From positions 1 through 46,700 of the forward strand of contig WLQG01000007.1 in the NCBI GenBank assembly GCA_009698445.1: a stretch of 46,700 nucleotides of DNA, written 5' to 3'. The notes under the pieces are model-generated. The model was not told where the DNA came from, ran no database searches, and saw nothing but the letters and a program-made list of their open reading frames with translations. Origin of the DNA: Actinomycetota bacterium. Lineage in GTDB: Bacteria; Actinomycetota; Actinomycetes; Nanopelagicales; Nanopelagicaceae. Positions 1 to 46,700 of this stretch are shown in pieces. How positions within the stretch are numbered: position 1 is the first letter of the stretch; each line of letters starts with the position of its first letter. The translations under genes were made by a program, and so were the position numbers.

Positions 1-183
1 CAAGGTCGCGTAACTATTCCTCAAGGACTTCGCACATATGCAGGACTTGAAAAAGATTGCGTTGTTATTGGTGCAAATACTCGCGTTGAAATTTGGGATG
101 CAACTTCTTGGAATGAATATCTAGCAGATCGCGAAAAGGGATTTGCTGATGTTTCAGAGGAGGTATTCCCAGGTCTGTTTTAA
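1..183 (+). CDS. mraZ: MraZ transcriptional regulator, 3' part only
   Basis: This is the C-terminal 60 codons of MraZ; the gene begins before the window. The frame opens with [11 protein letters not shown], the second AbrB-like GR..IP..LR signature of the family, followed by an acidic tail and a TAA stop. MraZ is a ring-forming DNA-binding protein that regulates its own dcw operon by binding repeats upstream of mraZ, which would lie outside this window. Its position just before rsmH is the standard one in bacteria. The 150 bp gap to rsmH is unusual for this compact cluster and holds a structured RNA candidate. Confidence 0.9.
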
Positions 184-185
184 CT

Positions 186-287
186 CTCTCATCTGTGGCC
201 ACCGCCGACCCTTCGAAAATATCGGCGCCCCTTCCCCGGCGCCGATATCACACAGATCCGTCGGCCGGCGGTGACCAGAGATGAGAG
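186..287 (+). ncRNA. Structured 5' leader of rsmH, probable mraW RNA motif
   Basis: A GC-rich, multi-stem element stands out in A/T-rich surroundings. Outer stem: CTCTCATCT (186-194) pairs perfectly with AGATGAGAG (279-287). Next, TGG (196-198) pairs with CCA (275-277), and CACCGCC (200-206) with GGCGGTG (267-273). Inside is an 11 bp perfect hairpin, ATATCGGCGCC (219-229) with GGCGCCGATAT (238-248), closed by an 8 nt loop. Known: a conserved actinobacterial RNA called the mraW motif lies in the leaders of rsmH (mraW) genes at this spot. Inferred: this is a member, acting in cis on the cell-wall operon. The helices are seen directly; family membership is from context and has not been checked against a covariance model. 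Confidence 0.7.
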
Positions 288-333
288 CACTGCACTAAAG
301 AAGAAAGCACTATCGATGAGTTAGGGGGAGAAG

Positions 334-1287
334 ATGAACGAAAGTATCGCTCACATATCTGTAATGCGCGATCGTTGTATCGATCTACTGACCCCTGCAA
401 TTGCAGCTAATGAACACCCAGTTGTTGTTGATGCAACTCTTGGCTTTGGTGGACACACATTTGCACTTCTTTCAAAGTTTCCACATTTAACAGTTATTGG
501 AATCGATCGCGATACCGATGCGATTAATGCTGCAACACAACGTCTGGCACCCTTTGCAGATCGCCTACGCACTTCGCATGCAACATTTGATCAAATTGCA
601 GAAGTAGTTGCTTCCCATGGATTTACAAAAATTGACGGGGCGTTATTTGATTTAGGTGTTTCATCAATGCAGCTAGATCAAAGCGAACGCGGTTTTTCTT
701 ATTCTCAAGATGCTCCACTTGATATGCGCATGGACCGCACACAGTCCTTGACTGCTTCTGAGATTGTTAATACGTATGAACCTGGGCAGCTAGTTAAAAT
801 TCTGCGCACATATGGAGAAGAAAAGTTTGCAACTCGTGTTGTAGAAAGAATCGTTAAAGCGCGCGCTATCGCCCCATTAAATTCAACTTCCCAGCTTGCC
901 GATTTAATTAAAGAAGCTATTCCAGCGGCGACTCGTCGCACTGGTGGCAACCCAGCAAAACGCACCTTCCAAGCTCTTCGAATCGAAACAAATGATGAAC
1001 TTGGTGCAATTACGCGCGCACTCCCAGCGGCCCTTGGTTTACTCAATATCGGGGCACGCCTAGTTGTTATGTCTTTTCAATCCCTTGAAGATCGCATCGT
1101 TAAAGAGTTATTTGTCGCTTCGACAACTTCTGGCACGCCACGCGATCTGCCATTTGACCTTCCCGAATTTGCTGCCAAATTTTCACTTGTAATCCGTGGG
1201 AGCGAAACTCCAAATGAAGCAGAGCTCAATGAAAATCCGCGCTCGGCATCAGTTCGTTTGCGTGCAATCGAAAGGGTGGCTGCGTAA
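334..1287 (+). CDS. rsmH: 16S rRNA (cytosine(1402)-N(4))-methyltransferase RsmH
   Basis: RsmH (MraW) uses S-adenosylmethionine to N4-methylate C1402 in the decoding centre of 16S rRNA. The 317-residue product has the family's length. Near residues 31-42 it carries the SAM-binding VDATLGFGGHT loop, followed by GIDRD, then FDLGVSSMQLD and the late KRTFQALRIETN signature. The ATG at 334 follows a strong AGGGGGAG Shine-Dalgarno sequence, so the start is well supported. The gene sits directly downstream of the structured leader at 186-287, which may control it. Its TAA shares one base with the ATG of ftsL (TAATG), so the two are probably translationally coupled. Confidence 0.97.
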   Translation: MNESIAHISVMRDRCIDLLTPAIAANEHPVVVDATLGFGGHTFALLSKFPHLTVIGIDRDTDAINAATQRLAPFADRLRTSHATFDQIAEVVASHGFTKIDGALFDLGVSSMQLDQSERGFSYSQDAPLDMRMDRTQSLTASEIVNTYEPGQLVKILRTYGEEKFATRVVERIVKARAIAPLNSTSQLADLIKEAIPAATRRTGGNPAKRTFQALRIETNDELGAITRALPAALGLLNIGARLVVMSFQSLEDRIVKELFVASTTSGTPRDLPFDLPEFAAKFSLVIRGSETPNEAELNENPRSASVRLRAIERVAA

Positions 1288-1694
1288 TGGCAATGACCGC
1301 ATTTGCTCCGGCAATTACACGTTCTCGTGAAATCATCGCAACAAAGACTGCAGAAGTTGCGCTCAAACTCGTTCCTGATGTTTCAGAACAGAGCCAAGAA
1401 AATCGTAAGTACTTTGCCAAGTTTGTATCGGTTGTAGGCGCCTTTGCATTGATGTTCCTTCTCTTCATCAATACATTGTTAGCACAAGATGCATTCACTT
1501 TAAGTCACCTAAAGCTCGAAGCAAAAATGGTTAGCGATCAACGCGAAGCAATTGCACGTCAGATTGACTCTATGTCTTCCCCAGAAAATCTTGCCAAAGC
1601 TGCAACTGCGCTAGGCATGAAGCCATCGGAATCGCCAGTTTTCTTAATTTTAAATCCACCCACTACTACGCCAGATAGTGTAAATAATGGGTAA
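1287..1694 (+). CDS. ftsL: Cell division protein FtsL
   Basis: This is a small 135-residue bitopic membrane protein: a polar cytoplasmic N-terminus of about 45 residues, one hydrophobic helix at about residues 47-66, then a heptad-like stretch (about 70-100) with coiled-coil character and a short Pro/Thr-rich tail. FtsL sequences diverge strongly, so the call rests on this architecture and on location between rsmH and ftsI. In the family, FtsL joins FtsB and FtsQ at the septum and activates FtsW-FtsI. The start overlaps the rsmH stop by one base; the end overlaps ftsI by 8 bp. Confidence 0.85.
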   Translation: MAMTAFAPAITRSREIIATKTAEVALKLVPDVSEQSQENRKYFAKFVSVVGAFALMFLLFINTLLAQDAFTLSHLKLEAKMVSDQREAIARQIDSMSSPENLAKAATALGMKPSESPVFLILNPPTTTPDSVNNG

Positions 1695-3486
1695 TTTTTC
1701 ATTAGCTCATAATCGAATTAGGGCGCTCATTTTTATTTTAGCTTTAGCAATGTTCCTATTTGGTTTGCGCTTAGTTCAGGTACAGGCAGTTCAAGCCGGG
1801 GACTACCGCAGCCGTGCAGTCAATGAAATGGAAAATACTAAATCGCTTCAAGCTCCACGTGGTGAAATTACTGATGTAAATGGCGTTGCATTTGCTCGAA
1901 GTGTTGCAGCTACGAGCATTGTTGTGGATCAAACTCAAATAATAAACCCAGGTAGAGTCGCAAATTTTATTGCACCAATCCTTGACCTTCCAGTTGCTCA
2001 AGTTCAAGCCAGCATTACTGGTAAGCGCAAATGGAACATGGTCTATCAAAATGCTAAACCCGCACTGTGGCAGAAATTAACTCAATCAATATCGCAATTC
2101 AATTCGCAGTACCCCGCAATGAGTCCAGATCGAATCATCGGCTTTTTCCCAGAGCGGGGATACGTTCGCGAATATCCATCTGGCTCACTTGTTGCCTCAC
2201 TTATTGGCTTTGTAAACCATGCCGGCATTGGCGCTACAGGGCTTGAATCAAGTATGAATTCAACGATTTCAGGAATCGATGGCAAGTATTCATTTGCCAA
2301 TGGTTATGGCGCAGAGATTCCAGGCTCTCAATCAGAAATTATCCCGGCGCAAACAGGAACAACTGTTCGCTTAACAATTGATCGTGATATTCAGTGGGTT
2401 GCATCGAAGGCAATTTCAGAGGTTGTTAAGTCAACTCATGCAATTAGCGGAACCGTAATTGTTATGGATCCAAAAACAGGTGAAATCCTGGCACATGCAA
2501 CTGCGCCTACATTTAACCCCAATAACACTTCTAAGGTCTCACTTGTTGCTATGCGAAATCCTTCAGTAGAAGATGTCTATGAACCAGGTTCAACTGGCAA
2601 AATCATGACAATGGCTGCGGCCCTTGAAGAAAAGAAAGTAACTCCTGAAACTGTATTCACTGTGCCTTATGCTCTTAAACGTTCCGATAAAGTTTTCCAT
2701 GATCATGAAAAGCATGCGACACAGCGTTTAACTACTACAGGCATTTTGGCGGTATCAAGTAACACTGGCGCCATTCAAGTTGAAGAACTTTTATCGCATA
2801 AAGTTTTCTATGAGTACTTAACTAAATTTGGTGTTGGCTCCAAAACTGGTTCAGGTTTGCCAGGTGAATCACGTGGAATCTTGCCAAAAATAGCTGATTG
2901 GTCGGGAACATCAGCTCCAACAATGGCCTTTGGCCAAGGGTATTCAGTGACAGCAATGCAAGCCACAAGTATTTTTGCAACGATAGCTAATGATGGTGTG
3001 CGAGTGTCACCAACAGTTATTGCAGGTACAAGTGATGCAAGCGGAAACTTTACGCCAGCAGCAGGTCGAACTAGTCAGCGCGTAGTCAGTTCAGAGACTG
3101 CACAGAAAGTGCGCTTAATGATGGAGAGTGTTGTTTCTGCAGGTGGAACTGCGCCGTCAGCGGCTATTGCGGGTTATCGCGTGGCGGGTAAAACTGCTAC
3201 TGCACAACGCATCGATGACACGTGTGGTTGTTACCGTGGTTTTACGGCTTCCTTTATTGGTTTTGCACCAGCAGATAAACCTGCATATGTAATTAGCGTG
3301 ACCATTCAAGATCCACAAGGCATGCACTGGGGTGGAGTCTTGGGTGGGCCAGTATTTAAGAAAGTTATGTCATTTGTTTTGCAAAGTCGCCATATTGCCC
3401 CTACGAATACAACATTTGCCCCAGTCCCACTTAGTGAAAAAGCTTTGGCTATAAAGAAGGTCCAGGATGCAACGACCTCTAACTAA
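1687..3486 (+). CDS. ftsI: Peptidoglycan D,D-transpeptidase FtsI (class B PBP)
   Basis: FtsI (PBP3/PbpB) cross-links septal peptidoglycan and works with the glycosyltransferase FtsW. The 599 residues show a membrane anchor (about 11-32), a pedestal domain beginning near APRGEITD, and a transpeptidase domain from about 230. Catalytic motifs are visible: STGK with nucleophile S302 and K305, SSN at 357-359, and the third motif at 502-504. That third motif reads KTA (AGKTATAQ) rather than the usual KTG. A Cys-Gly-Cys pair (513-515) lies just after it. No PASTA domain is present. It starts inside the 3' end of ftsL and overlaps murE by 20 bp. Confidence 0.96.
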   Translation: MGNFSLAHNRIRALIFILALAMFLFGLRLVQVQAVQAGDYRSRAVNEMENTKSLQAPRGEITDVNGVAFARSVAATSIVVDQTQIINPGRVANFIAPILDLPVAQVQASITGKRKWNMVYQNAKPALWQKLTQSISQFNSQYPAMSPDRIIGFFPERGYVREYPSGSLVASLIGFVNHAGIGATGLESSMNSTISGIDGKYSFANGYGAEIPGSQSEIIPAQTGTTVRLTIDRDIQWVASKAISEVVKSTHAISGTVIVMDPKTGEILAHATAPTFNPNNTSKVSLVAMRNPSVEDVYEPGSTGKIMTMAAALEEKKVTPETVFTVPYALKRSDKVFHDHEKHATQRLTTTGILAVSSNTGAIQVEELLSHKVFYEYLTKFGVGSKTGSGLPGESRGILPKIADWSGTSAPTMAFGQGYSVTAMQATSIFATIANDGVRVSPTVIAGTSDASGNFTPAAGRTSQRVVSSETAQKVRLMMESVVSAGGTAPSAAIAGYRVAGKTATAQRIDDTCGCYRGFTASFIGFAPADKPAYVISVTIQDPQGMHWGGVLGGPVFKKVMSFVLQSRHIAPTNTTFAPVPLSEKALAIKKVQDATTSN

Positions 3487-4957
3487 CCCCGGCAAAAAAC
3501 TCTCTGCGCTGTGCGCAATAGTTGGAGCCGATTCCACAACTCAAGATTTAGAAAAAATAGAAGTCCGTGGAATTGCTCAAGCAAGTGATTTAGTTTTACC
3601 GGGAGATCTCTTTATCGCCTTGCCTGGAGAAAAATTTCATGGTGCCCAGTTTGCTGACGATGCAATTGCGCGTGGGGCAGTGGCGGTACTCACAGATGCT
3701 CAAGGCGCAAAAACAATTAAGGATGTTCCTGTACTGATTTCAGCAAATCCTAGACGAGCTGCTGGTATCGCAAGTGCTTGGTTTTATTCAGAACCAATGC
3801 GCGATCTCTATAGCATCGGTGTTACGGGCACTAATGGCAAAACAACAGTAACTACATTGCTGCATCAAATAATGATGGCTGCTGGCCGAGATAGTGGATT
3901 AATTGGAACGGTCGAAACACGTATCGGAGTTGAAAGCGTGGCTAGCAAGCGAACCACCCCTGAGAGCTCAGATTTACAGGCTTTATCGGCGGTTATGCGC
4001 GAGCGTCACATGCGAAACCTCATAATGGAAGTCTCAAGCCATGCCATCACATTTGAACGTATTCGTGGAAGTCATTTTGCAGTTGTAGGTTTCACAAATC
4101 TTTCCCAAGATCACTTAGATTTTCATAAGGACATGGAAGATTATTTTGCGGCAAAAGCAAAATTGTTCACTTTTGAGTATGCAGATTTAGCAGTAATTAA
4201 TGTTGATGATGTTTATGGAAAGCGTTTGACCACACAAACTGAGTTACCTGTCGTTACTTTGTCTAGATCAGATAGCAGTGCAACTTGGCATTATGTTTCT
4301 ATTTCTTCTGACTATGTTGGGGCATCACTTTCAATTCGCGGCAGTGGCGGAATCTTGATTGAAAGTAAAACTTCGCTCCATGGTGGCTTTAACTACGACA
4401 ATCTATTGATGGCAATTGCAATTGCAGTTGAAAGCGGAGTTGATCCCATTGATATCGCGGCCATCCTGCCAACTCTCACCGGTGCAGTTGGTCGATTAGA
4501 AGCTGTGCGGCTCGGGCAAAATTTCACCGCCCTCGTTGATTACGCACATTCACCAGATGCCGTAAAACGTGTTTTAGAGACAGCTAGAGAGATTACTGAC
4601 GGCAAAGTGATTGCTGTTCTTGGCTGTGGTGGCGATCGCGATAAAACTAAGCGAATTCAGATGGGCCAAGCGCTGCACGATGGTGCAGATATAGCCATTT
4701 ATACAAGCGATAACCCGCGCTCTGAAAAACCTGCAGACATTCTTGTGCAAATGGTTTTAGATATAGATGTGGTTCCACCAAGTGAGGTCATTGTTGATAG
4801 AGCACAAGCGATCCGTGCCGCAGTTAATCTTGCCCAACCCGGTGATGTTGTGATGGTTCTTGGCAAAGGCCATGAAAAGGGGCAAGAGATCAATGGTGAA
4901 ATTCTTGAGTTTGATGATCGCATCGAACTAGCTAAAGCAATTGAAGATAAAAAATGA
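3467..4957 (+). CDS. murE: UDP-MurNAc-L-Ala-D-Glu:meso-DAP ligase MurE
   Basis: MurE adds the third residue of the peptidoglycan stem peptide in the cytoplasm, using ATP. The 496-residue product has the Mur-ligase order: N-terminal UDP-binding domain, P-loop GVTGTNGKTT (118-127), central domain with EVSSHA, and C-terminal domain. DNPR at 415-418 is the signature of enzymes that select meso-diaminopimelate rather than lysine, so the wall is probably DAP type. The ATG at 3467 lies inside the end of ftsI and follows AGAAGG at a suitable distance. The gene overlaps murF through ATGA. Confidence 0.97.
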   Translation: MQRPLTNPGKKLSALCAIVGADSTTQDLEKIEVRGIAQASDLVLPGDLFIALPGEKFHGAQFADDAIARGAVAVLTDAQGAKTIKDVPVLISANPRRAAGIASAWFYSEPMRDLYSIGVTGTNGKTTVTTLLHQIMMAAGRDSGLIGTVETRIGVESVASKRTTPESSDLQALSAVMRERHMRNLIMEVSSHAITFERIRGSHFAVVGFTNLSQDHLDFHKDMEDYFAAKAKLFTFEYADLAVINVDDVYGKRLTTQTELPVVTLSRSDSSATWHYVSISSDYVGASLSIRGSGGILIESKTSLHGGFNYDNLLMAIAIAVESGVDPIDIAAILPTLTGAVGRLEAVRLGQNFTALVDYAHSPDAVKRVLETAREITDGKVIAVLGCGGDRDKTKRIQMGQALHDGADIAIYTSDNPRSEKPADILVQMVLDIDVVPPSEVIVDRAQAIRAAVNLAQPGDVVMVLGKGHEKGQEINGEILEFDDRIELAKAIEDKK

Positions 4958-6330
4958 TCACGTTAACAGCTGGCGAGATCGCCCTTTTAGTCGGTGGAGA
5001 ACTCTTCTGTGATAAAGACTTGCTCATTTCAAAAGCGCCAACCTTTGATTCTCGTCTAGCTACACCCGGCTCATTCTTTTTAGCGCTTAAAGGTGAAAAC
5101 ACTGATGGCCACGAGTTCGCCGCCGATGCTTACCGAAATGGTGCGATGTTTTCGTTGACATCACATCGCATTGATGGCCCGTGCATTGTTGTTGGCGATG
5201 TACTTGAAGCACTTTCGATATTGGCAGCGTTTGTTCGCAAACGTTTAGACAAACTCACGGTTATCGGAATCACAGGATCACAAGGAAAGACAAGTACAAA
5301 AGATTTGTTGACTCATATGTTGGGGGCAGTCGGTCCAACGGTGGCACCTGCTGGATCATTTAATAATGATTTAGGACTTCCAATTACTTTGCTTCAGTGT
5401 GATGATCGCACGCGTTTTTGTATTCTTGAAATGGGTGCCCGACATATGGGCGATATTGCGCGGTTATGTGAAATCGCTCAACCAAATATTGGCGTAGTGC
5501 TGACAGTTGGAACCGCCCACATTGGCGAGTTTGGCTCACAGGAAGCAATTGCTGCGACTAAGGGTGAACTTATTGAATCACTAGGTAAAGACGGCATAGC
5601 AATTCTTGGTACTTATGATGAATTCACACCAAAGATGTCCGCCCGACATCAAGGTCAAGTAATTCTCTTTGGTGAAAAGACTGATGTTCAAGTACGAGCT
5701 GCAGATGTTGAGATGCGAGAAGGTCGTCCACATTTTGATTTAGTCACACCAGCTGGACGAGATGCTGTTGGAATGCGCGCAGTGGGTGCGCATCAAGTAT
5801 CAAACGCGCTTGCTGTCGCAGCTGTCGGTACCGCGCTTGCTCTTCCTCTTGAGCTCATTGCAAGCTCTTTATCTACTGCCGAAATATCAAGTAAGTGGCG
5901 CATGGAGTTACATGAAAGCGCAGATTTGTTGATCATTAACGATGCCTATAACGCCAATCCGGAATCAATGAGTGCGGCTTTACGCGCACTCGCGCTCTTT
6001 GCGCAAGAGCGAGGCGGTTCGGCATGGGCATTTGTCGGAAAGATGAATGAACTTGGCCAGACACAGGCATCACAGAGCGCTGCAATCGGGGCGCTTGCGG
6101 TTGAATTAGGAATTGATCATTTAGTTGAAATCGATGCTCCTGAATATGGAGCACCTGGTGGAGCTATGGTGATTCACCAACGTTCCACCATTGAATCAGC
6201 GATTGATTTAGTTGATTACTTCACTCCAGGAGATGTTGTTTTAGTGAAAGCGTCAAGGTCGCAGGGTTTTGAAGTTTTGGCAGATTCCCTAGAACGTGCA
6301 TGGATAGAAAAGAGCGGAGCCGGTTTATGA
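4954..6330 (+). CDS. murF: UDP-MurNAc-tripeptide:D-Ala-D-Ala ligase MurF
   Basis: MurF attaches the D-Ala-D-Ala dipeptide to complete the cytoplasmic UDP-MurNAc-pentapeptide. The 458-residue protein has the Mur-ligase P-loop GSQGKTST (108-115), then SFNNDLGLP and LEMGARHMGDI, both typical of MurF, and the late NDAYNANPESM segment. Length is normal for the family. It starts on ATGA overlapping the murE stop and ends on a TTATGA overlap with mraY, as expected for a translationally coupled operon. Confidence 0.97.
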   Translation: MITLTAGEIALLVGGELFCDKDLLISKAPTFDSRLATPGSFFLALKGENTDGHEFAADAYRNGAMFSLTSHRIDGPCIVVGDVLEALSILAAFVRKRLDKLTVIGITGSQGKTSTKDLLTHMLGAVGPTVAPAGSFNNDLGLPITLLQCDDRTRFCILEMGARHMGDIARLCEIAQPNIGVVLTVGTAHIGEFGSQEAIAATKGELIESLGKDGIAILGTYDEFTPKMSARHQGQVILFGEKTDVQVRAADVEMREGRPHFDLVTPAGRDAVGMRAVGAHQVSNALAVAAVGTALALPLELIASSLSTAEISSKWRMELHESADLLIINDAYNANPESMSAALRALALFAQERGGSAWAFVGKMNELGQTQASQSAAIGALAVELGIDHLVEIDAPEYGAPGGAMVIHQRSTIESAIDLVDYFTPGDVVLVKASRSQGFEVLADSLERAWIEKSGAGL

Positions 6331-7391
6331 GACAGATTCTTATCGCAGGTGCATTTGCTCTCGCCTTTGCTCTCTTTGGAACTAAAGTGTTAATTCGAAT
6401 TCTTGCCGCACGTGGTTATGGTCAAATTATCCGAGACGATGGCCCATCAACACATAAAACAAAACATGGTACGCCAACTATGGGCGGCATTATTTTTATT
6501 CTAGCCGCAATTTTTGGTTATCTCATGGCACACCTTTTTACAGGAAATTCAGTTTCGGCTTCAGCTTTATTGGTAATTGGGTTAGTCGTAGGTTTAGGTT
6601 TTATTGGTTTTCTAGATGATTGGCTTAAGGTTTCACGCCAAAATTCGCGTGGCCTCAAGGGACGCTACAAGCTACTTGCTCAGGCGATATTGGCTGCAGT
6701 ATTTGGTTATGCCGGGCTGCAGTTTGCTGATGATCGACAACTCACACCTATTTCGCATTACCTATCAACAGTAAAAGAGACATCGATTTATTTGGGTATT
6801 GGCTTAGTTATTGCCTTTGTGGTTTTGATGGTGATGTCGGCGAGTAACGGAGTGAACTTAACTGATGGCCTAGATGGCTTGGCAACCGGTGCAACAATTA
6901 TGACTTTCTTAGCCTTTGTATTAATTGGTGTTTGGGAGTTTGGCCAGAGTTGCGCAATTGTTGGTGCCACAACTAGTAACTGTTACCAAGTCCGTGATCC
7001 ACTTGATTTAGCGGCATTAGCTGCAGCCTTTGCGGGCGGTTGTACTGGGTTCCTCTGGTGGAATACGGCTCCAGCCAAAATTATTATGGGAGACACCGGT
7101 TCACTAGCACTTGGCGCAGCCATTGCCGGTTTTGCTACAACACTTCGTGTTGAACTCCTATTAATTCCGTTGGGCGGATTATTTGTAATCGTCACAATGT
7201 CAGTGGTTATTCAAACGCTATATTTCAAACTCAGTGGGGGCAAGCGAGTTTTTCGGATGGCACCGCTGCATCATCACTTTGAATTAAAAGGATGGGCTGA
7301 GATCACAGTTGTCATTCGATTCTGGATTATTGCGGGCTTGAGTGTTGCCGGCGGCTTAGGCCTGTTTTATGCGCAGTGGGTAGCTAAGTAG
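6327..7391 (+). CDS. mraY: Phospho-MurNAc-pentapeptide transferase MraY
   Basis: MraY transfers phospho-MurNAc-pentapeptide to undecaprenyl phosphate, making lipid I at the inner face of the membrane. I chose the ATG at 6327, overlapping the murF stop, because it gives the family N-terminus MRQILIAG and a 354-residue protein; an upstream ATG at 6300 would add a polar stretch inside murF. Many hydrophobic segments are visible, with the family motifs DDGPSTHKTKHGTPTMGG, FLDDWLKV, NLTDGLDGLA, MGDTGSLALG and the late PLHHHFE. The catalytic aspartates of the DDW and NLTDGLDG segments are present. Confidence 0.96.
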   Translation: MRQILIAGAFALAFALFGTKVLIRILAARGYGQIIRDDGPSTHKTKHGTPTMGGIIFILAAIFGYLMAHLFTGNSVSASALLVIGLVVGLGFIGFLDDWLKVSRQNSRGLKGRYKLLAQAILAAVFGYAGLQFADDRQLTPISHYLSTVKETSIYLGIGLVIAFVVLMVMSASNGVNLTDGLDGLATGATIMTFLAFVLIGVWEFGQSCAIVGATTSNCYQVRDPLDLAALAAAFAGGCTGFLWWNTAPAKIIMGDTGSLALGAAIAGFATTLRVELLLIPLGGLFVIVTMSVVIQTLYFKLSGGKRVFRMAPLHHHFELKGWAEITVVIRFWIIAGLSVAGGLGLFYAQWVAK

Positions 7392-7396
7392 TACAC

Positions 7397-8770
7397 ATGC
7401 CACTCTCTTTTGATGGCCAGAAAATTCTGATCCTTGGCGCAGGTGTTACAGGAAATGCTGTTGCCCGTTCACTGACTAAAAGAGGCGCAGTAATCACCAT
7501 TGCCGATGAAAATCAATCGGCTAAATCAGATTACAACATTGTTGATACCGAGAAAGTTTCAATCAAGGATTACGACTCAGTAGTTGTATCACCGGGTTGG
7601 CGGCAGGATCATCGGCTTATTGTGCACGCACAAAAATCTGGAATTGAACTGCTCAATGAAGTTGATTTAGCTTGGCACATTCGAAGTGACATTGCACCAA
7701 AACAAAAGTGGCTAGCTTTGACCGGAACAAATGGTAAAACTACAACTGTAGAAATGGTTGCGGCAATGTTGGTAAGTGGAGGGTTGAATGCGGCTGCTTG
7801 TGGAAATGTAGGCGATACAGTCATTGAAGCAGTTGACCGCGCAACCCCCTTTGACGTTTTAGTACTAGAACTCTCATCTTTTCAATTACATTGGTCTACA
7901 CAAGCACAGTTTGTTTCTAGTGCAATTCTCAATATCGCTGATGACCATATTGATTGGCACGGCAGTTTTGAAGAATATGCAAAGGCGAAGCTCACGATTT
8001 TGGATCGAACTTCTACGGCAATCCTTAATGCTGATGATGGTGCAATCGTCCTACGAACAAATCATTGGCAAGGCAAAAAAGTTTTCTATAGTTTGGACAC
8101 ACCCGCCCCTGGTGAAATCGGTTTGGTTGAAGAACTCCTAGTTGATCGTGCCTTCGTCCAAGATCCACAGGAAGCTGAGATGTTCGCAGAGCTGAGCGAT
8201 GTTAAGCCAGCTATTCCGCATAGCGTTTCTAATGCGTTAGCAGCAGCGGGATTAGCTAGATCAGTAGGTGTTTCCCACGCAGATATTCGTACAGCGATTC
8301 AAGGTTTTCGTCCTGGTCGCCATCGAATTGAAACCGTGCATGAAGCAGATTCAATTAGTTGGGTAGATGATTCAAAAGCAACTAATCCACATGCAGCCGC
8401 AGCATCACTGATGTCTCATCAATCAAATATCTGGATTGCAGGAGGGTTGGCTAAAGGCGCCTCAATGGATTCACTCGTTGAAAAATGTGCAAAACGGATA
8501 AAGGCTGCAATCTTGATTGGCACCGATCGTGGACTCATTGAAGCTGCGCTCATTAAATATTGTCCTGATGTCGTTCGAATACTTGTTGATGGCGATGATT
8601 CTCAATCGCTCATGAACAATGTAGTAGAGGCAGCCAGAAATCTTGCAACTACCGGAGACCGAGTGTTACTTGCTCCAGCATGTGCTTCCATGGACCAATT
8701 TATTTCCTATGCCGATCGAGGAGATCGCTTTGCAGCTGCTGTGAAGAAAGTAATTGCTCATGAAAACTGA
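7397..8770 (+). CDS. murD: UDP-MurNAc-L-alanine--D-glutamate ligase MurD
   Basis: MurD adds D-glutamate to UDP-MurNAc-L-Ala in the cytoplasm. The 457-residue sequence begins with a Rossmann-like GAGVTGNAVA segment, carries the ATP loop GTNGKTTT (110-117), then LELSSFQL, and the C-terminal DDSKATNPHAA motif followed by WIAGG. It begins 5 bp after mraY with no clear Shine-Dalgarno sequence, so translation may depend on coupling. The end overlaps ftsW by 11 bp. Confidence 0.96.
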   Translation: MPLSFDGQKILILGAGVTGNAVARSLTKRGAVITIADENQSAKSDYNIVDTEKVSIKDYDSVVVSPGWRQDHRLIVHAQKSGIELLNEVDLAWHIRSDIAPKQKWLALTGTNGKTTTVEMVAAMLVSGGLNAAACGNVGDTVIEAVDRATPFDVLVLELSSFQLHWSTQAQFVSSAILNIADDHIDWHGSFEEYAKAKLTILDRTSTAILNADDGAIVLRTNHWQGKKVFYSLDTPAPGEIGLVEELLVDRAFVQDPQEAEMFAELSDVKPAIPHSVSNALAAAGLARSVGVSHADIRTAIQGFRPGRHRIETVHEADSISWVDDSKATNPHAAAASLMSHQSNIWIAGGLAKGASMDSLVEKCAKRIKAAILIGTDRGLIEAALIKYCPDVVRILVDGDDSQSLMNNVVEAARNLATTGDRVLLAPACASMDQFISYADRGDRFAAAVKKVIAHEN

Positions 8771-9935
8771 AAAGCGCACCAATATATTTAATCGACCAAT
8801 AAACCTTTATTACATGCTTGTTGGAAGCACGTTGGGGTTAAGTATTTTTGGTTTGATTATGGTTTTTTCAGCCTCATCGATTTATTCACTTGAAAATAAG
8901 GGATCCTCATGGGCGATTCTTTTGCGCCAATTTATTTTCTTAGTAATTTCGATTCCCATGGCATGGGTCTTATCTCGATTTTCCTTCACTCGATGGAAAT
9001 TCATTGCTCGCTTTGGATTTATTATCTCAGTTGGGTTGCTCATCATCGTTCAGATACCTGGCGTTGGTAAAAGTGTTAATGGAAACCACAACTGGATCTC
9101 ATTGGGATTTGTAGATGTGCAACCAAGTGAAGTTGCTAAGTTCCTAATGATTTTGTGGGCAGGCGCAATATTGGCCAAGCGTGAACGCGCTGGAGACATA
9201 CAGGCAAACGTTCTAAAACTTATTGCACCGGTTTACCTGCTGTGTATTGGACTCGTTTTATTAGGAAGAGACTTAGGCACTGCCTCTGTTTTCGCATTTG
9301 TACTTGCAGGATTGCTGTGGGTTTCAGGTGTTCATCTCAAACTCTTTGCAGCGATTTCTGGTGTCGGCTTTTTAGGAATTGCCGCGCTCATACTTTCTGC
9401 GCCATATCGTGTCGCTCGTTTTTCAGTTTTTCTCAATCCATTTGCTGCAGACCAATACAAATCAGTGGGTTGGCAACCGGCACATAGTTTGCTTGGCCTT
9501 GCTAGTGGTGGGTTATTCGGAGTTGGTTTAGGTGCTAGCCGACAAAAATGGGGCAACCTTCCGGAAGCCCATACTGACTTTATCTTTTCAGTTATTGGAG
9601 AAGAGCTGGGGTTGTTTGGAACTCTGGCAGTCCTTCTCGCACTCTCGATTCTGATCTTTTCGATATTTAAGATTGCACTGAGAGCAAATGATCCAATGGT
9701 GCGTTATGTCTGTTCGGGTATCGGATGTTGGATTGGCGTTCAAACCATTCTGAACATCGGCTCGGCTATCAGCGTGCTTCCGGTAGTTGGTGTTACTTTG
9801 CCATTACTTTCTTACGGAGGTTCGGCGTTGATTGCAACATATATGGGAATCGCATTTGTAATTGGTGCAGCCCGTAGAGATCCTGCAATATATTCTGAGT
9901 TAGAAAAGGCAGGGTTCCCACAATGGCTTCGATAG
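8760..9935 (+). CDS. ftsW: Septal peptidoglycan glycosyltransferase FtsW (SEDS family)
   Basis: FtsW polymerises lipid II into glycan strands at the septum together with FtsI. The ATG at 8760 gives 391 residues; a TTG two codons upstream is possible but sits too close to the GAAGAAAG ribosome-binding sequence. About ten hydrophobic helices are apparent. SEDS motifs include NHNWISLGFVDVQPSEVAK and the late PLLSYGGSALI. It overlaps murD by 11 bp and murG by 13 bp. The neighbouring murG and ftsI support FtsW rather than the elongation paralogue RodA. Confidence 0.95.
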   Translation: MKTEKRTNIFNRPINLYYMLVGSTLGLSIFGLIMVFSASSIYSLENKGSSWAILLRQFIFLVISIPMAWVLSRFSFTRWKFIARFGFIISVGLLIIVQIPGVGKSVNGNHNWISLGFVDVQPSEVAKFLMILWAGAILAKRERAGDIQANVLKLIAPVYLLCIGLVLLGRDLGTASVFAFVLAGLLWVSGVHLKLFAAISGVGFLGIAALILSAPYRVARFSVFLNPFAADQYKSVGWQPAHSLLGLASGGLFGVGLGASRQKWGNLPEAHTDFIFSVIGEELGLFGTLAVLLALSILIFSIFKIALRANDPMVRYVCSGIGCWIGVQTILNIGSAISVLPVVGVTLPLLSYGGSALIATYMGIAFVIGAARRDPAIYSELEKAGFPQWLR

Positions 9936-11002
9936 TTTTTGCCGGAGGAGGTACCGCTGGCCATATTGAACCAGCACTGGCAGTTGCTCGAGTATGGAAA
10001 CTTCATAATCCAAACGATGAAATTTCATTTCTTGGAACAAAGTTGGGTTTAGAAAATACATTAGTTCCGGCAGCAGGTTTTAAGGTAGTTAACATCCCAA
10101 AGGTATCAATTGCCCGAAAACCATCGCTGACGTGGTTACGAATTCCTTCGGATTTAGTCGGCTCGGTAAAGGCCTCCTATTCAATTTTGAAAAATAGTGA
10201 TTTGCTTATTGGTTTTGGGGGATATGTCAGCGGACCTGCTTACATAGCAGCTCGAATTCTTGGAGTACCAACAGTTATTCATGAAGCAAATGCAAAGCCT
10301 GGTTGGGCTAATCGCTTAGGTGCGATGTTAACTCCGTATCTTGCCGTGGCTCATGGAGTTAATTCAGGTGTGTTTTCAGATGCTTTGATAGCCGGATTAC
10401 CATTGCGAAGTGACGTCGCTAGCGCCTTGAAAGAATCGATGGGTAATTGGCAAAAAGCGCGCGACAACGCAAAAGCCCGATTAGGAATACCTGCCGGCAA
10501 ATCACTTGTTTTCGTTATGGGAGGTTCACAAGGATCCATTGCAATCAACTCAGTGATTGCACAAGCCCTCCCTGGTCTATCTAATAAGCAGATTTTCGTA
10601 ATGCACTCTGTTGGGCAAAAAAATGTACTTCCAACGGCAACAGATTTCTATAGACCAGTGTCATATGTTGAGGCGATGGCAGATGTCTATTTGGCCAGTG
10701 ATTTAATCATTGCGCGAAGCGGAGCGGTGACTTGTAGCGAATTTCGAGCCCTGGGCCGATACGCTCTTTTCGTGCCACTACCAATTGGAAATGGAGAACA
10801 GTTCCATAATGCACGTGAATTAGTGGCAGACGGCCGTGCTGAGGTTATTGAACAAAAAAAATTCAACGCACAATTTTTAGAATCCACTATCGACTCACTA
10901 CTTAAATCTGCACAACAATCGCCAATTGAAGGATCCACCCTTGATCTTGAATCTGCGCAAAAAATTGCCGCGCTTGGACAGCATGCATTGGAAATTCAGT
11001 AG
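9923..11002 (+). CDS. murG: UDP-GlcNAc:lipid I N-acetylglucosaminyltransferase MurG
   Basis: MurG is a GT28-family peripheral membrane enzyme that adds GlcNAc to lipid I, giving lipid II. The 359-residue product begins with the glycine-rich GGGTAGHIEPALA, has GFGGYVSGP and HEANAKPGWANR in the N-terminal half, and GGSQGS and ARSGAVTCSE in the nucleotide-binding C-terminal half. The start lies 13 bp inside ftsW; the TAG stop shares its last base with the GTG start of murC. Confidence 0.96.
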   Translation: MASIVFAGGGTAGHIEPALAVARVWKLHNPNDEISFLGTKLGLENTLVPAAGFKVVNIPKVSIARKPSLTWLRIPSDLVGSVKASYSILKNSDLLIGFGGYVSGPAYIAARILGVPTVIHEANAKPGWANRLGAMLTPYLAVAHGVNSGVFSDALIAGLPLRSDVASALKESMGNWQKARDNAKARLGIPAGKSLVFVMGGSQGSIAINSVIAQALPGLSNKQIFVMHSVGQKNVLPTATDFYRPVSYVEAMADVYLASDLIIARSGAVTCSEFRALGRYALFVPLPIGNGEQFHNARELVADGRAEVIEQKKFNAQFLESTIDSLLKSAQQSPIEGSTLDLESAQKIAALGQHALEIQ

Positions 11003-12387
11003 TGAAGCCAACGCTGCGTTCTCTTATTAGTAAAAGAGTTCATTTCATCGGAATCGGTGGAGCGGGAATGAGCGGTTTGGCACGCATTTCGCTTTCACAT
11101 GAAATTGTTGTTAGTGGTTCAGATGCTAAAGATTCATCTGTTGTAAAAGCTTTGCAGGCGTTGGGTGCAACAATTTCAACGTCTCATGATGCGCATAATG
11201 TTGATGGAGCAGATTTGGTTGTCTATTCAACGGCAATTTCCACAAATAACCCTGAACTTAAACGCGCAAAAGAGTTAGGGCTTGTAACGCTAACTCGAGC
11301 GGCGGCACTATCGATTTTGATGTCTGAATCAAAGAGCATTGCAGTTGCTGGGACTCATGGAAAAACAACAACGTCGTCAATGATGGCTGTTGCGCTGCAA
11401 TCTTGCGGTGCTGATCCCTCTTTTGCAATAGGTGGAACTATCACAGCATCGGGATCTAACGCTCATCGCGGTACAGGAGAAATCTTTGTCGCTGAAGCCG
11501 ATGAGTCCGATGGTTCATTTATTGAATACCACCCATTTGCGGCAATCATCACAAACATTGAGCATGATCATGTGGACTTTTTTGCCACTCTGCAGGACGT
11601 AGCACAGGCTTTCGTAGATTTTGCAGCAACGATTAAGAACGATGGTTTTCTCACATATTGCGCCGATGACGAAGGAACCAAAGCCTTAGCGGCAACGATT
11701 ACCTCATGTGCACTCGTTTCCTACGGAACTGGCGCAGAATGCGATCTTCATTTAGATTCAATCGAACTCGAGGCTATGGGCTCTAGAGCGCGTGCAATTT
11801 GGCGCGGCAAAGTAGTTGGCTTTATTGAGTTACAAGTGCCAGGCCATCACAATCTGCTCAACGCAGCGGCAGTATTAGCAACTGGTTTAAACCTTGGCTT
11901 TGGAGCGGCAGAGTTGTTAACTGGATTAGCAACATTTCGGGGGACAGGTCGGCGTTTTGAAATTAAAGGCACAGTTCATGGAGTTCGGGTCATTGATGAC
12001 TACGGACACCACCCAACTGAAATCGATGTAACGCTTCAAGCCGCACGCCGCTTTGCAGGAGATGGACGACTCATTGTTATTTTCCAGCCACATAGATATT
12101 CGCGAACCCAGGCGTTTTATAAAGAGTTCGCCAGAGTTCTTGATTTAGCTGATCGCACAATTGTTCTTGAAGTGTATGCAGCAAGTGAAAAACCTATTCC
12201 AGGAGTTACCTCACGTTTAATAACTGATGCAATGAACCATGGTGAGTACATACCTAACTTCATCGAAGTCACTGATTCGGTTATAGATAACGCACAGCCC
12301 CAAGATGTGATTATCACTCTTGGTGCGGGTGACGTGAGCTCGCTTGCTCCCATCATTGTCGATGGATTAAGCCGTCGTTTCGGTTAA
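11002..12387 (+). CDS. murC: UDP-N-acetylmuramate--L-alanine ligase MurC
   Basis: MurC joins L-alanine to UDP-MurNAc, the first step of the stem peptide. The 461 residues include the N-terminal HFIGIGGAGMSGLA, the P-loop GTHGKTTT (117-124), EADESDGSF, ITNIEHDHVDFF, and the late DDYGHHPTEI and FQPHRYSRT segments. All are typical of MurC. Translation starts at a GTG that overlaps the murG stop by one base. Placing murC beside ftsQ and downstream of murG is the usual actinobacterial order. Confidence 0.97.
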   Translation: MKPTLRSLISKRVHFIGIGGAGMSGLARISLSHEIVVSGSDAKDSSVVKALQALGATISTSHDAHNVDGADLVVYSTAISTNNPELKRAKELGLVTLTRAAALSILMSESKSIAVAGTHGKTTTSSMMAVALQSCGADPSFAIGGTITASGSNAHRGTGEIFVAEADESDGSFIEYHPFAAIITNIEHDHVDFFATLQDVAQAFVDFAATIKNDGFLTYCADDEGTKALAATITSCALVSYGTGAECDLHLDSIELEAMGSRARAIWRGKVVGFIELQVPGHHNLLNAAAVLATGLNLGFGAAELLTGLATFRGTGRRFEIKGTVHGVRVIDDYGHHPTEIDVTLQAARRFAGDGRLIVIFQPHRYSRTQAFYKEFARVLDLADRTIVLEVYAASEKPIPGVTSRLITDAMNHGEYIPNFIEVTDSVIDNAQPQDVIITLGAGDVSSLAPIIVDGLSRRFG

Positions 12388-13029
12388 ATGAGAAACAAAA
12401 GGATCATCTCGCTCTTGGCGATCATTGTTTTAGCCGGTGCTTCATATGTATTGGGATGGTCAACTCTTTTCACAGTGAGCTCAGTGGAAATAAAAGGAAC
12501 TAATGCATACTTGCCAATGACAGTACAGGTTGGCGAAAAACTGGCACGGGTTGAACCTCGGGCGGTCGCTGCTACTTATGAGAAGTTTGATTTTGTACAA
12601 GATGCAAAAACCTCACGTAATTGGATCACAGGAAAAGTAACAATCGAGATCACACCACGTACACCGATTGCGCTGTTCAACAATCAAGCAATTGACGACT
12701 CAGGAAAAGCCTTTACGCCAGTAGGCAAATCTTCCGCCGACCTTCCTAGGATTCAAGCGGTCAATGTTGAAGCGGCATTGGTTGCGGCCGATTTCTTCTC
12801 TACGCTACCCGATGAAATAAAATCAGCTTTGGTAACCCTGAAAGTTCGAAGCACTGGGGCCTATGTCTTGGATGTAAATGTTGCGGGCCGAAACGTTGAA
12901 ATTCGTTGGGGTTTACCTACCGATAATGCTTTAAAAACTAAGGTTTATAAGGCTTTATTGGCACAACCCGAAAATGCACTTGTAAAAAGAATCGATCTAT
13001 CGGCACCACATGCACCAATCGTTAAGTAG
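12388..13029 (+). CDS. ftsQ: Cell division protein FtsQ
   Basis: This is a bitopic membrane protein of 213 residues, short for FtsQ. A signal-anchor helix spans about residues 5-24; a POTRA-type region follows (TVSSVEIKGTNAY), then the ITPRTPIALF segment shared by FtsQ/DivIB proteins. In the family it recruits FtsL and FtsB and regulates septal synthesis. The ATG immediately follows the murC TAA, with no obvious ribosome-binding site, so re-initiation is likely. It is the last gene before the gap leading to ftsZ. Confidence 0.9.
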   Translation: MRNKRIISLLAIIVLAGASYVLGWSTLFTVSSVEIKGTNAYLPMTVQVGEKLARVEPRAVAATYEKFDFVQDAKTSRNWITGKVTIEITPRTPIALFNNQAIDDSGKAFTPVGKSSADLPRIQAVNVEAALVAADFFSTLPDEIKSALVTLKVRSTGAYVLDVNVAGRNVEIRWGLPTDNALKTKVYKALLAQPENALVKRIDLSAPHAPIVK

Positions 13030-13163
13030 AAAACTTTTAACGACACAATAAATAAATCATGTCGGTATTTGATTAAGAGCCCGCGGCACTTTACGTTCGC
13101 CTTATCGAAAACGTTGAATTATAAGGCTCAAGTAGAGGTTTATGGTTCTCAAGGAGGATACAC
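13030..13163 (+). promoter_or_regulatory. ftsQ-ftsZ intergenic region with ftsZ ribosome-binding site
   Basis: This is the only sizeable gap within the dcw cluster, so it probably carries an ftsZ promoter. Two weak candidates are seen: TTTGAT (13068-13073) 18 bp before TACGTT (13092-13097), and a TATAAG -10-like box at 13120-13125 without a good -35. I cannot choose between them. A near-perfect Shine-Dalgarno sequence, AAGGAGG, lies just before the GTG start and implies high translation of FtsZ. Confidence 0.4.
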
Positions 13164-14297
13164 GTGGCTTCACCGCAGAATTATTTAGCAGTCATCAAAG
13201 TTGTTGGCATTGGTGGCGGTGGAGTAAATGCAATCAATCGCATGATTGATGTTGGACTCAAAGGTGTTGAGTTCATTGCAATTAACACAGATGCACAACA
13301 TTTATTGATGAGTGATGCAGATGTGAAATTAGATATTGGTCGAAAGACAACACGTGGTCTTGGTGCAGGAATGGATCCTGAAAAAGGACGCGAAGCTGCG
13401 CTAGATCATGCAGATGATATTGAAGAAATTTTGCGCGGTGCGGACATGGTTTTTGTAACTGCAGGCGAAGGTGGCGGAACCGGAACTGGTGCAGCACCAA
13501 TCGTTGCAAAGATTGCAAAAGATATTGGCGCACTGACGATTGGTGTCGTGACTCGTCCATTTTCTTTTGAAGCAAAGCTACGTTCTGCTCAAGCAGATGT
13601 TGGAATTGAAGCCCTACGTTCTGAAGTTGATACTTTAATTGTTATACCTAATGATCGCTTACTAGCGATTTCAGATCGCACAATTACTTTGGCCGATGCA
13701 TTCAAGAGCGCTGATCAAGTTCTACTTTCTGGCGTGCAAGGCATAACTGAAATCATTACTCAGCCTGGATTGATTAACTTGGACTTTGCCGATGTTAAAG
13801 CGGTTATGTCTGGTGCGGGATCTGCATTAATGGGCATTGGATCTGCTCGCGGAGAAAACCGCGCATTGCGCGCCGCCGAACTTGCTATCTCCTCGCCGTT
13901 ACTTGAGGCATCTATTGATGGTGCTATGGGCGTACTTCTTTCAATTTCTGGTGGCTCCGATCTTGGTCTGTTTGAAGTTAATGAAGCATGCGAATTAGTT
14001 CAATCAGCTGTTCACCCCAACGCTAAATTCATCTTCGGTACAACTATTGATGATGCACTTGGAGATGAAGTACGTATAACAGTCGTTGCAGCTGGCTTTG
14101 AAGGCGGAGAACCGCGCAAAGTTGTCACTCCAGTTATTGATGCAGCCACTCTTGGTGGGGTATCCAATCCAATTCCAAGCAATGATCCAATCTCTGTTGC
14201 ATTGGAGCTAGATACAGAACCAACTCCTCGACGTCGCGTAACTTTTGAAGAACTCGTATCTGAAGACGAGATCGACGTTCCAGACTTCATGAAGTAA
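13164..14297 (+). CDS. ftsZ: Cell division GTPase FtsZ
   Basis: FtsZ is the tubulin-like GTPase that forms the division ring. The 377-residue protein shows the N-terminal [14 protein letters not shown], the tubulin signature GGGTGTG (103-109), the [13 protein letters not shown] segment containing the T7 loop, and after a short linker the C-terminal peptide DVPDFMK, which binds SepF and other partners in Actinobacteria. The linker is brief compared with relatives, in keeping with compaction. The GTG start is fixed by AAGGAGG and gives the usual N-terminus. Confidence 0.98.
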
Positions 14298-14303
14298 AGG
14301 CAA

Positions 14304-14963
14304 TTGCCTAGCGTTTTTACTTCTAGGCGCAACGGCGCAAGCCTTGCGCCATATGAGTCTTTTAATCTTGCACACCATGTTGGCGATGATGCTCAACACG
14401 TGGCTTTGAATCGCGATTTGCTTGCCAAGTCCACGGGTGCATTGCAATTCATGAATCAAGTGCATGGAGATAATGTTGTGGAAATATCGCAGGTTATCTC
14501 AGAACCAACATGTGATGCTCTTGTTACAACAGTTCCTGGAATCGCACTTGCGGTCATGGTCGCAGATTGCATTCCGTTATTGCTGAGCTCTGCAAGTGTT
14601 GTAGGCGCAGTACATGTTGGTAGACGTGGTTTAGTAAATTCCATTGCACTCAAAACAATTGCACGAATGCGGAATTTAGGTGCAGGAGAAATTCATGCAC
14701 AGTTAGGTCCATCAATTTGTGGGCGTTGTTATGAGGTTCCACAAGATTTAGCCGATGAAGTTTGCGTGCTACACCCGGCGGCGCAGTCCCTTACATCACA
14801 ACTTACGCCTTCATTGGATCTGCCTAAGGCTCTCATCGCATCCTTAGTTGCAGAGGGAGTCACTTATGAGGCTTCTACAATTTGTACGTTAGAAGACCAC
14901 GGGTATTTTTCCTATCGACGTCACAACATCACCGGAAGAACTGCTGGGGTTATTTGGTTATGA
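14304..14963 (+). CDS. pgeF: PgeF/YfiH laccase-domain protein (peptidoglycan editing factor)
   Basis: The protein belongs to the YfiH/YlmD multicopper-polyphenol-oxidase-like family. PgeF in E. coli hydrolyses L-Ser wrongly built into the stem peptide in place of L-Ala; other members act as purine nucleoside phosphorylases. The 219 residues include NLAHHVGDD, NQVHGDNVV, VMVADCIPLLL, GAVHVGRRGL, LGPSICGRCYEV and the C-terminal HNITGRTAGVIWL. The start is a TTG at 14304 just after AAAGG; no upstream alternative fits. It follows ftsZ by 6 bp and overlaps yggS by ATGA, the standard actinobacterial arrangement. Confidence 0.9.
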   Translation: MPSVFTSRRNGASLAPYESFNLAHHVGDDAQHVALNRDLLAKSTGALQFMNQVHGDNVVEISQVISEPTCDALVTTVPGIALAVMVADCIPLLLSSASVVGAVHVGRRGLVNSIALKTIARMRNLGAGEIHAQLGPSICGRCYEVPQDLADEVCVLHPAAQSLTSQLTPSLDLPKALIASLVAEGVTYEASTICTLEDHGYFSYRRHNITGRTAGVIWL

Positions 14964-15622
14964 ACCGGCACGATGAAATCGCAACAAATTTAGCAGTGGT
15001 CCAGGAACGTATTTCTAAGGCTGCATCCCTTGCTGGGCGAAACCCGGATGACATCACTTTGATTGCAGTGACCAAGACATTTCCAGCAAATGATGTAGAA
15101 ATACTTTCTCAGCTCGGGGTAACAAATTTTGGTGAAAATCGGGATTCAGACGCTGCGCCTAAAGCAGCCAGCGTTGCCGGTACGTGGCATTTCCAAGGCC
15201 AGATTCAGAGCAACAAATTGAAATCAATTACTTCCTGGAGCAATGTGATTCATTCATTAGATGAAATCAAGCATTTTGAAATAATAGAAAAAGTAGCTCC
15301 CCATCCCTTAGAGATTTTCTGCCAAGTTTCACTCGATGGTTCGAGCGGTCGAGGGGGAGTTAGTAGCGAAAAGCTCCATGAATTGGCTACCGCGATTGAG
15401 GAATCATCTCGGCATCGTCTACTCGGTCTAATGGCGGTGGCACCGTTAGGGGCGCAACCGTTGGAAGCTTTTTCTCAATTATCAGTAATTCATAAGGCTT
15501 TCATGATCGATTTTCCGAAGGCAAATAAATTATCCGCCGGCATGAGTGGGGACTTTGAAGAGGCCATCGCCCACGGAGCGACACATATTCGAATTGGTAG
15601 CTCAATCCTGGGTTCACGCTAG
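14960..15622 (+). CDS. yggS: YggS/PLPBP family pyridoxal phosphate-binding protein
   Basis: YggS is a monomeric PLP-binding TIM barrel without known catalysis that maintains vitamin B6 and amino-acid balance. I chose the ATG at 14960, which overlaps the pgeF stop and gives a 220-residue protein of normal length; an upstream start would add out-of-family residues. The PLP lysine lies in LIAVTKTFPA. Further motifs are FGENRD, WHFQGQIQSNK and the late SAGMSGDFEEAIAHGATHIRIGS, given here only in part. The gene forms part of the ftsZ-pgeF-yggS-sepF block. Confidence 0.95.
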   Translation: MNRHDEIATNLAVVQERISKAASLAGRNPDDITLIAVTKTFPANDVEILSQLGVTNFGENRDSDAAPKAASVAGTWHFQGQIQSNKLKSITSWSNVIHSLDEIKHFEIIEKVAPHPLEIFCQVSLDGSSGRGGVSSEKLHELATAIEESSRHRLLGLMAVAPLGAQPLEAFSQLSVIHKAFMIDFPKANKLSAGMSGDFEEAIAHGATHIRIGSSILGSR

Positions 15623-15631
15623 GCCTGCGAG

Positions 15632-15643
15632 TATCTTTTAGGT
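15632..15643 (+). promoter_or_regulatory. Candidate leaderless promoter of sepF (-10 TATCTT)
   Basis: TATCTT at 15632-15637 fits a TANNNT -10 box and is followed by exactly 6 nt before the sepF ATG, the spacing at which transcription would start on the A of ATG. No convincing -35 is seen, and TTAGG next to the ATG is too close to act as a normal ribosome-binding site. The same arrangement precedes hisD, pyk and others in this window. Confidence 0.35.
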
Positions 15644-16117
15644 ATGGCTAATGCACTCAAGCGCGTCGCAAACTACTTAGGTTTGATGGACGACCCAGAA
15701 TTCGATACTCCTGTTGCATCAACTCCTGCAGTGATGGCATCAAGTGAAGTGCGAATCAAAACTCGTGTCCCTCGTCCAGTCTCTTCAGTGATAACTTCGA
15801 CATCAGCAGAATCAGCGCCTCAACTTGATCTACCAGTTCTTGATCGCATTGTTACTTTGCACCCACGTTTTTATAACGAGGCTCGCACTATCGGAGAGCA
15901 TTATCGTTTAGGTAATCCAGTCATCATTAACCTAACTGACATGGATGAATCAGAACATAAGCGCCTAGTTGATTTTGCAAGCGGTCTTGCATTTGGTTTA
16001 CACGGAACAATTGAACGAGTTACGAAGAAAGTATTTCTTTTATCACCTGCAAATGTCTCAATCGATACCGAAGACAAATCCGCGGCTGCGCAAGCAAGTT
16101 TCTTTAACCAAGGTTAA
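15644..16117 (+). CDS. sepF: Cell division protein SepF
   Basis: SepF tethers FtsZ to the membrane and organises the ring, and is the main FtsZ anchor in Actinobacteria, which lack FtsA and ZipA. The 157 residues start with an amphipathic N-terminal helix (ANALKRVANYLGL) expected to touch the membrane. A low-complexity linker follows (about 25-65), then the SepF core (HPRFYNEARTIGEHYR, VIINLTDMDE, FASGLAFGLHGTIERV). The ATG at 15644 gives this usual N-terminus. It lies 21 bp after yggS. Confidence 0.95.
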   Translation: MANALKRVANYLGLMDDPEFDTPVASTPAVMASSEVRIKTRVPRPVSSVITSTSAESAPQLDLPVLDRIVTLHPRFYNEARTIGEHYRLGNPVIINLTDMDESEHKRLVDFASGLAFGLHGTIERVTKKVFLLSPANVSIDTEDKSAAAQASFFNQG

Positions 16118-16123
16118 TTTTAG

Positions 16124-16405
16124 GTGCGCATCGGAACGTTGCTAGCTGACGTCCTTCAACTATTTCTTTTTGCTCTACTTGCGCGCCTGATTCTGGATTA
16201 TGTGCGAATGTTTGCACGCAATTGGCGTCCTAAAGGTATTGCACTTTTACTCGTTGAACTTGTGTACAGCATTACCGATAAGCCGATGAGATTTGTTGGA
16301 CGTTTCATTCCACCACTTCGTTTAGGTGCAGTCAGTCTAGACCTCAGTTTTATTGTTCTCTTTTTCGGAGTCCAACTTCTAATGGGATTTGTTAGCCAGC
16401 TTTAG
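16124..16405 (+). CDS. YggT family membrane protein
   Basis: This is a 93-residue integral membrane protein with two hydrophobic stretches (about 5-30 and 70-90) and the middle motif TDKPMRFVGRFIPPLRLGAV, which matches the YggT family consensus of D..l.p.R..iP. Function is poorly defined; members sit beside sepF in Actinobacteria and are linked to division or osmotic stress. The GTG start at 16124 is 6 bp after sepF. In most Actinobacteria divIVA would follow; here the next gene is ileS in opposite orientation, overlapping by 14 bp. Confidence 0.88.
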   Translation: MRIGTLLADVLQLFLFALLARLILDYVRMFARNWRPKGIALLLVELVYSITDKPMRFVGRFIPPLRLGAVSLDLSFIVLFFGVQLLMGFVSQL

Positions 16406-19400
16406 TAAGTTCGACCGCGATTCCGAGGTCATTATCTTCAATTGCTAGTGAAGAGCTCAAAACCATAGATAGCGCAAGTACTTCATCCTTAATATGTGCT
16501 TCATCTCCAGCGATTGCTGCTGCAATTTCAGGAGATGCGTTCCACACAATGTTGATGCGATCTGAAATTTCAAAGCCATCGCTCTTTCTGCGTTCTTGAA
16601 TAAAGCGAATCACCTCGCGGACGTGACCGGCCGAAATTAAAGCTGGGGTGAGCTCTAAATCAAGGGCCACGCTTTCACCCTCGTGAGATGCAACCATCCA
16701 GCCAGACTTTGGAACCTCAGTTACAACAAGATCATCTAAGGCGATTTCCCATGTTCCTAAAGTGGTGGTGCCCGAAGCGCGTAAAGTTTTAACGAGAGAA
16801 GTGGCATCAGTTGCCGCAATTGCCTTAGCAATATCCTGAACTGCGCCTCCAAATTTCGCACCGAGGCTTTTGAAGTTAGCTTTGATTGAGATATCTACTA
16901 AATCCCCGTCTGCGTTGGCAATATCTTGCAAATCAATCACGTTGAGTTCATCTGCAATTTGCTCACGCATCTGTTCTGGCAGTGAAGCCCAGCCACTGGC
17001 AGCAATGAGCGCGCGACCTAAAGGCTGGCGAATCTTGATTCCAGATTCGGCGCGTGAAGCGCGTCCAAGTTCAACGATGCGTCGGGTCAATGCAACTTGG
17101 CTGCCAAGTTCACGATCGATAACTGCTGCATTTGCAACTGGGAAATCTGAAAGATGGACTGACGCAACTGCTGATGAATCTGCAGGAATAACTAATTCTT
17201 GCCAGACTTGTTCAGTAATAAACGGAACCATCGGAGATAGTAGCTGAGTCAGGGTTACTAAACATTCATGGAGTGTAGAAAGTGCACTGACATCGCCATC
17301 CCAGAACCTGCGACGCGAACGGCGCACGTACCAGTTTGAAAGATCATCGATAAATCGAGCAAGTGCGCGCCCTGCAACCTGTGAGTCAAAATCAGTGAGC
17401 GCAGCGTCAACTTCTTCAATCAATAGATTGAGTTCAGAAATAATCCAGCGATCCATGAGTGGTCGATCAGCGACCTTAGTTCGCATACTCAAATCAAAAT
17501 TTGAGGCATTGGCATAGAGCGCGTGAAAAGAAACGGTATTCCAGTAAGTTAATAAGGTTTTACGAATAACTTCATTAATTGCTTCATGTCCGACTCGGCG
17601 TGCGGCCCATGGTGAACCAGCTGCCAACATGTACCAACGGACAGCATCAGCGCCATGTTGGTCCATTAACGCCATTGGCTCTAGAACATTGCCGACGTGC
17701 TTACTCATCTTGCGTCCGTCTTTATCTAAAATATGACCTAGGCATAGAACAGTTTTATATGAAGACTTATCAAAAACTAAAGTTCCAATTGTCATCAATG
17801 TGTAGAACCAACCACGCGTTTGATCAATAGCTTCGCAAATAAAGTCAGCAGGGTAGGACTCCTTGAACTTTTCGACTGAGCCCTCTTTATGCGGGTATCC
17901 CCATTGAGCAAAAGGCATTGCACCCGAGTCATACCAACAGTCGATAACTTCGGGCACGCGAACCATTGTCGAATCACATTCGGCGCAACCAAAAGTAATG
18001 TCATCAACAAATGGGCGATGTGGATCCAAATTTGATAGTTCTTGTCCAGCTAACGCACCGAGTTCAGCTAACGAATCCACGCACACTTCATGCTTATTTT
18101 CACAGCGCCAAATTGGCAGAGGCGTACCCCAATATCGATTACGCGATAGGGCCCAGTCAATATTGTTATTGAGCCAATCACCGTAACGGCCTTCTTTAAT
18201 AGTTTCTGGATGCCAATCGGTTGCCGCATTTTCGCGGAGTAATGCATCCTTAATTGAAGTTGTACGGATGTACCACGATGGCTGTGCGTAATACATAAGA
18301 GCTGTATGACAACGCCAGCAGTGTGGGTATGTGTGCTCGTATGGTTGGTGCTTATATAAAACACCACGGGCCTTTAATTCTTTTACTAGAACTTTGTCAG
18401 AATCTTTAAAGAACATTCCACCAACAACAGGTACTTCCTTTAAGAAATGACCATCTGGCGCAATTGGATTAATGACAGGTAGACCGTATGCCCGGCAGAC
18501 TGCCAAGTCATCGGCACCAAAAGCAGGGGACTGGTGAACTAAACCTGTTCCATCTTCGGTGGTCACGTATGTGGCTAAAACTACAAAGTGTGAGTCTGGG
18601 ATTTCTACAAAATCAAATGGACGCTTGTATGTCGTGCGCTCTAAATCCTTACCAAGCATCTTCTTCAGGATTTTCTTCTCACCTTTAACGCTATCGAGAA
18701 GGGCTTCGGCGACGATTAAAACTTCACTTACCTCATCAACGCTAACTTCAACAGCTACGTAATCGACCTCTGGATGAACTGCGATTGCAGTATTTGAAAC
18801 TAAAGTCCAAGGCGTGGTTGTCCAAACAAGGAAACTAGCGTTGAGTTTTACTAATTCACCAGAAGTAACTGGGAATCGAACGAATACTGACGGATCAACG
18901 ACAGTCTCATACCCTTGCGCTAATTCGTGATCAGAGAGTCCAGTTCCACAACGCGGGCAATATGGTGCAACACGATGGTCTTGAACGAGTAAACCTTTTT
19001 TCCAAATTTCCTTGAGTGACCACCACACACTTTCAACATATTCAGGTGACATAGTCCAGTAGGCCTCATCGAAATCAACCCAAAAGCCCATGCGGTGCGT
19101 CATGTCGGTAAAGGCACCAACATGGCGCTGTACTGATTCACGGCACTTGTCATTAAAGGCAGCTATTCCATATTTTTCAATGTCGCCTTTGCCAGCAAAG
19201 CCCAGTTCTTTTTCAACTGCAATTTCAACCGGTAAACCATGGCAATCCCATCCTGCTTTACGGATTACATGTTTGCCTTTCATTGTGTGAAAACGCGGGA
19301 AGACATCTTTAAATACACGCGCTTCAATGTGGTGAGTGCCTGGCATTCCATTGGCAGTTGGTGGGCCTTCATAAAACATCCAGGCCGGTGCGCCTTCGCG

Positions 19401-19505
19401 GGCCGAAACAGTTTTTTCGAAAATAGCGTTATCGCGCCAGAACTTTAAAATCTCATGTTCTACGGCAGGCAGATCAACAGCTGCAGGGATTGCGCGAAAC
19501 GACAT
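16392..19505 (-). CDS. ileS: Isoleucyl-tRNA synthetase, IleRS2 type
   Basis: IleRS charges tRNA-Ile with isoleucine. The 1037-residue protein is of the long type found in Actinobacteria and eukaryotes, known for low sensitivity to mupirocin. Class I signatures are present: the HXGH equivalent reads GTHH (56-59, in MPGTHHIEARVF), and the second is KMSKH (599-603). The editing domain (about 200-400) contains WTTTPWTLVSNTA. Zinc-type cysteine pairs occur at CPRC and CWRC. Expression is controlled by the T-box leader immediately upstream. Its 3' end overlaps yggT by 14 bp tail to tail, with no terminator between them. Confidence 0.97.
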   Translation of the reverse strand: MSFRAIPAAVDLPAVEHEILKFWRDNAIFEKTVSAREGAPAWMFYEGPPTANGMPGTHHIEARVFKDVFPRFHTMKGKHVIRKAGWDCHGLPVEIAVEKELGFAGKGDIEKYGIAAFNDKCRESVQRHVGAFTDMTHRMGFWVDFDEAYWTMSPEYVESVWWSLKEIWKKGLLVQDHRVAPYCPRCGTGLSDHELAQGYETVVDPSVFVRFPVTSGELVKLNASFLVWTTTPWTLVSNTAIAVHPEVDYVAVEVSVDEVSEVLIVAEALLDSVKGEKKILKKMLGKDLERTTYKRPFDFVEIPDSHFVVLATYVTTEDGTGLVHQSPAFGADDLAVCRAYGLPVINPIAPDGHFLKEVPVVGGMFFKDSDKVLVKELKARGVLYKHQPYEHTYPHCWRCHTALMYYAQPSWYIRTTSIKDALLRENAATDWHPETIKEGRYGDWLNNNIDWALSRNRYWGTPLPIWRCENKHEVCVDSLAELGALAGQELSNLDPHRPFVDDITFGCAECDSTMVRVPEVIDCWYDSGAMPFAQWGYPHKEGSVEKFKESYPADFICEAIDQTRGWFYTLMTIGTLVFDKSSYKTVLCLGHILDKDGRKMSKHVGNVLEPMALMDQHGADAVRWYMLAAGSPWAARRVGHEAINEVIRKTLLTYWNTVSFHALYANASNFDLSMRTKVADRPLMDRWIISELNLLIEEVDAALTDFDSQVAGRALARFIDDLSNWYVRRSRRRFWDGDVSALSTLHECLVTLTQLLSPMVPFITEQVWQELVIPADSSAVASVHLSDFPVANAAVIDRELGSQVALTRRIVELGRASRAESGIKIRQPLGRALIAASGWASLPEQMREQIADELNVIDLQDIANADGDLVDISIKANFKSLGAKFGGAVQDIAKAIAATDATSLVKTLRASGTTTLGTWEIALDDLVVTEVPKSGWMVASHEGESVALDLELTPALISAGHVREVIRFIQERRKSDGFEISDRINIVWNASPEIAAAIAGDEAHIKDEVLALSMVLSSSLAIEDNDLGIAVELTKAG

Positions 19506-19538
19506 AAAAAAGCCTCCACGAGTTAAGAACTCTGGAGG
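19506..19538 (-). promoter_or_regulatory. SD-sequestering hairpin of the ileS T-box, terminator-like
   Basis: On the minus strand, CCTCC (19534-19538) pairs with GGAGG (19513-19517), which is the ileS Shine-Dalgarno sequence 7 nt before the ATG. GAGTT and AACTC inside extend the stem. The same CCTCC region belongs to the T-box pairing partner, giving two exclusive folds. A C and six T residues follow the hairpin, so it also resembles an intrinsic terminator. Confidence 0.75.
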
Positions 19539-19680
19539 GACGTGACCTGCTGGCGCAGATCTCGCGGTACCACCCGCCTTGCGTGAAATTCACGCCACTT
19601 TGCTTATCTATCCGCGGCTAGGTCTAGATGGCTTTCACCATTTCTTCTAGCAAACTCGTGAGGTGATGGCCCCGTCAATG
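19506..19680 (-). promoter_or_regulatory. Isoleucine T-box riboswitch (leader of ileS)
   Basis: Read on the minus strand, this leader has the parts of a T-box. The conserved box AAGGCGGGTGGTACCGCGAG lies at 19561-19580, with the bulge UGGU that fits the ACCA end of uncharged tRNA-Ile. Just before it a perfect GCGTGA/TCACGC hairpin (19581-19595) matches stem III. Further upstream, GGC-CAUC-ACC...GGU-GAAA-GCC forms a short stem I whose internal loop holds AUC (19665-19667), an Ile codon, followed by A. The short stem I fits the actinobacterial ileS class. GTCCCTCC downstream closes the switch, so uncharged tRNA-Ile should free the ileS start. Confidence 0.93.
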
Positions 19681-19701
19681 CTCGTCTGCGGTAGTGCGCT
19701 A

Positions 19702-19729
19702 ATACTAGCGTGCATAAGGGGGGATTTAA
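19702..19729 (-). promoter_or_regulatory. Candidate ileS promoter
   Basis: On the minus strand TAGTAT (19707 to 19702) fits a -10 box, with a weak -35-like TTAAAT (19729 to 19724) 16 bp away. A start near 19695 would give a leader of about 190 nt that includes the whole T-box. The -10 overlaps a small inverted repeat, CGCTA-ATAC-TAGCG (19697-19710). Confidence 0.35.
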
Positions 19730-19741
19730 CCTCGTGGCTAA

Positions 19742-19771
19742 TTGGTAAGCGCCCCCGAAGAGGATTAAGGT
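19742..19771 (+). promoter_or_regulatory. Candidate promoter of the DksA-like gene
   Basis: TTGGTA (19742-19747) and TAAGGT (19766-19771) are 18 bp apart and make a plausible -35/-10 pair. The -10 lies 7 nt before the ATG, so the transcript would be leaderless. The promoter is divergent from that of ileS, whose start should lie about 70 bp away. Confidence 0.4.
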
Positions 19772-19778
19772 TCGCGAC

Positions 19779-20585
19779 ATGCCTAAGAAGCCAGTAAAGA
19801 AAGCCGCGGCAAAGAAAGCCGTAGCGAAGAAGGCTCCTGCAACAAAGGCTCCTGCAAAAAAGGCTCCAGCAAAAAAGGCTGCTGCCAAGAAGGCTCCCAT
19901 CAAAAAAGCTGTTGCCAAGAAGGCTCCCGCTAAGAAAGCTCCAGCAAAAAAGGCTGTAGCAAAAAAAGCGGCGGTAAAAAGCATTCCAGTTAAAAAGGCT
20001 CCAGGTAAACCATTTCCCTCTAAAACAACTCTGACAGTTGATGAGAAATCACAAACAGTTTCAGTATCAACAATTACTGCACCAGTTGCAGCCCCTGTCA
20101 TTGAAGAGCGACGTTTAGTTATGCCACCCCCACCTCGTCCAACTAAATCGGGCAAAAAAATTGCGCCCTTAAAGCCAATCAAATCTGCGCCAACACCCAT
20201 TGTAGTAAGCGAGAGTGAATCTCCTTGGACTGCGGCAGAACTCAAAAGTATTCGAAGTGAGATTGCTAAGGAACTTGCTCGCCTGCGAGTAGAGCTGGCC
20301 AAGGTTGAAGATGAGATGGATTCTCTCATTCAAGAATCTGGCGAAGGTGCTGGCGATGATCAGGCTGATGCCGGAACCAAGACTTTTGAACGTGAGCATG
20401 AGATGTCATTAGTTATCAATGCCCGCGACATGGTTTTGCAAACTGAACGCGCATTAGAGCGAATCGATTCAAAGTCTTATGGAAATTGCGAAGAATGTGG
20501 AAGTGCAATCGGTAAAGCTCGTTTACAAGTATTCCCACGGGCAACTTTGTGCATGCTCTGCAAGCAGAAAGAAGAACGGCGTTAA
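19779..20585 (+). CDS. TraR/DksA-family zinc-finger protein with H1-like lysine/alanine tail
   Basis: The 268-residue protein has two very different parts. Residues 3-65 are a five-residue repeat of the AKKAP type, like histone H1 and the HU tail of Actinobacteria, and should bind nucleic acid non-specifically. After a Pro-rich linker (about 66-145), residues 148-268 form a DksA/TraR-type region: a coiled-coil-like segment ([20 protein letters not shown]), then a four-cysteine zinc finger C237-X2-C240-X17-C258-X2-C261. DksA-like proteins act in the RNA polymerase secondary channel. Homologues with similar tails sit just upstream of lspA in other Actinobacteria. Its exact role is not known to me. 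Confidence 0.88.
19785..19973 (+). repeat. In-frame 15 bp degenerate tandem repeat encoding AKKAP units
   Basis: About twelve imperfect copies of a 15 bp unit (AAGAAGGCTCCTGCA and variants) encode the Lys-Ala-Pro tail of the DksA-like protein. Synonymous and Val/Ile/Thr substitutions show that the protein pattern is kept more strictly than the DNA. Such a tract is prone to copy-number change without frameshift. Confidence 0.85.
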
Positions 20586-20587
20586 TT

Positions 20588-21070
20588 GTGCGCGTCTGGC
20601 GCACACTCTTAAGTGTTGCCTGGTTCTTCTGGATTGCTGATTTAGCTACCAAGATCTGGGCAGTTAACTCTTTGTCCCACCGTGGCAGTATCAAAATTCT
20701 GGGTTCATTCTTTCAACTTAATTTCGTCAGAAACTCTGGTGCCGCTTTTTCATTTGCACCAGGTTCGACCTTGCTGCTCTCATTTTTTGGAATTGCAGTT
20801 TTAATCTCAATTTCGTATTACGCACCGCGACTTACCTCTAAAGGTTGGGCCGTTGTATTAGGCCTAGTGATGGGCGGCGTTCTGGGAAATCTGACGGATC
20901 GAATTTTCCGTGAGCCTGGATTACTTCGAGGCCATGTTATCGATTGGATGCAACTGCCTCATTGGCCTATATTCAATATTGCAGACTCTGCAATCGTAAT
21001 TGCTGCATTCCTTTCGGTTGTTTTAACTGCACGCAATATCCCGCCAATTAAAAAAGAAGAGTTGATATGA
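20588..21070 (+). CDS. lspA: Lipoprotein signal peptidase LspA
   Basis: LspA is the membrane aspartyl protease that removes the signal peptide from diacylglyceryl-modified prolipoproteins, acting after Lgt (also in this window). The GTG at 20588, two bases after the upstream stop, gives 160 residues, the normal size; a start inside the upstream gene would add unrelated residues. Four hydrophobic helices are apparent. The catalytic motifs are NSGAAFSFA, GNLTDRIF and HVIDWMQL...FNIADSAI, with the two expected aspartates. The stop overlaps rluD by ATGA. Confidence 0.95.
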   Translation: MRVWRTLLSVAWFFWIADLATKIWAVNSLSHRGSIKILGSFFQLNFVRNSGAAFSFAPGSTLLLSFFGIAVLISISYYAPRLTSKGWAVVLGLVMGGVLGNLTDRIFREPGLLRGHVIDWMQLPHWPIFNIADSAIVIAAFLSVVLTARNIPPIKKEELI

Positions 21071-22005
21071 GCAGAGAACATCGCACCTTGTCAGTGCCAG
21101 AAGGCGTTGCAGGCGAGCGAATTGATAGCGCTCTGACTCGAGTTCTTGGTCTTTCACGCACAGCCGTTGTTAAATTGCTAGAAGATGGCGACATCACAAC
21201 CTCCGGTAAGGCAATGGGAAAGTCAGATCGAGTAGCTGCTAATCAAGTAATTGAAGTTTTGATGCCAGCGCCAATTAATCAAGATCCGATTCCGCTGACT
21301 CCACTTGAAGGTTTAACAATTGTTTATGATGACGACGCAATTGTTGTTATAGATAAGCCTGTTGGATGCGCGGCGCATCCCAGCCCTGGCTGGATGGGGC
21401 CAACGGTTGTTGGTGCACTCATGGCTGCCGGGTATTCAATATCAACTAGTGGGGCCGCAGAGCGCCAAGGAATTGTTCATCGATTAGATGTGGGTACTAG
21501 TGGTCTCATGATTGTTGCAAAAAGTGATCGAGCATTTACAGTATTAAAGGACGCCTTTAGAAATCGCACCGTCGACAAGATTTATCACGCACTTATTCAG
21601 GGACATATGGATCCAACTACCGGCACCATCGATGCACCAATTGATCGCCATCCAAAAGAAGATCATCGATTTGCAGTAGTTGCAACTGGAAAAGATTCGA
21701 TAACCCATTATGAAGTTATTGAATTTTATCGCGGGGTATCACTAGTAAAAGTCGAACTTGAAACCGGACGGACTCACCAAATTCGTGTTCATTTTTCTGC
21801 CCTCAACCATCCACTCGTTGGTGACACGACATACGGAGCAGACCCAGTCTTGGCAAAGTCTCTAGAGATGAGACGCCCATGGCTTCATGCCAAGGAACTC
21901 ACTTTTGACCACCCCATTACTGGCGAGCATTTAAGTTTTAGTGCGCCATACCCAGCCGATCTCACACGCTCATTGGCGTTGCTATCTGATGCTGTTCTTC
22001 CTTAA
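21067..22005 (+). CDS. rluD: RluA/RluD-family 23S rRNA pseudouridine synthase
   Basis: The 312-residue protein has an N-terminal S4 RNA-binding domain (about 15-75, with RIDSALTRVLGLSRTAVVKLL) and a catalytic domain holding the RluA-type motif HRLDVGTSGLM with the catalytic aspartate, then GRTHQIRVH. RluD makes pseudouridines in helix 69 of 23S rRNA in E. coli; the exact target here is assumed by similarity. Position after lspA is standard in Actinobacteria and Firmicutes. ATGA overlap with lspA indicates co-translation. Confidence 0.92.
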   Translation: MSREHRTLSVPEGVAGERIDSALTRVLGLSRTAVVKLLEDGDITTSGKAMGKSDRVAANQVIEVLMPAPINQDPIPLTPLEGLTIVYDDDAIVVIDKPVGCAAHPSPGWMGPTVVGALMAAGYSISTSGAAERQGIVHRLDVGTSGLMIVAKSDRAFTVLKDAFRNRTVDKIYHALIQGHMDPTTGTIDAPIDRHPKEDHRFAVVATGKDSITHYEVIEFYRGVSLVKVELETGRTHQIRVHFSALNHPLVGDTTYGADPVLAKSLEMRRPWLHAKELTFDHPITGEHLSFSAPYPADLTRSLALLSDAVLP

Positions 22006-22009
22006 GTAA

Positions 22010-22015
22010 TAATCT
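22010..22015 (+). promoter_or_regulatory. Candidate -10 box of dnaE (TAATCT)
   Basis: TAATCT lies 9 nt before the dnaE ATG and there is no Shine-Dalgarno sequence in the 19 bp after rluD. Transcription from here would give a leader of only a few nucleotides. No clear -35 is seen, and dnaE could equally be read through from rluD. Confidence 0.25.
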
Positions 22016-22024
22016 ACGTCCACC

Positions 22025-25000
22025 ATGACCTCTGAAAACTTCGTACATCTGCACGTCCATACCGAGTACTCAATGCTCGATGGAGCTGCCCGTGTTCCAG
22101 ATTTAATGGCCGAAGTTGCACGTCAAGGTATGCCAGCAATTGCAATGACTGATCATGGAAATGTTTTTGGTGCATATGAGTTTTATAAGCAGGCAAAAAA
22201 AGTTGGTGTAAAACCGATTATTGGAATTGAAGCCTACGTTGCCCCAGAATCTCGCTTTGATAAAAAGCGCGTGCAATGGGCCAGTGGTGGTGAAGATGAT
22301 GTGTCAGGTGGCGGCGCGTACACACACATGACAATCCTGGCCGAAAACAATGTTGGGCTTGGCAATCTCTTTCGCTTGTCTTCACTTGCCTCCCTTGAAG
22401 GCTATTACTACAAACCCCGCATGGACCGTGAGCTCTTATCAAAATACTCAAAGGGTCTTATTGCAACAACAGGTTGTCCTGGTGGCGAAATTCAAACTCG
22501 CCTACGCATGGGTGCCTATAAGGAAGCGATAAAGGCAGCCAGTGATTACCGCGATATCTTTGGAGCAGAAAACTTCTACTTAGAAGTCATGGACCATGGA
22601 ATTGATATTGAAAGCCGCGTTAAAGCTGATCTATTAAAGCTCGGGAAAGAATTAGGCCTTCCCCTTCTTGCTACTAATGATCTGCATTACACATTACAAG
22701 CTGATTCAAATGCACACGAGGCGCTTTTGTGCGTCCAGTCAGGATCTACGCTGGCCGATCCTAAGAGATTTAAATTTGATAATGATTCTTTCTATGTAAA
22801 AACCCCTGCCCAAATGCGTGAGCTTTTTAAGGATATTCCTGAGAGCTGCGATAACACCTTACTTATTGCTCAGCGTTGTGAAGTAACTATGCGTGAAGGT
22901 GAAAACTTACTGCCACAGTTCACCGTGCCCCAGGGTGAAACCGAAGATTCATGGCTGAAAAAAGAATCAATCCGTGGAATGAAAGAACGGTTAGGCACAA
23001 AGTTAACTCCGGCCCACGAAGCCCGACTTGATTATGAACTTGGCGTGATGGAAAAAATGGGATTTCCTGGCTACTTCCTTGTTGTTGCAGATTTAGTAGG
23101 TCATGCAAAGCAAGTTGGAATTCGAGTAGGACCAGGACGTGGTTCTGCAGCTGGCTCACTTGTTGCATATTCATTAGGTATCACTGGACTTGATCCTTTG
23201 GAACACGGACTTTTGTTTGAGCGATTCCTTAATCCTGAACGTATTTCGATGCCAGATATTGATCTGGATTTTGATGAACGCAGACGCAGCGAAATGATTC
23301 GATATGCCACTAATAAATATGGTGAAGATCGAGTAGCTCAAATAATTACTTACGGCACAATTAAATCTAAGCAAGCAATTAAGGATTCAACTCGCGTGCT
23401 TGGTTACCCGTATGTAATTGGTGAAAAACTCACTAAAGCCCTGCCACCTACTGTGATGGGTAAAGATATTTCACTAGGTGGAGTCTTTGATCCTAAAGAT
23501 GATCGATATGGCGAAGCTGGAGAATTTCGCGCCCTCTATGAGTCAGATCCAGATTCCAAACGCGTTGTAGATACAGCACGCGGTCTTGAAGGTTTAAAGC
23601 GCCAGTGGGGTGTTCACGCTGCCGGCGTCATTCTCTCGCGTGAGCCACTACTTGATGTCATACCTATTCATCGCCGTGAAGCCGATGGCGCAATCATTAC
23701 TCAATTTGATATGGGTGCCTGCGAATCAATCGGTTTGCTAAAAATGGACTTTTTGGGTTTACGTAACCTTTCAGTTCTAGATGATGCGTTAATCAATATC
23801 AAAGAAAACCAAGGGATCGAAGTAGTACTAGAAGATTTAACTTTGGATGATAAAAAAACTTACGAACTTCTCTCTCGTGGTGACACATTAGGTGTATTCC
23901 AGCTTGACGGTGGGCCAATGCGTGCCCTCCTTAAATCTATGTCACCAGATTCATTTGAAGATATTTCTGCGGTTATTGCGCTTTATCGCCCAGGACCAAT
24001 GGGTGAAAATGCACATAACAACTATGCCGATCGCAAAAATAAACGTAAGCCAGTCGAGCCAATCCACCCTGAACTTTCAGAACCATTACAAGAAATTTTG
24101 GGAGATACATACGGCCTAATTGTGTATCAAGAACAAGTAATGGCAATTGCACAAAAGGTGGCGGGTTTCTCTCTGGGACGTGCAGATCTTTTGCGTAAGG
24201 CAATGGGTAAGAAAAATAAGGAGATTTTGGATAAGGAATACGTCCCATTTGAAGCTGGCATGAAAGCTAATGGTTTTTCAAATGCGGCCATTAAGCGCCT
24301 GTGGGATGTTTTGATTCCCTTTTCAGATTATGCATTTAACCGCGCACACTCGGCTGGTTACGGTGTCGTCTCATATTGGACTGCATACTTAAAAGCTAAC
24401 TATCCAACTGAATACATGGCCGCCCTTTTGACAAGTGTTCGCGATGACAAGGACAAGTCAGCTTTGTATTTGAGCGAGTGCCGGCGAATGGGAATCAATG
24501 TGTTGCCACCAGATGTCAATGAATCTAACGGTGAGTACACACCGCGAACAAAAGATATTCGCTTTGGGCTTGCAGCTATTCGAAATGTTGGAGAAGGCGT
24601 AGTTGCTTCTATTAAGAGCGCGCGTGAAAGCAAAGGACGTTTCACATCATTTGGAGATTTCTTAGCAAAAGTTGACGCACAGGTCTGCAATAAAAAAACT
24701 ATTGAATCTTTGATTAAGGCTGGAGCCTTTGGTTCACTAGGCGCAACACGTAAAGGCCTCATTGCTATTCACCTCGAAGCCATTGATTCAGTAATCGAAA
24801 GTAAGCGCGCAGAGGCAATCGGTCAATTTGATTTATTTGGCGGAGAAGCCATAACTGAAATTTCAGGTTTGGATATTGAAATTCCAACAGGTGAATGGGA
24901 TAAAGCCATGTTGCTTAGCTATGAGCGCGAGATGTTAGGCCTTTATGTTTCAGATCATCCCTTGCTTGGCGTAGAGCATGTACTGCGCTCAAATACCGAC

Positions 25001-25522
25001 ATGTCCATCAGCGAACTAGTTGATGAAGGTGCACAGCATGAGTCGATAGTGACTATTGGTGGATTAATTACAAGTGTTTCCCGAAAAGTATCGCGCCAAG
25101 GTGCTTCATGGGCAGTGGTAACAGTTGAAGATCTTGAGGGCTCGCTCGAAGTTTTGTTTTTCTCAAATACTTACAATCAATATTCAATGTCATTAACTGA
25201 AGATCGAATAGTCACAGTTCGTGGTCGAGTCGATCGTCGTGATGAAAAACTTAGATTTACGGCTCTTGAAATGTCGATGCCTGATATTTCTGCGGGACCA
25301 ACTGGACCACTTGTCATTTCAATCCCAATGTCTCAATGCACTCCGCCGGTCGTTGATCGAATCAAAGAGATTTTGCGTTCTCACCCAGGTAAGCGAGAGG
25401 TGCATCTGTCATTGAGTGAGAATGGCAGCAACACAGTGATGACAATTGATGCATCGGTCACAGCTTCTCCATCCTTGAGCGCAGATCTCAAATCAATACT
25501 TGGCCCTAACTGCCTGGTTTAA
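22025..25522 (+). CDS. dnaE: DNA polymerase III alpha subunit DnaE
   Basis: This is the replicative polymerase catalytic subunit, 1165 residues, the typical DnaE1 length. It opens with a PHP domain (FVHLHVHTEYSMLDGAARV) that retains the metal-binding histidines of a proofreading-capable domain in Actinobacteria. Palm motifs are GPGRGSAAGSLVAY and PDIDLDF with D411 and D413. A helix-hairpin-helix region and an OB fold (ITSVSRKVSRQGASWAVVTV) follow near the C-terminus. The ATG at 22025 gives the conserved N-terminus. It lies 42 bp before hisD. Confidence 0.97.
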   Translation: MTSENFVHLHVHTEYSMLDGAARVPDLMAEVARQGMPAIAMTDHGNVFGAYEFYKQAKKVGVKPIIGIEAYVAPESRFDKKRVQWASGGEDDVSGGGAYTHMTILAENNVGLGNLFRLSSLASLEGYYYKPRMDRELLSKYSKGLIATTGCPGGEIQTRLRMGAYKEAIKAASDYRDIFGAENFYLEVMDHGIDIESRVKADLLKLGKELGLPLLATNDLHYTLQADSNAHEALLCVQSGSTLADPKRFKFDNDSFYVKTPAQMRELFKDIPESCDNTLLIAQRCEVTMREGENLLPQFTVPQGETEDSWLKKESIRGMKERLGTKLTPAHEARLDYELGVMEKMGFPGYFLVVADLVGHAKQVGIRVGPGRGSAAGSLVAYSLGITGLDPLEHGLLFERFLNPERISMPDIDLDFDERRRSEMIRYATNKYGEDRVAQIITYGTIKSKQAIKDSTRVLGYPYVIGEKLTKALPPTVMGKDISLGGVFDPKDDRYGEAGEFRALYESDPDSKRVVDTARGLEGLKRQWGVHAAGVILSREPLLDVIPIHRREADGAIITQFDMGACESIGLLKMDFLGLRNLSVLDDALINIKENQGIEVVLEDLTLDDKKTYELLSRGDTLGVFQLDGGPMRALLKSMSPDSFEDISAVIALYRPGPMGENAHNNYADRKNKRKPVEPIHPELSEPLQEILGDTYGLIVYQEQVMAIAQKVAGFSLGRADLLRKAMGKKNKEILDKEYVPFEAGMKANGFSNAAIKRLWDVLIPFSDYAFNRAHSAGYGVVSYWTAYLKANYPTEYMAALLTSVRDDKDKSALYLSECRRMGINVLPPDVNESNGEYTPRTKDIRFGLAAIRNVGEGVVASIKSARESKGRFTSFGDFLAKVDAQVCNKKTIESLIKAGAFGSLGATRKGLIAIHLEAIDSVIESKRAEAIGQFDLFGGEAITEISGLDIEIPTGEWDKAMLLSYEREMLGLYVSDHPLLGVEHVLRSNTDMSISELVDEGAQHESIVTIGGLITSVSRKVSRQGASWAVVTVEDLEGSLEVLFFSNTYNQYSMSLTEDRIVTVRGRVDRRDEKLRFTALEMSMPDISAGPTGPLVISIPMSQCTPPVVDRIKEILRSHPGKREVHLSLSENGSNTVMTIDASVTASPSLSADLKSILGPNCLV

Positions 25523-25552
25523 ATTCAATCCCGCCCCTCACGGCGCAGCCCT

Positions 25553-25558
25553 TACAAT
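25553..25558 (+). promoter_or_regulatory. Candidate leaderless promoter of the his-trp-lgt run (-10 TACAAT)
   Basis: TACAAT is a near-consensus -10 box exactly 6 nt before the hisD ATG, and no Shine-Dalgarno sequence is present, so the transcript would start at the initiation codon. The -35 region is poor. It is the only recognisable promoter ahead of the 12 kb hisD-lgt run. Confidence 0.45.
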
Positions 25559-25564
25559 TGGCAA

Positions 25565-26872
25565 ATGATTCGCACCGTTGACCTCCGTGGAAAAGCCTTA
25601 AGTAAGGCGCAATACAACGCCGAACTGCCACGCGCCGTGCTCGATGTCGCCGAAGCGATGCGATTGATTGAACCAATCTTGCATCGAGTTAAAACAGGTG
25701 GCGAAGAAGAGCTTCGCAAATTGGCACATGAATTTGATGGAGTTATTCCACCTTCAATTCGCGTTCCTCAAAAAGCCTTAGATGATGCGTTATCAGCACT
25801 TGATCCTGCTATTCGTGTTGCACTAGAACTTTCTATAGAGCGAGTCCGTGCAGTACATATGGATCAGATTCGAAATGAAAAAACTACGTCGGTCGTTGAT
25901 GGTGGGACGGTAACTGAGAAGTGGATTCCCGTAGATCGAGTTGGGCTCTATGTCCCAGGTGGTCGTGCGGTTTATCCAAGTAGTGTCGTTATGAATGTTA
26001 TTCCAGCACAGATTGCCAAAGTTTCATCAATTGCCGTTGCCTCACCTCCGCAAAACGATTGTGGTGGTTTACCGCATCCGACTATTTTGGCAGCCTGTGC
26101 ACTTTTAGGAGTAACAGAAGTATTTGCGGTTGGGGGAGCACAAGCAATCGCCATGTTTGCTTATGGCATTGATGGTCTGTGCCAGAAAGCAGATTTAGTT
26201 ACTGGACCAGGCAATATCTATGTGGCTGCAGCTAAGCGCGCACTTAGGGGCTTAATTGGAATTGATTCAGAAGCTGGCCCTACTGAGATCATGATTCTTG
26301 CGGATTCAAGTGCACTTGCTGCTGATGTTGCCGCAGATCTCATTAGCCAAGCCGAACATGATGTGATTGCAGCTGCGATATTGGTGACTGATTCACCAGA
26401 ATTAGTTGTGGCCGTTGAGGCAGAACTTAAGATTCGAGTTGCAGCAACTAAGCACGCGGATCGAATCACAAGTGCATTAACTGGAATTCAATCCGCAATT
26501 GTTCTAGTTGATAACACCGCGCAAAGTATTGATGTAGCCAATGCTTATGCCGCCGAACACTTAGAAATTCAGACTAAGAATGCACGCAATGACAGTAAGA
26601 GTATTAGAAATGCTGGCGCAGTTTTTATCGGGCGATTTTCTCCAGTATCACTTGGAGATTATTCCGCTGGCTCAAATCACGTTTTGCCAACGGGTGGCTG
26701 CGCATGCCATTCCAGTGGATTATCAGTCCAAAGCTTTTTGCGTGGAATCCATTTCATTGAATATGGCCAAAAAGCCTTCACTGATTTAGTCCCAACGGTA
26801 GTCACGCTAGCCAATTCAGAAGATTTGCCAGCACACGGTGAAGCGATGACAGCGCGCATGGAAAATCAATAA
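25565..26872 (+). CDS. hisD: Histidinol dehydrogenase HisD
   Basis: HisD catalyses the last two steps of histidine synthesis, oxidising L-histidinol to L-histidine with NAD+ and zinc. The 435-residue protein carries the family segments [46 protein letters not shown], and SQAEHDVIA with a zinc-ligand histidine, then [10 protein letters not shown] and [15 protein letters not shown]. Length is normal. It heads the his block and is followed directly by hisC with no intervening base. Confidence 0.97.
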
Positions 26873-27958
26873 ATGAACTGGCCTACATGGCTGCCACTGC
26901 GCAGCGAGTTGTCGCCACTTACTCCTTATGGCGCTCCTCAACTGCCAGCACAAGCCTCACTGAACACTAACGAGAATCCGTATGCGCCATCTCCTTCACT
27001 TCAAAAAGCTATTGCTGAGGCAGTCTTAAAAGTTTCGGCAGATTTAAATCGCTATCCTGACCGTGATGCAAATCAACTTCGAACCAAATTAGCTAACTAC
27101 ATAAACTCTGCAAGTGGCACAGATTTTTCATTGAATAACATCTGGGCTGCAAATGGCAGTAACGAGATCATCCAATCGATTTTCTTAGCGTTTGGCGAAG
27201 GTACGGCACTTGGCTTTAATCCTTCCTATTCCATGCACCCACTCATAGCCAAGGTATGCCGGACCAACTGGGTAGATGGAAAACGCAATGCAGATTTTTC
27301 CCTCAATATTGACCACGCAATTGCTGAGATTGCTTCTGTAAAGCCCCTGATTACTTTCATTACTACACCTAATAACCCTACAGGCGGATCAATTTCAATT
27401 TCAGAAATTCAAAATCTAGCCGATGCAAGCGCACAAGTTGGTGGATTGCTTATCGTCGATGAAGCCTACGCAGAGTTCTCGTCGCAGAAATCTGCGGTAA
27501 CTCTGATTGAGAAGAATCCGCATGTCTTAGTAATTCGCACAATGAGTAAGGCATTTGCTTTTGCAGGTGCTCGTGTAGGTTATTTAGTTTGTGACAGCGC
27601 TGTTAAAGATGCCATGATGCTGGTTCGTCTGCCGTATCACTTAAGTGCAATCACTCAAGCAGCAGCGTGCGTGGCTATAGATTTCAAAGATGAACTGTTG
27701 GGTTATGTCGCAACTCTTATTTCGGCCAGAGAATCATTAGTGCAGGCCCTTCATAATCTGGGCTTGCAAACCATTCCGACTAGCGCAAATTTCATTTTGT
27801 TTACAGGATTTAAGGCGGATGCCACTAAACTTTGGAGTGAACTTCTAGGCAAAGGTGTCCTTATTAGAGATGTCGGCCTTCCAGGTTATTTGCGCGTAAG
27901 CGTTGGCAACGAAGCCGAAAACACTCTATTTATTTCTGCATTACAAGAACTCATTTAA
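26873..27958 (+). CDS. hisC: Histidinol-phosphate aminotransferase HisC
   Basis: HisC is a fold-type I PLP aminotransferase that converts imidazole acetol phosphate to histidinol phosphate. The 361 residues include NENPYAPSP, NRYPD, GSNEIIQSIF, TTPNNPTG, VDEAYAEF, and RTMSKAFAFAGARVGY with the PLP lysine. The start ATG follows the hisD TAA immediately. It could in principle also serve aromatic amino acids, as some actinobacterial HisC-like enzymes do, but operon position supports histidine synthesis. Confidence 0.95.
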   Translation: MNWPTWLPLRSELSPLTPYGAPQLPAQASLNTNENPYAPSPSLQKAIAEAVLKVSADLNRYPDRDANQLRTKLANYINSASGTDFSLNNIWAANGSNEIIQSIFLAFGEGTALGFNPSYSMHPLIAKVCRTNWVDGKRNADFSLNIDHAIAEIASVKPLITFITTPNNPTGGSISISEIQNLADASAQVGGLLIVDEAYAEFSSQKSAVTLIEKNPHVLVIRTMSKAFAFAGARVGYLVCDSAVKDAMMLVRLPYHLSAITQAAACVAIDFKDELLGYVATLISARESLVQALHNLGLQTIPTSANFILFTGFKADATKLWSELLGKGVLIRDVGLPGYLRVSVGNEAENTLFISALQELI

Positions 27959-27970
27959 GGAGAGGCCACC

Positions 27971-28555
27971 ATGAGAACTGCACGCGTTGAAAGAGAAACC
28001 AAAGAGTCACATGTATTAGTCCAACTCAATTTGGATGGCCAAGGTGTTATCGATGTTTCGACTGGGGTTCCGTTTTTTGATCACATGATGTCGCAATTAG
28101 GCAAACACTCTGGCTTTGACCTCACAGTTAAAACAAAAGGCGACGTTGATGTTGATTCACACCATAGTGTTGAAGATACTTCTCTGGCCTTTGGCCAAGC
28201 ACTTCGCGAAGCATTGGGGGATAAAGCCGGTATTCGCCGCTTCGGTGATGCGATGGTTCCCTTGGATGAAGTATTAGTTCAAGCAGCCGTTGATTTATCT
28301 GGTCGACCATATTTAGTACATCGCCAACCTGAAATCGTTGAACTCATAGGAACTTTCGACACAACATTGGGGAAGCACATTTGGGAATCAATTGTCGCAG
28401 AGGCCCACATTGCTTTGCATATTCGCGTCCTTGAAGGCAGAAATGCGCACCACGTTTTTGAAGCGCAGTTCAAAGCTGTTGCTCGAGCATTGCGTGATGC
28501 AGTTTCACTTGATGGCAGAGTTGCTGGAATTCCATCTACAAAAGGCTCTCTTTGA
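27971..28555 (+). CDS. hisB: Imidazoleglycerol-phosphate dehydratase HisB
   Basis: This is a monofunctional HisB of 194 residues without the N-terminal phosphatase found in enterobacteria. Metal-binding histidine motifs are FFDHMMSQLGKHSGFDL, DSHHSVEDT and the late EGRNAHHVFEAQFKA. It dehydrates imidazole glycerol phosphate. A strong AAGGAGAGG ribosome-binding site lies in the 12 bp after hisC. The histidinol-phosphate phosphatase step must be encoded elsewhere. The stop overlaps the TTG start of hisH. Confidence 0.96.
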   Translation: MRTARVERETKESHVLVQLNLDGQGVIDVSTGVPFFDHMMSQLGKHSGFDLTVKTKGDVDVDSHHSVEDTSLAFGQALREALGDKAGIRRFGDAMVPLDEVLVQAAVDLSGRPYLVHRQPEIVELIGTFDTTLGKHIWESIVAEAHIALHIRVLEGRNAHHVFEAQFKAVARALRDAVSLDGRVAGIPSTKGSL

Positions 28556-29154
28556 TCGCAATACTTGATTACGGATCTGGCAACTTACGTTCTGCCGAGA
28601 GAGCATTTGCAACTTCGGGTTTAGATGTAGTTGTTACATCTGATCGCGAAGTAGCACTTAATGCTAAGGGTTTGGTAGTCCCAGGCGTAGGAGCATTTGC
28701 GGCTTGCATGCAGGGATTGAATGCAGTTGGTGGTCCAGAAATTATTCGTGAAAGAATTGTTAATGAGCGACCAGTTCTAGGTATTTGTATTGGAATGCAG
28801 ATTCTCTTTAGTCGTGGCACTGAACATAGCAAAAATGGCTCTCATGCTGGTGTTGGAATTTGGGATGGTGAAGTTTCACTACTTGAGGCCCCAATCCTTC
28901 CTCACATGGGTTGGAATAGCGTTGAAAGTGATGCACAAACTGTTTTGTTTCAGGGATTAGAAAACGAATCATTTTATTTCGTGCATTCTTATGCAGCCAA
29001 GAAAGCGGTAGGCAAGGCGCAAAGTTGGACTACTCATGGTGAAAAATTTGTATCAGCTGTTGAAGATGGCTATGTATCGGCAACTCAGTTTCATCCAGAA
29101 AAATCTGGAGATGCTGGATTGGCCTTTATTAAGAATTGGACGAAATCCATATGA
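28552..29154 (+). CDS. hisH: Imidazole glycerol phosphate synthase, glutaminase subunit HisH
   Basis: HisH releases ammonia from glutamine and passes it to HisF. The 200-residue class I glutamine amidotransferase begins [10 protein letters not shown] and has GVGAF, the nucleophile elbow GICIGMQ with its cysteine, and the histidine-glutamate pair in TQFHPEKSG. Translation starts at a TTG that overlaps the hisB stop (TTGA); no other start gives the conserved N-terminus. It ends on an ATGA overlap with priA. Confidence 0.95.
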
Positions 29155-29876
29155 GTTATTTAGAACTTTTACCGGCCGTTGATGTAAAAGATGGGCGTGC
29201 AGTACGTCTGGTTCAAGGCGAGCTTTCACAAGAAAGTATTTATGGTGCGCCCCTTGACGTTGCCCTTGAATTTCAGGCTGCGGGAGCCGAGTGGTTACAT
29301 CTCGTTGATCTTGATGCCGCGTTCGGTCGTGGCGATAACGCCGAACTTTTAGCGCAGGTTGTTGGAGCACTGGATATTAAAGTTGAACTCTCTGGTGGAA
29401 TTCGCGATGACGAATCTTTACGCCGCGCACTTGCAACAGGTTGTCACAGAGTGAATTTAGGTACAGCTGCACTTGAAGATCCAGAATGGACTGCCCGTGT
29501 AATTGGCGAATTCGGTGATCGCATCGCAGTTGGTCTAGATGTTCGTGGCCATGTTCTAGCCGCGCGTGGTTGGACCAAAGAGGGCGGGGATCTATTTGAG
29601 ACCCTTTCACGTTTAGAAAAAGATGGCTGCGCTAGATATGTAGTAACCGATGTTACAAAAGATGGAACGCTGGCTGGTCCAAATCTAGAGTTACTTCAAT
29701 CAGTGTGTGCTGCAACAAAGAAACCAGTTGTAGCAAGTGGTGGAATCTCATCACTTGCAGACATTGCTGCCTTATGTGCATTGAATGAAACTGGAGTAGA
29801 AGGTGCGATAGTTGGAAAAGCTTTATATGCCGGGGCATTTACTTTGCAAGAAGCGCTAAAGGTTACTGGACGATGA
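29151..29876 (+). CDS. priA: PriA/HisA phosphoribosyl isomerase (probably dual His/Trp)
   Basis: The 241-residue TIM barrel isomerises ProFAR in histidine synthesis. In many Actinobacteria the same enzyme, PriA, also isomerises phosphoribosylanthranilate because trpF is absent. The ATG at 29151, overlapping the hisH stop, yields [15 protein letters not shown], the normal N-terminus. Catalytic aspartates lie in AVDVKDG and VTDVTKDGT, with phosphate-binding ELSGGIRD and VASGGISSL. No trpF lies between trpC and trpB in this window, so the dual role is likely but inferred. Confidence 0.93.
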
Positions 29877-30646
29877 CTTTGTCAGTTCGAATCATCGCCT
29901 GCCTTGATGTCACTGATGGACGTGTAGTTAAGGGAGTTAACTTCACAAATCTGGTTGATGCAGGTGATCCAGTTGAAATGGCCGCACTTTATGGCAGCGA
30001 AGGTGTCGACGAGCTAACGTTTCTAGATATCTCAGCAAGTATTATTGGGCGCGAGACAACGCTGGATGTTGTACGACGAACTGCGGAACAAGTATTTATT
30101 CCATTGACTGTTGGTGGGGGAATTAGAAGCGTAGAAGATGTTGATCGGTTACTTCGAGCAGGCGCAGACAAGGTGTCAATGAATACTGCCGCAATAGAAC
30201 GACCAGAATTAATCGCCGAAATTGCAGATAAATTTGGTTCACAAGTTTTAGTTCTATCAGTTGATGCCCGCCGCGCACGAACCGAGTCAGGTTTTGAAGT
30301 CACTACACATGGTGGCCGTGAAGGTACAGGAATAGATGCCCTAGCCTGGACCGAAAAAGCGTGCGCACTTGGTGCGGGTGAAATTTTACTTAACTCTATG
30401 GATGCTGATGGCACTCGCGCTGGTTATGACATAGGAATGATTACCGCAATCAGATCAGTAACTAAAACTCCACTGATTGCTAGCGGTGGAGCCGGAGCTC
30501 TTGAGGATTTTGCGGCAGCAATCGATGCAGGCGCTGATGCGCTACTTGCAGCAAGCGTGTTTCACTTTGGTATTCATCGAATTGGTGATGTGAAGTCCTA
30601 TCTCAATACGCATAATTATCCGGTTCGCATGCAGGCTGCCCGATAA
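29873..30646 (+). CDS. hisF: Imidazole glycerol phosphate synthase, cyclase subunit HisF
   Basis: HisF condenses PRFAR with ammonia from HisH, giving imidazole glycerol phosphate and AICAR. The 257-residue half-barrel repeat protein has [17 protein letters not shown] with its catalytic Asp, [19 protein letters not shown] with the second Asp, [13 protein letters not shown] and [11 protein letters not shown]. It overlaps priA by ATGA and lies 14 bp before hisI. Confidence 0.97.
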
Positions 30647-30660
30647 GGCAGAATTAGGCC

Positions 30661-30999
30661 ATGAGCGCCCTTGATCCTGCAATTGTGAATCTACTCAAAG
30701 ATTCTTCGGCGCTTATTCCTGCCGTGGTTCAAGATGTCGTCTCCAAGGAAGTTTTGATGCTTGCATACATGAGCACCGAATCTTTGGCTCTCACATTAAA
30801 GACAGGAAAAGCCACGTACTTCTCACGCTCTCGCAACGAGATTTGGGTGAAGGGTGCAACATCTGGCCATTTTCAAGAAGTTCAATCAGTATCACTTGAT
30901 TGCGATGGAGATGCGTTGCTAATTCACGTTAAGCAAACTGGGGTCGCTTGTCACACTGGCGAAAAAACCTGTTTCCATAAACCGATAGCGATGGGTTGA
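30661..30999 (+). CDS. hisI: Phosphoribosyl-AMP cyclohydrolase HisI
   Basis: This is a 112-residue zinc- and magnesium-dependent hydrolase that opens the purine ring of PR-AMP. Motifs seen are MLAYMSTESL, GKATYFSRSRNEIWVKG, the metal-binding DCDGDALL, and GVACHTGEKTCF with zinc cysteines. It is HisI alone, without the HisE pyrophosphohydrolase fusion common in proteobacteria; hisE and hisG are not in this window. It lies 4 bp before trpE, joining the his and trp blocks. Confidence 0.96.
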   Translation: MSALDPAIVNLLKDSSALIPAVVQDVVSKEVLMLAYMSTESLALTLKTGKATYFSRSRNEIWVKGATSGHFQEVQSVSLDCDGDALLIHVKQTGVACHTGEKTCFHKPIAMG

Positions 31000-31003
31000 T
31001 TCA

Positions 31004-32488
31004 ATGAACCTGGAAGAGTTTCGCGCCTATGCAAAAGTTTCAAACGTTATTCCGGTTTCGCGCCGCTTACTTGCAGATGGCGAAACTCCGTTAGGTGTTT
31101 ACAGAAAATTAGCTAAGGATGCTCCAAATACATTTCTCCTTGAATCAGCCGAACATGGTGGGGCGTGGTCACGGTATTCATTTATCGGTGTTCGAAGTGA
31201 AGCAACGCTGAGTGAAAAAGATGGAAAGGCTTATTGGCAAGGTAGCGCCCCAGCTGGTGCACCCACTGGAATTGATCCGCTAGAGGCTTTGCGCTTATCT
31301 GCCGCACACCTGAAATCACCAAAGATTGCTGGGCTTCCGCCATTAACTGGGGGATTAGTCGGATTTATGGGCTATGACGTAGTTCGCCGCCTTGAAAAAC
31401 TTCCTAACCTTTCAGTAAAAGATTTGCCACTTCCTGAACTCAGTTTTATGTTGACCAGTGATTTAGCAGTACTCGACCATAGTGACGGAACGATTACTTT
31501 GATTGCTAATGCAATCAACTGGGATGGAAGCGATGATCGCATCGATGAAGCATTCGCATCATGTAACGCACGCCTTGATCGGATGCAAAAGGATTTGGCA
31601 ACATCATTGCCGGGGGACATTGCACAAATTGATTCTCACGCCGCACCTATTTTCAATGCAAATATGTCTGGTGATGAATTCAAGTCAAAAATTGCACGTG
31701 CCAAAGAAGAAATTCTTGCAGGTGAAGCTTTTCAAATAGTGCTCTCACAGCGATTCTCAATGCCGTGCACCGCCGATGCAATTGACGTATATCGAATGTT
31801 GCGCCTAAATAACCCAAGTCCCTATATGTACCTCTTTCGTTTCAGCGAAGGTGTCACAATCGTGGGATCTAGTCCTGAAGCGTTAGTCAAAGTTAATGAT
31901 CGCGAAGTGATGATTCATCCAATTGCTGGAACTCGTAGAAGGTCATCATCACCTGAAGAAGATCACCGATTGGGCGAAGAACTACTGGCTGATCCCAAAG
32001 AACGTGCAGAGCATTTGATGCTCGTTGATTTAGGGCGCAATGATTTAGGGCGTGTGTGTGCTCCAGGAAGCGTTGAAGTTATTGATTTCATGCACATTGA
32101 ACGCTACTCACATGTGATGCATATTGTTTCTACTGTGACTGGAAAACTGGCAGATCATTCCACGCCAGTAGATGCTCTCTTCTCAGTATTTCCTGCGGGA
32201 ACATTATCTGGTGCACCAAAACCACGCGCGATGGAGATCATTGAAGAACTCGAGCCAACTAGGCGCGGTGTGTATGGCGGCATCGTTGGATACATAGATT
32301 TCACGGGAAACATTGATACATGCATCGCTATTAGAACCGCACTTATTCACGATGGTGTTGCATATGTTCAGGCTGGCGCCGGAATTGTTGCCGACTCAGA
32401 TCCCGAATCTGAAAATCAAGAATGTCGTAACAAGGCAGCAGCGGTCCTGATGGCCATTGACGCTGCAAATAGATTGCGTAAGAGCTAA
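31004..32488 (+). CDS. trpE: Anthranilate synthase component I TrpE
   Basis: TrpE converts chorismate to anthranilate, using ammonia from a TrpG-type partner that is not encoded nearby. The 494-residue protein has the N-terminal LLESAEHGGAWSRYSFIGV, the feedback-site-like segment early on, and the chorismate-binding C-terminal half with IVLSQRF, PSPYMYLF, PIAGTRRR, LMLVDLGRNDLGRV, FPAGTLSGAPKPRAMEII and AGAGIVADSDPE. The stop TAATG overlaps the small gene that follows. Confidence 0.96.
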   Translation: MNLEEFRAYAKVSNVIPVSRRLLADGETPLGVYRKLAKDAPNTFLLESAEHGGAWSRYSFIGVRSEATLSEKDGKAYWQGSAPAGAPTGIDPLEALRLSAAHLKSPKIAGLPPLTGGLVGFMGYDVVRRLEKLPNLSVKDLPLPELSFMLTSDLAVLDHSDGTITLIANAINWDGSDDRIDEAFASCNARLDRMQKDLATSLPGDIAQIDSHAAPIFNANMSGDEFKSKIARAKEEILAGEAFQIVLSQRFSMPCTADAIDVYRMLRLNNPSPYMYLFRFSEGVTIVGSSPEALVKVNDREVMIHPIAGTRRRSSSPEEDHRLGEELLADPKERAEHLMLVDLGRNDLGRVCAPGSVEVIDFMHIERYSHVMHIVSTVTGKLADHSTPVDALFSVFPAGTLSGAPKPRAMEIIEELEPTRRGVYGGIVGYIDFTGNIDTCIAIRTALIHDGVAYVQAGAGIVADSDPESENQECRNKAAAVLMAIDAANRLRKS

Positions 32489-32658
32489 TGAATCAATCAA
32501 TGGCAATAATTATAAGTATTTTTGTAGTTTTTGCGGCAGTAACCCTCATTGGTAAAAAATTTAATCTTTCATCGCGCTATGAGAGAAAGCCTCGGGTTCT
32601 CAATTCATGGAACGCCTTAGATAAAGGCATTGATCCGACAGATGAGAACAAAGCATGA
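32488..32658 (+). CDS. 56-residue trp-operon membrane protein, likely minimal Trp-associated protein
   Basis: This is a short gene of 56 codons. Its ATG overlaps the trpE stop (TAATG) and its TGA overlaps the trpC start (ATGA), so it is very probably translated. Residues 5-22 form one hydrophobic helix (MAIIISIFVVFAAVTLIG), followed by a basic, polar tail with SSRYERKP, SWNALDKGIDPT and an acidic end. In other Actinobacteria a larger four-helix Trp-associated membrane protein sits at this site, and as I recall it ends in a similar RYER...W.ALD.G.DPT tail. This gene may be its shortened form. Function is unknown; homology needs a profile search. Confidence 0.7.
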   Translation: MNQSMAIIISIFVVFAAVTLIGKKFNLSSRYERKPRVLNSWNALDKGIDPTDENKA

Positions 32659-33440
32659 GCGTTCTTGATTCAATCATCGAAGGTGTTCGTGAAGATTTAG
32701 CTGCACGCCGAAAACCTTTGGCGCAGTTACAAGAGGCGATGGACCAAGCAGAAGCGGTACGAGACCCATTGTCTAGGTTGTTGAGTTCAGATATGTCAGT
32801 TATTGCCGAAGTAAAACGATCTTCTCCTAGCAAAGGCGCCCTTGCTGCAATTAATGATCCAGCAGGATTAGCCGAACAATATGAAAGCGCTGGGGCAACA
32901 ATCATCAGTGTTTTGACTGAACAACGCCGATTTGGTGGCTCACTTACCGATCTTGATGCAGTTCGCTCGCGCGTTAATATTCCAATTCTTCGCAAAGATT
33001 TTATGGTCGACGAATATCAATTCTTTGAAGCACGCGCCCATGGTGCAGATCTTGTTTTACTTATCGTTGCTGCTTTGAGCCAATCTCAACTTAATGATTT
33101 TCATCAGCTCTCAGAAGGTTTGGGGATGCGCGCACTTGTTGAGGTTCACACTAATGATGAATTGGAACGAGCCCTTGAAATTTCACCCTCAATTATTGGC
33201 GTTAATTCACGCAACTTGAAAACCCTGGACGTAGATGCACAAAGCTTTGCCGAACTTATTCCACGTATCCCTCGTGATGTAGTGAGGGTTGCTGAATCCG
33301 GAATCTCAACGCGCAAAGATGTGGAATTTGCGCAATCTAATGGGGCAACTGCGATTTTGGTGGGTGAGGCCTTAGTGCGTGCGGGTGATCCTGCTTTAGC
33401 GATGCGAGAACTTCTGGGTCTAGATAGGCTTGGGCAATGA
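32655..33440 (+). CDS. trpC: Indole-3-glycerol phosphate synthase TrpC
   Basis: TrpC is a TIM-barrel enzyme that closes the indole ring from CdRP. The 261 residues show [15 protein letters not shown] with the catalytic lysine, [26 protein letters not shown], and the late [13 protein letters not shown] and AESGIST phosphate-binding loop. It is not fused to TrpF, unlike the E. coli enzyme. ATG overlaps the preceding small gene by 4 bp and the stop overlaps trpB by 4 bp. Confidence 0.97.
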
Positions 33441-34633
33441 GTATTCAAACTAGTGAGGTACTTGGGCACTTTGGCCAGTACGGTGGGCGTTTTGTTCCTG
33501 AAGCTCTCATCGCAGCGCTAGATGAGTTAGAAGCCGCGCATAACGCAGCGAAATCCGATCCAATTTTCCAAGCAGAACTTGCCGAACTTCATCGCACGTA
33601 TACCGGTCGTCCAAGCATCATCACTGAAGCTAAAAGATTTGCTGAACATGCTGGTGGTGCGAGAATATTATTAAAGCGCGAAGATCTCAACCACACGGGT
33701 AGTCATAAAATTAATAATGTTTTAGGTCAAGCCCTGCTTACTAAAAAGATGGGAAAGAAGCGCATCATTGCTGAAACTGGAGCTGGGCAACACGGCGTTG
33801 CCGCAGCAACAGCAGCGGCATTATTAGGACTTGAATGTGTTGTTTATATGGGTGAGGAAGATACTCGCCGACAATCTCTCAACGTGGCACGTATGAAGTT
33901 ATTGGGGGCAGAAGTTGTTCCTGTCACTTCTGGCTCACGCACATTAAAAGATGCCATCAATGAAGCGATGCGCGACTGGGTCACTAACGTTGCAACTACG
34001 CATTACATGTTAGGCACAGTAGCGGGTCCACATCCATTCCCAACTATGGTCCGCGATTTTCATAAAATTATTGGTGAAGAAGCGCGTGAACAAGTAATTG
34101 CTTTAACAGGGAAACTACCTGATGCTGTTCTTGCATGTATCGGTGGTGGTTCTAACGCCATCGGTATTTTCCATGCATTTATTCCTGATGCTGGTGTCCG
34201 GTTAATTGGATTAGAAGCTGGTGGTGATGGAGTTGAAACTGGTCGCCATGCCGCAACGATCACTGGTGGTTCAGCTGGGGTATTGCACGGAACTCGCTCA
34301 TATGTTTTACAAGATGCCAATGGTCAGACAGTTGAGTCCCATTCGATTTCTGCCGGATTGGATTATCCAGGTGTTGGTCCTGAACATGCCTATTTACATG
34401 ACATAGGCCGAGCTGAATATCGCGCAGTCAATGATGATGCAGCAATGGCGGCATTTGCATTGTTGTGTCGAACCGAAGGAATTATTCCAGCGATTGAAAC
34501 TGCACATGCGCTTGCTGGAGCTCTAGTAATTGGTAATGAATTAGGGCCAGATGCCACGCTGCTTATAAATCTTTCTGGCCGTGGAGATAAAGATGTACAA
34601 ACAGCAGCGCAATACTTTGGAATTCCTCTGTGA
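33437..34633 (+). CDS. trpB: Tryptophan synthase beta subunit TrpB
   Basis: TrpB is the PLP-dependent subunit that condenses indole with serine. The 398-residue protein has [10 protein letters not shown] near the start, [15 protein letters not shown] with the PLP lysine, [11 protein letters not shown], the phosphate-binding [10 protein letters not shown] and the late [12 protein letters not shown]. This is the TrpB1 type that partners TrpA. It overlaps trpC through ATGA and trpA through GTGA. Confidence 0.98.
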
Positions 34634-35433
34634 GCACACCGCTTGATGCAGTATTTCAAAAGGTCCGAAGCGAGAATCGCGCCGCACTGATTGCTTATAT
34701 CCCAGCAGGATTTCCAAGCCAGTCAGGTTGCGCAAAGGCCATTACCGCATTAGCTGCGGCAGGTGTTGATGCTATCGAAATTGGTTACCCGTATAGCGAT
34801 CCCGTTATGGATGGACCAACGATTCAAGAGGCTGCCGAAATTTCAATTAAGGGTGGAACAAATGCCGCCGATGTTTTTTCTGCGCTAAAGACTGCAACTA
34901 ATGCTGGTGTAGCTGCAGTAGTTATGACGTATTGGAACCCCATAGAAAAATATGGCCTGGATGCATTTGCCAAATCAATTGTGGAAAATGGTGGTTCAGG
35001 AGTTATTACTCCAGATTTAACAATCGAAGAATCTGACCGATGGCTTGAAGCAACAACTAAACATGGTATTAATCCAATCTATGTAGTTGCACCAAGTACT
35101 GCAGATGCTCGACTTGCGCAGGTCGTCGCAAAAACTGGGGGCTTTGTTTATGCCGCCTCCGTTATGGGCGTAACCGGTGCGCGCACTGATATTCCAGTCG
35201 ATGCCAGCGCTTTGGTCGCTCGCGTAAAAAATGCGACCGAACTTCCGGTTTCTGTTGGCTTAGGTGTCTCGACTCGAGAACAAGCAAAGCATGTAGCTGC
35301 ATATGCTGATGGTGTCATTGTTGGTTCTGCATTTATTAAATTGCTGCTCAACTCAAAAAGTGAGCAAGAAGGCCTTGATGCAATCACGGCTTTAGCCAAA
35401 GAATTAGCATTAGGTGTGCGCGAGGGACGATGA
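34630..35433 (+). CDS. trpA: Tryptophan synthase alpha subunit TrpA
   Basis: TrpA cleaves indole-3-glycerol phosphate and channels indole to TrpB. The 267-residue barrel carries [24 protein letters not shown] with the acid catalyst region, [15 protein letters not shown] and [10 protein letters not shown]. The GTG start overlaps the trpB stop. In the usual E. coli motif the second segment reads LGVPFSDP; here it is IGYPYSDP, as in other Actinobacteria. The stop overlaps the mauE-like gene by ATGA. Confidence 0.97.
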
Positions 35434-35927
35434 GAAAGTTTAATAATAGATTTCAGCCAGTCATTACTCTGGTTTCACGTTTGCTACTTGGTGGAGTGTT
35501 ACTAGTTGCTGGCGGGTTAAAGGCTTTCAAACCAGATGAATCTGCAGGCGCGGTTGCAGCGTACAAAATTCTTCCAACAAATATCGCCCATCTCATGGGC
35601 TATGCATTGCCATGGTTAGAAATTGCAATTGGTGTGCTGTTAATTATTGGTCTCTCTGCACGATTGGCTGCAGTGATTGGTGCAGCAGTGATGCTGATTT
35701 TTGTGGCCGCAATTATTTCAGTCTGGGTCCGTGGAATACTCATTGATTGTGGTTGCTTTGGCGGCGGGGGAGCCGTAGATCCAAGCAAAGCTGCCCAAGT
35801 GCACCGGGCTTATCTATTGGAAATTATGCGCGATTTAGGGTTGGCAATGACGGGCATATATCTATACTTTTTCCCATATGGACTATTAAGTGTTGAGAAA
35901 CCACTTCAGAAAATCGAGGAGCAGTAA
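35430..35927 (+). CDS. MauE/DoxX-family membrane protein
   Basis: This 165-residue protein has four probable membrane helices (about 11-30, 52-72, 77-100, 128-150) and fits the MauE/DoxX/DoxD group. A Cys-Gly-Cys motif (C107, C109) lies in a short loop between helices 3 and 4 (DCGCFGGGG), suggesting thiol redox activity at the membrane. MauE-like proteins often pair with a DsbA-like thioredoxin-fold protein, and exactly such a gene follows with a one-base TAATG overlap. A vitamin K epoxide reductase-like function as electron acceptor is an inference. Confidence 0.85.
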   Translation: MRKFNNRFQPVITLVSRLLLGGVLLVAGGLKAFKPDESAGAVAAYKILPTNIAHLMGYALPWLEIAIGVLLIIGLSARLAAVIGAAVMLIFVAAIISVWVRGILIDCGCFGGGGAVDPSKAAQVHRAYLLEIMRDLGLAMTGIYLYFFPYGLLSVEKPLQKIEEQ

Positions 35928-36646
35928 TGGCAAAGCAGGTTAAGGCAACTAAAGCATCTGGCGGAGACAATTTCACTCGATGGTTAGTAATCGGCATGGT
36001 CACTCTTGTTGTTGCAACAGGCGCTATTTTTAGCGTTGTAGGTCAAAAGACCAAAGCTAATGAATCTTTTGCTGCCTTAAATAATTTTAAAGTAGGCGCT
36101 CCGGTTTCTGCAAGCGTTGATGTAGCTAATGGTTCTGGAATTACGATTAACACTGGCGCCGCCAAAACTATCGATTTATGGGAAGACCCACAGTGCCCAA
36201 TCTGTAATACATTTGAAGGCGCGAATGGTGCATACATTGATGATTTAGTCCGCACAAAGAAAGCTAATGTTGTTTACCACGTACTTTCATTTCTCGGCAA
36301 TGAATCAGTTACTGCGGCAAATGCCGCATATTGTGCGGCCGATGAGGGGCACTATTTAGATTTCCACAAAGCCATGTACATGGTTCAACCTGCACTTGAA
36401 AACTCTGGTTTTTATACACCCAAGAATTTAGTAAAAATCGGCGGGTATGTTGGGCTTACGTCTAATAAGTTTGTCGACTGTGTTACTAAAGGTTCAAAGC
36501 TAGATCAAGTTAAAGCAGCTTATGACTCAATGGCGAAATACAACGTTAAGGGAACTCCAACTGTATTTTTCAATGGGAAGTTGTGGGAGCGCAAGAACAG
36601 CGGCTTTGTACTTGACGAGTTCTCCGCAGCGTTCGAGGCAAGTTAA
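35927..36646 (+). CDS. Membrane-anchored DsbA-like thiol-disulfide oxidoreductase
   Basis: The 239-residue protein has a short cytoplasmic N-terminus, one membrane anchor (about 18-39), and an extracytoplasmic thioredoxin-fold domain with the active site C90-P-I-C93 after LWEDPQ. The cis-proline motif GTPTVFFNG is near residue 213. Two further cysteines occur (in AAYCAADE and FVDCVTKG). It should form or shuffle disulfides in exported proteins, as do other actinobacterial DsbA-like proteins. GAGGAG inside the upstream gene is its ribosome-binding site. It is the partner of the preceding MauE-like protein by context. Confidence 0.9.
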   Translation: MAKQVKATKASGGDNFTRWLVIGMVTLVVATGAIFSVVGQKTKANESFAALNNFKVGAPVSASVDVANGSGITINTGAAKTIDLWEDPQCPICNTFEGANGAYIDDLVRTKKANVVYHVLSFLGNESVTAANAAYCAADEGHYLDFHKAMYMVQPALENSGFYTPKNLVKIGGYVGLTSNKFVDCVTKGSKLDQVKAAYDSMAKYNVKGTPTVFFNGKLWERKNSGFVLDEFSAAFEAS

Positions 36647-36649
36647 ACC

Positions 36650-37456
36650 TTGATTCGGGCAATCCCATCACCAACTATTTCGACGTTGGAGTTGGGTCCA
36701 TTCACATTTCATCATTACGCCTTATGCATAATCGCCGGAATTGCAATTGCCATTTGGCTTGGTGATAAACGCTTTTGTGCTCGCGCAATCAATGGCAAAT
36801 CTGTGGTTTCAGAAGTTGCAATCACAGCCGTTCCATTTGGAATTCTTGGTGGTCGCATCTATCACGTAATCACATCGCCTGATGCGTATTTTGGTGCAGG
36901 CGGACACCCTTTAGATGCCTTCAAAATTTGGCAAGGTGGGCTTGGAATTTGGGGTGCAATTTCGTTAGGCGCAGCAGCAGCATGGTTTCGCTACGGTCAG
37001 TTACTGAAAAAGATTGAACTTCCACCCTTTGCTATTTTTCTAGATTCTCTTGTACCAGGTGTTTTATTTGCTCAAGCCATAGGCAGATTTGGAAATTGGT
37101 TTAACATCGAACTCTTTGGTAGACCCTTACAAGCACCTTGGGCGTTGGAAGTTCCTTTACGTTTTCGCCCGTCGGGATATTCAGCAGTTGAAACTTTCCA
37201 TCCAACGTTTCTATACGAATCAATATGGTGCACGTTATTAGCCTTCGTACTCATTAAATATGCGCATCGATTAAAGCCGGGTCAGACTTTCACACTGTAT
37301 GCCTTGGGTTATTCGATTGGTCGCCTTGTGATCGAATCGATTCGTATTGATACTGCTCACACAATTGCCGGGTTGCGCTTAAATATCTGGGTCAGCTTGC
37401 TTGTAATTGTCGGTGCGGCGCTAACTTTTGCCAGACAATCAAAGAAAGTGCAATAG
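36650..37456 (+). CDS. lgt: Prolipoprotein diacylglyceryl transferase Lgt
   Basis: Lgt attaches diacylglycerol from phosphatidylglycerol to the lipobox cysteine, the step before LspA. The 268-residue protein has about seven hydrophobic helices, GFHHYAL-like FTFHHYALCIIAGI early on, GGRIYHV, and the Lgt signature IGRFGNWFNIELFG with its essential Arg and Asn residues, then HPTFLYES. Translation starts at a TTG three bases after dsbA. It closes the long hisD-lgt run; lgt after trpA is a common actinobacterial order. Confidence 0.95.
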   Translation: MIRAIPSPTISTLELGPFTFHHYALCIIAGIAIAIWLGDKRFCARAINGKSVVSEVAITAVPFGILGGRIYHVITSPDAYFGAGGHPLDAFKIWQGGLGIWGAISLGAAAAWFRYGQLLKKIELPPFAIFLDSLVPGVLFAQAIGRFGNWFNIELFGRPLQAPWALEVPLRFRPSGYSAVETFHPTFLYESIWCTLLAFVLIKYAHRLKPGQTFTLYALGYSIGRLVIESIRIDTAHTIAGLRLNIWVSLLVIVGAALTFARQSKKVQ

Positions 37457-37464
37457 CTTTCGGG

Positions 37465-37470
37465 TAGGCT
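37465..37470 (+). promoter_or_regulatory. Candidate leaderless promoter of the VIT-family gene (-10 TAGGCT)
   Basis: TAGGCT ends 7 nt before the ATG at 37478 in the 21 bp gap after lgt. There is no Shine-Dalgarno sequence and no good -35, so this rests only on the recurrent TANNNT spacing seen elsewhere in the window. Confidence 0.28.
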
Positions 37471-37477
37471 AATTTCC

Positions 37478-38185
37478 ATGGCCCTAGAAGATGTTTATCA
37501 ACGCAATCTGCACCACCGTACTCATCGTGCGGGTTGGTTGCGTGCGGCAGTTTTAGGTGCAAACGATGGATTAGTTTCAACTGCATCTCTCATGATTGGT
37601 GTTGCAGCTGCTGGTAAAAATGATTTCCTTATTACTGCAGGACTTGCAGGAATCTCCGCAGGCGCTATGTCTATGGCTGTAGGTGAGTATGTTTCAGTTC
37701 GTTCGCAAAATGATGTCGAAGAATCAGATCGATTATTAGAGATTGAACATTTAGCTGCAGACCCCGAGGGCGAACTCATCGAGTTACAACATATCTATAT
37801 TGAACGAGGCCTTTCACCAGAGCTTGCAATGACTGTCGCACAAGAGATGCACAAAAAAGATCCCCTTGCTGCGCATTTGCGTGATGAACTTGGTCAACAC
37901 CCACATACAAAAGCCAAGCCAGTCCAAGCAGCGATTGCCTCTGCATTAAGTTTTACGGTCGGTGGCTTTGTTCCTTTTGTTGGTGCCTTTGCTCCAACGT
38001 TAGGCGCTAAGGCGTGGAGCATTGTCATTTTCACGGTAGCCGGCCTTGTGCTTACTGGAATTGTGAGCGCTCGTACTGCTGGTTCAAAAGTTCTCATACC
38101 AACCATTCGCGTGATCATTGGTGGATGCCTTGGCATGCTCATCACCGCGGCCATTGGTCAGATTGCCCACGTTTCAGGGATTTAA
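37478..38185 (+). CDS. VIT1/CCC1-family iron/manganese transporter
   Basis: This is a 235-residue membrane protein of the VIT/CCC1 family, which moves Fe2+ or Mn2+ out of the cytosol. It begins with a polar His-rich stretch (NLHHRTHRAG), then LGANDGLVSTASLMIGV and AGAMSMAVGEYVSVRSQNDVE, the family signature. A cytosolic Glu-rich metal-binding region (about 85-145) follows, then three C-terminal helices with GGFVPFVGAF. In bacteria it should export excess metal to the outside. It is not coupled by overlap to lgt or gltB and may be its own unit. Confidence 0.92.
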   Translation: MALEDVYQRNLHHRTHRAGWLRAAVLGANDGLVSTASLMIGVAAAGKNDFLITAGLAGISAGAMSMAVGEYVSVRSQNDVEESDRLLEIEHLAADPEGELIELQHIYIERGLSPELAMTVAQEMHKKDPLAAHLRDELGQHPHTKAKPVQAAIASALSFTVGGFVPFVGAFAPTLGAKAWSIVIFTVAGLVLTGIVSARTAGSKVLIPTIRVIIGGCLGMLITAAIGQIAHVSGI

Positions 38186-38282
38186 ATTCTTTTAGAGTCA
38201 GAGCTTTTGTTGCTACTCTTTGCCAGCAGTCCAGGGCCAAGGTTGTCCCGCAATTCACTTACGACAACAGGAGCTCTACGCC
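38186..38282 (+). promoter_or_regulatory. Leader region of gltBD with two small hairpins
   Basis: This 97 bp gap probably contains the gltB promoter. AGAGT..AGC/GCT..ACTCT (38194-38219) can form a bulged hairpin with only three T residues after it, a weak terminator at best; the same bases include TTTAGA (38191-38196) and TACTCT (38214-38219) at 17 bp spacing, a possible promoter. A second stem, GTTGTC (38242-38247) with GACAAC (38263-38268), abuts the AGGAG ribosome-binding site (38269-38273) of the GTG start. Confidence 0.35.
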
Positions 38283-41200
38283 GTGGCTTTGTCTTCCAAT
38301 TACCCGCAACCGCAAGGTCTTTATAACCCTGCGCAAGAACATGACGCTTGCGGTGTCGCAATGGTGGCAACGCTCAACAAAACTGCGACACATGAGATCG
38401 TAGAAAAAGCTTTAACTGCATTGCGTAACCTTGAACATCGCGGTGCATCAGGTGCTGAACCAGATAGCGGTGATGGAGCTGGAATACTTATTCGAATTCC
38501 CGATAAGTTTTTTCAAGAAGTTACTGAATTTGAATTGCCAGCCGTAGGTACTTATGCCACTGGAATCGCATTTGTAGAAAAAGGTGCAGAGGTAAAAGGC
38601 GCAATTGAAAAGCTTGCAACAGAAGAAGGTTTAAAGATTTTAGGTTGGCGCGAACTTCCTATTAACTCCACTTCACTTGGCAAAACTGCGCTTTCTGTTA
38701 TGCCAAATTTTCAGCAGTTATTTATATCAGGAGTAAATGGTGAATCTGGGTTAGCTCTTGATCGTCTAGCATTCTGTTTACGCAAACGCGCCGAACATGG
38801 GCTCAAACTGTATTTCCCTTCCCTTTCTTCTCAGACAATTGTTTACAAGGGAATGCTTACAACTGGGCAGCTAGAAGAGTTTTTTCTAGATTTATCAGAT
38901 GTACGAGTTGAATCTCCGCTGGCATTAGTTCACTCACGCTTTTCAACAAATACTTTCCCATCATGGCCACTTGCCCATCCATATCGTTTCATTGCACATA
39001 ATGGTGAAATTAATACAGTTAAGGGAAACCGAAACTGGATGCGTGCGCGCGAATCCTTGCTTGAAAGTGATGTGATTCCAGGAGATCTTAAGCGTTTATT
39101 TCCTATTGTTGAAATGTCGGGTAGTGACTCTGCATCATTTGATGAAGTCCTAGAATTACTTTATTTAGGTGGACGCTCGTTGCCACACGCAGTTTTGATG
39201 ATGATTCCCGAGGCTTGGGAAAATCACGAAACCATGCCGCAAAATCGCCGTGACTTCTATGCATTCCACGCGTCGTTAATGGAACCTTGGGATGGACCTG
39301 CATGTGTGACATTTACTGATGGGCACCAAGTTGGCGCAGTACTTGATCGCAACGGATTGCGTCCATCACGTTTTTGGGTAACTAACGATGGCCTTGTAGT
39401 TCTTGCTTCTGAGGTTGGCGTTTTAGATATTCCTGCAGAAAATATTGCCCGCAAGGGTCGATTGCAACCAGGCAAGATGTTCTTAGTTGATATTGAGGCT
39501 GGGCGCATTATTGAAGATGGTGAAATTAAGGATGAATTAGCTGCAGCGGCTCCTTATAGCGACTGGTTACATGCAGGGATGGTTAAGTTAAGTGATCTCC
39601 CATCACGCGAGCACATTGTTTATCCGCACTCATCAGTGTTGCGCCGTCAACGCGCATTTGGTTACACAGAAGAAGAAGTTCGAATCCTTATTACACCTAT
39701 GGCTAAAAATGGTTTAGAGGCTTTGGGTTCGATGGGAACAGATACTCCCATTGCAGCTCTATCCGATAAGCCACGTTTGATTTTTGATTATTTCTCACAA
39801 CTATTTGCTCAAGTTACTAATCCACCTCTTGATGCGATTCGAGAAGAGCTAGTCACAAGCCTTGGAACTTCAATGGGTCCAGAGCACAACTTGTTAGACC
39901 CAGGCCCGAGTAGCTGTCGCCAAATTTCTTTAGCTTTTCCGGTGATTGATAATGATGAGCTCGCAAAAATTATTCACGTTAACGCTGATGGTGATTATCC
40001 TGGCTTGAGCGCACACGTTATTCGCGGGCTATTTTTTGTGGCCGATGGGGGAGATTCATTACGTGAACGTTTAGAAGAAATTAAAGCCGAAGTATCACAA
40101 GCAATCAGTGAAGGTGCTCGCATTATTGTTCTTTCAGATCGAGATGCTGACGCTGAAGAAGCACCGATTCCATCGCTACTTCTCACTTCTGCAGTTCATC
40201 ATCATTTGATCCGCGAGAAAACACGCACCAAAGTTGGCCTAGTTATCGAAGCCGGTGATGTTCGCGAAGTTCATCACGTGGCATTGTTGATTGGGTATGG
40301 TGCTGCAGCCGTTAATCCGTACCTAGCTATGGAAACTGCTGAAGATTTAGTGTTGCAAGGTGTCATTACTGGAATTACTCCGGAAAAGGCTGTGCGCAAT
40401 TTAATTAAGAGCTTAGGCAAAGGCGTCCTCAAGGTGATGTCCAAAATGGGTATTAGCACAATCGCTTCCTACACAGGTGCTCAAGTTTTTGAAGCAATTG
40501 GATTGAGCAAAGAAGTTGTTGATGAGTACTTCGTCGGCACGACATCGCGTTTGGGTGGCGTCAGTCTGGATGTAATTGCACAAGAAACTATTGCGCGTCA
40601 CCACATTGCATATCCACCTGGGGGAGCAATACCAGGAACAAAGCGACTTCCAATCGGCGGGGAATACCAATGGCGTCGCGAAGGTGAACCGCACCTCTTT
40701 GACCCAGAGACTGTCTTTACTTTGCAGCACTCAACTCGCAATAAGCGCTATGACATATTTAAGCGTTACACCAACCGCGTTAATGATCAAAGTGCACGTT
40801 TAATGACGTTACGTGGGTTATTTGAATTTAATGATCATGTGCGTCCATCAATCTCAATTGATGAAGTGGAATCCGTGTCAGAAATTGTTAAGCGTTTTTC
40901 AACTGGCGCAATGTCATATGGGTCAGTTTCACAAGAAGTTCATGAAACTTTAGCCATTGCAATGAATCGTATTGGCGGAAAATCCAATACTGGTGAAGGT
41001 GGGGAAGATCCAGAACGTTACTTGCCGATGGCTAATGGGGATTCAAAGCGCTCAGCTATCAAGCAAGTTGCTTCGGGCCGATTTGGTGTTACTAGTGATT
41101 ACCTTGTTAACTCGGATGATATTCAAATCAAAATTGCACAAGGAGCCAAGCCCGGTGAAGGTGGACAGTTGCCTGGTAACAAGGTTTATCCATGGGTTGC

Positions 41201-42800
41201 AAAAGTACGTTATTCAACCCCCGGCGTTGGGCTAATCTCTCCGCCGCCGCATCATGATATTTATTCCATTGAAGATTTAGCCCAACTCATTCATGATTTA
41301 AAGAATGCAAATAAGAATGCACGTGTACACGTCAAACTTGTTGCAGAAGTTGGCGTCGGAACCGTTGCTGCTGGAGTAAGTAAGGCTCACGCAGATGTTG
41401 TTCTTATTTCTGGTCATGATGGTGGAACCGGAGCTTCTCCGTTGACATCCCTGAAGCATGCTGGGGCGCCATGGGAACTTGGGTTAGCTGAAACTCAGCA
41501 AACCCTTTTGCTTAATAATCTTCGCGATCGCATTGTTGTTCAAACTGATGGCCAACTAAAAACTGGTCGTGATGTTGTTATTGCCGCCCTTCTTGGAGCA
41601 GAAGAGTTTGGATTTGCAACTGCGCCACTAGTTGTTTCAGGGTGCATCATGATGCGTGTGTGTCATCTTGATACCTGCCCTGTGGGTGTTGCGACACAAA
41701 ACCCAGAGCTTCGTAAGCGCTTTAGTGGCAAGCCAGAGTTCGTTGAAACTTTCTTTGAGTACATAGCCGAAGAAGTCCGCGAAATTTTGGCAAGCTTGGG
41801 CTTTAAGACTTTGCTAGAAGCAGTTGGTCATGTCGAGTATCTCAATACCAAGGCAGCGGTTGAACATTGGAAGGCCAGTGGCTTAGATCTTGCACCACTC
41901 CTTCTACGCCCAGATGTTGTAAGTCCGTTGCACAACACGACTAAGCAAGACCACGGTCTAGATGCAGCCCTGGATAACACGTTGATTAAATTGTCTGAAG
42001 CAGCATTAGCGCGAAAAGAATTAGTGCGCATTGATCTTCCAGTACGAAATGTAAATCGCACGGTCGGAACTATGCTGGGCGCAGAAATTACTCGTCTGCA
42101 TGGTGGATCAGGACTTCCCGATGACACAATCGATGTAACTCTGCACGGTTCAGCTGGACAGTCTCTGGGTGCTTTTATTCCACGCGGTCTGACAATTCGC
42201 TTATTTGGAGATTCAAATGATTATGTTGGAAAGGGAATCTCAGGCGGTCGAGTGATTGTTCGACCGGATGAAAAGTCAGCATTTAAATCTTCCGAAAATG
42301 TTATTGCTGGAAATGTCATCGGTTACGGTGCAACTTCAGGACAGATAATGATTCGAGGAGTTGTCGGAGAACGTTTCTGTGTCCGTAACTCTGGGGCCAC
42401 TGCAATTGTTGAAGGAATTGGTGATCACGGGTGTGAATACATGACTGGTGGAACCGTTGTTGTTCTTGGTCGCACCGGCCGAAATTTTGCTGCAGGTATG
42501 TCCGGGGGGCGTGCATTTGTATTGGATCTTGATCCGATGAATGTAAATGCAGATATGGTCGATATCCTGGCAGTTCCTGTAGATCAGAAAGAGAGCCTGC
42601 GCGCACTCATTAGTGCATTTGCTGATGAAACTAGTTCGGCAGTCGCTCTTGAACTATTGAAAGATTGGGAAAGCGCGCTCAATCGAATCTCACTAGTAAT
42701 GCCTCGCGACTATGCGCGAGTTTTAGAAGCAATGGCGCGAGCTACCCGCGAAGGTTTACCAGTTGATGCATTAGTGATGGAGGTTGCAGCAAATGGCTGA
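38283..42800 (+). CDS. gltB: Glutamate synthase large subunit GltB
   Basis: GltB is the large subunit of GOGAT, turning glutamine and 2-oxoglutarate into two glutamates. From the GTG at 38283, which follows AGGAG, the protein has 1505 residues and a 22-residue propeptide before the nucleophile C23 (HDACGVA), the expected arrangement of class II amidotransferases. Upstream in-frame ATG at 38220 would lengthen the propeptide and lacks a ribosome-binding site. The synthase domain contains [10 protein letters not shown] and [14 protein letters not shown], then [10 protein letters not shown]. The 3Fe-4S cysteines lie in [17 protein letters not shown]-terminal beta-helix domain is evident from its Gly-rich repeats. 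Confidence 0.96.
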
Positions 42801-44247
42801 TCCAAAGGGATTTATGACTACAGCGCGCGAAGTTCCAACTCGGCGACCAGTTGATGTGCGAATTCAGGATTGGCGCGAAGTCTATGAACCACAGAGCTTT
42901 GAACATCTGCAGAAACAAGCAGGCCGATGCATGGACTGTGGAATTCCTTTTTGCCATTCCGGATGCCCGCTTGGCAATTTAATCCCCGAATGGAACGACT
43001 TGATTTGGCGCGGTGACAAGGTTGAAGCAATTAACCGCTTACATGCCACAAATAATTTTCCTGAGTTCACTGGTCGTTTATGTCCGGCACCGTGTGAAAC
43101 TGCCTGTGTTGTTGCAATCAATCGTGATGCGGTAACTATTAAGCAAGTTGAGCTCCGAACAATTGAAGAAGCTTTTGATGCTGGGCAGGTAATTCCCCTT
43201 GCACCGGATCGCATCACTGGAAAGACAGTTGCAGTTGTTGGTTCTGGCCCAGCTGGCTTAGCGGCAGCTCAACAGCTTACGCGCGCAGGTCATACCGTAG
43301 CCGTGTTCGAGCGCGCAGATAAAATTGGTGGATTGCTTCGCTATGGAATTCCAGAATTTAAAATGGAAAAACACATTCTTGATCGCCGTTTGTCGCAAAT
43401 GGAAAAAGAGGGAACACGCTTTCGCGCCGGCGTAGATGTTGGTACTGAAGTAACTGGCGCAGACCTTCGCAAAAAATATGATGCGATTGTCTTGGCCGTT
43501 GGCGCAACCAAATGGCGAGACTTACCAGTTCCTGGTCGCGAATTAAAAGGAATTTACCAAGCCATGGAGTTCTTGCCCTGGGGTAATAGGCAAGCGTTGG
43601 GTGAAATTGATGTCTCACCAATAAATGTTGCAGGCAAGCACGTAGTTATTCTTGGTGGCGGCGACACTGGTGCCGATTGCTTGGGTACTTCTATCCGCCA
43701 GGGCGCTGCCAGTATCACCCAACTTGAAATTATGCCGCGTCCAAGTGACGAGCGACCAGATTCACAACCATGGCCGACCTACCCAATGATTTATCGGGTA
43801 TCAAGTGCGCACGAAGAAGATGACAACCGTATGTTTTCTGTCAGCACAGAAGAATTTCTAGGTGATGCCGATGGAAACCTACGTGCGATTCGCGTTGTTG
43901 AAACTAAGTTTGAAAATGGAAAATTCGAACCAGTAGCGAACTCACAAAAGGAAATACCAGCTGATTTTGTATTTCTTGCAATGGGCTTCACCGGTCCTGA
44001 GCAATCTGATCTCATTAAGCAATTAGAAGTAAAATTGGATGATCGCGGAAACATCGCACGTAACTCTGATTTTGAAACGAGTGAAGAAGGAATCTTCGTT
44101 GCAGGAGATGCTGGGCGCGGGCAATCACTTATCGTTTGGGCAATTGCAGAAGGAAGAAGTGCAGCAGCATCTGTTGATAGATATCTCACTGGAGAGACGC
44201 AGCTGCCGTCACCGATTGAGCCCACAACACGCCAACTAATGGTTTAA
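42793..44247 (+). CDS. gltD: Glutamate synthase small subunit GltD
   Basis: GltD supplies electrons from NAD(P)H to GltB through FAD and iron-sulfur clusters. The ATG at 42793, 9 nt after GGAGG, gives 484 residues; a TTG three codons upstream is less well placed. N-terminal cysteine clusters are seen in [17 protein letters not shown] and [10 protein letters not shown]. The FAD loop [15 protein letters not shown] is near residue 150 and a second dinucleotide fold [13 protein letters not shown] near 285. The late [19 protein letters not shown] binds FAD. It overlaps gltB by 8 bp. Confidence 0.97.
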
Positions 44248-44250
44248 GGT
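44245..44250 (+). promoter_or_regulatory. Candidate leaderless promoter of pyk (-10 TAAGGT)
   Basis: TAAGGT overlaps the gltD stop codon and ends exactly 6 nt before the pyk ATG. The same hexamer occurs 7 nt before the DksA-like gene. AGGA next to the ATG is too close for a usual ribosome-binding site. Evidence is limited to this spacing. Confidence 0.3.
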
Positions 44251-44256
44251 AGGAAC

Positions 44257-45696
44257 ATGCGTAGAGCAAAGATTGTGTGCACGATGGGTCCAGCAGTTGA
44301 ATCTCCTGAAAAAGTTAAGGAGCTCATTGATGCTGGCATGAATATGGCTCGACTTAATCTTTCTCACGGTTCATACGAAGAACATCAAGGTCGCCTTGAT
44401 CGCGTGCGTGCTGCAGCAAAAGCTGCGGGTCGGCCAGTGGCAATCCTTGTGGATTTACAGGGACCAAAGATTCGCCTTGCTCGCTTTAAAGCGGGTCCTC
44501 ATGATTTAGCGCGTGGAGATATTTTCACAATTACAACTGACGATGTCGAAGGAACAAAAGAGCGCGTTGGAACGACATACAAGGGGTTACCGGGGGATTG
44601 CAAAGCCGGAGATCGTATTCTTATCGACGATGGAAAAGTTACAGTCGAAGTTGTCGAAGTAAAAGGAAATGACGTTGTAACTAAGGTCATTGAGCCAGGT
44701 GCAGTTAGCAATAACAAAGGAATCAACTTGCCAGGTGTAGCTGTATCGGTTCCAGCCCTGTCAACAAAAGATATTGATGATCTTCGCTGGGGGCTGCGAG
44801 CAGGTGCAGATTTTATTGCGCTCTCATTCGTGCGAAGTGCCGAAGATATAAAAGATGTCCATAAGATTATGGACGAAGAAGGAATTCGTGTTCCAGTAAT
44901 TGCCAAAATTGAAAAGCCGCAGGCAGTTGAAAATCTTGTAGGAATCGTTGAAGCTTTCGATGGCATCATGGTGGCTCGCGGAGATCTCGGCGTAGAGCTC
45001 CCAATTGAAGACGTTCCGTTGGTACAAAAGATGTGTGTTGAACTTGCCCGCGATATGGCCAAACCAGTAATCGTTGCTACACAGATGCTTGATTCCATGA
45101 TTACAAACTCACGTCCAACACGCGCCGAAGCCACAGATTGTGCAAATGCTGTCCTTGATGGCGCAGATGCGTTGATGCTTTCTGGCGAAACAAGTGTGGG
45201 CGAATTTGCAATTGAGGCCGTTGAAACAATGGCCCGCATTATTCAAAAGACTGAAGAAGGTGGACTAGACCGAATCCGCCCAATCAAAACTCCACCTCGC
45301 ACTAAGGGTGGCGCAATAACAAAAGCCGCTACAGAAGTTGGCGCAATTGTTGGTGCTAAGTATTTAGTTGCCTTTACACAAAGTGGCGATTCAGCCCGCC
45401 GAATGTCACGTCTGCGTTCCCCTATTCCAATTCTTGCAATGACGCCAGATTCGGGTACGTACAACCGATTAGCACTTTCGTGGGGCGTTGAATCTATGTT
45501 GACGCCCGTTGTTGGTGCAACCGATGAGATGGTTAAGTTAGTCGATAGCGTTTTGATCGATTCTGGTCGTGCGAGTAAAGGTGACGAAGTAATGATTGTT
45601 GCTGGATCACCTCCTGGAATTCCAGGCTCAACGAACGCGATGCGCGTTCACCGCGTAGGAGATGCAGTTGGTGGAGTGGCTGCGGCTTACCGCTAA
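44257..45696 (+). CDS. pyk: Pyruvate kinase
   Basis: Pyruvate kinase makes pyruvate and ATP from phosphoenolpyruvate and ADP, the last step of glycolysis. The 479-residue product shows RAKIVCTMGPA, MNMARLNLSHG, ILVDLQGPKIRL, and the catalytic signature IAKIEKPQAVEN with the active-site lysine. MVARGDLGVE and VIVATQMLDSMI follow. The C-terminal domain (about 345-479) is complete. It is 9 bp after gltD and is followed by the tRNA and an ANTAR regulator, a grouping also found in larger actinobacterial genomes. Confidence 0.97.
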   Translation: MRRAKIVCTMGPAVESPEKVKELIDAGMNMARLNLSHGSYEEHQGRLDRVRAAAKAAGRPVAILVDLQGPKIRLARFKAGPHDLARGDIFTITTDDVEGTKERVGTTYKGLPGDCKAGDRILIDDGKVTVEVVEVKGNDVVTKVIEPGAVSNNKGINLPGVAVSVPALSTKDIDDLRWGLRAGADFIALSFVRSAEDIKDVHKIMDEEGIRVPVIAKIEKPQAVENLVGIVEAFDGIMVARGDLGVELPIEDVPLVQKMCVELARDMAKPVIVATQMLDSMITNSRPTRAEATDCANAVLDGADALMLSGETSVGEFAIEAVETMARIIQKTEEGGLDRIRPIKTPPRTKGGAITKAATEVGAIVGAKYLVAFTQSGDSARRMSRLRSPIPILAMTPDSGTYNRLALSWGVESMLTPVVGATDEMVKLVDSVLIDSGRASKGDEVMIVAGSPPGIPGSTNAMRVHRVGDAVGGVAAAYR

Positions 45697-45724
45697 GATT
45701 GCCTCCGTTGACATATCGCTAAAG

Positions 45725-45797
45725 GCCTCGGTACTCCAACGGTAGAGAGGGCAGTCTCAAACACTGCACAGTGTCGGTTCAAATCCGACTCGGGGCA
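45725..45797 (+). tRNA. tRNA-Leu (anticodon CAA), short variable loop
   Basis: A 73 nt cloverleaf: acceptor GCCTCGG pairs with TCGGGGC (two G-U pairs), discriminator A73, no encoded CCA. The D arm is CTC, loop CAACGGTAGA, GAG, with A14, A15 and GGTAGA as in leucine tRNAs. The anticodon stem is GCAGT/ACTGC with loop CTCAAAC, giving anticodon CAA (45758-45760) for UUG. The T arm is GTCGG TTCAAAT CCGAC. The variable region is only ACAGT (45768-45772), a class I loop, whereas leucine tRNAs are normally class II with a long variable arm. Identity as Leu rests on anticodon, D arm and A73. Confidence 0.88.
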
Positions 45798-45836
45798 CGA
45801 TATTTAGTAAGTCATCTGCGAAAGGTTAAATGAGAA

Positions 45837-46412
45837 ATGAACGTTCGTATTCTCGTCGCAGAAGATGAGGCACTTATCCGTATGGATCTTGTAGAAATGT
45901 TGCAAGGTGCCGGTTATGAAGTTGTTGCTCAAGCTACTAATGGTCAAGAAGCAATAGATTTGACTAACAAACATAAACCAGATTTAGCAATCCTCGATGT
46001 CAAGATGCCCATCCTCGATGGAATATCTGCAGCTGAAAAAATTATTGATTTAGCTCCAGTTTTAATGTTGACCGCATTTTCTCAAAAAGAACTGATTGAA
46101 CGAGCTCGCGATGCTGGCGTCATGGCATACGTTGTTAAACCATTTACTATTGGTGATTTAGTTCCTGCAATTGAAATAGCAATTAGCCGTCACACACAAA
46201 TGAAATCATTGGCTGCAGAAGTTGCCGATTTACACGATCGACTTGAAACTCGTAAAATCATTGACCGAGCTAAAGGTATTTTAATGAAGGCGCTTAATCT
46301 CTCAGAACCTGACGCATTTTCCTGGATTCAAAGGGCGGCCATGGACCGCAGATTGTCGATGAAGCAGGTGGCGCAGGCAGTAATTAGCCCGGATGCGGTG
46401 CCAGAGGGCTAA
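45837..46412 (+). CDS. pdtaR: ANTAR-domain response regulator, PdtaR-like
   Basis: The 191-residue protein has an N-terminal receiver domain with acidic residues in AEDEAL, the phosphoacceptor aspartate in LAILDVKMP, and switch residues in MLTAFS and VVKPFT. A coiled linker (about 125-140) follows, then an ANTAR RNA-binding domain (RKIIDRAKGILMKALNLSEPDAF, quoted only in part here). ANTAR proteins bind paired hexaloop hairpins in mRNA leaders and prevent termination. The order pyk-regulator matches that of PdtaR in other Actinobacteria. No histidine kinase is adjacent; the expected partner PdtaS must be elsewhere. Confidence 0.93.
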   Translation: MNVRILVAEDEALIRMDLVEMLQGAGYEVVAQATNGQEAIDLTNKHKPDLAILDVKMPILDGISAAEKIIDLAPVLMLTAFSQKELIERARDAGVMAYVVKPFTIGDLVPAIEIAISRHTQMKSLAAEVADLHDRLETRKIIDRAKGILMKALNLSEPDAFSWIQRAAMDRRLSMKQVAQAVISPDAVPEG

Positions 46413-46554
46413 TCGTTTGCAAGTACATGAAAACGTTACATAACCGCAACTAAACCTGCCTCTTATATGCTCAATTGGGCTTGTGATTAGCCCGCCCCTG
46501 CCGTTACCCTAAGCGCCTCCCTGTCCCGGGACACAAGAACAGGAAAGGCACTAC
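46413..46554 (+). promoter_or_regulatory. Leader region of the LivK-like gene
   Basis: This 142 bp gap is the longest protein-free stretch in the last 26 kb apart from that holding the tRNA. A weak promoter pair TTTGCA (46416-46421) and TACATA (46437-46442), 15 bp apart, would leave a leader of about 105 nt. Downstream are a GGGCT/AGCCC hairpin (46477-46493, no T-run), a perfect 12 bp palindrome TGTCCCGGGACA (46522-46533), and CCTGT (46520-46524) pairing with ACAGG (46539-46543) next to the AGGAAAGG ribosome-binding site. A regulatory role is possible but unproven. Confidence 0.35.
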
Positions 46555-46700
46555 ATGAACAAGAAGATCAAGGGTTCACTTGCCATTGTTACTGCTGCAG
46601 CCGTTGCTTTTGGCGTAGCTTCAGTACCAACAGCTAGTGCAGCCGTAAAGACTTACACAATTGCATACCAAGGTCCACTTTCAGGTGGAGAAGCATCAAC
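46555..46700 (+). CDS. LivK-type ABC transporter substrate-binding protein, 5' part only
   Basis: Forty-eight complete codons are visible before the window ends. The product starts with a signal peptide: MNKKIKG, a hydrophobic core (about 8-22), and VPTASAA, a likely signal peptidase I site. The mature part begins KTYTIAYQGPLSGGEAST, the first beta strand and ligand loop of branched-chain amino acid (Leu/Ile/Val) binding proteins of ABC transporters. No lipobox cysteine is seen. AGGAAAGG precedes the ATG. The permease and ATPase genes would be expected just downstream. Confidence 0.8.
   Translation, partial: MNKKIKGSLAIVTAAAVAFGVASVPTASAAVKTYTIAYQGPLSGGEAS

Follow-up and report, generated by a model that had tools for sequence, protein, structure and literature searches.

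According to a 2023 review, tRNA-Leu carries a long variable arm in all organisms save animal mitochondria. The arm is dispensable for E. coli LeuRS, which requires A73, A15-U48, G18G19 and A20a, and human mitochondrial tRNA-Leu(UUR) is charged without it (PMC9976931). Bacterial class II tRNA-Leu, represented by E. coli, by the actinobacterial CUN readers and by long actinobacterial CAA forms, has a variable arm of 13-16 nt together with G9 and G13. Among mycobacteria, PMC11541572 gives long loops for M. tuberculosis tRNA-Leu-2, 3 and 5, and PMC6582537 describes a leucine tRNA with a short variable loop, the tRNA-Leu(TAG) of a tRNA cluster in the M. mucogenicum clade. The latter is an extra gene of the cluster, while the loop of the chromosomal TAG gene is called normal and larger by its authors.

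We describe a tRNA-Leu(CAA) gene in an actinobacterial window of 46,700 nt (the whole stretch of DNA that was analysed). It shares the leucine anticodon, A73, A14, A15-U48, the 3-bp D stem and GGYAGA with bacterial class II tRNA-Leu, and the pyk/pdtaR locus with long actinobacterial CAA genes, but it has a variable loop of 5 nt, A9 and C13. Animal mitochondrial tRNA-Leu(UUR) likewise reads UUR codons without a long arm, with A73 and A14 as identity elements (PMC9976931); the short form differs from it in being bacterial, in its stable stems, in a presumably unrelated origin, and in a LeuRS that would serve class II tRNAs as well.

Structure of the tRNA gene

The gene is the sole tRNA gene of the window (45725-45797). 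It and its neighbours are arranged as follows.

44257..45696, + strand: pyk (pyruvate kinase), the upstream gene by which the conserved locus is recognized (tblastn synteny)
45725..45797, + strand: class I (short variable loop) tRNA-Leu(CAA) gene (ARAGORN, Rfam, covariance model R1 at 80.3 bits)
45734..45750, + strand: leucine-type D arm with 3 bp, C13.A22, A14 A15, G18 G19 and GGTAGA (sequence; comparison with 76 distinct short forms)
45758..45760, + strand: anticodon CAA, reading UUG (sequence, ARAGORN)
45768..45772, + strand: variable loop ACAGT, positions 44-48, 5 nt, class I length; U48 pairs with A15
45797..45797, + strand: discriminator A73 (sequence; A73 is common to all Leu tRNAs compared)
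45837..46412, + strand: pdtaR-like response regulator, the downstream gene by which the conserved locus is recognized (synteny)

ARAGORN calls tRNA-Leu(caa) at 45725-45798, and the Rfam tRNA model matches the gene over its full length (50.2 bits, E 6e-8). Parsing of the sequence gives an acceptor stem GCCTCGG/TCGGGGC with two G-U pairs inside, T8 A9 between acceptor and D arm, a D arm CTC-CAACGGTAGA-GAG of 3 bp with a C13.A22 mismatch, an anticodon stem GCAGT/ACTGC with the loop CTCAAAC, and a T arm GTCGG-TTCAAAT-CCGAC. All stems are intact and CCA is not encoded. Parse, ARAGORN and Rfam together confirm the original prediction of a complete cloverleaf with anticodon CAA, A73 and a variable region of 5 nt. 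With ACAGT, this region falls within class I length (4-5 nt) and below the 10 nt at which a class II arm begins. The usual class I D stem of 4 bp with a 13-22 pair is lacking, C13.A22 being present in 76 of 76 aligned short forms; these may adopt an alternative pairing of C13 with a G and a bulged A. Between pyk and the tRNA, a -35-like hexamer TTGACA lies at 45708-45713, with no obvious -10 ahead of the gene.

A distinct family of short leucine tRNAs

Related short forms are characterized by A9, C13, A15-U48 or G15-C48, the variable loop N-CAG-Y and A73, and they also have T8, A14 and C13.A22. A9 and C13 occur throughout the intact short forms; the only exception in the short set is a Bacillota gene truncated by Ns. 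Long CAA forms share T8 but have G9 in every case and G13 in 44 of 45 (A13 in one). The D arm, which had been described as exactly like that of bacterial tRNA-Leu, is indeed leucine-like (3 bp, AA..GGYAGA), but with A9/C13 instead of G9/G13 it is not exactly the class II form. The 15-48 pair is A-U in 68, G-C in 7 and A-C in 1 of the 76 distinct short forms; G15-C48 was seen at Streptomycetaceae loci and may reflect few events.

When 28 diverse short forms from outside the window's family were aligned, 98.5% of cells paired and 18 of the 21 pairs varied on both sides, values that no shuffle attains. The covariance model R1, built from those 28 sequences and so independent of the window's family, gives 80.3 bits to the window gene and 90.4 to its UAA sister; the best non-leucine tRNA of P. 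versatilis reaches 59.3, and tested long CAA forms score 44-61 bits. A tRNA-Leu(UAA) around 1501-1548 of locus L103 (genome G020) combines the A9/C13 core with an 8-nt variable region and is a possible transition form.

Distribution and the pyk/pdtaR locus

The short-UUR leucine pattern matches at least 154 of 197 genomes of the class and, in a sample of the phylum, at least 77 of 296, families beyond the class among them; both counts are lower bounds, because Streptomyces genes with GGAAGA or GGGAGA in the D loop escaped the GGYAGA pattern used for them. Chance is excluded for the class, because the reversed control pattern gave 0 matches. The class II counterpart matches 60 of the 197 genomes, and many genomes of the class have one UUR isoacceptor short and the other long. 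Genera with the short family include Mycobacterium, Rhodococcus, Streptomyces, Bifidobacterium and Salinispora. The single match in Bacillota (G575) is a class II gene interrupted by Ns in the assembly; it was discarded as a short form, which leaves 0 of 249 genomes there. Eleven of 201 Chloroflexota genomes match, one hit (G760) being unlike a tRNA and most others sharing the loop motif. Judged by these sequences, the short form is widespread in Actinobacteria and rare in Chloroflexota, a class and not a local oddity. The idea of an actinobacterial lineage trait holds for this wide occurrence but not for confinement: matches in Chloroflexota, and in phages whose hosts span several phyla, rule out a restriction to Actinobacteria alone.

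We gathered 80 named loci with PdtaR as bait, and tRNA-Leu(CAA) lies near PdtaR in almost all actinobacterial loci fetched. The CAA gene is short in Planktophila, Mycobacterium, Rhodococcus, Amycolatopsis, Kutzneria, Kitasatospora, most Streptomyces, Bifidobacterium, Geodermatophilus, Blastococcus, Salinispora, Catellatospora and Actinomadura, and long in Arthrobacter, Microbacterium, Propionibacteriaceae, Nocardiopsis, Planotetraspora, Streptomyces aculeolatus, Streptomyces sp. CB01881 and Acidimicrobiia. The comparison of CAA tRNAs at pyk-pdtaR that the original prediction had proposed thus shows short and class II forms alternating there with the same anticodon. Two records, named Sphaerisporangium cinnabarinum ATCC 31213 (L130) and Cellulosimicrobium sp. 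(L131), share one tRNA-Leu(CAA) sequence and a near-identical PdtaR, and the first may be misnamed.

Leucine tRNAs of the window genome and its relatives

The window genome (1.34 Mb, 67 contigs) also encodes a UAA leucine tRNA whose loop is 5 nt long; its UAG and GAG leucine tRNAs are class II. Its CAA gene is 96-100% identical across 12 genomes of the genus. In the complete genome of Ca. Planktophila versatilis MMS-IA-79 (NZ_CP016774.1), which belongs to the same genus, 38 tRNA genes were counted. The CAA and UAA genes are single and both have a 5-nt variable loop; the CUN readers are class II (UAG, 82 nt; GAG, 85 nt). No further UUR reader is present among these 38, and the class II UUR pattern was found in 0 of 18 genomes of the window's family, the window's own included. 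A class II tRNA-Leu(CAA) beside the short one, a point raised from the outset, is accordingly missing from these genomes; absence of other UUR readers is firmest in the relatives, the window genome being 85% complete. A tRNA-like segment (L037, G000:C45:7822-7917) scores under the Rfam cut-off; its 5' part, with the anticodon loop CTTTTAA, looks intact, but a 3' half to match is missing, and it is a probable tRNA remnant.

A similar division occurs in mycobacteria. In a mycobacteria-like genome (G152) CAA and UAA are short and GAG, UAG and CAG are long, and both UUR genes of Mycobacterium asiaticum are short. The long loops given in PMC11541572 imply that the remaining M. tuberculosis leucine tRNAs are short, in agreement with our mycobacterial data.

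Leucine identity and decoding

The window tRNA has the leucine anticodon CAA and, from the identity set of PMC9976931, A73, A14, A15-U48 and G18G19; A20a is kept as well. Of the 435 leucine codons in five genes of the window, 186 are UUA or UUG. UUR residues were masked prior to alignment with E. coli proteins, and at well-aligned positions E. coli has leucine in 27 of 59 UUR sites (46%), compared with 47 of 91 CUN sites (52%), 21% for AUG and 14-16% for Val/Ile codons; the test rests on about 60 sites. One full-length LeuRS gene is present. UUR codons of window genes fall on E. coli leucine positions, and in complete P. versatilis the short CAA and UAA tRNAs are their only readers, so that leucine is almost certainly the amino acid of both.

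The alternatives that bear on this assignment are a wrong isotype, that is, a tRNA-Met or other alloacceptor with a shifted anticodon, and a non-functional relic. The class I shape would suit another isotype, and the window CAA is 68% identical overall to short Leu(UAA) and 63% to Met and Asn tRNAs. However, Leu(UAA) is its nearest body in the P. versatilis set, genes of the window type are the only ones with a CAA anticodon, UUR sites are leucine sites, and R1 places the window gene 21 bits over the best non-leucine P. versatilis tRNA. We rejected a wrong isotype on these grounds and consider it very improbable. A pseudogene is, if anything, slightly less credible still: we found nothing in its favour, and against it stand intact stems maintained by compensatory change, the high identity within the genus and the lack of a second CAA gene in complete P. 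versatilis, so that it too was rejected.

From sequence comparison we are thus highly confident that the window gene encodes a working leucine tRNA with anticodon CAA, a member of a separate class I family. Leucine identity as first proposed is supported by the sole-reader census, the leucine sites in proteins and the R1 scores. What we observed directly for this family is its structure and conservation, the covariation in its core, its locus, the leucine sites in proteins, a single LeuRS and, in complete P. versatilis, no additional UUR reader; from this we infer leucylation itself and the contacts with LeuRS. Recognition would rely on A73 and A14, on the Levitt pair 15-48, on G18 G19 and on the A after G19-Y20, with no need for the long arm. 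The short CAA tRNA would read UUG and, with its short UAA sister, cover all UUR leucine codons; CUN codons would be left to ordinary class II tRNA-Leu, both kinds being charged by one LeuRS. Having A73 and no arm, the short form is expected to be a poor SerRS substrate. Because A15-U48 is an identity element in E. coli, yet some Streptomycetaceae short forms have G15-C48, actinobacterial LeuRS may differ from the E. coli enzyme.

Copies in phages and a plasmid

With a mycobacterial short tRNA-Leu as query, 186 phage records were matched. Sequences were parsed from phages of Lactobacillus, Streptomyces, Synechococcus, Salmonella, Mycobacterium and Enterococcus, and from a Ruminococcus albus plasmid. 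All of these copies are leucine tRNAs of class I, mostly with the same core and an N-CAGT-type loop; their anticodons are CAA, UAA, UAG or CAG, and they score 65-84 bits with R1. Phage genes such as those of Lactobacillus LP65 and Bacchae, Salmonella SB18, Mycobacterium Shnickers and Streptomyces Francob share A9, C13 and this loop type and are mostly annotated as plain tRNA-Leu; unlike the chromosomal short form, they also include CUN anticodons. A tRNA-Leu(GAG) of Shnickers (L276 391-464) is class I too, its loop being TGCGT (5 nt); its D arm differs and its family-model score is lower. The plasmid, pRUMAL01 (L274 219-376), is a Bacillota plasmid with short-loop Leu tRNAs CAA (6 nt, TTTATT) and UAA (GTAGT), and its gene table contains no RNA genes.

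The Omegaviruses Courthouse (L278 2501-2544) and Thibault (L279 2501-2554) carry an unannotated stretch of 44-54 nt that corresponds to the 3' half of mycobacterial short tRNA-Leu(CAA) and lies beside a tyrosine integrase. This stretch is probably the attP core, which would make the mycobacterial tRNA-Leu(CAA) gene a probable attB.

Origin of the short form

The original prediction saw a leucine tRNA that has lost its variable arm. The arm is absent, but its loss is too simple an account, as the core differs too and the form changes many times on the tree; gene replacement is at least as likely. Whichever of the two applies, the leucine reading is unaffected. We favour replacement and hold it to be the probable course of events: a class I lineage from phages or other elements, or a copy of the short UAA gene, would repeatedly have displaced the class II CAA gene, sometimes with the reverse exchange. 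When short and long labels were mapped on a PdtaR tree of 82 loci, at least 13 changes at this one locus were obtained, 7 of them forced by well supported branches, compared with 26.7 for shuffled labels; the exact number is uncertain, given the short PdtaR alignment (187 columns) and some long-branched rows. L156 (short) and L206 (long) are closely related: their DNA matches from pdtaR to just before the tRNA, then diverges over most of the tRNA gene and its 3' flank.

An unlikely, though not negligible, course is repeated deletion of the arm in place from class II tRNA-Leu(CAA), with convergent A9/C13 restoring class I packing. Locus and anticodon are identical in short and long forms, as deletion would have it, and the UAA gene with the 8-nt variable region and A9/C13 core looks intermediate. 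Deletion, however, needs identical core changes and the N-CAG-Y loop many times over, and L156 and L206 differ across most of the molecule. The core and loop are common to short CAA and UAA, which independent deletions would hardly give, and replacement has further support in the phages of multi-phylum hosts that hold the same family at 65-84 bits (59 for the best other P. versatilis tRNA) and in the Omegavirus copy at the integrase, the probable attP. Against replacement, the exchange could have run either way, sequences as short as tRNAs give no reliable gene tree, the phage copies could come from hosts, and attB integration usually restores the 3' end only, without a whole-gene swap. Replacement remains the favoured reading. 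More tentatively, and as a proposal that may well prove wrong, class I tRNA-Leu could be a separate mobile lineage of phages and Actinobacteria that repeatedly took over chromosomal UUR reading, partly via the tRNA locus of phage integration.

Implications

Literature searches through open-access text found no paper on class I tRNA-Leu as a bacterial class. The novelty left in question at the start therefore stands for the class, which is apparently undescribed, and not for the genes, which are already visible in annotations as tRNA-Leu. Assuming leucine charging, short UUR leucine tRNAs contradict the rule of the 2023 review, which would be broken for UUR leucine tRNAs by mycobacteria, rhodococci, many Streptomyces, bifidobacteria and freshwater Actinobacteria. 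Software is affected as well: tRNA-seq-tools hard-codes a variable region of 13-22 nt for Leu (PMC6297222), and tools of this kind are expected to overlook or misassign short tRNA-Leu.

Because one enzyme must charge both kinds, these bacteria would offer a natural test of the features that LeuRS reads. The short form also matters for mycobacterial LeuRS as a target of drugs and for toxins such as MenT3, which discriminate among tRNAs by their variable loop (PMC11541572). If the mobile lineage is real, an essential tRNA class would have been exchanged many times during bacterial evolution.
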